From NCBI GenBank assembly GCA_003024175.1, contig MDYQ01000240.1, positions 1-64,000 of the forward strand: a DNA stretch of 64,000 nt, given 5' to 3'. Positions 1 to 64,000 of the stretch are shown one piece after another. This DNA is from Planoprotostelium fungivorum (Eukaryota; Evosea; Variosea; Cavosteliida; Cavosteliaceae). A program made the translations under genes and the position numbers. Each line of letters starts with the position of its first letter. Within the stretch, counting starts at the first letter, position 1. The notes under the pieces were generated by a model that saw nothing but the letters and a program-made list of their open reading frames with translations, did no database searches and was not told the DNA's origin.

Positions 1-415
1 AAACCCTAAACCCTAAACCCTAAACCCTAAACCCTAAACCCTAAACCCCAAAACCCAAAACCCAAAACCCTAAACCCTAAACCCTAAACCCTAAACCCTA
101 AACCCTAAACCCTAAACCCTATACCCTAAACCCTAAACCCTAAACCCTAAACCCTAAACCCTAAACCCTAAACCCTAAAACCCTAAACCCTAAACCCTAA
201 ACCCTAAACCCTAAACCCTAAACCCTAAACCCTAAACCCTCAACCCTAAACCCTAAACCCTAAACCCTAAACCCTAAACCCTAAACCCTAAACCCAACCC
301 CCCCCTAAACCCAAACCCAAACCCAAAACCCCAACCCTAAAACCCAAACCCTAAACCCTAAACCCTAAACCCTAAACCCTAAACCCTAAACCCTAAACCC
401 TAAACCCCTAAACCC
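1..415. repeat. telomere, (CCCTAAA)n / TTTAGGG type
   Basis: Heptamer CCCTAAA array with the C-rich strand reading 5' to 3', as expected at the left end of a chromosome. Degenerate units occur at about 46-75 (CCCAAAA), 120 (TATACCC), 240 (CTCAACCC) and 293-345 (C-rich and AAACCCAAACCC variants). From about 346 to 410 the units are again near perfect, right up to the junction with unique sequence at about 415/416. TTTAGGG is the Arabidopsis-type repeat, also found in some protists. There is no subtelomeric spacer between repeat and gene. Confidence 0.97.
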
Positions 416-2626
416 GTCGTTCCTGAGAATGCTAAGGCACCACCAAAGAGGGCAGAGCTTCTGGATACGGAGATGTCGTCGATCAATACGATACTCTTGC
501 CTAAAGTTCCAATGAAGATCGAACCACCTAGATTGTCCGCATTGTTACCTGTGGAATACTTCAGAAACAGTTGACGATGATCACATGTGAACGATGACTT
601 GGATGATGATCGCATGATGGAGATCATCACTCACCGATCCATTCTACATTTGTCACGTTGACCAGGTCAGGCGTTCCCTGAACAGACAGAGCACCACCCG
701 TCACCGCATCACCCAGGGAGACGATCGAGTCACGTAGAGTGAGAGAGCCAGAAGAGATGTCGCAGCTGATGGATCCACCAGAGACGGCCGCGTTCAGAGT
801 GAAATTCGTGTTGCTGATGGTGAAATCACCCGCACCAGATAAGGCCACGCTACCTCCATCGTTTTCGGCCACTCCTCCTGCCAATTGACAACGATCAATG
901 GTGATGACGGCACCCTGAAGCACTGATGAGTACGCGTCGATCGATCGTTTCATCTCACAGGGTTGAGTGAATTGACGTAGATGTGACCTCCATCCAGAGC
1001 TGATCGACCGTTGATCACGACGATGTGGGTGACGTCGATCTGCTGTGCTTGACCGTTGATGTAGATCGCTCCTCCTGCTCCACCCGCTGAGCTGTCTCGC
1101 ACGCTCAAATTGTTCAGAGTGATAGTGGAGAAGATGCCAGAGAGACTGACGGAGCCACCGTCCTGAGCCGAAGAGCTGGGAGAGAAGTTGGTCTGTTGGA
1201 TGCGAACGTCAGAGATGCTGCCCGATAGCTGCTTGTGATAGATGATGCCGGATCGACCGTAGGCGTTGTTAAATGTACAGTTTTGAATGTCGATGTTGGA
1301 ATCGGTCATCTTCCAAGCTGCAAAATCGATTCAGAGAAGATGATGATGAACGATCACGGATGAGCTGAAAGATCATTGATGGATTGATAGAAGGTAGATA
1401 TAGATGGTGGATGTGATGAACTCACAGGGGTAGAAGTAATCACGCAGATTAACAAAGAGGCAATTCCTGGCCACCACGAATGAGGGAGACGTGATGTTGA
1501 AGTAGTTGACGTTGTCGCTGGCCTGGTTCGATTCCACTCGATAGAAGATTCCACTGGTGTTCTCCACCCTCACGTTGAGATACTCGCTGACCGAAGATCC
1601 ACCGCTGTAGACGATGGCACCTCCCAGTGGTAGTTTGACGTTGGTGATGACAGTGTTCTGCAGGATGACGCCGTTCGGACCACCTCCGATGTGGATCATG
1701 TTGGAGGACAAGACCAAATTGTCGATTCTGGAGTCGGACAGAGTGATGTTTGCCTTCATCTGATTGGATCCGGTGCCGCCACCGTAATCGATGAGGCGAT
1801 TACCGGTGATGTTGAAGGCAGACAGACGACTGATGGTGACCTGAGCCGCCTGAAAGTATCCGGGTTCGACTGGGAGGCCGATGATGCCGGTCTTCAGGCC
1901 GGTGAATGTGATGTTGTCCATTTGATATGGAATGGGGGTCGTTGGAATGGAAGTGTTGAGAACGATCTGAATGGCAGAGCTGAGGGGAGAATTCTCAAAG
2001 ATGGAGTTGTTGATGAATGCCTGCGCTCTGTCGATGTAGAGGAGAGATCCACTGTTGATGGAACCGGAGAAGGTGCATTGGTCCACGGAAATTGGTATCA
2101 GCGAATAGACCTTCACTGTTTCGAGTCAGACTGCACGGGCTGAAGTGATGATTACCGATAGCGGCATTGATGAAAGTAACTCTTTGTAGTTGAAATGAAA
2201 GACCAGTGATGGCCCCGGTGGTGTTTTGAAGGAGAGTATAATTGAAGAATGTGACATCCGATATGCGAAATGCCTGATTAGCTCCTCCGTAGAAGTAAAA
2301 ATAACAATCCGTCAACACTGTGAGATTAGACCCCTGGAGGGTCACTTGTTTGGAATTCCAAATATAACTCCTCCGATCAGTTGAAATGTGGTGCGACAGC
2401 CTCACCTCGATTGGTTACAATTGTAACTTCCTGCAGCAAATTGAATGTTCAGTTCTGTATCGTTGCCCGTGGTCGACGCACTTAGAACTGAACGATTCAG
2501 CGTGCCGTCCTGCATGTAAAGTTACCCACCACTCTGGGCAGTTGCGGGAGTTATATACAATACGGCTGACTGCGAAGCCGAGAGGCTCAAGAGGACGAGA
2601 AGCAGTGTATACATTCGTGCTCCCAT
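416..2626 (-). pseudogene. beta-helix (Pmp-like) surface protein gene truncated by the telomere
   Basis: Reads leftward from Met at 2626 with a clear signal peptide (MGARMYTLLLVLLSLSASQS). Several exons follow, full of short GGA/GGS-x-I-x-x-SG repeats with Asn-rich turns (for example GGALAFSG, GGSVALSG, GGAIYING). These are typical of right-handed parallel beta-helix, polymorphic-outer-membrane-like ectodomains. Exon stretches are visible at about 1995-2405, 1373-2116, 950-1309, 627-953 and 416-630, separated by short GT-AG introns. The last exon runs straight into the telomeric repeat, so the 3' part (in the neighbour: membrane segment and kinase) is absent. The 5' end looks intact, so a telomere-ended transcript is possible, but I call the gene broken. 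Confidence 0.85.
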
Positions 2627-2835
2627 GCACACGTGCTTCCTGTTAAATGGCGTCGGCGTCCAGCTAGAAGTGCTCCTTCGTATTAAAATGCGCCGCACCA
2701 GATTTAAGTCTAACAAAACCACTCAATGCCTGCATTCTCTGCCCAAACTTGTCATCAGAGACATCTGAGCTAACCGCTTCCATATGTCAAACGCTAGATA
2801 GCGGGCACTTTTAGGATCAACGAACCCACGTCAAC
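2627..2835. promoter_or_regulatory. shared divergent upstream region of the two beta-helix genes
   Basis: About 209 bases between two head-to-head start codons (2626 on minus, 2836 on plus), so both promoters must lie here. I see no clear TATA box or other motif. The shared region suggests the two beta-helix genes arose by inverted duplication and may be co-regulated. Confidence 0.5.
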
Positions 2836-7912
<5,077 letters not shown>

Positions 7913-7961
7913 GGCTGAAATCGATAGACGAAATAGATGTTTAAGTATTACACGATTGTAT

Positions 7962-10900
7962 TTATGGGGAGATTGTGCCCGTCTGGTAGACTTGATCGTA
8001 ATTTGGATTATTCAGTTCGATCGCTCCAACTCCTCCTTTCAGCGTAGCATCATATCGGATGTCCAACGCGGGTACGCGGCATCCTCCTTCGTCCAAGCAC
8101 CACAGAGCCAGAGCAAATGTGTTTTCTCCTCCATAGTTTACGACGCCCTTCGGCACTGGAAACGAAAACTGCACGTGTCATCTAACATGATGCATCACAT
8201 GATCATCTCGATCATGGAAGAGTATAGAATTCACCTGAGGTCCCAGACGATTGACGATCCTGCCGTATTGCCAGCCATTCACGTACAATTTGACTCGATA
8301 GTCTCCCTCACCCTGCTTGAATTGAAATGAGATGGGTACATCGTGGTCGTCTGCAATATCGAGAGAGAAAGAAGAGCGGTAAAATGCCACCGTAACGTTC
8401 TCAACACCATCAAAAGGCGATCCTGTACTGCATCAGAGATGGTCACACCAAATGGAGTAATTGTGAAGAATCACCGGTGGACCAATCGGTGTCGTTGTAG
8501 TCTGGCAGGTGCCAACCTTCTCTCTCGCCGTACAATCCTCCGACGTTCAGTACGCCTCGGACCTATATACGTAAGAACGGTACGTTCAAGTCTCCCTGTC
8601 ACCTTGTCGGGAAAATCAGAAAATCCGCCGAGATTTCCTTGTACTTTCCAATAACTGAAATTTCCACCTGTACACGTTCAGCTCGACTCCAACATGTCAT
8701 AAGAATGAAAATCATAGAAATAAAAAAGGATTTCGTTAAGAATAAAATCACACCTTGAAGCTCGTAGCCCACCAATCCGTATGGATATTTCGGATCGTTC
8801 AGTCCCGCCTTCTGGCCACTCTCGTATAGACCCATGTGATCTTGTAACACCGTGATGACATTGTCCTCCCCCACCTACGTTCAAGATGAATCGTCGACGA
8901 ACACATGTGATGTTGTCGTGATTTGGGCAAGAGAAGACGATGTACCTGAAGTGAAGACGGGGGAATTTGAAACATCGCATTCTTGTGGTCCAATCGATCT
9001 CCTTGAAAGATTTTTCCAAGAGAAATTCCGTTGATAAACACGGACGCGGCGGACCACTGACCTACCCCCACTCAATCACCGAAATTTCATCGAAATTTCA
9101 CCTCCAGACAGTGCCAACTTGACGTGACTCTCTCTACCATTTGCAGTAAAGTGTCCCCTCCACAAGATGTTACCGCTAATGAAACCGTAATCGGCTGAAA
9201 ACAACAACCAGGGACCACCGAACACATTCGAAGCCTGGCTGAACGATGAAGTCGCATTCGCAGCCACCCAGCCGCCGTCGTCGTAAGTCGAGAGGGTCTC
9301 GGGCAGGCTGTCTCTCATCTACAACGAGTCAAATTCGTTCGAACGAAAATTCACCTTCCAAGATCTGAAAGTGGCAGGTGTAAATGTGGACGGACCCTGC
9401 ACGACGATTTCTAACCAACCGAATGGGGTGATGTTCGTCTCCACATCCTCTCCGTTAAATCGTACGGAATTCATTTGTCTCTTCGTCTTCACGAGGAGAG
9501 TTGTAGTCACGTTGACGTCTCCCCAAATGTGGATGACGTCATGGATGACGCTCGAGTTGCGTACGAGGTAGGGACCGAAGAGGAGTGCGGTGTCGTTGGT
9601 GCCGATGGAGTAATAAGAAGAGAGGGAGTCGGTGGAATTGGATAAGGTGGGTTGAAAGAATCGACCAGATGTGGTGGTGTCAGACATGATGACATTGACA
9701 TCGCGCCCATTCGATTGTAGATGAAGCAGTGTGACACCTGCAACACGTGAGCCATACTGCACTCCGCGAAATTTAGTGGAAGAGTATATGAATCTCTTCA
9801 CGTGAAAAATCAAGGAAAATTGGATGAAATTTCACCTCTTCCAGTGAATGCGAATCGGATCAATAGATCTCCCCCTCGCTTCACGCTCGAAAATTTGACG
9901 GCCGTTCCTTCTATTTGAAACCTCTTCACCGCAGCATCAGCAGCCCCCTCCACTACCGCCTCGTACAATTCTCCGATATCTCCGTACGTAACGATGACGT
10001 CATCACCAGCGATGGTATCTGCGATCATGATGGCCGCAGTACAATAGACCAAGATTGATCGACCAAAGTGAAGATAAGTCGACACGATCCGTGAGTCTCT
10101 GCCCACCAGCCGCATCTTCGTTGTAGATGGGATCGATAGAGGGCCCGTGGGAAGATCGACCTGTCAGATATGTCGGATTGACGGGTGATGGTGTCATCAC
10201 CTTCAAGTTGAAAGAAGTGGTGGATGTGCTGGTGGAATCATCGTGGCGTACGACGTAAAATGTAGCACGTGTGTCTACATTTTGAAGAACCGTAGTGAAA
10301 ATCTTTTCGTCGGTGGTAAAATTCGTGCCCGATCCGATGATCTGCGAGTTTTCATTGGAATTTCAACTCGAAATCATCGCACCTTGGTGTGGAGGAGATC
10401 GCGGTTACGCAGGAAGAGGGCGATCCTCTTGATCTCTTCGTGTTTATCTCGTAAGAGACGATTCTCGTTGATGGGAGCACCGTAATCGTAGCTGGTGTAG
10501 ACACCTGGGAGGATAGTCAGGTCGATGAAGAAGAACGACTCACCTGGCTCAGCTAAGCCACCCCAATTGGTTCCACCGTAGAACTATTCTTATTTCAATC
10601 GCGGTTCTCTTATTCTACATCCGATTTCCATTCTCATATTTGATAGAAACTCTCCTCACCATGTACAGATTCATCATCTTCATGTTGGATGCCAAATTGT
10701 TGATGTAAAATACTCTGCAAAAGTCCACGCCCGTGAACTCTGCACACTTTTCGTAACCAGCTCCACGAAATGGATCAAACGATCCCCCCTGAAATTCTGG
10801 TATGAAACAAGGCTCGGTCGGATTCGCAGATTCATGATACGCCGCGTAATCTGCGACACGTCAGCGATACGACCCTACCTACAACGCTCGAGTGAATACG

Positions 10901-12100
10901 ACATCTCATAGATCTAAAAATAGATCACCGGTGTGTACGCCGCTCCATTTCTCAGGCTGAGAGCAATCGAAGCCGAGCGGATACGAATCCCAGCCGTAGA
11001 TGTCAGGTTTAGCCGGACCACTCGTCCACTTTTTCCCCTGGCTGACGTCGTTTACAAAGATGGGAATGACGAGACCGTCCTCTCTGAAAGCTTCTTCTAC
11101 TTGTCGCATGTATGGTGTCGTGTAGGTACCAGGGCCGAACTCGTTCTCTATCGTTCGCTCCATCAGATGGGATGAAACGTTACAACGTGATGTTATATAA
11201 AAATGTAGGATCGAGAAAGAGGTAAAGGAGGGGGCGAGAGTGAAGATAAAGAAAATGAAGAGGTGGAGTGTGAGACGGCACCTGATTGGATGAGAATGAC
11301 TGGACCATTATTGTCGACTTGATGTGGTCTAGTGAGTTCATCCAACTTTCTGATGTAAGGCCTCCATGCATCGTAATAACTCGTGGCGTTTGTCCGCAGA
11401 TCACCCTGAATGGTCGTCACCCAACCGGGGATGCCTGAATTGTACGTGAGAAGTCGTGGAGATTTCGAGTTACGTACCACCCGCCGTCGTCTCGGCATTG
11501 ATGTAAGGTCCTGGCCTCATGATCACCCACACACCGACCTGTGGTCTCGTCATCATGGTCTTCAGCCGTGTCGGTGCATGACAGCAGACGTGTGTTCGGA
11601 CGTATCTATAGAAGAAGCAAAACGGTCCACCTCTCTCGCAGCTTGGAAGAGTGACTCTAAACTTCGGTAATGATCAAAGTCCAATGTTTTATCGTTTGGT
11701 GAGATGAGTCCCCAGTGAAAGTAAACGCTGACGGCGTTGAGACCTCCCGCCTTCACTTTCTCCAAGATGTCCCTCCATAATCTGAAGACATATGTCAGTA
11801 TCATTAGATCTGATTCAGGATAGTGATCCAGATGAGTAAAATATGGCGTCTCAAAGATGTCCAATGTTATGACGTCATTCATCACCCTGGCACTGGAAGG
11901 CGAAATGTGTGAAATTCTCCAGAGAAGATGAATAGCCGCTGTCCATTAATGAATAAAGTTGTATCGTCCCAAGTCACAGATGTAGAAGTCGATGTGGATC
12001 CCTACAAACTGCGTTGAATATAAAGAAGAATCAAGACGAAAACCTGCGCGGAAGCCCACAGAAAGAGGAGACAGACCAAGATGATGTGTGACGTGCGCAT
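7962..12100 (-). CDS. secreted beta-galactosidase, glycoside hydrolase family 35
   Basis: Start ATG at 12100 encodes a signal peptide ([19 protein letters not shown]) on its own exon. The next exons read [16 protein letters not shown] and [19 protein letters not shown], the classic GH35 N-terminus. The acid/base Glu lies in ILIQSENEFGPG and the nucleophile Glu in PEFQGGSFD near 10790; FYGGTNWGG follows near 10570. The C-terminal half matches the jelly-roll domains of large fungal-type beta-galactosidases ([20 protein letters not shown]). Total is roughly 1,000 residues over many introns, one only 36 nt. The stop TAA at 7962 is 49 bases from the stop of the convergent kinase gene. It should hydrolyse terminal beta-galactosides outside the cell or in food vacuoles. 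Exon joins are not all resolved. Confidence 0.93.
9062..9101 (-). other. stereotyped short intron (GTGAAATTTCG type)
   Basis: A 40-nt intron in the beta-galactosidase, joining exons ...LSG and GQWSAAS. It begins GTGAAATTTCGATGAAATTTC, a tandem GAAATTTC, and ends GGGGGTAG. The start matches introns in other genes of the window. Confidence 0.8.
9319..9354 (-). other. 36-nt intron made mostly of an inverted repeat
   Basis: Between exons ending in SWK and starting in MRDSLPE of the beta-galactosidase (phase 0, confirmed by the reading frame on both sides). On the minus strand it starts GTGAATTTTCGTTCG, is self-complementary around TTCGAA, and ends TGACTCGTTGTAG. It is among the shortest introns I can verify in the window. 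Confidence 0.85.
9796..9835 (-). other. stereotyped short intron (GTGAAATTTC type)
   Basis: A 40-nt intron in the beta-galactosidase, beginning GTGAAATTTCATCC on the minus strand and ending CACGTGAAG. Downstream the frame resumes as RFIYSSTKF. Confidence 0.7.
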
Positions 12101-12304
12101 GGTAAAACGAAAACAGATGGGAGAAAATGTTTGTCTTTGTAGATGATGCTGACAAACGTTCAAAAAAGGGCACTCGAAGGGTATGAAGGACCGATGTACT
12201 ACGAATACATGAGGACTATGGACGATGAAGATGTATGGCCCGTCACTTGATTTATCCTCACAAAATTGTGTTCTTAGGTTGCCGCACGACCACTGCCGAA
12301 TGAT

Positions 12305-12871
12305 TTAACGGGGTAGCAATGCCTTCTTCTCCTCTTCGCGACTCGCCATCGCTTTAAGACAGCACCAGACAATGGACACGCCGACTGCCAAGAAGACAAC
12401 GACCATCACGATGGAGGCACACGCTGTTTCACATCAGTTTCGAAACCTTTCGTCGCAGTGCATTAACTCACAACTTCCGCATGAACCACCTCCTCCACTG
12501 TATCCACTGCTGGAGCTCGTATATCCACCACTGCTGGAGCTCGTATATCCACCACTGCTGCCATAGCCTCCACTAGATGAGCCGTGGCCGCCACTAGTAC
12601 CTTCCCCATCGATGTCACCCGAACCTCCTGAGGAATATTCCCCCGTAGAACTTCTATACCCCGAAGATGATGTTCCGTGTTCGCCAGTAGAACTTCTATA
12701 CCCCGAAGATGATGTTCCATGTTCTCCAGTGGAGCTTCTATGCCCTGAAGAAGATGTTCCGTGATATGATGTGCCTGGCTCCCCGTGAGCTCCACTCCCC
12801 TTAGACAGACAGGGTGCGACGATCGATAGTGCCAATAAGGTTATAGATAGGTAGACGATCGTGGTCCTCAT
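12305..12871 (-). CDS. small Gly/Ser-rich single-pass membrane protein
   Basis: Start ATG at 12871 gives a signal peptide (MRTTIVYLSITLLALSIV), then a low-complexity ectodomain with a repeated unit SSSGYRSSTGEHGT (three copies), GDIDGEGTSGG and SGYSGGGGSCGS. An intron at 12424-12471 (48 nt) precedes an exon with a membrane helix (IVMVVVFLAVGVSIVWCC), a short tail LKAMASREEEKKALLPR and the stop at 12305. About 170 residues. It is the divergent paralogue of the gene at 13155. I recognise no known family; it looks like a small cell-surface protein with a basic/acidic cytoplasmic tail. Function unknown. Confidence 0.85.
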
Positions 12872-13154
12872 GTTGTTGTCGTGAGCTCTGCCCCAGGGAG
12901 CGGTAGATTTCGCGGTCTGTAGCGACCATCCACAACGACTGAGAAATCTCAATTGAGATTTGATTTTTCTACACCACTCAGCCGTTATTTTAGAAAGCTC
13001 TACAAATTCACCTCCACTCTGACCAACACCGTCTTCGCTTGGAGGTGTATATCATGAGAAACTGCAATACACATCACTCACTGTAGATCCTTCCTTCTCT
13101 TCACATCGCGAAATCTGATTCTCTTCCGTTCTTCATAAACATCACCACAACATT
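12872..13154. promoter_or_regulatory. divergent upstream region of the Gly/Ser-rich pair
   Basis: 283 bases between the start codons of two head-to-head paralogues. It must hold both promoters. No motif is recognised with confidence. Confidence 0.5.
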
Positions 13155-13731
13155 ATGAGAGCCACAAACACCTACCTGTCTATCATCCTGTTATTCTCAT
13201 GCATCTTAGTGCCTTGTCTCTCAAAGAGAGGAGTCGGTGAGCCAGGAACGATGGGGGAGCCTGGAACATCTGGTTCTACTGGAGAATTCTCTTCTGGATA
13301 TGGTGAATCAGGCTATGGTGGCTCTACGGGAGAATTTTCATCAGGGGGCACGGGTGACATCGATGGAGAGGGTACCAGTGGAGGGTTCAGCTCAACTAGC
13401 GGAAGTTCTAGCAGCAGTGGTGGATACGGCAGCAGCAGTGGATACGGCAGTGGTGGTTACTCGAGCTCCAGCAGCGGATATAGTGGAGGAGGTGGATCCT
13501 GCGGAAGTTGTGAGTATATAATGATGCACAATGATCAAACATGTACTGATGAAAACAGCGTGTTCTTTCATCGTGATCGCCACAGTGGTTGTGGTGGTCA
13601 TTCTGTCCTTGGTCTTCTGCTGCCTCAAAGCTATGTCGTCAAGCAGCGACGAAGAGAAGAAGACACTGCTGCCCAGTTCTCATGTGACACATGTTGCGAA
13701 CCGTTCAGGCTGTCCATCGGCTGTCGTTTGA
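13155..13731 (+). CDS. small Gly/Ser-rich single-pass membrane protein, divergent paralogue
   Basis: Mirror-image paralogue of 12305-12871. The signal peptide is MRATNTYLSIILLFSCILV, followed by PGTSGSTGEFSSG repeats, the shared GDIDGEGTSGG and the shared SGYSGGGGSCGS. An intron at 13510-13558 (49 nt) sits at exactly the same codon as in the other copy. The second exon gives a Cys-flanked membrane helix (FIVIATVVVVVILSLVFCC), a tail LKAMSSSSDEEKKTLLP and a C-terminal extension the other copy lacks; the stop TGA ends at 13731. The conserved tail core (CCLKAM...EEKK.LLP) suggests a cytoplasmic function or sorting signal. Function unknown. Confidence 0.85.
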
Positions 13732-14165
13732 CGTCTCATGCGATCGAGGGAATTTGTACAAATAGATACGATTTGATTCATCATTTCATTATGAATCTTG
13801 TCTATTCTATCATGATGTGCGCTTCGCTATAGAACGGATCATCATCTCTCGTCTCAGAACTTCTGTTGTCGAATTGTCGAACAGGAGGTACACAAGAATC
13901 TAATGGTGTTCATCTGTTTATTCGGAAGCAAAATGGCTTGAAGCTTGTCATCACACATCGTCAACGTTGGAGCCCAACGGTGATGGTGACAGTGATGATG
14001 AGATAAGGGTGATAGAATAACCTATCACGGGTCTTTGATTCTAAGGAGTATTTTCTGACTGGTGTCTATACCTACCGTCGTCAATCTCCATCGGTCGATA
14101 CTTAACGCATCGATCGATCGATGCACCGCGTTGTGGTCAAATTTGATCTCACCAGCTAAAATGTT
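13732..14165. other. intergenic, no gene seen
   Basis: No supported coding region, RNA gene or repeat seen. It lies between the Gly/Ser-rich gene and a decayed member of the Ser/Thr-stalk family. Confidence 0.5.
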
Positions 14166-14440
14166 TTGGAGAGGAATCAACGTTCAAGTCTCTGTCGTCC
14201 TGACGACGGCTTCTTCACACCCGTTTATTCTGCCCCTTCCCCGGCCCATTTCTCTCACGTTATGGTCTACAGCACCACCCTTCCCAACATCCGCATATCC
14301 CAAATATGTGACGACAAGTTGCTGTTAGATTCCTTTGTGGTAGCCATCTGCTCTTCGTATCAGATGGTAATCCATGGCTCATTCTCCGCTGGCAAGCCCA
14401 TCCCGATTCCCTCTTGGAGTGAACATGGTTCAAATTGACG
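14166..14440 (+). pseudogene. remnant of the Ser/Thr-stalk surface-protein family (exon 2)
   Basis: An open stretch reads GFFTPVYSAPSPAHFSH and then ICDDKLLLDSF. It aligns with exon 2 of the full family genes at 15665, 19736 and 59060, which have GFFSPVYSSPSPAYF or a close variant and CDGQ/CDGK at the same spacing. No signal-peptide exon is seen upstream and no later exons downstream, so this is an isolated exon relic. Confidence 0.7.
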
Positions 14441-15664
14441 ATCAGCGTTCCTCAATCCACCTGAGAGTTCTAAAACGGTTGAACACCTCCGATGATGATA
14501 ATCATTTTCATCTTGAGAGAAAGACTTTCCTTTACGAAATTGGAGGTCAGTGAGAGGACAGTTGGAGAATAAAATAGAGACCGCATCTACCCATCCCTGC
14601 CTATGATCGGCTGGTGATTTTATAATGCTCTCTTCTTTTCCATCATGAAGGGCTTCCGTTGAACATGAATGGTTCACATCGTACCAAGGACGATCGAGTT
14701 GGTGATCAACTCGTTCGGGCTCGCCGTGGTATAACGTCCGCCACACGAGGTTGTACCATACGCCTTTCTGTGTAAAGGAAGATCAGATGAGCACACCTCG
14801 TTCGAAACGAACATGGTCAGTGTCACTGAGAGTATTTGATGAAAGCAGCATGATGTGTGTGGCAATGTGTGCTGTTGTTCAAAAGCTCACCTTCATCTTT
14901 TGATCGGCTATACCACAAAATCTTTGTGTCACCTTCAAGAATGGAGTCTGACAAAGCCGCCACATACTCTTAGAACATCCCAAATCTCCGCACGTTGATC
15001 ATCTGTTCAGATTGTTAAAATGGTTCCTCTTTTTCTTCTTAGCCGAGGCGTGGTAAATGATATATCGACAAAACCAAAAACCTGTCCATATATCCAGTCC
15101 ACCCGCTCTTCGAATGCGTCTTCATCGTCGATTGTCTTCTAAATCTTGTGGCGGTGCAGTATCACGAGGTGTTGAAGAGGAAACCGTTCTTCGTTTGTCG
15201 AGAGCCGACCAGAAGATGGCTCCTCTCCTTCAGGCTAAGTTGATCGTATGTCACGGCCTCATGCCAATCGCGCAGATTGTAGAAGGAGCAATATTATTAT
15301 TATATCATGGATTAATTTTTGGATCCATGTTCCAAATTTACCTGTGTTTACGAACATTATGATCCAAATGCGGACAGAGAACCCAAGGGAAAGGGAACAT
15401 GATCTTCGGAAACCAGAAGCTGTCAACTGATCTGCCGTAGATCGGACCCAAATGATGAAGTAAATCTGACGTTGAGGGGTTTAGGGTCAGAAGGTTGAGA
15501 TCGATCTCCTGGATAATTATCACGAACAGGGAGGGGTGGTTCGTCCCTGCATGACTCTCTGACAGATTTCAGTGCTTTCGCACCGTATTATCTGATAAGG
15601 ATCGGCCCTTAACTGGAAACTCGATTTTTGCTCGCCACACTCCATTCTCTCTCTCATCGGCAAC
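14441..15664. other. intergenic, decayed sequence, no gene seen
   Basis: About 1.2 kb without a supported gene. A few open frames of 60-130 codons occur on both strands, but none shows a family motif, a signal peptide or a consistent exon series. A telomere-like GGTTTAGGG lies near 15479. It may hold eroded 3' exons of the 14166 remnant, which I could not confirm. Confidence 0.4.
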
Positions 15665-18600
15665 ATGAAAAGCATACTCTATGCACTCCTCCTCACCTTC
15701 ACTCTCTGTCACGCTCAGGTGCCTTTTGCTCTCATGAGAGACCCCTGACCCCCTCAGGTATATCTTCTATCCGTATCGACCTTCCCTCGCACTGGTTTCT
15801 TCTCTCCCGTCTACTCTTCACCCAGTCCGGCTTATTTCTCTTTCGCCACCAGTATACCTAATGGAAAGGGTGAAGACAATCTGGGTCTCGTATTCAAGGC
15901 CACGTGTGACGGTCAACTCGTATCGCAGGATTCGATCTGTTCCACTTATCAATTAGCTGCCTACGGACCCAACTTAGCCCAAGATCTCTCCTTTCCAGTC
16001 AACATTACGGTGACCCAAGCAGGTGTCGTGTTCTTTGACTCTGCATCATCTCATGAACCCGTCATCTCTGTATTCTGATACGAAATTCAGTCGTCATCAA
16101 TGTTGTACCTGAACAAGATTATACCGTAGACCGGATCAGCTATCTGTCGTTCAAATCTTCGCTACCCCATTTTATTGGATATAACACGACGTCCTCACCA
16201 TTACAAACCAATTTTGAAAAGTATGCCCTTGTTCGGGCCAACAGTACGACGAGAGCCCTGGGGTCAGGTGATGTGATGATCTGACGTGCGGGCGACACTG
16301 ACTTACGATAGAATGCCCCTTTTATCTGCGCCCTCAGGAGAACATCAAGACGTTTTCCCTGAGCGTGCAGAATTATGCTTCGTACAAGTATCTGGGTGTC
16401 ACTTATCCTTATATTCCGTTGATCTGTGCGATCGATCAGCCCGCATTTCTTTTGAGAGATGGTTCCTCAGTAAGGGTGAGCGTCTCTCGTCATTTATCAC
16501 ACCATCTCATCGCCTCTCACAGTTCTTGGATGAATTTACGTGCGTCAACTTTGCAAATCAGGGGGACTTGACCTACACTCTCGTATCTGCTCAGTCGAAT
16601 CCTACCACCGTCATATCTTCCTCAGGAAACTCATTTGCAACGTGCACCAAGGTTGGCAGTTCGATCGACACGTACGCTTTGATCAAGATTCAAACCACCA
16701 ATCTGTACGGCAAAGTATACATCAACGGTTTCCCATACAATGCATCTCCCTCGCGAGCCATCGATGTGGCTATCAACTGCGGAAACCAGAATCAGGTTTC
16801 TATCTCAGCCGTTGTCCATCCAGGTGAATCGTGTTGCATCTCTTGGCTGACTTTGACTAGCTCAAACGATCGACATCAGCCCTACACAGCCTCAACTATC
16901 TCTGTCGAATACAGTTGCACGAATCAATTTTCCGGCGGGATTATTACCACCAACTGATAGAGCCGACGCTCTAGCCATGGCATCAGGATATACATCTTGG
17001 TGAGACTTCATGATATCTCAGCACTCTAACGTAAGGATAGTTCAACCTCTCCTCTGACTGTGGATTACGGTGGCTTTAGCAATACCAAATACAGTTGTGA
17101 GTGCAAAGTTTTTACTCGACATCATTGACCTGTTCAGTGTGTTACACAGTGACCACTGAGACGGTTGTGGACGTACCCTCTTGGCAATCGGCTTTCGTCA
17201 TCCGACCACCTAGTGGCTACTGCTTGAAAGCCGATGGTATCCCCAGTCCAGCACAAACTGTCATCAGGCTCAGCTCTTTGAATGCATCTACATTCTCTTA
17301 CGAAGATAGCAACACTCCTCTCTACACGATCACTTGTTCCGACGATATCTTGTATGTATCAAATATTGTGAATGCTGCCAGAATCGTCTTCACATTAGGT
17401 GAGTTTTCCGCATTTATTCCAATTCGAATTGAAGAGAAACAGTACAAATTGACCCTTTGGGCGTATACGGAAAGACGTACGATATCAACGGTCTCACTGT
17501 CCTTCAGTACCCTCCATTGTCCACATCAATTGGCGTTCGCTCCTTCACCACCACCGGAACCGTCTCTCATCTATCGATCGCCCGTCAATCGTTGGTAAAT
17601 AATAAGCGTGAGGTTAGTGGCAGCTTTCCACCTACTGTCAACAATCTACTCACCCCTGGACCCGCTTCTCAGTTCATCGTGGTTGTCACCGGACAAGGAC
17701 AGTTTACCAATGTCTTAGGAACCTGTGAGTCGCAGTGAGATGATGATTCGTATGTGACGCAACGATAGACATCGACCCGGTGGCGACATCCGCAGAGAGC
17801 TCCACTTCATCGTCAACGGAGAGTACCACTTCCACCGAGAGCTCTACTACATCATCAACGGAGAGTACCACTTCCACTGAAAGTACTACTTCTTCCACTG
17901 AGAGCTCTACTTCCACTGAGAGCTCTACTTCCACTGAGAGTACTACATCGTCAACGGAGAGCTCTACTTCCACTGAGAGTACTACATCGTCAACTGAGAG
18001 CTCTACTTCCACTGAGAGTACTACATCGTCAACGAAGAGCTCTACTTCCACTGAGAGTACCACTTCCATTGAGAGCTCCACTACATCATCAACGGAGAGT
18101 ACCATTTCCACTGAGAGCACTACATCGTCAACGGAGAGCACCACTTCTACAGAGAGCACCACTTCAACCGAGGGCACCACTTCTACAGAGAAAACCACTT
18201 CAACCGAGAGCACCACTTCCACAGAGAGCACCAATACATCGTCAATGGAGAGCACCACTTCCACTGAGAGCTCGTCGAGTGAATCTACCACCTCTACCGT
18301 CAGTACAACCTCTAATGACATCACCACCTCTTCTGCAGAGGGCTCGAGTTCTTCATACTCTGAGAGCACAACATCATCGGCAGAGACTTCATCTTCATCA
18401 TCTACGGAGAGCGCGAGCGTCAGCACGGCTTCCTCAGATAGCACATCATCCATGGATATCGACGACATCGATTCCACTTCAGAGGCCGAGACATCATCTG
18501 AGATCGAGCCAACTTCCGTGGACATGACATCAACTGTGAGCACGCTGCCTTCAACAACCACATCGAGCTACAACACCAGGTCCTCTTCAGAAGAAATTCT

Positions 18601-18784
18601 GCCCACTGTATCAGAGAGATCATCTACCAGCGACGACAACACGGTTTACTCCAACAATGGTATGTTCAGTGACGCCGCGACGACATCTACCGAACCATCT
18701 GGCGCGCTAGCGAGCAGTGCAGGGACTGTCACAGCATCCATGTTCTACATCGTGATCGTGATGATACTCGCCGTCAACTTGTGA
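15665..18784 (+). CDS. secreted Ser/Thr-stalk surface protein, family member A
   Basis: Start ATG at 15665; exon 1 encodes only a signal peptide (MKSILYALLLTFTLCHAQ). Exon 2 carries GFFSPVYSSPSPAYF, shared with the paralogues. Later exons contain the family blocks VPSWQSAFVIRPPSGYC, DGIPSPAQT, NTPLYTITCSDDILYVS, YGKTYDINGL..LQYPP and FIVVVTGQGQF. The reading frame stays open through all joins when the 16840s intron is taken with its acceptor at CTAG|CTCAAACG. A long stalk of Ser/Thr/Glu repeats follows (17780-18540), then a hydrophobic end (MFYIVIVMILAVNL) like a GPI-anchor signal. The stop ends at 18784. Probably a cell-surface adhesion, coat or recognition protein; no outside family recognised. 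Confidence 0.85.
17800..18300 (+). repeat. stalk minisatellite (TTSTESTTSSTES-type) in gene A
   Basis: In-frame tandem units of 12-45 bases based on TCTACTTCCACTGAGAG and variants code for a Ser/Thr/Glu stalk. The antisense strand is also open for 285 codons here because the repeat has no stop in that frame; this is a by-product of composition, not a gene. Confidence 0.9.
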
Positions 18785-19735
18785 AGAGATGGAAGATAAA
18801 ACGATTCACGACCACCTTCTTCATCGACACCACCTGATCTTACAGTATCCTATTCCATTATTGCACCCTTCGAACGTGAATATGTGAGGTCGATCATCCG
18901 ACCAGTCGCGAGAATTTGACTGGTGAAGCACTTGATATGTCTGTGATCCAATCGAATCGTTCATCTCACCATCCTCGACATCGTAGTGATATCGAACCGC
19001 AGTACCTCCTCGAGAGTGGTCTCTTATATAATTCAGCTTCAAGAGGTTGCATTGAATGTGACGAGGGGAAAAAATGAGCGCAACAACGTCAATCACGAAC
19101 AGAGATGACGGTCTCACAACATTTTGAGAACAGTTCCCTCTAGTATCTCTTGAACTCTACTTCTTCTCGAGCGTGATGTGCCTGAGGAATGCTCGTTGTT
19201 TGCTGTAGGACGTTCAAATGAAATTCATCATAGATCATCGCGATCCGACCTGGCTCGTCTTGATACACCTATCACTGACGATTGGAGAATATCATTTATA
19301 GCACAAAATCGACACATGTAAGTAGAGCGCTTGATGAAACGAGCTGAGGTAGTCACGTGAGAAAGACAATCAGTCATCTATCTCAAATATTACTTGAGAA
19401 GCCATGATCATCAGGGAGTGCCTAATGCGATATGTTTGCGTTGTATCTCGGAACGCCCTTCCCCAACATGTCTGTTAGTATACAGAGAACCTCACTTTCG
19501 TCTAATTGACAGTCGCAGTGTCATCGTCCTCTGTACCAAACGGCTCCACGCGGAGGAGATTGACGTTCGGCAGCGCAAAATCACAGGAGTGAGTGATTCA
19601 TCGACAAAAAGATGTCTTTCTCGAGAGTTCTTTCATTCGGTTCCACTTTTCCGCTGTCTATTCGGTCTCGTTGTTTGTGTCAACAGCCAACAAGAGTTCC
19701 GTCTGGCCTCCTTCATTCTCCCTCCCAATCGCAAG
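18785..19735. other. intergenic between paralogues A and B, no gene seen
   Basis: About 950 bases with no supported gene. It must contain the gene A 3' end and the gene B promoter. An open frame runs into gene B from 19394, but the signal-peptide Met at 19736 fits the family better. Confidence 0.5.
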
Positions 19736-22700
19736 ATGAGAAGCACACTCTGCCTCTTGCTCTTCGTCACCCTCTGTCAGGCACAGGTATGATACTCTCT
19801 CGTGCTATACAACTCACCTCCTTTCAGAAGTACATCTTATCCATATCAACCTTACCCTCCACCGGCTTCTTCTCCCCCATTTATTCTGCACCTTCTCCGG
19901 CTTATTTCGCTTATTCTACTACCGTCACTTATGGATCTCCTGCTCGTGTGGCACTTTTCTGCGATGGTCAGCCGATGCTCTCGGCTTCAGCCACATGCTC
20001 CACATTTCAAGTTGTAGTATACACGGCGAACAATCAGACGCTTCAGCTGTCCCCTCCTGTCAACGTCACAGTGACCCAAGGGAGTGAGCGATCATCATGC
20101 GATGCCTTGAACTGAAGCGTCTGCAGTCATCGATAGCATCGCGGTTGGACAGGTCTATAAGGCCAGCGGCCCCACATTCTTGCAGTTCAACTCCACTTTA
20201 CCGTATTCCACCGGTGTCAACACCGCACCGACGGGTGCTTTGTTCCAGAGATCATTCGCAGTCGCTGCTAACTCGACGACCAATTTCAATGGCTTAGGTG
20301 AAGTAACACATCTATGACTGATCTGATGATGAACAGTGTACCCCATCTATCTACCACCACAGGAAACAGTCAAATCGTTTTACGTGGATGCGAATACTGT
20401 CGGGGTTTTCAAGTACCAGGGAGTCACTTATTCCGGTAGCTTATCAGCTTGTACTACAGATCGACCTGGTTACGTATTGAGAGACAAGATAACGCCTTTG
20501 GTGAGTCGTGTTCTCATCATCTGATCGTCGTGCACACATCATGGACTGAAAGTCTCTAGATCGCTGACAGCTACACTTGCACTTTAGTTTCTCGAAAAGG
20601 ATTTTACAACTTCACCATCGTTACATCTGATTTTCCCCCCACCGCCGTCGTCTCATCTTCTGGCACCTACATCGTCCCCTGCATCACCGTTGGCAATTCG
20701 AGCAACACATATTCTCTCATCAAATTGAACGCGACCGATCTGTACGGCAAAGTCTCGATCAATGGATCGATCTACGATTTCGACCCTACAAAAGCTTTTG
20801 ATGTGGCGATGAATTGTGGAACGAGCGATCAGATTGTCATCTCAGCTGTCATCACACCAGGTGAAGATATAATTCGATCGTGATAGTATGATCGCTGAAT
20901 GAATTCACAGTTCAAGTGATTAACGTCGATGCGTCACAGCCGTCAGTGTCGCTGGTCACCTCGGCGGCTCAGATCAATTATCCGGCAGGAATTATAGCAC
21001 CGAACAGTGCTTCAGATCCTCTGGCTCAATTGGTCGGATACACATCATGGTGAGACATGGAAATGAGATCTGATCACGTCCTGACTCCATCGTAGCACTT
21101 CCTCTCCCACAACTCTGAACTTGGGAGGTACTTACAGCTACCAGTACAGCTGTGAGTCGAAGAGATATTTACCATCGTCACTCACTCGTTCAGTGTGTTA
21201 CACGATGACTGACGAGTCAGTCGTCACGGTTCCGTCGTGGAAAGCAGCTTTCGTCATTCAGCCACCCAGCGGTTACTGTTTGAGGTCTGATGGCATACCC
21301 AGCCCGGCTGGAACGTCCATCACACTCCGCTCTTTCAATTCATCCACCTTGTTTTATGAAGATGCCAACACTCCCCTCTTCACGATCACTTGCTCGGACG
21401 ACATCTTGTACGTCTCACAATTTGTACAAACCGCTGACGTGACGTTCACTTTGGGTGAGAGTCATCCTTCGAAACACGATGGAAGCTGAGATTCACAGTG
21501 AGAATCGACGGACAAGGTACATACGGACAGACGTATGACATCAACGGTCTCTCCATCTTTCAGTACCCACCCATCACCACATCGGTTGGTGTGCAGACTT
21601 TCAGTGTTACTGGAACCACTTCTTACCTGTCTGTCGTCACTGCCTCAGTTTCGACTTCGAAGCGGAGCGTCGTCACCTCGAGCACGACGACCGCCAACAA
21701 TCTGAAGTCGAACGGACCGGCTTCTCGATTCATCGTGGCGGTCACGGGACAAGGACAGTTTATCAACAATTTGGGAACCGGTGAGTTGAATTGAAGTCAC
21801 GATGCGTGTCGTTGACGTGACATCAGACGTCGGAGTCAATTCGGGCTACGACACTTCGTATCAGTTTGTACCCGCCAGTACGACTTCATCTTCATCCTCC
21901 GTAGAAAGCACAACCTCTTCGTCCACCGTGGATAGCACAACCTCTTCATCCTCCGTAGAAAGCACAACCTCTTCATCCTCCGTGGACAGCACAACCTCTT
22001 CGTCCACCGTGGACAGTACAACCTCTTCGTCCACCGTGGACAGTACACAGTCTTCGTCCACCGTGGATAGTACAACTTCTTCGTCCACCGTGGATAGCAC
22101 AACTTCTTCGGAGAGCTCAAGTACAACTTCCACGGAGAGCTCGACTGAATCGTCCACCGAGAGTTCAACTTCCTCCACTACAGTGGATAGCACAAGCTCT
22201 ACGGATAGCTCAACATCATCATCCACCGAAAGCGCAACTTCCTCCAGCTCTACAACTTCCATGGACAGCACAACAACCTCCTCCACCACAACTACATCCG
22301 TGGAAAGTACAATGTCTACGGACAGCACAACCTCCACCGAAAGTAGCACATCATCCACAGAGAGCACGACTTCATCATCCAGCTCTTCTTCTTCGACGGA
22401 CTCGACAGCTGCAAGCACGTCCTCATCTTCCTCATCCTCATCTGCGGACAGCACATCTTCTGACCAAGATACAACCTCAGAAGATGACACTACCTCTATT
22501 GAGACTTCTGCCAGCACACAGCCGTCAAGCACACGGTCTTCAAGCACTGCCACATCTAGAACAGAGAGCACAACAACGTCCAGCGTCAGCTCTACGACAT
22601 CAGCGGACGTCTCTACAACTTCCTCAGCAGGCTCGTCCATCACCGAAGTTGTCACAGACTCTACCAGCAGTGACACAGCGAGTGATGCATCCACGTCCAG

Positions 22701-22806
22701 CTCATCTTCGGATACTTTCACTCACACAGCAACATCCGTGAACCATGTGGACGCTGTTCAGCCGTTCATCTTCTTCATCGTGGCCATTCTCTCCATCTTA
22801 TTGTGA
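19736..22806 (+). CDS. secreted Ser/Thr-stalk surface protein, family member B
   Basis: Exon 1 (19736-19786) is the signal peptide MRSTLCLLLFVTLCQAQ. The intron is 19787-19827, and exon 2 (19828-20083) has TGFFSPIYSAPSPAYFAYS. The other family blocks follow in order: VTYSGSLSACTTDRPGY, DLYGKVSINGS, INYPAGIIAPN, VPSWKAAFVIQPPSGYC, CSDDILYVSQ, YGQTYDINGL..FQYPP and FIVAVTGQGQF. The stalk is a Ser/Thr/Val/Asp repeat (21880-22500). The C-terminus is hydrophobic (FIFFIVAILSILL), probably a GPI-anchor signal. It lies in tandem with A, about 950 bases downstream. Most Cys and aromatic positions are shared with A and C, so a common fold is likely; the stalk sequence is not shared. Confidence 0.87.
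21880..22140 (+). repeat. stalk minisatellite (TTSSSTVDS-type) in gene B
   Basis: About nine in-frame 27-base units coding for TTSSSTVDS or TTSSSSVES. The sequence differs from the stalk repeats of A and C, so each paralogue has built its stalk from its own unit. Confidence 0.9.
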
Positions 22807-22889
22807 AGATGAACTATAAACAAGTTGAACTGTTTCACATTGAACGAGTCTACATCTGACCGTGAGATATTTGCAAGCTTTATTAGTCT

Positions 22890-25800
22890 TCACTTTCTTC
22901 TTTGTTGCTTTCTCGCTGGTCCTTTCCCCCTTGTCGCCCTCTTCTTCGATTTCTCTTCTCTCTTCTCTTCCTCTTCGTCTTCCTCTTCTTCCTCTTCTTC
23001 GTCCTCTTTATCATCTTCCTCTTCCATTCGATCTTTCGGTTCATATTTCGTGATCGATCTTAACGCTGCTAACATCTTCTTCGATTTTTCCATCCTCTAG
23101 ATCGACTCAGTCACCCTCTCCATGTCTTCCTACCTTTCCCCGTGCATTCGTGGTCTTGATCAGGGTCGTCATCCCTCTCACCTCGACCACATCAATCTGA
23201 TGTCTCCATCATCATCACATTCTCCGTGGGATGACAATTCACCGTGGGTAGGTCATCGATCAAGTGAGTGACCACGTGAACCCGTTGAGGTTTTGGAAAA
23301 CGGATGCTAGTCGTTCTCTCTTTCGGATCCTTCAAAAAGTCACCCACTACTCTGCAGCGGGGACAGTGGTCCGCCTTCACTTCTGGAAATGGCAAACTCC
23401 AATCATCAGCTAATAGAGGTGATCTCTTCAGTTTTACGATGACGTCCATCAGATCGCGGGACAATTCCATGAAGATCTTGATTTGTTTCAGGTCCCTCTT
23501 CTTCTTTCCTCTCTCGAAATTGAGCATGTATGCGATGAGGGGAGACATCATCTTGTAGTGGTCCAACGCGTCGCGGAAGTTTACGTAATTGGCCGTCAGC
23601 ACTTCTCATGCCAGTGTAATTCTCTGCTAAAAAGAGATGCTTCAACAGGGGGATTCCTCTTGAAAAGTTGTATCCCAGCACGGCTGTAATCCAAGATTTG
23701 ATGAACGTACAGTACGGCTGATGCGAGTGAGTGGACGGATCGACACGATGACTTCACCGTGGTGGAATCGATTTCGATGCCTTGAGACACGTAAGATCGA
23801 CGAACTCGATTCATCAATCGCCCAATGATTTCTTGATGGCCCTCTTCGAGGAGGGAGGATGTTTGAAGCAAAGTATGAAGGTAACCCATCATCTTTGGCA
23901 TCATGATGACTCCTCCGTAGGTTGCGACGAGACCAGTGATCACAAGACTGTCTGTGTAGACGAGATCGGGCATGATGCAGATGATCGCCTCGTATGGTGT
24001 GTGCCTCTTGTACTGTTTGCTATGATTCCGCAGTCCACGCCAGTCAGAGAGGATCTCGTGTTTCCCCATTCGAATGGCTTCCTGTGAGCAGAGATGAAAG
24101 AGTGATCCAATCTCTCGTGTCTCTCACCTGTGCGAATCGGTTCATGATCGTTCGCACGCTGTGATCTACCCTGGCTATCATGCCTCTGGACACTCCATCA
24201 AGCTGAACCAAGTCTTTTCCAGACATGTAACTACTCAGTATGTAGTCCAGTATGTCGTTCGGTACGTTCTTCAATATTCCCATGCGATCCTTCTCCATCT
24301 TCTTCCTCTTGTCCTTCTTCTCCTTCTTTGTCGTGGTGTGATTCACGCGTGACAACATAGATCGAAAGTAGTCAGAAGAAGCTCCGAATTGTACCACGAA
24401 CTGATCCTGTCGTCTACGTTTGAGATGACGTCGACACACAGAACGATCTCACTGCATCATCGTGAACGAAAAACACCATGGCTGCGCTGTCCACCTTCTC
24501 GCCGTTCAATTTACAAAGTACTGCAACCGTGTCAATCTCGAATGTTTCATGATGATGAACCACGATCACGATGTCACCTGGAAACGAGCATCTTCCAAGA
24601 CCATCGAATGTCAACTCTTGCCGACCATCTTGGAGGCTGACATCGATCGATATCGACCGATCACGCAATCTCACCCCATGTACGTATTTCTGCCGTGATA
24701 GAGTCCCAATCTCAGCTCTTCCATCAAGATCTCTTCTGCGTCATCACAGGAGTCGATGATGGTTCTACACCTCTGCGATCCTCTTCCTCGTGATGTCCTT
24801 TGTATAATCGGTCGTGAGTTGGTTGAAGTTGTACCCATAGTACAAGGCTTCCGTTCTGTCTGGATCTGTCTTCCACACCCTCATCGCCTTCACCATTTGT
24901 CTCACGTACTGTTCCTTCCCTGTGAATATGACCGGAGGTTTCTTACCTTCTATGAAATGATCAGGAGATAGACTAGATACATGTTTCTACCTAGAGCGAA
25001 GATCTTGAAGACAAGTTGTATCCTCTGTCCTTTCATGAGAGGTAAAGACCTATACTCGCACTGTCGAAAGAAGGAGAGGATCTGATAGCGGTGGTGACTG
25101 AGTTGAGAAGTCCAATGGTATTTTGTGTCTCGGTTGGTGGATACCAGGATGGTACCACCTATATCAAGCTGAGATGGATGTGTACGGTGATGATGAGATC
25201 GACATGAGGTGGTTGATGATCGAGTTGCGATGGTAATAGAAGATGATGAACGTGGGAAAATCAAAATCACCCGTGTGATGGGTTGGCAAGGTGACGATTA
25301 GGTATCCGAAAAAACCCTCATCATCCAGATCCTGTTCGTTCTTCAACTCTCATCGTTCAGCATCATCATCTAACATACTTGTGCCGGCCAATGGTGTGCG
25401 AATTCTGATTCCTCTTCCAATTTTGATTCCTCTTCCAATTCTGATACCTCCAAAGTCATGCTGTGTAGTGCCAAATCTACTTCGTCACTATACATAGCTC
25501 TCCCAAGACCTTCCGTGATCTACATCGGCATCACATCCTTTCATCGAATATTGATGCGTAAAAGATCAAGATTGGACTAAATGGCCGAGATGTTGATGCA
25601 TACCTCTCTCAATTCTAATTTCAACAGTTTCAACCACTGTTCATTCTGTATAGAAACCTGAATTATATCAGAATCGCCAAAGACAATCTCAGAGGTGTCA
25701 CCTCATTTCGCTCACTACCTGCTTTCCATTGGTAAGTGTGATCATTCACTCTTGTTCCAGTGCTCTTGAGTGCGGTCAACAACAGGGGATGGAGTGGTAG

Positions 25801-26012
25801 TCCAAGCAGTCCGAAGTCTTTCACTTCGATTCCTGGCAGCACATTACATCTCTCAAACAGTATGTCAAGGCTGTTTTCTTTACTCGGTGGTGCACGATCG
25901 AAACCATCCTTCAAGATCTGACGATACGTCTCTTCTGTTTCAACGTTGGCTTCACAGAAGACGAACAAGAATTCTCACTTGTGATCTTTGTACCTTTTTG
26001 GTTCTGCGGCAT
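22890..26012 (-). CDS. 2OG-oxygenase-like / F-box-like protein, tandem copy 1
   Basis: Start ATG at 26012 (MPQNQKGTKIT), joined over a 44-nt intron to KETYRQILKDGFDRAPPSK. The N-terminal ~300 residues follow the layout of a protist/fungal 2OG-Fe(II) oxygenase family: W..LLK..L, ITEGLG, GYLIVTLPTHHTGG, YHWTSQL, QILSFFRQCEYRSLPL, KGQRIQLVF. The expected iron ligands are missing: H.D is replaced by E.D near EQDLDD, and the His of CEHEV by Tyr. An SSDYFRSML segment and an F-box-like motif (LKNVPNDILDYILSS) follow, then a helical C-terminal half. The last exon (22890-23093) is a Glu-rich tail ending in basic KKRATRGKGPARKQQRRK. Possibly a ubiquitin-ligase adaptor with a dead enzyme fold; function is inference. 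AATAAA lies just downstream on the minus strand. Confidence 0.72.
24032..24283 (-). repeat. 252-bp tract identical to 27573-27824
   Basis: Read base by base against the tandem copy, this stretch shows no difference over 252 bases. It covers the F-box-like exon end, the whole 46-nt intron (24082-24127) and the start of the next exon. Sequence on both sides diverges clearly. Identity across an intron points to recent gene conversion. Confidence 0.9.
25403..25446 (-). repeat. 18-bp in-frame repeat present only in tandem copy 1
   Basis: Direct repeat of TTGATTCCTCTTCCAATT, coding on the minus strand for ELEEES/KLEEES. It adds about twelve acidic residues before EFAHHWPAQ. The second copy at about 28960 lacks it. 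Confidence 0.75.
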
Positions 26013-26238
26013 GTGATACCGATTTGTGATGTGATTAGGTGCTTTTTACCCACTTTCAATTCTCCATTCGGTCGCACGAGACGTCACAACGACATCGTGG
26101 ATGTAGAAGCTCACGTCAGGAGACTATTAGAGGCTGAGATCCTCAAATAAGATGGTAACAAAGTTGCAACATTGAGACAGGACTATTCCACCCGGATGCG
26201 TCACACCGTGAAATATTTGCAAACTTTATTACTAATCT

Positions 26239-29200
26239 TCACTTTCTTCTTTGTTGCTTTCTCGCTGGTCCTTTCTTCCCCCTCGCCACCCTCTTCTTCG
26301 ATTTCTCTTCTCTCTTTTCTTCCTCTTTCTCTTCTTTCTCTTCCTCTTCCTCTTCCTCTTCTTCTTCCTCTTCCTCTTCCTCTTCTTCTTCCTCTTCCTC
26401 TTCTTTCTCTTCCTCTTCCTCTTCCTCTTCTTCTCCCTCTTCCTCTTCTTCTTCCTCTTTCTCTTCCTCTTTCTCTTCCTCTTTCTCTTCCTCTTCTTCT
26501 TCTTCCTCTCTCTCTTCTTCCTCATGTTCATCGTCTTCTCCCTCTTTCTCTTCTAGTAGATCCATCGGTTCATACTTGGTAATCGATTTCAACGCTGCGA
26601 ACGTCTTCTCAGCTCTCTCCATCTTCTTGATCCACTAAATTCATTCAGTCATCACTTTTCCACGTCTTCACCCTTCCCCGTGCATTCTTGAACTTAAACA
26701 CAATCGTCTGATGTCCCTCCTCGATCGCATCAACCTGATGTGTCCTTCAACATCACATCATCGATGAGATCACGGTTCACCAAGGGCGTCAGGTTCATCA
26801 CCAAACAACAGACCACGTGAATCCGCTGGAGTTTAGGATAACGGAGAACCAGTCTCCTCTCTGTTGGATGCCTCAAAAAGTTCCCCATTGCTTTGCAATG
26901 GGCACAGTGATCCGTTAACGCTTCTGAAACCCGCATTGTCCAATCATCAGATGGTACAGGTACTCTCATCAGTTCTGCGATGCTGTCCATCAGATTGCGG
27001 GACAAGTCCACGAAGATCTTGATTCCCTTCAGATCTCTCTTCTCCTCTCCTTTGTCGAAATCGAGCATGTATGTGATGAGGGGAGACATCGTCTTGTAGT
27101 GGTCCAGTGAGTCGTAGAAGTTGACGTAATGGGCCAGCACTACCCTCTCCATGTCAGTGTATCTCTCTGCTAAGAAGAGATGCTTCAACAGGGGGATTCC
27201 CTTCGATAGATTGTCTCGCAGGACGGCTGCTATCCAAGATTCGATGTACGTACAGTACGGCTGATGCGGGTGAGCGAGACGATGGCTGATGACTTCACCG
27301 TGGTGGAATCAAATTCGATGCCTAGAGACAAGTAAGATCGACGAACTTGATCCATCAATCGTCCGATGATTTCTTGACAGTCTTCTTCCACGATAAAGAA
27401 CGGATCGATCAGAACGCTGAGGTAACCCATCATCTTTGGCATCATGATGACTCCTCCGTAGGTTGCGACGAGATCAGTGATGACAGGATTGTCTGTGAAG
27501 ACGAGATCGGGCATGATGCAGATGATCGCCTCGTAAGGTGCAGTCTTCTTGTACTGTTTGTGATATTTCAATAGTCCACGCCAGTCAGAGAGGATCTCGT
27601 GTTTCCCCATTCGAATGGCTTCCTGTGAGCAGAGATGAAAGAGTGATCCAATCTCTCGTGTCTCTCACCTGTGCGAATCGGTTCATGATCGTTCGCACGC
27701 TGTGATCTACCCTGGCTATCATGCCTCTGGACACTCCATCAAGCTGAACCAAGTCTTTTCCAGACATGTAACTACTCAGTATGTAGTCCAGTATGTCGTT
27801 CGGTACGTTCTTCAATATTCCCATATCAATCTTCTTCCTCTTCTTCGTGGTGTAATTCACGCGTGACATCAGAGATTGGAAGTAATCAGAAGATGTTCCG
27901 AGTCGAAACAAGAGCTGATCCTGTCGTCTACGTTTGAGATGACGTCGACACACAGAAAGATCCACCGCATCATCGTGAATGAAAAACACCACGGCTGCTC
28001 TGCCCATATTCGCACCGTTCAACCAGCACGCAGCTGCGGCATGGTGAGCTCAACCTCTGATCGTGATGACGATCGTCTCACGTAAAAAAGAACATCGTCC
28101 CAAGTGGTCGGATAGGGTCACTTGCGTTTCATTTTGGGGCCTGCGATTCTTCATTGTCGACCAGAGTACAATCTCACGTCATAGTCCCGTGGTAACATCC
28201 CACTCCCAGCTCTTTCTTCAAAACCTCTCTTATGTCATAATGCGTAGATAAGGTTTCCACACCTCTGCGATCTTCTTTCTCGTGATGTCCTCCATAGCTT
28301 CTCCATTGCTGCTGTACTGATAGCACAAGGCTTCCGTTCTGTCTGGATCTGTCTTCCACACCCTCATCGCCTTCACCATTTGTCTCACGTACTGTTCCTT
28401 CCCTGTGAACATGTTCGGAGGTATCTTACCTTCTATGAATGATCAACAGACAGAAGAAGTGTTGATCTCTACCTCTAGCGACCATTCGGAAGAGAAGTTG
28501 GAACCTCTGTCCTTTGGTGATGGGGGAAGACGTGTAGTTGCACTGTCGGAAGAAGGAGAGGATCTGGTAGTGGTAGCTGCTGCGTGGAGAGCTCAAATAA
28601 ATCTTCTCTTCTTGGTCGTTGGATATCTTGATGATGCCACCTGTGAGGTTCAGATGGATGTGCACAAAGTGGATGATGTGGTGATCGGGGTGATGGATCG
28701 TCACGATGACAAGATGAAGAGGTGCAGAGTGTCTCAAGATGATGATGGTGACGATAAACGATGGTGATGAAGAAGAAGATAAAAATCATCGGATATCTTC
28801 GATGATCCAATGATCGAATCACCTTCGTGATGTGTTGGCAAAGTCACGATCAAATATCCGAAAAACCCCTTATCATCTGAGTCCTGTTCATCCTTCAACT
28901 CTCATCGTTCAGTAACATCATCAAACATACGTTTGAGGGCCAAGTGTGTGCGGATGCTGATGCCTCTTCCAAGATCATGCCGCGTAATACCAGTTCCACA
29001 TCATCACTCGACATGCTCCTCCCAAAAACTGAAGTGATCTGCACCGTCATCACATTGATGCGTAGAAGTAAAAGAGTAGATGAAAAGATGGAGTAAACGA
29101 GATATCGGTGCGTACCCCTTGCATTTTTGATTTCAGCAATCTCATCCACTGTTCATTCTGTATAGAAACCTGATTCACGTTCGATTTGGAGGATGATCTC

Positions 29201-29521
29201 AGGATATGTTACCTCATTTCGCTTACTACCTGCTTTCCATTGGTAAATGTGGTCGTTCACTCTTGTTCCAGTGCTCTTGAGCATGGTCAATAACAGAGGA
29301 TGAAGAGGCAATCCAATCAGTCCAAAGTCTTTCACTTCCAGTCCCGGCACCATATTACCTTGCTCAAATAGTATGCCAAGGCTGCTCTCTTTACTCGGTG
29401 GTGCACGATCGAAACCATCTTTCAAGATCTGACGATACATCTCTTCTGTCCCAACGTTGGCCTCAGGAAACGGATAGGATTCCTCACTTGTGATTTTTGG
29501 ACCTTTTCGACTCTGTGGCAT
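26239..29521 (-). CDS. 2OG-oxygenase-like / F-box-like protein, tandem copy 2
   Basis: Start ATG at 29521 (MPQSRKGPKIT), then a 42-nt intron to KEMYRQILKDGFDR. Same domain order as copy 1: GLIGLPLHPLLLTML, ERNE, VSIQNEQWMRLLKS, ITSVFGRSMSSDDVE, GYLIVTLPTHHEGD, then QCNYTSSPI where CEHEV is expected. The iron-ligand positions are again not conserved, here with Asn-Tyr. The F-box-like exon (MGILKNVPNDILDYILSS) is identical to copy 1. The last exon (26239-26622) has a much longer Glu tract (26285-26530), then KKRVARGKKGPARKQQRRK. Only about 230 bases separate its stop from the start of copy 1, so the two form a direct tandem duplication. The basic end may be a nuclear-localisation signal. Confidence 0.72.
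26285..26530. repeat. expanded CTCTTC/CTTCCT microsatellite in a coding exon
   Basis: About 245 bases of CTCTTCCTCTTC variants code on the minus strand for a long Glu tract with scattered Lys. The homologous tract in the tandem copy (about 22955-23020) is roughly a quarter as long, so the tail length is fast-evolving. Confidence 0.9.
27573..27824 (-). repeat. 252-bp tract identical to 24032-24283
   Basis: Partner of the tract in copy 1, with the same start (AGTCCACGCC) and end (AATATTCCCAT) and no mismatch between. A second, shorter identical patch of about 90 bases pairs 28326-28418 with 24842-24934. Confidence 0.9.
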
Positions 29522-29654
29522 GTGATTCCGATCGTGATGTACCAATTTTTAATGTTCATTTCAATCTCATCCTCTTCTGATGAAGGACAGACTTTCACTG
29601 TGACCGTCAGCGGTAATACGAGGAGTTTCGATCAGTTCATGATCGGCTGACGTC

Positions 29655-29978
29655 ATGGGATGCTCTCAGGCTGACGTGACGGCCACCAGCAGGAAGAGAG
29701 ACTATGATCAGTCTTTCCGTCTCACTCAGCCATCTCTGACACAGCTGAGAGCAGCGAACAGCAGTCTGTATGCAGCGATACAAGAAGCACGGACATCGCC
29801 CGCCGACAACGCTTTCATTCGAGCGGCAGTGAAGTATGGGATTGAGCCGTTCAGTGTGACGCTGAAGAGTGCATCGCTCGTGTCAGGTTTCCAATTTCGC
29901 AACCATCTGAGCCTTCACCCTCAATCCCTTCCAATCAAATCAGAATCGGATGTCCATACACCTCCCTCTTCACCTTGA
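29655..29978 (+). CDS. hypothetical open frame, 107 codons
   Basis: A continuous frame from an ATG at 29655 (MGCSQADVTATSRKRDYD). It has a Leu/Ala-rich middle (SLTQLRAANSSLYAAIQEA) and no recognised domain. It could be an exon of a gene extending upstream, where EGQTFTVTVSGNTRSF is readable near 29581-29630. It overlaps the minus-strand SAP-like frame by about 40 bases, so at most one is likely real. Confidence 0.25.
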   Translation: MGCSQADVTATSRKRDYDQSFRLTQPSLTQLRAANSSLYAAIQEARTSPADNAFIRAAVKYGIEPFSVTLKSASLVSGFQFRNHLSLHPQSLPIKSESDVHTPPSSP

Positions 29979-30162
29979 TCTCGGCCTCATCGACTCCCCG
30001 CTTTCTCAGCTCCTCCTTCAGTTCATCGTTCTTCAGTTTCGCAAACTTGGACATGGCTTCTTCACGCTGACCTTCACTGGTATCGGATGTCGACAAATGA
30101 TAGTGGTTCGCCGCTCCTCTCTCTCGTTCGGCTGAAAAAATGGATCGTGTGGGTGTAGACAA
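29935..30162 (-). CDS. possible small SAP-like protein
   Basis: A 75-codon frame. Its second Met opens MSKFAKLKNDELKEELRKRG, close to the helix-extended-helix start of SAP domains (L.k.eLKeeLkkRG). The rest, VDEAEIKVKREVYG, lacks the usual end of the motif. It may be an exon of a longer gene or a chance frame. Confidence 0.3.
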   Translation of the reverse strand: MSTPTRSIFSAERERGAANHYHLSTSDTSEGQREEAMSKFAKLKNDELKEELRKRGVDEAEIKVKREVYGHPILI

Positions 30163-31146
30163 GTTCTTGGAATTACCGGCGCCAATGCTTTTCGTGGAAA
30201 TGAGGATTCGGCCGTCTACAACACACGCTTTATTGCGAGATCATTGATTTGGATCGGTCATAAAGACATGGCTGTGAGCTTGGAGGAAGTGAAGTAACAA
30301 CAGATGGCACATCATCTGGTAGCGGTGACAATCAAGGAGGTCAGCCAACGAGTGAGAAGAGCAAGACAGGAGCCATCGTGGGCGGCGTTGTGGGAGGGCT
30401 CCTTCTCATCGTCGCCGCGGTTCTAGCCATTCTGTTGATGAAAAAGAAGGAGAAGAGAGATGTGGATGAGAGGAGTGTTCCATCAGGAGATGGTGAGACG
30501 AGATACGAGGAATGTGGAGATCGCAGTGGATGGAGGTGAAGGAGATGAAGAGTGAGAGTGGGAGTGACGGGGGTGTACAGCGGAAGAGGAAGAGAGAGAA
30601 GAGATGCAAGGAAAGGAGACAGAGATCGACTATGCGGCATCGATACCTTATCCAAGAATCAAGCGGGGAGAGGAAGAGACACAGAGAGAAGATCGAGAGA
30701 GCGAGAAGGCACAAGAACAGACCCGATATACAATTGCAGTATCTGACTGCAGAAGCGCCACTTTTACACCAAGTCCACCCACAGAGACATCTTCACCTAC
30801 ACCCTCACAGACCTCCACGGTAACATCTAGTCCTGCGCCTGCCTCCGCCTCTATAGCTACAGCCGCTGTACCTGCAGCATCATCTCAGACAGCACCGCCA
30901 GCCAAGTCGCCCATCAAGAGCAAGAAAGAGAGAGAAGAAGCGCTGAGAGCAAAGGCAGAAGAGCTGCGACAGGAGATCGAGAGAAGAGCAGCTGACATGG
31001 ACGAGCTGCTGCTGGAAGAGCAGACAGAGGAAGTGGAAGAGAAGCAGAGACAGCTGGAAGAAGAGAACGCACAGTTGAGAAAACATATCGAAGCGATCGA
31101 GAAGAGAATCTATCAGCTGGTAGAATCAACTCAGACACATCCATAG
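30155..31146 (+). CDS. partial receptor: membrane helix plus coiled-coil tail (5' end missing)
   Basis: Exons read from about 30290: TDGTSSGSGDNQGG, membrane helix GAIVGGVVGGLLLIVAAVLAI, basic stop-transfer MKKKEKRD. They are joined by two short introns to EEEEREEMQGKETEIDY, a Pro/Thr/Ser-rich stretch and a long coiled coil (REEALRAKAEELRQEIERRA...EEKQRQLEEENAQLRKHIEA) ending at 31146. Upstream, 30155-30290 can be read as part of an ectodomain (GITGANAFRGNED). No start or signal peptide is found. Helix and tail are clearly paralogous to the EGF-like receptor at 44347-47865. The stop lies 47 bases from the stop of the convergent kinase gene. Either a truncated duplicate or a gene whose 5' exons I could not follow. 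Confidence 0.55.
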
Positions 31147-31193
31147 AACACAAAAGACGTTCTTCAAACAGCAAAAGACGTTGAAGATAAACT

Positions 31194-33879
31194 TTATACG
31201 GACAGATCGTAACTGATGATGGCCGCCCTCAGCTGCGGTGTACCCAGGGGAAAGTTTCTCTCCGGCAGATTTTTCTCCTTGTACTCGTCCAGCACGGCCT
31301 GCATCGAATCGAATATCTTCTCTCTGTCCACCGTAAACTTCCACTTGCCGTCCTGTCTCATCGATGCCACTCTCATGTGTGCAAAGACGCTCTGATTCCT
31401 CAGGCTGATCGTGTAGTAGCCCGGTGACGAAGAGAAGCGAACTAGAAACCTCCCGTGTGATAGCTGAGCTTGCACTTCTTCCGTGCTGAGAAAACCGTGG
31501 AACCAATTGGGCTTGACAACATCGGATAACTCGGCGAACGTCGTAGCTTCTGGCCGTGTGTCATTGGGCAGAGCGAGAGGAGAGAACCACTTTACAAATT
31601 TGTCCCAAATTTGGAGGGACACGTTGCCGTTGCCCATCGATAAGAAGGGTCTGACCCATTCTAACTGCGCCGGCGTCGCTGCCATGATGTCTTTGGCCGC
31701 CTGACTGAACTGCCCCCAGGTCATCACACCGGCCGGTCCGAATTTTGCCGCCACGGCAACTTCAGGCGTGATCAACTGAGCCGCCGGGGCCTCCACTTTG
31801 GCGATCGAAGGATGTGGATCGAGCAAGGCTAACGTCTGTTTCATGGTCCGCAGCATGACGTCCACCGTGGCGAAATCGGGGCGTTGCTCTGGATCATGGT
31901 CCCAGCACTTTTCGGTCAGATTGGCCAGCGGCCAGTCGGGCTGGAGGTCCGGACGCTGCCCGGCGGAGACGCGCGCTGCGATCTCTGCGCCGAATACGAT
32001 GTCGTCCCAGACGTGCTTTCTGGCTTGGAGCTCCCATAATCTGGTGAAAGGTCAGTCATGTGATGGAGATGGAGATGATCGTGATCGTGATGTGTACGTG
32101 ATGATGATCTGATGATGATTCGATGTCATTTGATGTCATTTGATGTCATTTGATGTCATTTGATGTCATTTGATATGAAAATGAAATAAACGATATTAGA
32201 CGATGAGAATCCACATGAAATCAAGTGAGATCGAATCGAAATGAGAGACTCACATGATGGCATACGAATACACATCCACCTTGAACGTGTGATCCATCTC
32301 ACAAAGCTCTACCCTCCATCAGCTACCTCCGTACGTACGGTACTCACCGGGTGCCGCGTACGAGGGCGTCCCCAGTACCACCGTCGAACTCGAATCATCC
32401 TCCCCCGCCGATAATCCGAAGTCACAAATTTTCAAGTGAATCTTCTCTGAAGTCAACTCGTGGATGAGAACGTTGGCCGGCTGCAATCGTCAGCTCCACA
32501 CGCCGCGAGCACAGTCACCTTCAAGTCTCTGTGTTCGACTCCTTCACCGTGGAGGTAGGTCATGCCCTTGCTGATCTCCGTTGCGATATCGATGATCATG
32601 TGATTGTTGAATTTCATGTCTGATTTGTGGATGAGAGCGGATAAATTGCCGCCAGAGACAAACTCCGTGACGAGACAGAGGACGGAAGTTGAATTGGGCT
32701 TCTCCTTCTTGTGACAGAAACCGTACTGAAATTTCAGTCAGATCTACGTGAAATTTCGACTCGAACGTCACCATGGTAACGATCTGTGGGTGTCTCAATT
32801 TGGATAAGAGGTCGATCTCAGATAAGAAATTCTGCATCTCTTCTTCGTTGTCTATGTCAGACATCGTTTTCACGGCCACCAGCGTATTCTTCAGCCAGAT
32901 ACCGCGGAATACCGTGCCCGAGGCCCCTGCTGGGGGTAAGTACCGTACGTATATCGTCCCAGTGGGCCTCACCCCTTCCCAGAGCTTCTCCTTCGATGGC
33001 GAGATCGGCTGAAGCGATCTCTATACCCGATGGCGCCCCCGTCAGTTGTTTGGCACAGACTTTCTGATGAGGTTTAGGGTTTAAAAGTGATGGACAGCTG
33101 CACCGCTAATTGTGTGATCCAAGCTCTCTTCTCTGTGGGATCGTCCACTCGAAACTGTGTGGGCTTGATGTTGCCAGTGACTGGATTGAGAGACAACGTC
33201 CTCTCATCTGGCTCGAAGACTTTGTACTTCTTTAGTTCTGTGATCATCTCCTTTGGTGACTCGTCCTGTACACATTAAATGATGAATGCCTCTTTGGATG
33301 GAAAATGATACGATATGGAATGATATCATGTGAAACGAGGGAAGAATGAGGGATGAGGGATCTACCGATTCGTTCTTATATAAACAGAGGGCGTCTCCGA
33401 TCAGAATGCCGAACATCTTCTTCCAGCTGCTTCCAAACGTGCCAGCCACTTTCTTATACAGCGTTCCAGATTTTCTGAGAGCGCCATGTCTTCCCGTACT
33501 TCGATCGGTCTGTCCGACGGATCAGATTTCTCAACGAATCTCCACTGGAAAATGTCATATCTTTCCATCGACTCACGGCAGTTGAAAGCCTGGGCGATGT
33601 CTCTGAGATGGAGCTCGCCCGGGATACCGAGTACTGCTGCTTTCTTAATGTTCCCAACGAGCCTGTGGACGTAGTGGCAGGATCGCTCTTACTCGTGGAG
33701 GTCGTTGTAGGTGAACTCTGTGTGAGTGCAGGGGCCGCCTTCGATGATGAGATGTTGATTGACAAATCTTTCAACTTTGCATCGACTGAGGGCGAACGAT
33801 GGGGAGATGTATCTTCTTCTAGTTCGTGTGAGCCATCAGAATGATTAGAACCATCGCGATACGCACCCGAACCCACCAT
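31194..33879 (-). CDS. SHK-type kinase: Ser-rich N-term, PH domain, kinase, C-terminal SH2
   Basis: The minus-strand exons give a Ser-rich start (MVGSGAYRDGSNHSDGSHE). A PH-like domain follows (KSGTLYKKVAGTFGSSWKKM, then TQFRVDDPTEKRAWI), then a kinase with GASGTVFRG, VAVKTM, YLHGEGVEHRDLKPANV, ICDFGLSAG and GTPSYAAPELCE; all catalytic residues are present. The C-terminus is an SH2 domain (WFHGFLSTEEVQAQL, GRFLVRFSSSPGYYTISL) with the FLVRFS phosphotyrosine-binding Arg. Kinase followed by SH2 is the SHK family of Dictyostelium. The PH part and the kinase are read as one gene because exons are continuous and spacing is small; the join near 33480 needs a splice I could not place. Likely acts in signalling at membranes. 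Confidence 0.82.
32122..32172. repeat. five tandem copies of the decamer TTTGATGTCA in an intron
   Basis: Perfect 10-base units inside an intron of the kinase-SH2 gene (about 32044-32250). A recent local expansion. Confidence 0.85.
32726..32771 (-). other. stereotyped short intron with paired GAAATTTC blocks
   Basis: A 46-nt intron in the SHK-type kinase between RHPQIVTM and YGFCHKKE. Minus strand: GTGACGTTCGAGTCGAAATT, then CACGTAGATCTGA and CTGAAATTTCAG. The two GAAATTTC blocks are each self-complementary. Confidence 0.8.
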
Positions 33880-34004
33880 CGGAAGCTCTATGCTGGTGAT
33901 ACAAGATGCTCCTTCGTTCCGAAATAAAATAAAAATCCGGAATATAATTTCTCACCTTTACAAACACAGATCACATCACACATATCATCCCAGAGGAGCA
34001 TCCA

Positions 34005-35787
34005 ATGAGCGGCCGAAGAGGTGGACGACAACAAGATGTACAGCCGATGGTTAGGCCTGAGGTTCCATTCGACTCGAAACAGAATTATAGAGCTTCGCTG
34101 GCTGGTCCCATGCATATGGACATTCTTCCATCTGCAGTACCTCTAGCCCCCGTAGACGCTAGATTTACGCTCACGAGAACGGGTCAGAGGGTCCCCAATC
34201 CTTATGCAGCTCGACCGGCCAGGAGACAAGTGAAGAAGGGCGCCGGACCGATGAGAGAGTTCACACAACATGGATCAGAGTATAACATCTGGTACCACAA
34301 GAAGCTCGGAGATAAATACGACGTCGTGAGGTGAGTTCATAGAATGATTCAATCGTGATCGATATGGATGAAGAACATCATCGACGTCTGTAAACTTTGT
34401 GTAACATAATTGAATGGGAAATAGAATGAAGGCACAGACGAGAGTCTGCATTGCCAGTGACGCCGGATATACGAAGGCTGACAAGATGAACAAAGACACG
34501 TACCTCTGCATCTACTTCGCCAGAGGACATTGCACAGAGGTAAATTTTCCATCGTGATATGCACATGTGATTCTGCAATCGTCGAATGTGTTTCTGATCG
34601 AATCACAGGGACCGGAGTGTCAATACTATCACCGTATCCCATTAGAAGAGGATGAAATTCGTCTGGACATGCTGCACGACGTCTTTGGAAGAGACAGACA
34701 CAGAAGCTACAGAGACGACATGGGAGGTGTCGGCTCCTTCAACAAGAACAACACGACCCTCTACATCTCAGGCCTAAAGAGGGAGGGAACCACCGAGGAG
34801 CTCGTCATGAAGCATTTCTCTGAATTTGGAAAAGTCGAATACGGTAATCATCTCCATCTGATAATCATCATTTCCATCTGAGGATCATCATTGAACATCA
34901 TCTCACCATCACCGACCTCATCCCCACACGAACAAATTCACTCACCCTCTCCAGTCCGAGTCATCTGGTCCAAATGCATCGCCTTCGTCCGCTACAGCAT
35001 GAGGTCATCCGCCGAGTTCGCCAAAGAGGCCATGATCGACCAGTCCCTCGTCGATGATGAAGTCCTCATCTTAAAGTGGGCCAACGAGGACCCCAACCCC
35101 TCCGCCGGAAACCGAGAAGAGATGCGGAATCTCGTTCAAGTCGCCGAGATCGTCCAGCAGCAGCAGACATCAGAGGATACCATGTATCAATACGCCCAGA
35201 CGGCCCTCGCAGAAGGAGCACCGAGAGAATATCCACAGACCGATGGACAGTATTACGGCTATTACGACCCCAACGCCTACTACCAGCAGGGACAGACCTC
35301 TTACGCCAACTACAACGAAGAGACGCAAGAACCAGCCGAGTCCAATTATGCCACCAGCAGTCGCATCATCTCGGGCTGGTTCAGAAACGTGTCGGAAGAC
35401 AGCGGCCGCCAGTTGGAGAGATACACCGACACCTTCATCTCTGGAGGTTTCGGTGACTTGAGCACTCTGTCTCAGATCGACGACATCGGCATGGATGCAC
35501 TCGGCGTGGAAGATAAAGAGGACAGGAGGGCCATCATGGAGGCCCTACCCAAGTTGAAAGAGCAGGTGAAGCAGGCCGCCCAGGCTGCAGAAGAAGAGGC
35601 GGCGCTGGAAGAGATCAAGAGACAGAAGAGAGAGACAGAAGAGATGAAGAAGTACCAGGAGTATCAAGAGCAGCAGTATACGAACGAGCAGTACGCTTAC
35701 TATCAGGGTAACGACCAGTATGCCGTGACGGAGCAGCAGCAGCCGAAGGCGACTGGTCTGGTAGACTACGGGTCTGATGATGAATGA
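34005..35787 (+). CDS. CWC2: pre-mRNA splicing factor Cwc2, with added SAM-like C-terminal domain
   Basis: Four exons: 34005-34330, 34425-34539, 34609-34843, 34955-35787; every join is in frame. The N-terminus has the Torus region (HGSEYNIWYHKKLGDKYD, MKAQTRVC) and a CCCH zinc finger (CIYFARGHCTEGPECQYYH). An RRM follows (TTLYISGLKREGTTEE, KCIAFVRYSMRSSAEFA, LKWANEDP). Cwc2 contacts U6 snRNA and the catalytic core in the Prp19-associated complex of the spliceosome. The family usually ends soon after the RRM; here a Gln/Tyr-rich stretch leads to a SAM-like segment (LSTLSQIDDIGMDALGV), a charged coiled coil and the end SGLVDYGSDDE-type motif (LVDYGSDDE). Confidence 0.92.
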
Positions 35788-36176
35788 AGGAATTCGATGT
35801 GGTTGTTCTCATCTTCGTGTGAAGTTTTCATTTCGATGCAAACGGCACATCATCACATGATGGCTGTATTGAAGAGGACATTTCGAAGAAAATTAATGGA
35901 TGAAATGATGTGTGTGGTGTGTTACGTTTGTCTTTGAGATCGATAGTTTATGCAAAAGAAAGAAGAGAGAAATAGAAAGATATGTCATTACAACGAGACA
36001 AATCGAAAAAGAAAGAAAATTGGACATTTCCTTGGAACACCGTTGGACTGCGGAGGCAAAGATCAACGGCAACGAAAGAACATCAGCTCCCTCTTGATCG
36101 ATAGAGGATGCCAGCAAGTGATTGGTTCGAAGAAAGGGGAGATACAGCGCTTCTCAGGACCTCTGCTCGATTAGAT
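35788..36176. other. intergenic, no gene seen
   Basis: About 390 bases, A-rich and low in coding signal. It must hold the CWC2 3' end and the U-box gene promoter. Confidence 0.5.
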
Positions 36177-37724
36177 ATGGAAGAAACACCACCCCCGTGG
36201 AGTCCATGTGAGAGCGGAATAGAAGACAGAGAGAACTACATCATCCACGAATGGTGGGGAGGGGCTCTCGACGTGGTGAATATTTCGATCGGTCACGTCA
36301 TCCGATTATGGCCGATCTCTCATTTTATTCACCCGACTTCAGGAGTTCGAACCAGAGTTCTTCTGTAATGAATGCCAGAAATCCTTCTTGAGTCAAACCG
36401 ATCTGACCCATCACTTGGATAATGCATTCATCCACCGCTCGGACAGGATGTAAGAATGCCGTCGAGCGGCTCATCACGTGTAGATCTTTGTATTCATTTC
36501 TCCCAGGAACAGTCCGACGGAATCACCACTCCCCTCTCTCCTCCATTTTATCAAGAAGGTGAGTGATGGAAGATGGAGGGCCTTTGCCGACACATTTTAC
36601 AGCTCACACAACGAATATCCAACGAATTCAATTGCGAATCACGCCCGCCGACGACACAAGGTGAGTCCTCCATCTTTGTGATTGTTCTGAAGATGCGACA
36701 GAGACACAGCCCTGCCTCCGAAAGCACGAACCGATAGAGACTATGGACACCGACAGAGTATGTTCCATCTTAAAGACGATGGGGGTAATGACAATCATCC
36801 CTGCATCGGCTGATCGATCAAAGGTCACGAATGACATCATCGAGTTACTGAGAGAGAATCGAATCGATGGACAGTCACTACCCCAACTGAACGACGACAC
36901 ACTCAAAGTCCAACTCAACATGGATGTCATCTCGAGGAAGAAACTCATCAAGAGCATCCATCACATGAGAAGGGGACTGAGGGAGAGCCCACCACTGCTC
37001 GACGTTGAAACTTGGACCCCTGAACAGGTATGCACACGAAACTTTATCGCGGGCTTGCTGACCAGTTTGGAGGTGACCGAGTGGGTCAGAGAGAGGAACT
37101 ACGGAGACAATCACGCTCAGCTGTTCCTCGTGAACCGGATAAACGGAGAAATACTCGTACAGCTGCAGGTGGGGTCAAATTCCACGAAATTTCGTTCGAA
37201 TTTTGTCTGAAAATTCTAGCTGGGTGACCTGGAGGAGATCGGCGTGGAAGCACTGGGCGATCGCATTCGCATCCGTCAGGGCGTGACTCAATTATCGACG
37301 GACTACAACGTTGTAGACAGTCAAGTCCCCGTCGAGATGATCTGCCCCATCAGTCAAGAGGTGATGATCTCACGATGCCGATCATCTTCACCATCCTATT
37401 GATCATCCATCACATCCTCTTATCATCACCATCACAACATCGTCTCAATCATCATCACATCCTCCTCTTATCACCATCACATCCTCCTCTTATCATCATC
37501 ACCATCACACCATCACCATTCGAATGACACGAGATCAGATCATGGTGGATCCCGTCGTGGCTGCCGATGGCTTCTCCTACGAGAGAAAACCATTGGAAGA
37601 GTGGATCGAATTGGGAGGGACTTCACCACTGACGGGGCTGCCCCTGACCGACAAGAGAGTCCTGCCGAATTTGGCGCTGAGGGCGATGATCTGTGATTAC
37701 TTGGAGAAGAACAGATCCATGTGA
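36177..37724 (+). CDS. U-box E3 ubiquitin ligase with C2H2 finger and two SAM domains
   Basis: Start ATG at 36177 (MEETPPPWSPCESG). Exon 2 carries a C2H2-type finger (FFCNECQKSFLSQTDLTHH). After a 43-nt-type intron series comes a first SAM-like domain (VCSILKTMGVMTII, ENRIDGQSLPQLNDDTLKV). A second SAM is assembled by splicing WTPEQ to VTEWVRERNYGDN (FLVNRINGEILVQLQLGDLEEIGVEALG). The U-box is split by a microsatellite intron: VEMICPISQE joins IMVDPVVAADGFSYER, then SPLTGLPLTDKRVLPN. U-boxes bind E2 enzymes without zinc; the SAM domains probably oligomerise or pick substrates. The stop ends at 37724. The combination of finger, SAM, SAM and U-box is unusual. Confidence 0.87.
37169..37219 (+). 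other. stereotyped short intron with CGAAATTTCG hairpin
   Basis: A 51-nt intron of the U-box gene between VQLQ and LGDLEE. It contains TTCCACGAAATTTCGTTCGA, a CGAAATTTCG palindrome, and ends CTGAAAATTCTAG. Confidence 0.75.
37361..37538 (+). repeat. 178-nt intron filled with ATCATCACC/CCTCCTCTT repeats
   Basis: The longest intron of the U-box gene. After GTGATGATC it contains repeated CATCACATCCTCCTCTTATC units and ends GAGATCAG. Splicing restores CPISQE|IMVDPVV. Confidence 0.85.
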
Positions 37725-37953
37725 TGAGAGCGATGATGTACATAAAGAGGTCATGAAGAATGAGTCTGAGAGTCTATCGTGATCGTGACACCTGCACATC
37801 GCCTTCAGACCTCTTAAGATGAGGAGGTAGGATGTTTTGATTGTTAGAGCTACCATTCGAAGTAGAGAAGGAGGGTGCAGTGTGACGCATGAGCTTTGTA
37901 AGACGTCTACAACACAGCCATCGCCGACACACGTGACAGATCTATTGGACATC

Positions 37954-39167
37954 ATGGCAGCAGGCACGGGCAGTCTCCTACAAGATCTGAGCATAGCTTG
38001 GAGATTATGGACGCTCACCGCTTCTTTCGGTAGTGTTCTCATCGGCTCTCTATTAGGTGCGATATCTTGGTGTGTGATTCTTTCGATCGACCTTCTACAG
38101 GGTACAATTCTTCAGGAAGTTTCTCCCTCTATCACTTTGTCCTCAGCGTCATCGGCGCCTGCGGCGTTCATACCATTGCCAATCTGGCCAACAGCTACTA
38201 CGACTGGAAGGTATCACGAACGAATCATCATCTTCAGCTGACTCCAACTCCAGAGAGGAGTCGATAAGAAGGAGACATCTGGAGATCGTGCAATGTTCGA
38301 CACTCGATTCACACCTCAAGAGATCAAGTTTCATCTGAAGACATTTCTCTATGGATCGGCCGTCGTCGGTTCGTGAGAGGGAAAACATGAGACGAATTGA
38401 CCTCTGAAAGGAGCCCTGTTGGTCTTCAGCATGCCGACATGGGAGAAGTCCATTGGAATGGCCATTCGATTCGCCGCCGGCTGCGGCGTGGCTTACTTCT
38501 ACACGGCCTCTCCATACTCTCTCAAATACATGGCACTCGGTACGAATCACATCACGTCCAATCATCATATCGATTGACCATTGCAGGCGACGTCGCGACA
38601 CTCGTTGCATTCGGACCTCTCGTCGTGGAAGGAGCTTATTACATCCAACTGTCTGCAGGAGCTACCATGGGCATCGCCACATTACCGTCCGTCCTCTCTG
38701 CTTATCTCTTCTCCATCCCCAACGCCTTCTTAACCGATGCCATCGTCCATTCGAACAACGGTGAGGTCTTATCATGTCTTTAGAGGTTGACTCATGCAGC
38801 TCGTGACGCCGATGGAGACAAGAAGGCGGGGGTTCATACGGTCGCCAACATCATCGGACCGAAAGCTTCCTTCTTTGCCCATTGTTTCTTGTTCTTCTCT
38901 TCTTACCTGTGCCTTCCCTTCTTTGCATACTTCTTCGCCAGTGAGGATGAAACATTGCAATGAGACGATGACATGTGACACGATGCAGGTGGTTACGGCA
39001 GGTTCTTCCTCTTTGCACCTCTATTGACTCTCCCGACTGCGATGAAGGCCGTCGATGACTTTAAAAGTGGAAGGATGAAGGAGATACCAGAGAGGATCGC
39101 AGCCTTTAGTCTTCAGTTCTCTGTCTTGTTCGCGTTGGGGATCTACCTCAGTGGATCCAAAGTATAA
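37954..39167 (+). CDS. UBIAD1: UbiA-family prenyltransferase, UBIAD1/MenA type
   Basis: Start ATG at 37954 (MAAGTGSLLQDLSIAWRLWT). Exons give a polytopic membrane protein. The first Asp-rich motif is split by an intron and reads NLANSYYDWK joined to GVDKKETSGDRA, matching the N..YFD..KGID layout of UBIAD1/MenA. The second is NNARDADGDKKAGVHT. SPYSLKYMALGDV..VAFGPL is the middle signature of this branch. At least seven hydrophobic helices are visible. It should transfer a prenyl chain to a naphthoquinone or related ring in an internal membrane. The stop ends at 39167. Substrate is inferred from family; menaquinone-like synthesis in this organism is not shown. Confidence 0.88.
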
Positions 39168-39438
39168 AAGAGAAAAGAATGTGTATTTATTCGCGCCTTC
39201 CTCTGTGCCTCCTCTCTTTCTATTTCGTTCGTATCTGTGAAGCGAGTCACGCGTCCATCACGATCTCGGTGGGTGTCCGTCTCATCATGGTGTGTCGTCT
39301 GTCTTTGTTCGTTGAGACATCCTCTGCTCTCTCGCAATTCGGGCGCTCACGGCCAGAGCCTGCTTGAACTCCTCCTCTTCTTCCTCGGGTGTCTTTCCCT
39401 TCTACTCATCAGCACACAACCATCACGATCGTCTTCTT

Positions 39439-40087
39439 TTATACCTTCGTGGGCGGTGAAGTTCTCCTCCTCTTCGATCTATCCGTTGGACGATTGTCCC
39501 TCGATGATGGTGTTGTTGGTGACGGCCGGCTCTTCTTCTGATGAACCATTTTAGAAGGTCCGTGCTTGGGTACGCAGCGAAAGCAGTGCCATTCGGTGAT
39601 GTTGGCCACGTGTTCCTTCGTGGGCAGGTTCACACAGATGCCATGAAACCACGTCTGACACACTTCGCAGCAGACCATGAATCCAACATCTTCTAAACTG
39701 CCGCAGGTGCACGCGATGATATCTGTGTTCCCATTCAGAGACTCTCAGACTCCATACGACCCCACCTGTTGGTTCTCCCTCTGAAGGAAGAGTAGAGAAG
39801 GGCTGTGGAGTCGGTCCCGTGGGGATATAGAGGAAAGAGGAAGCCGATGTGGCTATGACGAATCCCTCGATCAGATGGTATTCGACGCCTATTTCGGTCT
39901 CTCCGTGGCTGGTCGGCGGCGGCTTCTGTTTCATCGCTGTAGAGGATGAGGCATGCGAGGCAGTCGTCTTTCCTGCTGGGTTATTTGTGGAGAGCGGTCC
40001 CATCCTCAGTATATTCGGCACAAGTCCTCCACCGTGGTTTCCGTTGTGTGGCATCTGTTGCTGGCTGTACCCGGCAGGTGTGAGCAT
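39439..40087 (-). CDS. PHD-finger protein
   Basis: Start at 40087 (MLTPAGYSQQQMPHNGNHGG). A flexible N-terminal half ends at LPSEGEPT. A 43-nt intron joins it to DIIACTCGSLEDVGFMVCC and EVCQTWFHGIC, then ITEWHCFRC. The Cys and His spacing is a complete C4HC3 PHD zinc finger, a reader of histone H3 tails. The C-terminus is basic (KKSRPSP, DRSKRRRTSPPTKV) and fits nuclear localisation. About 200 residues. Probably a chromatin-associated adaptor; partner unknown. Confidence 0.8.
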
Positions 40088-40227
40088 TGATTTCAGAAGA
40101 CAGAAGACAATTCTATCGTGGGTTGAACGTTACTGAGCAGAGACTTTTTAAACCCGACCGAGATGTGATGTGCAAGAAAAATTGAACCGTGGAGCAATTG
40201 AAGAAGAGAAGTGAGAAGAGGCTAGCT

Positions 40228-40678
40228 CTAAACGTTGCCCTCTGTCGTCGCAGTCGCAAGTTTCGATCGTGAGTCGTTGTCTGTGAGTATGCACTCTACC
40301 ACTGCTGATGCTCTTCCTCCTCTTTCGTTGTCTTTCGGCCGTCCAGAAGGGCTGGTGTGGCCTCTGATCAGTCCAGTCGATGTGTTGCCGACCACGGAAA
40401 ATTTCTTGTTGTAAAGGGGTCCTTGTCTTGTTTCTACCAACCAGCGTCACAGAAGAGGTTACTGATGGATGAGTGCTGTCCTCCTCCTTTGAACTGAATG
40501 AGATACAAAGGAATGCCTTCGAGATATACAGGAGGCCGCTTGTTCTTTTTTCCGAAAGGTTCGCAGACGGATGCTGAATGCATTCGACACAGCTCTCAAC
40601 GTCCACGCGTCTATATCTATGACAGGTGTAGGTGATTTGGTGGTCATTTTCAGGTACAAACTGAATGGAATCCTTCAT
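40228..40678 (-). CDS. hypothetical small protein, possible GRAM-like fragment
   Basis: Starts at MKDSIQ (about 40678). A putative 45-nt intron joins RRVDVESCVECIQHPSANL to TSGLLYISKAFLCISFSSKE. The pattern GxLYIS..FLC.SF resembles the core of GRAM/PH-like domains, but the rest is too short to be sure. The 3' part is readable as GPLYNKKFSVVGNTSTG and ERGGRASAVVECILTDN, in another frame. The gene model is uncertain. Confidence 0.35.
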
Positions 40679-40680
40679 TC

Positions 40681-41106
40681 TTCTTGGTCATGTGGACTAA
40701 AACTTGCAGCTCAGGGGACGATCGTTTCTTTCTCGCTCTCTTCCATTTTATAATGCGATAACGGTCGCCACTGTCTGTTCTCTCGTCCCTCAGTCTTTCC
40801 ACATCTTTGGACAGAGCAATCGTTGTCTTTCAACTATTACCAACCGAAGAACGCTGTGTAATAACAGTAGGATACATGACCTCTTAGTTGCCTCACGTAC
40901 AACGCCGATGTGGCGCATGTATAAAGTTGATCGCGTCATCATTAGAATGGTCGAATAGTCTTCCCATCATCTTTGTGAGATACTTAGTTCGGTCAATCGT
41001 TGAAGACAAGCCACAAACCGAGCGCGCCAGCAGATGAGCAGGTCAGATCTGTAGCCATTTCTACAACGCGTAGATCACATCACCAAGATTACAGCTGGGC
41101 TATAGG
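40681..41106. other. intergenic, no gene seen
   Basis: About 425 bases with the CPSF2 promoter side. A palindrome CTACAACGCGTAG lies near 41063, like the ends of the stereotyped introns but outside any gene. Confidence 0.5.
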
Positions 41107-44102
41107 ATGACCGCCATCATCAAGTTCACACCGCTCTGCGGTGTGAAAGGTCACGATCCCTTGTCTTATCTGCTGGAGATTGATGATACCGTCATTTTAT
41201 TGGACTGTGGTTGGACTCCAGACATGGATGAATCCCTCCTAGAACCTATCCGAGAGTGCGTTTTAATCTAGCTCATCGTCCCCTAATCATCGTCTTCAGA
41301 CATGTCAAGAGGATTCAAGTGGTTCTCGTCAGTCATCCAGATTTGAGACACATTGGCGCTTTACCTCACGTTGTGAATCGAATGGGGCTCAACGCCACCA
41401 TCTATGGAACCATTCCCGTCTATAAAATGGGACAGGTGATTTGTGTCCAAGTTCGATGGACACGAAAAATTGACCGGTAAAACAGATGCTCATGTACGAT
41501 GTCTACCAATGCAAAGAAGGATTAGATCTGGAAGATGTCGATGCCGCCTTCGATGATCGATTCAGACAACTCAAATATCAAGAACACGTCACTATTCAGG
41601 GTGAGCTTCCCAACCGATGAAACGAATGCAATAATTGACTTCTCAGGTGGCATCCAGATCATCCCATATCGTGCGGGTCACACATTAGGTGGCACAATAT
41701 GGAAGATCAAGAAAGAAACAGAAGACATCGTCTACGCGGTTCAATTCAACCAGAAGAAAGAGGCACACCTGTCCGGTGCCTCATTCGAACACCTTCAACG
41801 TCCATCCATGCTCATCACCGACGCCACGGCAAGAGCGAACACGGCAGTCAACCGAAAGCAGAGAGACATAGAGTTCATCTCTTCCATCATGGACACCATC
41901 CACAATGGAGGGTCCGTCCTCATTCCCACCGATTCTTCCGGTATTTCTCCGGACCACCTCTCTTTCTGACGACACTTCAGCCAGAGTATTAGAAGCAGCT
42001 CTCGTCTTGGAGTCACACTGGACGAAGGAGAAATTAGATCATCCGGTCGCCCTCCTATCCTTCATGTCCAACCACGTCATCACCGCCGCGAAATCTCAAT
42101 TGGAATTCATGAGCGAAGAGATTTTACAGGAAGCCGAGAGGCACAACCCTTTCGCATTCAAATGCGTAACCACGTGTAACGATCTAGGTGAACAGACCGT
42201 GTGGAATATTTAAATTGAAGGCGCGACAGCACAGTTGGAAGCTCTACCAAAGGGACCCAGAGTGATACTGTGCAGTGTACCGGACATGCAGTACGGGTTT
42301 TCCCGCCAATTGTTTGCAGAGGTGAGGGGGAGGAGTCGCAATGGATTGAGACGTTGTAGATGGCCGAGACACCGTTGAATCGAGTTATTTTTCTGGGAAG
42401 GGAAGTGACGAAGAGTCTGGCGTCTCGACTACAACGAACCAATGGAGAGAAGAACATCTCGTTTGAGGTGAGAGTTCATTCTGAATCTATTTTCTCTATA
42501 TTTACGAAAATGAAATGATGGACGAGATCAATCGCACGAGATATGAATGTTGAATCTTTGACATGATCACTTGTGTCATGACATCACACTTGTGTCATGA
42601 CATCATCACATCACACTCGTGTCATGACATCATCACATCACTGAACGAAACAGTTGAGGAAGAGAGTTCCATTAGAAGGATCCGAATTAGAAGCCTATCA
42701 CATCGAAAAAAACGAAGAAGAAGACAGGAGGAGAATGGCTTTGAACCAGAGAGCAGAAGAAGATTCGGACGATGAAGAAGAAGAGAAAGTGTGTATCTAC
42801 AACGCGCCATTTCTGATCCAAATTTCAGCGAGTTTCCTTCGAAGACTCATACGACATGACGAGAGAGCAGTTCGCCAACGCGGGGTGAGAAAAATTCGAA
42901 TTTTAAAATGTCGAATTGAGCGGGAAAAGTTTCCGTCACCCCATGTTTCCATACAAAGAAGTTATATCAAAGTACGACGATTACGGCGAGCCACTACAAC
43001 CAGACGAATTCAAGATCGAGGACGATGAAGAGAAGAAGGTGAAATCTCGTGTAGATTTCGGATCATCGGAAGAATTGACCGGAAGAATAGGAGAAGAAGA
43101 GTTCAGAGAGCGTAATACCGGAAGAACAAGAGGAAATTCCGACGAAATTAGTCGTGGAGCAAGTCAAGGTCCAAATCCGTTGCTCCATCGTCAGCGTAGA
43201 TTTCGAGGGAATTTCAGACTTACGCTCCGTCAAGGCCATCGTGCAGCAGATGCTGCCCAGAAAATTGGTGAGAAAACTCCATCTACAACGCTGACTCTGA
43301 CAGATATTGGTGGACGGAACAAAGGAAGACAAGGAGGCTCTGGCTGCGTATTGGCAAAAGTCGATGAAATCTACGGGCAAGAGCATTTACGTACCCCAAT
43401 TGAGAGAGTCACTCGATCTAACGTCTGATACGAAAGTCTTCAAGGTGACGATCAGATCGCATGATGCATCATGTTCCATCGTCTCATCATCATCATCAGA
43501 TCAAGCTGCACGATGATCTGGCCGACGCTCTCCGATTTCACTCTGTGCAAGGATATCAAGTGGCTTACGTGGAGGGGACATTGCAATATCGAGCGGAAGA
43601 TGATGGTGACACGCAGCAGAGGAAGAGGAGGGCGGTGTCCAACGGTGATGCGAACCCCACGGCCGTACCTATCTTGGACATCCTACCCGATGATCAGGTG
43701 ATGACATGCAGATGATCATCATGGTTGAGATGCATCACGACCACATTCATTCATGATCATGATCACGATCGATGATCATCACATCATCACGATCATCATC
43801 ATCATCATCACACCATCACGACCATCATGATCATGATGAAGTTGAGAACTCACACGTGACAGAGAACTGGCCACTCCATCGTCGTGCTGGGTGACGTCAA
43901 GTTGCCAGATCTGAAGGAAGTCTTACTGAAAGCGGGACACCGTTCGGAGCTGCAGGAGGGTGTCTTGGTGACAACAGACGGAGGTCTATCGGTGCAGAAA
44001 CGATCAGTAGAGGGGAGGTCACACATCGAGATGGAGACATCCATCGGGGCTCAGTACTTTGCCACGAGGAAATTGTTGAATTCACAATACACGATCGTGT
44101 GA
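41107..44102 (+). CDS. CPSF2: cleavage and polyadenylation specificity factor subunit 2 (CPSF-100)
   Basis: Start ATG at 41107: MTAIIKFTPLCGVKGHDPL, then DTVILLDCGW, VVLVSHPDLRHIGALPHVV and YRAGHTLGGTIW. This is the metallo-beta-lactamase/beta-CASP fold. The HxHxDH zinc motif is SHPDLRH here, as in catalytically inactive CPSF-100 rather than the CPSF-73 nuclease. Later exons give GGSVLIPTDSSG, RVILCSVPDMQYGFSRQLF, the acidic linker, HPMFPYKEVISKYDDYGE, CSIVSVDFEGISDLRSVKA and the C-terminal domain (GHSIVVLGDVKLPDLKEVL) to a stop at 44102. It scaffolds CPSF-73 and symplekin in pre-mRNA 3'-end cleavage. At least twelve short introns; two hold long microsatellites. Confidence 0.93.
42322..42359 (+). 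other. stereotyped short intron ending in CGTTGTAG
   Basis: A 38-nt intron of CPSF2 between RQLFAE and MAETPLNRV. It begins GTGAGGGGGAGGAGTCG and ends GAGACGTTGTAG. Confidence 0.8.
42560..42640 (+). repeat. tandem TGTCATGACATCATCACA units in an intron
   Basis: Three to four copies of a roughly 20-30 base unit containing the palindrome TGTCATGACA, in the CPSF2 intron that precedes RVPLEGSELEAYH. Confidence 0.75.
43699..43868 (+). repeat. intron rich in GATCAT/CATCAC repeats
   Basis: CPSF2 intron between ILPDDQ and GHSIVV. It holds long runs of GATCATCATC, ACCATCATGATCATGATG and related units, all 3-mer and 6-mer based. Confidence 0.75.
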
Positions 44103-44254
44103 TGCAGCGTGTGAGATGATTGATGCTTGTGATTGGATGAGAGAGATGTCCGCACATGACAGAACCGTCTCACAACAAGAGACGAGAAACAAGACATAGA
44201 GGTTGAAGATCCTCTTATTCGCGAATGATTTTGGGTTTGATCTATTCTGCCAGC

Positions 44255-44346
44255 TGATAGACTCTCTTCTGGATCGCTTCGACGTGTCTGCTCGTCTTGG
44301 CATTCTCTTCCTCCAGCTGTCTCTGCTTCTCTTCCATTTCGTCTGT
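44255..44346 (-). pseudogene. coiled-coil sequence downstream of the receptor stop
   Basis: Directly after the stop at 44347 the minus strand reads TDEMEEKQRQLEEENA and HVEAIQKRVYQLAE. This matches the last ~33 residues of the paralogous tail at 31040-31146 (TEEVEEKQRQLEEENA, HIEAIEKRIYQL). It is no longer translated unless the stop is bypassed. Confidence 0.75.
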
Positions 44347-47300
44347 CTACTCTTCCAGCAGCAGATCGTCCATGTCAGCTGCTCTTCTCTCGATCTGCTC
44401 TCGCAGCTCTTCTGCCTTTGCTCTCAGCGCTTCTTCTCCCTCTTTCTTGCTCTTGATGGGGGACTTGGCTGGCGCTGCTGTCTGAGACGATGCTGCAGGT
44501 ACAGAGGCTGTGGGTGTCTGTGATGACAGGCGTGGGTGTAGGTGTCTCTATATCACGGCAGGTGTGGGCGTGGACTTGTCTGTGACCACAGTGGCAACGT
44601 CAGGTGAGTGAGAGGGCAGCAGAGCCTCTTCTTCCAACTCTTCCACTTCTTCCATTACCTCTACCCCTTCTTCCTTCTCTTCTTCCAACTCTTCCACTTC
44701 TTCCATTACCTCTACCCCTTCTTCCTTCTCTTCTTCTTCCTTCTCTTCTTCTTTCTTGTCTTTCACTGTTCATTTCTGTCACTCCTTTCTTACTCATCGT
44801 CATCTGCACCTTCTTCTGTCGCTACCACCACAGTCGGCTCTTTTCGAATTTCCACCTTCTGCTCAGGCTGTTCCTTCATCTGTACCTCTTCTACATCTCT
44901 TTTCTCTCTCCTCCTCTTCATCAGAAGGGCCAGCACCACGGCGACGATGACCAGCAGCCCAACAATACTACCCACGACACCGCCCACGATCGCTCCCGTC
45001 TTCTTCTGTTTCGAAGCATCGCTACCACCACTACTGCCTAGGTTATCGGCGTCTGACGTATCTGCAGGCCAACTGTCAGAGTCTTTCACACGTAACGAAC
45101 GTCATCACTTTCGACTGCCACAGACAAGCCCAAGCCTCCAGCCAGATCTGGTCCGCAGCCCACCACGAGGAGAGGTATGTACTTATACGTCAGCAATCGA
45201 TGTGTGACTCTTCTCACCTCAAATTGAAGGAAGAGACAGACAGACTGTTGTACGAGAAGGTCTGAAGAGATGAGTCGAGCACGTAATTTGAGCTGGAAGA
45301 GGGTATCTGTTCATCTTGAGACAAGTAGAAGTAGACGTTTCCGTAACTGTTCGATCTCGTGATGTTGATGGATGCCTATTGACTCCCATCGATGTGATAG
45401 ACACCCCAATTGTAGTCGGAAAGTGACTGTACATCGATCAAACTCTCTCACTCTTCATCTCTCACCATGTTTCCGCTGGGCAGAGCGACGGACGACTGAA
45501 ACTCCGTGCAATCGATCCCTGTGTAGCCGTAGTCGCACAGGCAGGCAGACAAGAAGCAGACGCCGTTTCCAAACAGCTGTTGGGGCAAGCGGACAGTTTC
45601 TGAGCGTAAGCTTGGAATCCATCTTTCGGAGACTCTCACATCATCTGCAGAGTCGCTCGTATAGTTGAACGTGTTGGAGTTGATTGGATCCCATTGTGGT
45701 AGAAAATTCGATTGGCTGGAAGATTCAGCGTTGTAGACGGAATCACAAATGATATTTGTCACCGCGTCACGACGATAGAGACTTCAGAGTCTGCCTGGAA
45801 CTGCCATCTACAACTGAGACGTTTCAGTCGAGTGATGGAGAGTTGTAGACTCACTCTGCCTGAGAAGGGATAGAGCCAGTGATGTGTTCGGTAAAGAAGA
45901 AGGGTTTATTATTGGAGAGGACGATTTGTTTGTCTCCTCGACACGCATCTGCATCTCATCAGCATCATCACGATGATCAACGTCAGATGATCACGATGAT
46001 GGTAAGTAGACCTAAACGCTGAGATGATTGTAGAGGAGAGGCTCACCGAGAGAGCAATCGGGTCCACCAGTATGCATCGCACGTGCATCCTCTGCTGCCA
46101 CACATTCCGTGTCCGTTGCAGTTGTTCACACACTTGGCTGTGTCACGTCAGCTTTGACGCACAGCGTGACTACCGTCACGTGTACTGCAGTCTGATCCAA
46201 TGTGATAGTCATCACACACGCAGGTTCCAAACATGTTATTCACAGATGTTGCCCAACACTGACCGTTACCACTACACTTGTTGGGACAATATACTAATGA
46301 CATCATCACACGTCATCGCATGTCATCACACACCTCGATAGTAGACCAGACTCACTTTCTGTGGACCCGTAGTAATGAACACGGAATCGTTGATGACCAA
46401 CGGAGCGAAATCTACAACGTGCATCAGATCCCTGATGATGACATCACCTCATCATCATTCTCATCACCTTGAACGATCCTCACTATTGATCCTGATGCCG
46501 TCGATCGAAACTGCATACATCAACCTCTATCTCACATCCATCTCTCACAGCTAAAGCTTCCGATATGGAAGTGGGCAAGATGTACAGTGACGTAGCGTCG
46601 CCAGGTACACACACACTTGAACAGTGGACCGCAGAACCCAATCTGGCAGTTGGGACAAGACGCTGATGACGTCATCACACGTCATCACGATCGGTCTCAC
46701 CCGTCTGCCACGACAGAGATATCAGCGCTTCCCTCGCTTCCATCTGTGTGTAGTTGAAAGCGTTGTAGAACGTCAGGCTGTTGGGGCTGATGTGATTTCG
46801 GTCACGGGATTGAGACCCAGATAGGCAGCACCACTGTGAGATAACATTTGGACGTGGACGATAGACAATTTTGATCTCGTAGTGTCATTTCTGAAGATGA
46901 TGGTGGGAGAGAAAGGGAGTCGGCTGATGAGGATGAGAATGATGAAGAGGACAAGCACTACACTCACGTTGTAAGGAGAGCACCGCTCGACCGGATGGCA
47001 GCTGAGTCAAATCCACTGTGCCTTCCACGTAATCTACAACCAGTCATTCCATCTGATTCGTGGACGTAAGATGTGTCTCCTCACGCTTCGAGCAGTCATC
47101 ACCAGAGTATCCCAACTTGCTGTCTCGAATTCAATACACTGTGAGAGAATGAAAGATTCCAAAGAATTCAAGATGTTACTCACCAAATACAACCACTGCC
47201 TCCACACACTCCGTTTTCGCCGCAGCCGCCACCACTGCAAGAGAACGTGGAACAATAGGGACCAGACCAGTTGGGATAACACTGGCATCTTCCGCTCACA

Positions 47301-47865
47301 CATTTGCCGTGTCTACTGCATCCACAATAATCTGTTGTTCTGTGAGCTGGAAGGTGCGATGATCGATGCTGTATCATGATGTGAAGATCGTGTGAAGAGA
47401 ATGATGTCACCTGGAAAGATTTGTATTCTGAAGCCCTTTCCACTGTAATACGAAAGGGACGACAGTTTGATCTGAAAGCTTCCCTGCACAAAGGTGGGAG
47501 CAGGATTCTGTGGAACATCAGTCGGGCAGATGCATCATCATCCGACCTGAGAGCCAGTGATGACCGGAAGGTGGAATTCGAAATGGTCAGAACATTTGGT
47601 TCAAATCAGATGTTTGTATGTCCGTATGAGCATCTCACCGACATACGGAAGATCTAGGTTCGTTACCTCAATCGCAGAGATGATACTAGCATCACTGTCT
47701 CTCTTTGAGTGATTCGTCTTGTCTGTGTGGCTCACTGTCTATGACGTTGTCTGAGATCTTTGGACATTGACCCCATACACTTTCCGTTCGATCAGATCGG
47801 AAGACGAAAATTGTACACACCCCACAACAAAGGACGAAGAGAGAGAGCACACAGAGGTCGACCAT
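44347..47865 (-). CDS. EGF-like receptor, single-pass, with Glu-rich/coiled-coil tail
   Basis: Start at 47865 with a signal peptide (MVDLCVLSLFVLCCGVCTIF). The ectodomain exons hold Cys-rich EGF-like modules: DYCGCSRHGKCVSGRCQCYP, NCNGHGMCGSRGCTC, LFGNGVCFLSACLCDYGYTG. A membrane helix follows (GAIVGGVVGSIVGLLVIVAV), then MKRRREKRD. The tail is reached by splicing ATEE to VKDKKEEEKEEEE over a 44-nt intron, carries a 17-residue acidic tandem repeat and stops at 44347 (LLLEE, TAG). The paralogue at 30155-31146 continues about 33 residues further, and the homologous sequence is still recognisable downstream here. A TAG near 45377 interrupts YHIDGSQ|ASINIT unless a 27-nt intron is removed. Either a receptor with a shortened tail or an early pseudogene. 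Confidence 0.65.
44632..44740 (-). repeat. 51-bp tandem repeat in the receptor tail
   Basis: Two in-frame copies of a 51-base unit coding on the minus strand for EEKEEGVEVMEEVEELE, in the cytoplasmic tail of the EGF-like receptor. Confidence 0.85.
45808..45854 (-). other. short intron with inverted CTACAACT...AGTTGTAG ends
   Basis: A 47-nt intron of the EGF-like receptor. On the plus strand CTACAACT (45808-45815) and AGTTGTAG (45841-45848) are perfect inverted repeats near its two ends. One forms the 3' splice site on the minus strand. Confidence 0.75.
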
Positions 47866-48068
47866 CTTACCTGCACATCAGCTGGCCCTTGAGAACGAGT
47901 CGGGTTATCACTGCTTATGAAACAATGTAAGCGTAGAGAACGGCCGACTGATCAGAACACACATGATCCTTCAACACCAAGCAAGATGAAGCGTCTCAGT
48001 GTCGAACCAAATGATGATGAGAAAAGGAAGCAAAAATTGATACGTCTCATTTATTACTCTTAGAATGC

Positions 48069-51044
48069 TTACAGGGCCACAACGGCGATGAGAACTGCCA
48101 AGACAATAGAAGCGCCCATAGTAGAGGCGCTGCTTCTCGTGGCAGCATCTGGGGCTCCAGCCGTGGTAGTCAGCGTGACGTCAGCGGGGCCGTTGGTGCT
48201 GGCGGCCGTTGTAGACTGAGCCGGCTGGCTGGTGGCAGCTCTCGTGGTCGAGCTCGAAGTTTGGGCGGGAGAGCTCGACGACGTTACCGTTGGAAAAGTG
48301 GCGGGAACTGCATACTGGAGACCCTGGGGGGTGATCTCCAGGGTAGGAGGGTTCTGAGGGTAACCCGCAGCGATGGTGATGGTCTGCTGCGAGCTGGCAA
48401 ATTTGCCCCAGTTGTCGATGGCAGTGAGCGTGATGGTGTAAGTGCCCGGCTGCGAGTAAGCGTGGCTGATGAGTCGGTTGATGGTCTGAGTGCTAAACTT
48501 GACTTGGTGTCCATCTCCAAAGTCCCACTCGAAGGTGATCGTGTCCAAATCGACGTCGTAGGTTGTGGAGGCGTCGAATTCGATGTATTGGCCGGCGACG
48601 TAGTGTTGAGCGTTGATCTTGAAAGAGGGGACGGGGGTGTTGGAATACCAGTTCTGTTCCATGAGACGAGTGTAGGCGGTGCCAGTGAGACCGTTGGCGT
48701 CGGTGACGGTCATGATGGCGAGGAAGTTGATTCTCTCTCCAATGTGGGAGTTGGCGCCCATGCCTTCCAAGGTGGTGGTGACGCTCTGCTGGTTGGTCGA
48801 GAATGATCCGGGGTGGTAGTGGTTCGTGTGAACCATGTAGATGTCCCAGAAGTAGTTGTAAGGAGCAGTGCCGCCGACCACGTTACCGGAGAAGGTGATA
48901 CCAGCGTTGTTGTTTGTGGGGTCATAGGTGGACCAGCTGTTGAACGAGTCTACGCTACCGGCCGCGGGCGAGGTGATGATCGCAGTGGGGACTTCCTTTC
49001 CAACGACGACGACGAGGGTGGAGTTGACGGTGTACTGTCCATTGTTGATCCAGCAGGTGACCGTGTAGGTGCCGTCCTTGGTATAGACGTGCGTGGGGTT
49101 GGGATTTACGACCACGGCGGTGGAGTCACCAAAATTCCATGCGGTGAAGTTTGTCAAAACGGTCATTCTGTCCTTCGAGTTATCGGCCGAGAACTGAACG
49201 GTGAGGGGAGACAGGCCGGCGGTGACGTTAGAAGAGATGGCGATGGTGGGGGGTCTGGCTCCTCCCTGGTAAGACAGACAGTGGATGACTCCCTGCAGCA
49301 GCTCCATGTAACACATGTCTCCATTCTGGGGGTTGACCTCCAAATCGACGACGGGCACGGCCAGCGGTAAAAAGTCGTACTGGTCTACCTTGACGTCATT
49401 CTGAGAGGTGATACTCTTGATCCATTGGGTTCCGTAGTCAGAGAAGAAGACTTGTCCCTGGAAGGATGCGGGGTAGTTGGTGCCCGAGTAGAAGTTGACT
49501 CCAGAGACACAGTTACCGGTGAAACCGGCACCCAAGACGTACTGCTCCCCGTAGAGACCATCCATATCGTGAGTGTAGCGAGACCAGTAGTAGGTAGGGT
49601 GCTGGGTCTGGACGTGGTTGTAGACGTACTGGCAGTTGATGGCGGAACCGTCGTCAGCCGTGGGGCGAGTGATGTTCTTGTTGGTCAGGTCGTTGTAGAC
49701 GGAGTCTCTGTATCCAGCCATGGGTTGAGGTCCTGAAATCAGATTAGCTCGTTGTAGACGGTCGAATTTCGATATTTACCTTCCCAGCAAGGCCAGCCAA
49801 AGTTGAGACCGGGCTGTGTGGCGGCGTTGATCTCCTCGTAAGAGCCGAGTCCGACATCACCAATGTATGGAACACCTGGACCTCCAGCTTGCTTCTCCTC
49901 CACGGTGGCGGGCCTCAAGTTCATAGAGAAGGGGTTACGCAGTCCCATGGCGTAGATTCTGGCGCGGGGAGCTCTCAGATCCATGTTGGGAGTGCAGTAG
50001 GGGTTCAGTGTCTTAAACCCTTGGTTGGAATTGCAGATACCGTTACCGGTGGCGGGGTCGACACGGATGAGCTTTCCACCCAGGGTGTCTTTGGATTGAG
50101 ACTTCATGGCGCCCATCTCTTGACCGGGCCAGATGTTGGGACAGACGGACGAGTAAGGGTAACGCTGCTGGGGCTGTCCAAAGTCCATGACATCGGTATC
50201 GAAATGAGATCCCTCTCCGAGGGTGATGAAGAGAGAACCGTCGAGACCCATGGCCATAGCACCTCCGGCATGAGAGGAAGAGCAGAGGACGTTGGAGTCG
50301 AGGTATGTCTGTCCGATAATGAATGATTTGGAGACCATCTTGCCAGCGTTGACGACGAGTCTAAGCACACGGACGAAAGAGACGGTGTTGACGGCGGTGT
50401 TGGGGCCGTAGATGGAACCGTTAACGTATGAGACGTAAACAAATGGGTTCTGGGCGAAGTTGGTGTGGGTCTCGATGGACAGACCTCCATAATCTCCCCA
50501 GTTGTGGACTTGGTCTTGGAAGTCATAGACGGTGTTGATGGCCTAATCGAAGAATCAATAAAATGAAGAAGAGGAGGGGACGAACCTGAGTGCCGACATC
50601 GACGTGGAAGACGATTCCGGCCTTGGCAATCACAAAGATCTCATTGGTGTTATCGGTAAAGGCGTAACCAGTGAGGGTGTTGTAAGAGGTGGGGGGGTTC
50701 ACACCGATGGTATAGTCAACAAAATCCTCAGCATTAGAGTTGGCCTTCTGAGTCTAACCGAACCCGTCAGCGACCACGTGTCGGAGCTCTTAATGACTCA
50801 CCGTTCCTGTACCTGGGAAAGAACCTCCCTTCTTATCGTTGGCGAGACAAGCGCAGGGGTATGGAGATGGGCCGTTGACGGCGATTCCTCTCCAGTCGAT
50901 ACAGCTACCTCCGGCCTGGTTGTTTGACTGCCTGGCTTGGCAGTCTCCGCTGAGTGGCTCGACGGCAATGTTGTCCGTCTTGGGCTCATTGATAGCCACT
51001 GCGAGTGCAAAGATGAATAATGTGAGAAGAGCTGATGTCTTCAT
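48069..51044 (-). CDS. secreted PQQ-type sugar dehydrogenase with PKD-like domains, GPI-anchored
   Basis: Start at 51044: MKTSALLTLFIFALAVA is a signal peptide. A Cys-containing N-terminal segment follows (GGSCIDWRGIAVNG, YPCACLAND), then a beta-propeller of the glucose/sorbosone dehydrogenase type: NWGDYGGLSIETH, SSHAGGAMAMGLDGSLFITL, GEGSHFD, LGGKLIRVDPATGNGI, IYAMGLRNPFSMNLRP and INAATQPGLNFGWPCWEG. The large last exon (48069-49732) holds two PKD-like Ig domains (FTAWNFGDST, FEWDFGDGHQV..HAYSQPGTYTITL). It then has a Thr/Ser stalk and a hydrophobic C-terminus (SIVLAVLIAVVAL), probably a GPI signal. About 930 residues. It likely oxidises sugars at the cell surface with a PQQ-like cofactor; cofactor and substrate are inferred. 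Confidence 0.88.
49733..49779 (-). other. short intron carrying an internal CTACAACGAG block
   Basis: A 47-nt intron of the PQQ-type gene, GTAAATATCGAAATTCGACC on the minus strand, then GTCTACAACGAG and CTGATTTCAG. The CTACAACGAG block is the reverse complement of the 3' end used by other introns. Confidence 0.75.
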
Positions 51045-51944
51045 CTTCTAATAGTTTCTAGCGTCGTTCACGTGTGGATGTGTGGGGTTGCAGCGCGTGC
51101 GAGTGAAGCTTGTGGTTGGTGTCTGTGTTGGCCACCCGAAATAATGAAAGGAGGCACCTGAAACCTTTCTCGTTCGTTCTTCTTCACGCTTCCTCCTGGT
51201 TCCGTGGTCGTTCTCAATTCTCGCTGAACTTTCTACCAGTTTCACGATGCAACACGCGAGGCATCTTCTATCGCTGCAGAGCATCTCTGCCACATCCAGC
51301 TGCGAGCTCTACGCGAGCGTTCACAGATAAAGAGGACGATGCGTCCACGCAGGGGACGCTATAACTTAATAGGCTATCAGAATCATCTCAAATGTTCGAA
51401 ACTGAGAGAAAATTCGGCACGACGATGAAATGGAACGAGGTAAAGGTGGGCCCGAACACCTGGCCCGAAGTGTTCGATGCGTGAGCAATACCGTGCCTTC
51501 ACATTGTGAAGGATAGAAGCTATCTCTCTGTGACTTTTAGTGCCTGTATGACTGAGCCCCCGCGGGTGGTGGGCTGGTAGCGGCATTTGATGGTATATGC
51601 GTTGTCTATTTTCCGGTTGAGCTGAGTGGTGAAGGTTCTGGGAGGGGGAAGGCGTGGGAGAACTTGTGCCTGAGACGGTTACGGCAAGATGGGGAGAAGA
51701 TGAGACCGACTTCTCAGGAATTGTGCGGTGGCGGCTTCCCGTCACATCGAAAGCGGATGAGATCATCGTAGTTGTTTATTCGTCTGGGGTCAGCTCTGAT
51801 TGTTTCTGTGGATGAAGGAGGTCAACCTCTTCAACGAAAAACTGGCTCTCGAGGCGGTCTTCTGCAGCTGTGGCGGTGTTGCGCTCAGGTATTCAAGTCT
51901 TTCGTTCGTCGGTGATGTTACGACAAAGTCGGGACTCTGCTGTA
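51045..51944. other. intergenic with one unassigned minus-strand frame
   Basis: About 900 bases between the PQQ-type gene start and the WD40 gene end. A 127-codon minus-strand frame at 51383-51766 (MISSAFDVTGSRHRTIPEKS) has no domain, signal peptide or intron support, and I do not call it a gene. The PQQ-type promoter should lie in the first few hundred bases. Confidence 0.45.
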
Positions 51945-54900
51945 TCACATGTAAGCATGCGACGAAACATCGGATCTCTCAATCACCATGTCGAATGAGC
52001 TCACGGAAGGTGTCGTATTTGTGAGTGCATTGGGATCGTTCATCACATCCTGTCCGTCTAAATGTGATGCACGCGCGGATGTCTGTGTAGCTCTCACCTG
52101 ATTCAGCATGGCCGACTTGCGATGGGCGCCGATAACTTCTGATCTCCTCTGCCACACGTAGATGAGCCCATCACTCCCCGCCGTCCAAACTCGATCCTGA
52201 GGCCATTTAGAACCTCTTCGTCTCTGTATCAACCCACCCTCGAATCCAGTAACATTCCGTTGACGCCCCCATTCTTGTGTTTCGTTCGAAACTCCGTCAC
52301 CATCTCGTACGTCTACAACCAGTCACTCTCGACCCTCCCCCACCCTCCCACCTTTGCGTTCCACATGCAGACGACCACGTCGAACGTACCACACCACACT
52401 GTTCCCGTCGCTCTGATTTCAAACATACATTGAATTCGGTTGTCGTAATGGAGCAATCTAAGACACTGATACGTCTCTGCATTCCAACATCGCAAGGTCT
52501 TATCACTCGAGGAGGACCAAACCTTTGGGACGTCAGGTTGTAGATGGAAGATTCACGGAAATGTCACCTCGTACGGCCCGACGTTGCAGAGGGCGTTGAT
52601 GGTTCGTTCGTGGCCACGCAGTTGCTGCGTCACTTTGTGCGTCTACAACGAGTCAATTCGAGTCGAAATTTCATCAAATTTCACCGTAGAATTCCACACG
52701 AGGATGTCCGTCTCCGTTCCAGACCACACGCGGGTCAGACGAGTCAGAAGACAAGTGGCACCGCAGTCCTTCAGCTCTTTCTTCGTCTTACCATTCTACA
52801 ACCAGTCAGTTACTGATGTGACTCATCTTCATCTTCATCGTCGTCGCGATGATCTTTACGAAAAACTTGATGATGATGAGATGATGAGAGAGACTTCACC
52901 TTTGAATCGAAGATGCGAATGGAACCATCGATACCGGATGCCCACACTTCGCTTTCCACTTCGGCCATCGAATTGCAGATCGTCGTTGCCAATTTCTTCA
53001 AGGCTTGGTGTTTCTGTCTCGTCTCAGTTTCTCCCTCTAAGCTTCGTAATAGACACATGTATATTCATCATATTCATGTATGTTTATGTGTATCTATACA
53101 TATATATAGAGTATACATCAGATGGATACAGATAGATGCATGCTGATATCTCACTTGTGGTGACCAGATACAGATCGTCTTATCTTTCGATGAAGTCCAG
53201 ACACTGTCTTGACGTATGGCCTTGATGTCTAAGATACTCGCCGTGTGGCCTCTCCTCTCTTCCAACAGCTCTCCCGTCTCCATCTACAACGAGTCATTCG
53301 ACCATCTACAACGAGGCATTCACGTGGTATAAACGGATGCAGCCGTCAGAATAACCGGTCCATATGATATCGTCTAGCGCCGTCATGCATCTACAACGGG
53401 TCAGTCCCAAATGAGGCCGTTCCCGCGCAAACCTGACTTGGGCCTTCTCTCCTTGCTGAGGATCCAGGCAGGACACAGTTACGTACGATTCCATCACATT
53501 TCCCCCCTCTGACGTGGCCGACGACTTCAAGATGAACCTGCCAGATTTCAGTGAAATTTCCTGGAGATCTCCCACATGGCCTCGCGTTGTAGATCGTCAT
53601 CGACCACGCTGACGCGTCTTCCAATGGACTCAGATATGTCTGTCCTGTGGCTTCTGTGATCATTCTCCTCGTTTTCTGTGGAAGTGTCCAATATCTTTGT
53701 GATAGCTGCCTCAGCCTCTTCCGTCACTACTACAATGAGTCGACGTAGAATTTTCCGCGAAATTTCACCGTGCTGTATGGCGCGACGGGACTCCATGGTC
53801 ATGGGCTCGGACTGGAATCTGCGAATCTGCTGCACGAGAGAGTCGTTGATCTGCGATATCCCCTCCGATTTCTTCTTGATAAATTCTGATTTTTCCTTCT
53901 CTGAAATGTAATCTGCCAAAATCTTGGCATGCTTCGAGCGAATGACTCTGATTTTCGTGTGGTACGATTCGTCTTCTTTCGTTAGCATCTCGTTCATCTA
54001 CAACGAGTCAGGTGACATATTTATATTTTTTTACCTCTTCGAGCTCTTCAATGTCTTTCATGTAAGTCATGAGAGCGGCTGTGTCTTGTCTCTTGATCGT
54101 CTGAATGTCGTCCCTGCGTCCGGTCATCTACAACGGCATAGCAGATCGTCAAATCTCACCTCTCTTTTTGTACAATTTCATCGTGCTGGTCTTGGTAGTC
54201 CTGCAGCTCGTCGCGATTCTCTCTCAAGTCCACCATCACTTCACTCTTCTCGTTGCGAAGTGTCGCGTTCTGTGACATGATATCTTGACGTATCTTCTCT
54301 AGATCTGCAAATTTTCTCGACAGACTTTCTTTGTCTTGCTCCAGCATGGCCTTGTAGTGAGAGATCCTGACGATGAGAGACCGCATCGTATCCTTCGTCT
54401 GTACCAAATGTCACGAAGAAATCGTATATGAATCTTGAGTCGTTGGGACTCACCTTGGCGAGATTTTCCGCCGATATCTTCTCCCTGTGGATGATTTTCG
54501 AATAGTTATTTCTCTCTCTTTCGAGCACTACGTTCAATTGTCTCTCGTCACGCATGTCGTTGTAGTCCACCTCGTCGTCGGAACTTTCGCTCGAACTTTC
54601 TTCGTCAGAATTTTCATGGAAATTTCTCTCCCACATCTGATCTCGGGGATCCGTCCTGGCTCCCAGCTGGTTGATGAGCATCCTCTGGTGTTTTCTTCGA
54701 ATTTTCTGCTCCCTCTCTATGTCTTCCTCTGCCGAAGTGTTGACGGACATCTCAGGCACTTCTTCGTCTTCTGATGACTCCATCATGAGTGGTGTAGACG
54801 GTACGCTCCGGGAGGGTACCCTGGCCACGTCAGAGACGAAATTTCATCGAATTTTCACCGAGATAATCCGTGGTTCTCCCTCGAGCTGCCCCAGGTGGGA

Positions 54901-55838
54901 GCATCAGATGTGTCTTTCCACTTTACGCGGTAACACTTGATACCCTGCTTTCGTCACGAAACTTCCGAGAAAATTCGTCACCCCCGCCAGCTGCTTCCAC
55001 AGGGTCCGAGAGTCGGGGATTCCGATCCAAACGGTATCTTCGTTCCAGGAACCAGAGGAGCATTCTAACGTCTCGATCTGGTCTGCGTTCCCGCCAAGAG
55101 ACGACGCGAGAAATTCTCTCAAGTCTTTTAGAGGTATGTCGGTGTTGGCCACCATCAAGATCTGATGAGACGATTTTCAATTCGAATGCGACGTTTTCGG
55201 CGTCGATGTCACCTCTGAACAGACTTCTTGCTTTCCCTGCCTCACGCTGACGAGCTGCACTGGCGTCATCACTGATTTCCACAGATACGTAGAGTGTCTC
55301 TTGCTGGGGTGAGATTGGTTCTTAGTCATGGCGCTCGGTTCTCCACCGGCAGAGGAGGCCGATCTCATGACCGGGAGTGATGTCTATCGAGATGAGATGG
55401 GGATGGTGATGGAAGCATGTAGACTCACCTTGCGATCGAGTTCTGGACGGAGGACCTGGGAAGGTGAGTCGTGATGGAATGGAGAGGAAGGCACCTGCTC
55501 GGTGACACTGTCCATCAGTTTCGAAGACATGCCATTGGGTGAATAATGCATGTAGGGTTCATGATGATACGGTCTTCTGAAGTGGATCTGATTATTTTCA
55601 ATCGTTGAATTTCTACATCTCAGAGATGATTTCGAATGGACGAGGATGTGATGGTTCGATTCGAAATCGAATGATCGAGTATTCGGTGGATTTTGGAGAA
55701 GAAAAATGGTCTCTCCACGTTAAGACGTCGAGATCGGTTTGTTCGCGAAGAGAGATGTTAAGAGCATAAAGTAAGGTGATATGTGCTCACCTCTGACGCA
55801 GAATGAGCCAGAGGGGTAGAAGACCGTAGTGGATTCAT
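51945..55838 (-). CDS. coiled-coil protein with C-terminal WD40 repeats
   Basis: Start ATG at 55838 (MNPLRSSTPLAHSASE); exon 2 reads RPYHHEPYMHYSPNGMSS. A folded segment of unknown type follows (KDLREFLASSLGGNADQIET), then an acidic linker (ESSEDEEVPEMS) and two coiled-coil blocks (KDTMRSLIVRISHYKAM, DDIQTIKRQDTAALM..EELEEMNEM). The C-terminal third is a WD40 propeller: DDIIWTGYSDGCIRLYH, GHTASILDIKA..SVWTSSKDKTICIW, VWASGIDGSIRIFDS, GHERTINALC, WSSSSDKTLRCWN, VWTAGSDGLIYVWQ. The stop is at 51945. Many introns are of the stereotyped kind. Roughly 1,000 residues; a scaffold protein, with no orthologue recognised. Confidence 0.8.
52643..52684 (-). other. stereotyped short intron, best example
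   Basis: A 42-nt intron of the WD40 gene between ILVWNST and THKVTQQLRGHE. Minus strand: GTGAAATTTGATGAAATTTC, then GACTCGAAT and TGACTCGTTGTAG. The frame on both sides is confirmed by WD40 consensus. Confidence 0.88.
53284..53323 (-). other. stereotyped short intron with a doubled CTCGTTGTAG
   Basis: A 40-nt intron of the WD40 gene between GCIRLYH and METGELLEE. Minus strand: GTGAATGCCTCGTTGTAG, then ATGGTCGA and ATGACTCGTTGTAG, so the 3' block occurs twice and an upstream alternative acceptor exists. Confidence 0.82.
53727..53768 (-). other. stereotyped short intron
   Basis: A 42-nt intron of the WD40 gene between RRAIQH and VTEEAEAA. It begins GTGAAATTTCGCGGAAAATT on the minus strand and ends GTCGACTCATTGTAGTAG. 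Confidence 0.78.
54114..54159 (-). other. short intron with internal CGTTGTAG not used as acceptor
   Basis: A 46-nt intron of the WD40 gene. The frame requires the acceptor CGGACGCAG and the exon DDIQTIKR. The CCGTTGTAG block lies inside, 14 bases upstream, and would give a stop if used. So the block is not always the splice site. Confidence 0.72.
54821..54858 (-). other. stereotyped short intron
   Basis: A 38-nt intron of the WD40 gene, GTGAAAATTCGATGAAATTT on the minus strand and then CGTCTCTGACGTGGCCAG. It joins the exon that begins RVPSRSV. Confidence 0.72.
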
Positions 55839-56263
55839 GATCCGCGGTGAACTGTGATAGTGTCAGATGTATGATATCGCAGACATTATAGAAGAGACAC
55901 GTGTGACAAGACTTATCCCATGCTTATCCGTTCGATTTGTTACAATATGGACAAGTCTTTGTTTTAAGAACCGCCCGATATCACATGATGGCTCATATCA
56001 TGTGATTCCATCGAACTCTTCAATGAATCACCTCTAAAACGGTCTATTCGTCGAGACCTGCGAACCAAACCGAAAGATGTCCTTCCCTCTTTTGCGCACC
56101 TCAACTGGCGCGTTCTAATTAAATGGGAGTATATGCATTTTATTCTCTTCGACCTGTCACTCATTTGGCCCATTCGGTCAACTTCCCCCGCAACAAGAAC
56201 AAGCCCATCATCACACAACCATCATCGTCACTTGTTTATTTCACGTGTATCGTGTCTATTGCT
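55839..56263. other. intergenic, no gene seen
   Basis: About 425 bases. It should hold the WD40 gene promoter and the G6PD 3' end; TTTATTT at about 56235 is a minus-strand AATAAA for G6PD. A short minus-strand frame at 55964-56218 has no support. Confidence 0.5.
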
Positions 56264-58518
56264 TCAGATCTTGCTCTTCGGTCCCCACTGGTAAGACTTT
56301 GAACGCTGGAAGCCGTATCTGTGGATGAGCTTGTCCGACTCCTCGGGCCCTCTGGATCCAAACTTGTAAGAGATCGGTTTCACCTTTTCCTCATCAGCAC
56401 ATCACGTCCATCATTGATGTTCATGATGATTACGATGATGATGCAGTCGATGATGGAGTTAATGATGATCACCTTCTCGGCGTCTAATTTGTGTAGGATG
56501 GGAGTGAAGATCTTCCAAGCGGCATCCAATTCATCTTCTCTCACAAACAAGTTGTGGTCTCCACGCACGACATCGTAGATCAATCTCTCGTAAGCATCCG
56601 GCAGCCTGACCTCGTATCTCTCCTTGTACGTCAAGTCGAGCTCGGACATCGCAATCTCCTCGGAAAGTCCGGGTCTCTTCGTGTTGACCTTGTAGTACAC
56701 GGCCTCGTTGGGCTGCACCCGGAAGACGAGCTCATTCCGCTCGGAATCCTCCGCGTAAATTCCGGGGTTGCTCTTGAACTGGACTCGGATCTCGGCCTTC
56801 CTCTCGTTTAAACCTTTACCGCACTTCAATACAAAAGGGACACCGGCCCAGCGTGGGTTGTCAATGTGGACGACGGCCGTGGCGAAGGTGGGGGTGATGC
56901 TGTCCTTGGCGACCTAGGGTGGGGGTGAGGGGGGAGCGGCGTAGAAATTTCTTCACCTTTTCGTCTTCGTCGAGGTAGCCGTCGTACTGACCCACGACGA
57001 TGTCTTCGGGCGAAATGGGTCTGCAAGCGCTGACGACTTTCACCTTCTCGTCTCGGACGTCTACAACGCGTCAGTTTTTTGTGGGCTCGTTGTAGATCAC
57101 CTTCCGCAGACAGAGAATTGGGAGTCTCCATGGCAACGAGGGCGAGCATCTGAGTCAGATGGTTTTGCATGACGTCCCTGATGATTCCATACTCGTCAAA
57201 ATATCCTCCTCTACCCTATCCACGTCACCCTTTTTCCCGCCCTTTTTCTCACCTCGGTACCAATGTCCTCTTTGAAGGTGATGGTGATGTTGGCGATGTA
57301 GTGTCTGTTCCAGACGGGCTCCCACAGGGAGTTGGCAAATCGAATGACTAAGAGGTTCTGTACCATCTCTTTGCCGAGATAGTGATCGATGCGGTACGTC
57401 TGTTCCTCGCTGAAGCCAGTGGCGAGGTCGCGGGAGAGTTGGGCGGAGCTCTCGGTGTCTTTACCGAAAGGCTTCTCAACGATGATGCGGTTCCATCCGT
57501 TCTGTGATGGATGAGATGACGAGATGGGACATTGTCACATGGAGGATGGAATGAGATGAGAGATGAGATCGAGGGGTGTACCTCAGAGACGGCAACCGAT
57601 TTGGCGGCGGTGGCTACTTCGGCGAAGATGGAGGGGGGGATGGCGAGATAGAACATGCGATTGGCACTGTTTCCTCCTTCCTTCTCTTTGAGAATCTTTG
57701 CAACCTGTTCAACGCGTTAGACTTGAGTCATTTGTGAGATGGTGATGTTAGGGGCGTAAGTGTTTGATGTCGAATCATGCACCTCCGAGAAGCTCTGCTC
57801 TGAATCATATTGTCCAGAGTGGTAGAAACAACGTGACAAGAATTCTTCTTGCTTGTCCTTGAACTCTTTGAAACTGCATCATGTCAATCAATCGTCACTC
57901 ACATTCGACTCACTTCTTCGAGATGTTCTTTCTGAACTCCTCGTCTGACATCTTTGAACGTGCAAAACCGACGATGGTGAAGTCTTTGGGTAATAATCCA
58001 AGACCAAAGAGGTTGAACAGACTGGGGAACGTCTTCTTCTTAGCTAGATCCCCAGAAGCACCGACGACGACCACCGACAAGTGTGCATTTTCACTGTCTC
58101 CGCTGGATTTCTCCTTATCTCCATTTGATGCTGAAGAGGAAGTGAGACTCTTTCCCTTGTTCTGAAGTCTCTCCACTTGCTTCTTGTATTTCTCCAACTC
58201 TTTCTTCAATCTTGCGTTCTCTTCCTTCAAATCGGCCATCTGTTCGTCTCGTCATCGATCCGCCGAACCCATCTCACTCACGATCTTGAATACGTCTCTA
58301 GTGTCCTCCCTTTTGTTTGATGTGGTTTGTATGTGCCCCTGAATATTCCTTTCTTCTGACGTCACAGGAATTTCGGAGCTTCGGCCCGAAGGTGGCTTCG
58401 GAGGCTTCTGAAGGTCCTCCATCAGGGTATAGACATCAGCTGACTTCCTCAGAGGTCGTCTCTGTGTCGACTTCTTCGTGCCGGTGGTGCTCGTGATGAG
58501 AGGCAGCGAGAGAGACAT
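56264..58518 (-). CDS. G6PD: glucose-6-phosphate 1-dehydrogenase with N-terminal extension
   Basis: The enzyme core starts near 58130 with [20 protein letters not shown] (NADP-binding). [14 protein letters not shown] and the active-site motif [13 protein letters not shown] follow, then the C-terminal half ([20 protein letters not shown]...WGPKSKI) to the stop at 56264. It oxidises glucose-6-phosphate in the pentose-phosphate pathway and makes NADPH. The exon starting at 58239 ([20 protein letters not shown]) adds a coiled coil. It is joined in frame by a 43-nt intron (GTGAGT...AACAG) to an upstream exon from 58518 ([20 protein letters not shown]). The start is therefore either 58518 or 58239. 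The extension is unusual for this enzyme and may target or oligomerise it. Confidence 0.92.
57061..57100 (-). other. short intron with CTACAACG...CGTTGTAG inverted ends
   Basis: A 40-nt intron of G6PD between NSLSAE and VRDEKVKVV. On the minus strand it reads GTGATCTACAACGAG, then CCCACAAAAAA and CTGACGCGTTGTAG. CTACAACG and CGTTGTAG are perfect inverted repeats flanking a short A-rich loop. Confidence 0.85.
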
Positions 58519-59059
58519 GAAATCTCGTTGGCAGGCACTTGTTTCGTTGTCAGGAGGAAAATGTACCGTCGGCGAAGCTTCGGAGGCTTCCGAATTCCGA
58601 CACAGGGGCAGGACACGGTCAGTAGATCCTTCAGTACCCTCCCCTCTCGGCTACATCGAGCATTCAAAGAGTTCAAGGCAACCCATTGATGTAGCAGACA
58701 TTCTGATCGAGCGGAGAGACGAGACGAATGATGAGCTGTAATGTGGCGGATTTTGCCGATTTCCTTGTCAATGAAAAAGTGCGAAGATCAATGGCATCAG
58801 TTGGGCCCAAAAGAGCGGAAGCAAGGATGTCCGATGTAACGCGGGAACTCCGCTCTTGCTCCACATAGATCTGGATATCCCACAATATGGATATCCATGG
58901 TGAAGTTTCACTTCTCGAACTTAAATCGGCCTTTCGTGATTGTTCTACGTCCTAACATTCCTGTTTTTGACGTCGCCTGGATTACTTATTACATCTGATC
59001 ACCTTAACCGAGGTGTGACTTTGACGCACCTCTCGTTCATTTTCTTTCGTACCAACAAG
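58519..59059. other. divergent intergenic region, no gene seen
   Basis: About 540 bases between the G6PD start (minus) and surface-protein gene C (plus). It must hold both promoters. No tRNA or other RNA gene recognised. Confidence 0.5.
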
Positions 59060-61824
59060 ATGAAAGGCGCTCTTCCTCTCTTCCTCCTCTGTATCAGTCT
59101 CTCTCAGGCCATTGTGAGCATAGGTCTCCTTCACCTTCGTCGTCTCACATCTCTCTCAGGTCTATGAGGCGGTGATCACTGTCGTTCCAACCACCGGCTA
59201 CTTCTCTCCCATCTATAGGGCAGACCCACCCGCCCTCTTTAACATCCAATATTCGGGAGGTTTTGACCCCTCGGTCTTCATCAAAAACTTCTGCGACGGA
59301 AAACTGGTCGATGGCTTGACACCCCCCTGTACCACCTATCAAATCGTTTTTGGCACTACTGGTGTTGAGCCTGTCGAGACCCCTATCGTCCTCACTGTGT
59401 TTCAGACAGGTGAACACATACATCATTCATTCCGTCGTCGTCCACACCTCACCGTCTTCTATACAAACTGATGAAAACAGATATCGTTAATGTCACTCTG
59501 GGACAGAACTACACCTCTGAAAACCCCACCAGCTACCAGTTCTCCTCGGATGTGCCCTACCTCTATTCCTACAGTACCTTCGATTCCCCCTTGATTTTAT
59601 ATTCAGTGGACTTCAGTAACAAGATCTTCGTGCCTGACAACGTCACCTTGGTAACCACGAGCTCAGGTAAACACTTGTGACCGTGGATTCGCTGACGTTC
59701 ACATCAGACTACCCGCTGCACGCCTCAACCTATCCTAAGACATTCGGAATTCTGCAAGCGGATGGCTTTTCTTTCGTGTACGAGGGAGTGACGTATGACA
59801 CCGAGCCCGTCGTCTGCTCTTCACAAGACGCCGTCGTTCTCGTGGATGAATCTCAATCGAACGGCTACAACGTGAGTGGATCACATCGACGTGGCACGTG
59901 TCGACCAAATGAATTGAAATTTTCAGTTTCTACCCGCTCGGTCTTGCAAGGATTTCGCATCCATGACCGGGGCGTACAATGCTACGGTCATCTCCACTCA
60001 GACACCTGCCTCGCTGAACGTGTCTACGTCGGATAGCTACACTGTCCCTTGTCAGACGTACGGCAACTCGACCGCCAACTATGCTCTCGTCAAGCTGGTC
60101 AACACCGACGTCTATTCCAAGGGAGGTGTCATCGACGGTCTAAAGGTCACCTCTCAACCTGGAACGTTCGATATCGCATACAACTGCGGTGCCGAGAGCA
60201 GCATCAGTCTGTCCATTCAAGTGAACGGACCCTGTGAGATATCGACGTCTCCTGATGCACCCTCTCACATTCCACAGACACGCCCGTCAACATTAGCGCC
60301 AAGGTAGAATCGACTAGTTATTCAGATGGGTTTTACCAGATCAATGTGCCTGCTGGGATTATCTCGGATGCATTCAGTAGTGATCTACTGAAGCGGCTCG
60401 GAGTGCAGACTTGGTGAGAAGAAATCAGTCGTGGGTCTCCGTTGAAATAGGACAGCTCCACGGAGATGTCCGTCAATTATTTCGGTGGCATCAATTCCGC
60501 CATCTTTGATGGTGAGTCTCTGCACACGTTGAACTTGAGCTGATGGACTTCAGTGTGCTTCACGGTCAATGACAGCGTGAGCGTTGATGTCCCCGCCTTA
60601 TACAGTTCTTTCGTCATCCAGCCACCTGAGGGATACTGCATCAGAGGAGATGGCATTCCTAGCGATCCATCGACCTCAGATGTCTATCTGTTATCCCAAA
60701 ACTCCGCCTCTTTCTTCTACGAAGACATGAACACGGCCTTGTTCACTGTCACTTGCTCCGATGACATCTTGACCGTACAACTGGATGAACTGAAGCCAAT
60801 GACGCTCAACTTTACTCTCAGTCAGTGACGTCGCACACACATCATCGACCGACAGAATGACAGTTCCCATCCGCGGACAAGGAAAATACGGACAGACCTA
60901 CGACGTGGATGGGCTCCTCGCCATTCAGTATCCTCCCCTCAAGGCTCCTGTTGGAATCTTAGCAGCCAACGTCACTGGATCTGCCTACAGCCTCCTTCCC
61001 GTCGTGAATGTAAATATGCTAGGAGGAAAGAGGACAGTTACCAACAACCTTTTGACTGGGAGCAACAGCCTGCAGACCAACACCTCTCCGCTGACTCAGT
61101 TCGTCGTGCTGGCGGGGGGACAAGGACAGCTGACGGTCAACGTGGGCACCGGTGAGTCATCGTGTGAAGACTTTGACGTGACACAATGTCAGTCGATGGA
61201 GTGAACGTCGATTACGACACCACGTCGAGTACATCTTCAAGCAGCTCTACGTCTAGTACATCTTCCACCGAATCGAGCAGTTCCACCAGCTCCGAGGAAT
61301 CGACCAGCTCTACCAGCTCCACGAGTTCCGAAGAATTGACCAGCTCGACAAGCTCCGAAGATTTTACCAGCTCGACAAGCTCCGAAGAATTCACCAGCTC
61401 TGAATCCACCAGCTCCACCAGCTCCACTTTCGATTCTTCTGTCAGCTCTACTACACCAGAGACCAGCTATGAAGAGTCCACCAGCGCTGGGGAGTCTTTC
61501 ACCGATTCACCCTCTACCTCCACCATCACCTCCACTTCTCCCGTACAGTCAACCAGCTCCACTACTTCCGTACAGTCAACCGGCTCCACTACTTCCGTAC
61601 AGTCTACCACCTCTTCCACCTCTTCCACCTCTGCTGTCGTGACTTCGTTAGAGAGTGAAGAGAATGGTACAGACTCATCCGCCACAACCAAGACATCTGC
61701 CTCTATGTCTGTGTCTTTCACAGACACCTCTGTGTCACCCACAGAGAACGTCGCGAGTGACAGCTCTATGGTCAAGGCATCTATCCTCTCTGTGGTTGTA
61801 ATGGCCCTTTTTTGTCTTTGCTGA
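59060..61824 (+). CDS. secreted Ser/Thr-stalk surface protein, family member C
   Basis: Start ATG at 59060; exon 1 is the signal peptide MKGALPLFLLCISLSQAI, as in A and B. Exon 2: TTGYFSPIYRADPPALFN, FCDGKLVDGL. Later blocks match the family: VPALYSSFVIQPPEGYC, GDGIPSDPST, MNTALFTVTCSDDILTV, YGQTYDVDGL..IQYPP, FVVLAGGQGQLTVNVGTGE. A Ser/Thr/Glu stalk (61226-61640) and a hydrophobic end (SILSVVVMALFCLC) follow; the stop ends at 61824 and AATAAA lies near 61864. It is more diverged than A and B are from each other and sits 36 kb away, so it is an older or relocated copy. Confidence 0.86.
61226..61420 (+). repeat. stalk repeat (STSSEE-type) in gene C
   Basis: In-frame repeats of ACCAGCTC(C/G)ACAAGCTCC, coding for TSSTSSEE units. 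The unit differs from those in A and B. Confidence 0.85.
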
Positions 61825-62155
61825 GAAGAGTTGATAAAGAATATTCAGAGTGTAAGACCACTGAATAAAATAAGCTGTGCCAACAAGTGACAGAACATCT
61901 ATCCATCGCAAACAGTCTTGGGTTGGGCCTCCGTCCATCTTTTCAGTTCACCAGGGAACTGAGCCTAGATTATTATACTTCCACACCACATTTCTCTGCG
62001 TGAGACATTACGCGGGTTAGTAACGTACGTCTCTTGCGAGCATTTCTCGTTTACTTCTCGACGCATAAAATCAGACCAGATAGAAGGTAAACAGGTCAAA
62101 GCGAGTGAGTAGAAGGACAGACGCAGGGGGATTGGCTTCACACTGTAGATATCAC
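61825..62155. other. intergenic, no gene seen
   Basis: About 330 bases between gene C and the DGCR8-like gene. It contains the gene C poly(A) signal near 61864 and the DGCR8-like promoter. Confidence 0.5.
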
Positions 62156-64000
62156 ATGAAACAACCCATGGCTCCCAGTGGAGCAAAGGATGATGACGTC
62201 TCAACATCCAGTTCGCCCCATTTCGCCCCACCGTCAACACGAACTGAGCTGGCCACAGTCGTGGGGTCTGAAGAGAAGAACGTGGATGGGCTGCCCGACG
62301 GCTGGTCTTGTGTAATGCACACGAATGGTCTTCCTGTCTTCTATCACGAACCATCTGAGGTAATCGAAACGTTTCGACAGGATCTGTCTCTCAAAATTTG
62401 ATCGATCGATTGATATCAGAGATCTGATTTGATTGAAGGTCGTATCATGGACGAAACCTTATCGATTATCGATAGAGAGAGATAGAATGGACGTTGGATC
62501 TATTCCATCAGTTCTGTTCGATCACAAACCACCTCCTTCCATCTTTCCTAAATCAGCATCCAGAAGGTCTTCCTCCAATCTGATGGGACACCATTCGATG
62601 GCATCGTCTGTCGAGGACTTGAGTTCCTCGATTGAAGGAAAGGATCTCGATTGTCCATGTTGTATCCAATCTCATCGACGCAGGTCCAGAACCGAAGAGA
62701 ATGAAAACAGATGCCAGTGAGGATGCATATCCATTCTCAGAGACATCATCGACGACCTCCACTCCATTCGAAGCCGAGTTGAACACTGTCCTTTCCGTTC
62801 TCAGCAACGATGAACTGACGAGAGACAAGACGGAAAATCTCGACACAAAGAAATCCAAGAGAGGTTCGTCTTTCGACTCTCACACACACGATCATCCTCA
62901 TATCACACGATCGAATCACATCATCCTCACTTCCTCTCAGTTCGAACGAGGAAGAGTGACCGAAGTAAAGACAAGCCGTTCCACTTCACGACGGAAGGAA
63001 AGACACCGGTGAGTGCCCTTTTAGACTACTGCAGAGGTGTCATGAAGACCGTCCCCCGTTACGTCTCAGCCACTCGAGGTGATCACCGGCGGTGATGAAG
63101 TCACGTGACCGTTGTAGACGACGCGGCTAAGCCATTTTCCACCGAAATTTTCATTCACGACAAGCTGTACGGCAGGGGAGAGTCTTCCACGAAAAAGCAG
63201 GCCAAGCAGGTGGACACTTTCACGTTCATTCTATAACGTTGTGAAATTTTACAGATCGCTGCGACTCAGGCACTCACCGTATTGGTCCCGGATTTCGACC
63301 CCAAGAGCATCTGCCTCACTACAACGGGTCTCTTACCCGCCCTCCACGCTGGAGAAACCGTGGGAAGAGAACGTAAGTACGCACCGCACGGCGTGCCCGA
63401 CGTCAGATTGACGTTCCCAGGGGAGGATCCCGTAGAGATATTGAGGAAGAGCAGACCAGATCCGAATCTGCTGCAAGTGGACGACGAGATCGCATTGTTC
63501 TGTGGCCCGCCCCACTACAAATCGAGCAATCAGATGTTACACGAGTACTGCGATCTACATCAGTGTAGATTGGATCTGAGATACGAGATCATCAGCGCAG
63601 AAGAGGCACAGAAGAACAAGTGAGAGTGAAGAGAAAATCGAACGAAATCGATTGACTCGTTGTAGATCGATCGTGGGGGAGGTGACGACCAAGTGCATCG
63701 CAGACTTGGACGGTCACGTGATGGAGGTGCGTCTAATCATATTTTCCATGCACGAGTGACATACGCAGGGTTACGGTAGAAGTAAGAAAGAAGCAAAGAT
63801 GAGAGCCTCTCAGCTGCACCTGAAAGAGTTGTATCCACACATCAACTCGTGGGGCAGACTGCAGGACGTCTTCTCGTGTCGTCAGGTGAAGAAACAGAGA
63901 AGAGGGGTCGCTCATCTTTAAAAGGAACCCAACAGCAAGTTCAACGTGAAGATGCTGGACAGACTGAAAGAAGAGATGAGGAAAGTTCGCAGGGAGAGAG
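62156..64000 (+). CDS. DGCR8: DGCR8/Pasha-like Microprocessor subunit (3' end outside window)
   Basis: Exon 1 (62156-62359) ends inside a WW domain that continues at 62439: LPDGWSCVMHTNGLPVF, YHEPSE, VVSWTKPY. The same place in animal DGCR8 reads LPDGW..[31 protein letters not shown] follows, where DGCR8 has SSIPCLHY with the haem-ligating Cys; here it is Ser. Then an acidic linker, dsRBD1 (ALLDYCRGVMKTVPRY, KLYGRGESSTKKQAK, TVLVPDF), dsRBD2 (SNQMLHEYCDLHQC, GYGRSKKEAKMRASQ, LYPHINSWGRL) and the C-terminal Drosha-binding-type helix (NVKMLDRLKEEMRKV; DGCR8 has HILSKLQEEMKRL). One intron (63620-63665) ends TGACTCGTTGTAG. In animals this protein recognises pri-miRNA in the nucleus and positions Drosha. 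The gene is open to the window edge. Confidence 0.88.
63620..63665 (+). other. stereotyped short intron in the DGCR8-like gene
   Basis: A 46-nt intron in dsRBD2 joining EEAQKN to KSIVGEV. It starts GTGAGAGTGAAG and ends ATTGACTCGTTGTAG, the same 3' block as the minus-strand genes. Confidence 0.82.

Follow-up and report, generated by a model that had tools for sequence, protein, structure and literature searches.

Could an amoebozoan carry DGCR8/Pasha, and with it the Microprocessor of animals? This question was raised by a gene at the end of a 64-kb stretch of DNA, the window analysed here. The animal Microprocessor is composed of two DGCR8 and one Drosha, and DGCR8 seems restricted to animals according to the available text of a 2023 review (PMC10605862). 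The complex is described as known from animals and ichthyosporeans, Drosha and Pasha being credited to the latter (PMC8061703, in part), and the two-step Microprocessor route as absent in fungi (PMC9098223, in part). In the consulted sections of PMC4894637, Drosha-like enzymes were considered animal-only and genes with Drosha features were stated to be absent from Dictyostelium discoideum; those of PMC6161686 gave no obvious Drosha homologue in this species. According to Edelbroek et al. (PMC11014262), the common view is that microRNAs of animals and of plants have separate origins; every amoebozoan examined there had miRNAs, and amoebozoan Dicers and Argonautes were described. In its main text DGCR8, Pasha and Protostelium are not mentioned and Drosha occurs only within a reference. 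A partial precedent for an amoebozoan Drosha, without DGCR8, is ACA1_291000 of Acanthamoeba castellanii (805 aa, 40% identical to human Drosha, E 2E-78), which was listed for both Dicer and Drosha in a 2026 review (PMC13315211), the choice being left open by its authors; in the available text of this review, DGCR8 is not reported from pathogenic free-living amoebae. No published report of an amoebozoan DGCR8 was found in the open-access literature, which was judged mostly from listings, subscription papers being outside the scope. The Microprocessor route is not known from choanoflagellates.

The host was presumed in the earlier note to be an amoebozoan, and it is one: Planoprotostelium fungivorum is placed by NCBI taxonomy in Amoebozoa, Evosea, Variosea, Cavosteliida. 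The species is also called Protostelium aurantium. The DGCR8-like gene was reconstructed with the following features.

62156-64029, plus strand: DGCR8-like gene with 10 exons; 62156..64000 lies in the window, the final 29 bases beyond its end
62156-62359, 62439-62622, 62684-62863, 62941-63078 and 63118-63209, plus strand: exons 1-5
63255-63372, 63421-63619, 63666-63726, 63769-63885 and 63925-64029, plus strand: exons 6-10
62291..62462, plus strand: WW domain LPDGW...VVSWTKPY, interrupted by intron 62360-62438, matching the WW/dimerisation part of DGCR8
62499..62513, plus strand: IP-like motif SIPSV, 3' of the WW domain, with the cysteine of animal IPCL absent
63006..63284, plus strand: dsRBD1 (Pfam dsrm), with KKQAK in the second helix, interrupted by two introns
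63549..63840, plus strand: dsRBD2, more diverged, followed by YPHINSWG and weak as a separate stretch
63943..64000, plus strand: C-terminal helix NVKMLDRLKEEMRKVRRER, counterpart of the DGCR8 tail

All nine introns (39-79 nt) were of the GT-AG type, and the spliced product had 465 residues, with the stop codon ending at 64029 on the parent contig C192 (75,064 bases). Intron 62623-62683 was one of 12 listed pairs restoring the frame with a product of >450 aa, and an identical junction was present in the NCBI model P0001. This model was the same as our exon model except that its N-terminus was longer and 63373-63420 was retained (48 nt, GTAAGT...CCCAG), a segment which could be either an optional intron or coding. 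A retrained gene predictor recovered the gene from 62701 onward. The DNA of the gene was identical on a second contig, C140 (53,351 bases), whose matched pieces were 97.0-99.9% identical to C192, and the two contigs are probably two haplotypes. The compared stretch was otherwise near-identical, with about 3.3 kb carrying a Ser/Thr-rich gene (window 58544-61861 on C192, against 5649-5774 on C140) left unmatched.

P0001 already bears the database label 'microprocessor complex subunit DGCR8-like [Planoprotostelium fungivorum]', so the DGCR8-like name pre-existed as an annotation. Four proteins from a protein search, P0001-P0004, made up the comparison set, P0003 being animal-type and P0004 from a spider. 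P0002 (source jgi) is a second DGCR8-like protein near P0001; it almost fills a contig of 1,247 bases, possibly from a transcriptome.

A few other genes were observed in the window. Three similar Ser/Thr-rich genes (16280-18784, 19597-22806 and 59671-61824), probably encoding secreted or surface proteins as judged by eye, were present; two of them share a stretch (FVIRPPSGYC and FVIQPPEGYC), and the third (59671-61824) contains repeats. On the minus strand, 31194-32051 encoded the end of a protein-kinase domain (under the Pfam cut-off) and then a C-terminal SH2 domain, the order found in the Dictyostelium Shk kinases. Also on the minus strand, at 48069-50542, a glucose/sorbosone dehydrogenase-like frame adjoins a frame with PKD domains, possibly as one gene. 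The tRNA and Rfam scans of the 64-kb window gave 0 matches.

In the spliced product, the WW domain, IP-like motif, two dsRBDs and C-terminal helix followed one another as in DGCR8, in agreement with the earlier note, and all five motifs quoted there (LPDGW, VVSWTKPY, VLVPDF, YPHINSWG and LKEEMRKV) were found after intron removal. Its 'IP motif' stood in part: such a motif does sit after the WW domain, but it reads IPSV and lacks the cysteine. IPTL occupied this position in P0002, and IPCL in P0003 and P0004. The IPCL cysteine is the haem ligand of animal DGCR8; since it is absent in P0001 and P0002, haem control should be absent too, if the animal model holds.

Human DGCR8 was the best PDB match of the product (E=4.9e-21, summed over WW, dsRBD1 and dsRBD2), the match of dsRBD2 taken alone being weak (0.52). 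The WW domain matched the DGCR8 WW structures 3le4 (1.9e-8) and 4e5r (7.5e-8). Pfam gave dsrm at 4.1e-17 in two stretches and WW at 0.0017, under the Pfam cut-off. The affinity to DGCR8 survived when the WW half was left out, with 2yt4 (DGCR8) first at 1.5e-14, against 1.5e-4 for ADAR2, and fold comparison agreed. Judged from these scores, the DGCR8 match is not due to chance. For the structure model of P0001, DGCR8 was again the best fold match, and 5b16, Drosha with the DGCR8 tail, was among the matches; no WW match was listed by the VIA-align comparison, whose rows cover model residues 270-497 only. The model displayed the helix-strand pattern of dsRBD2 at residues 421-493 and the tail helix at 516-541. 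The tail NVKMLDRLKEEMRKVRRER aligned with NLHILSKLQEEMKR of human DGCR8, and N518, L522, L525, K526, E528 and M529 were identical in all four proteins. In animals this tail helix holds Drosha, and both it and the WW region are tied to Microprocessor assembly.

The amoeba protein has the order of WW, IP-like motif, dsRBD1, dsRBD2 and tail in common with animal DGCR8/Pasha (human 6v5b, 6lxd, 9asm, 2yt4), its best match in sequence and fold, and differs from it by IPSV in place of IPCL, a longer inter-dsRBD linker and a longer dsRBD2. Identity in BLASTP alignments was 24% with P0004 and 28% with P0003. P0001 scored 89.0 bits against P0003 and 65.5 against P0004, whereas the latter two scored 249 against each other; the linker and the longer dsRBD2 were shared by P0001 and P0002 and missing from P0003 and P0004. 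On these comparisons, vertical descent fits better than recent transfer, four sequences being too few to date the gene.

A Drosha-type RNase III, which the earlier note proposed to seek in the same genome, was found on contig C375 (143,007 bases). It has two RNase III domains and Drosha-like sequence beyond them, and Pfam detected neither helicase nor PAZ in the spliced model. Across the genome, the Pfam RNase III model had 11 matches; they lie on C173, C375 and C8, with a weak one on C466. RNase III genes were modelled using a small Viterbi predictor together with visual inspection; the C375 exons are those of a second model (one of five settings tried), in which intron 5677-5830 of the reversed locus was hand-set with Drosha in mind. 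The resulting product had 783 residues, encoded with 17 introns of 37-154 nt. Residues 318-762 matched human Drosha as one stretch in the PDB search (7.5e-54, 186 bits), against 81 bits for the best non-Drosha chain and 71.5 for the best Dicer. This stretch holds the connector motif and the RNase IIIa insert, the latter missing from the Dicers compared. When only the region preceding the nuclease domains was searched, three PDB sequences matched with E values no higher than 10; all were Drosha constructs, the best one being weak (0.0052). Both RNase III domains retained the acidic motif residues of EFLGD and D..EAI(L/M)GA. Only RNase III models were reported by Pfam for the spliced product; it aligned to the Drosha dsRBD up to residue 762, yet without a Pfam dsrm match. 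The PAZ search of the genome matched only C92 and C208, and adds little on C375 since it misses split domains.

Compared with animal Drosha (6v5b_A, 9asm_A), the C375 product likewise has tandem RNase III domains, the connector motif, the RNase IIIa insert and a CED-like region, with 35.6% identity over 312 aligned positions of both RNase III domains. It differs by the absent Pfam dsRBD and by an N-terminal region which is either short or obscured by a gap in the assembly, and its gene lies on a different contig from the DGCR8-like gene. Unknown bases and a duplicated stretch were observed upstream of the Drosha-like gene, at about 6800-7080 of the plus strand of L015 (G000:C375:24500-34400).

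C173 was tried as Drosha and rejected, its DEAD and Helicase_C domains making it a Dicer with helicase. Its RNase III part ranked Dicers first (127 against 77 bits), so the ranking is able to separate Dicer from Drosha. The two-domain gene on C8 is located at 4300-6300 on the reverse strand of L016 (G000:C8:21500-31400); RNase III models were given by Pfam in the part examined, and upstream of it a stretch resembling the end of a PAZ domain was seen by eye. Drosha was on top for C8 with 97 bits against 73 for Dicer-2, a margin of 24 bits compared with 105 for C375. By its sequence C8 appears neither clearly Dicer nor clearly Drosha, and it is a warning on Drosha-first ranking.

In a tree of 14 domain rows (ultrafast bootstrap/SH-aLRT), domain a of C375 grouped with Drosha domain a (81/86) and domain b did not resolve; C173 grouped with Dicers by domain a (89/88) and by domain b (98/98). 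C8 had long branches. In the concatenated tree without C8 (SH-aLRT/ultrafast bootstrap), Dicers with C173 were split from Drosha with C375 at 99.4/100; with C8 included, Dicers with C173 received 95.1/96, and C8 fell on the Dicer side at 59.9/67. A tree had been proposed in the earlier note, and these RNase III trees support the Drosha reading moderately; since only four proteins supplied the references, they count as support, not proof.

Other genes of the small-RNA pathway were revealed in the genome besides the helicase-bearing Dicer on C173. ERH scored 39.2 bits (cut-off 25), and Exportin-5 was matched by two pieces, one at 31 and the other at 27.6 bits (cut-off 27). Argonaute pieces were located on C39 as well as on C208 and C92, the latter two scoring equally, and RdRP genes on five contigs. 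The genome search for ARS2 stayed below the cut-off (best E 0.136), and no DGCR8 autoregulatory hairpin was detected in the hairpin scan of the DGCR8-like gene.

We consider the gene an amoebozoan orthologue of DGCR8/Pasha, whose product most probably acts with the C375 Drosha in the manner known from animals, and would give this reading a probability of roughly 0.8. The basis is the sequence and fold relation of the DGCR8 protein, the presence of a Drosha-type enzyme, the pathway genes and the conservation of the tail helix; the Drosha gene on C375 strengthens the DGCR8 reading. From these we infer DGCR8-Drosha binding, hairpin cutting, microRNA products and descent from the ancestor of Amoebozoa and animals. 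Two DGCR8 chains would dimerise through the WW region, and the tail helix of each would hold the C375 Drosha; the complex could then crop hairpins from nuclear transcripts, which would exit through Exportin-5, be cut by the C173 Dicer and finally be loaded on an Argonaute.

True orthologues may also serve another purpose, with the pair processing ribosomal RNA, mRNA hairpins or transposon transcripts, and any microRNA-like RNAs coming from Dicer alone, as proposed for Dictyostelium. The RdRP genes point to siRNA pathways and the scan for an autoregulatory hairpin was empty, both in favour of such a role. The genes for Exportin-5, Dicer and Argonaute, together with the retention of the tail helix and WW region, speak against it, and we regard it as unlikely. 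Far less probable is an unrelated WW and dsRBD protein, RbdB- or HYL1-like, which came to look like DGCR8 by convergence: both kinds of domain are common, dsRBD2 is diverged and the WW score is below the Pfam cut-off, but the tail helix aligns too, and no HYL1 chain occurred among the 23 PDB sequences listed to E 10, in a database which does contain HYL1. This candidate was rejected on the PDB comparison, in which DGCR8 was the best match with the WW domain and still the first one without it. Support for a role of the pair outside microRNA making comes further from the miRNAs of Dictyostelium, which are made by a Dicer-like enzyme and RbdB (PMC4894637, in part).

If one gene or both had been acquired horizontally from an animal or holozoan, this would account for the patchy distribution: D. 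discoideum was stated to lack Drosha-like genes (PMC4894637, in part), and DGCR8 was not identified in pathogenic free-living amoebae in the available text of PMC13315211. The amoeba protein is nevertheless far from P0003 and P0004, which are mutually close, and shares with P0002 the linker and longer dsRBD2, which they lack. Transfer would also require that two genes, now on different contigs, had moved, and both have many short introns. Transfer thus seems quite improbable, and the match of ACA1_291000 would fit an old amoebozoan Drosha (PMC13315211, in part). Animal DNA inside the amoeba assembly, by contamination or misassembly, is hardly credible, even in a draft of 471 contigs, some of them redundant. 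The DGCR8-like gene is present on two near-identical contigs and Drosha on a third with the same kind of short introns, and the window also carries the kinase-like stretch followed by SH2, in an order known from Dictyostelium; contamination was rejected on the two-contig presence, the host taxonomy and the introns of C375.

With DGCR8 orthology as the preferred reading, the locus adds a new supergroup to the range of a known family and is not a new kind of system. The Ichthyosporea likewise hold a Drosha and Pasha pair in unicellular organisms (Brate et al. 2018, via PMC8061703, in part), but they are holozoans and P. fungivorum is an amoebozoan. Dictyostelium DrnB and RbdB, likened here by description, are also an amoebozoan RNase III with a dsRBD partner; DrnA and DrnB are Dicer-like in sequence with an N-terminal dsRBD (PMC4894637, in part), in contrast to the Drosha-type enzyme of C375. 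ACA1_291000, again compared by description, resembles the C375 enzyme by its match to human Drosha, with no DGCR8 reported there in the available text (PMC13315211).

A working Drosha-DGCR8 Microprocessor was most likely inherited, as far as sequences can tell, from the ancestor of amoebozoans and animals, which suggests that the machinery is older than animals. We lean towards the view that the animal two-step route is still used by present-day amoebae such as Planoprotostelium for producing small RNAs from hairpins, its absence in Dictyostelium, fungi and choanoflagellates being due to loss. In that case, haem binding by DGCR8 would either have been added later on the animal side or have been lost in amoebozoans. 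Since P. fungivorum is in laboratory use, as indicated by abstracts, the idea is testable. Both subunits in a free-living amoebozoan would place the origin of the Microprocessor in the ancestor which amoebae share with fungi and animals; several lineages would then have lost this trait instead of others having gained it.
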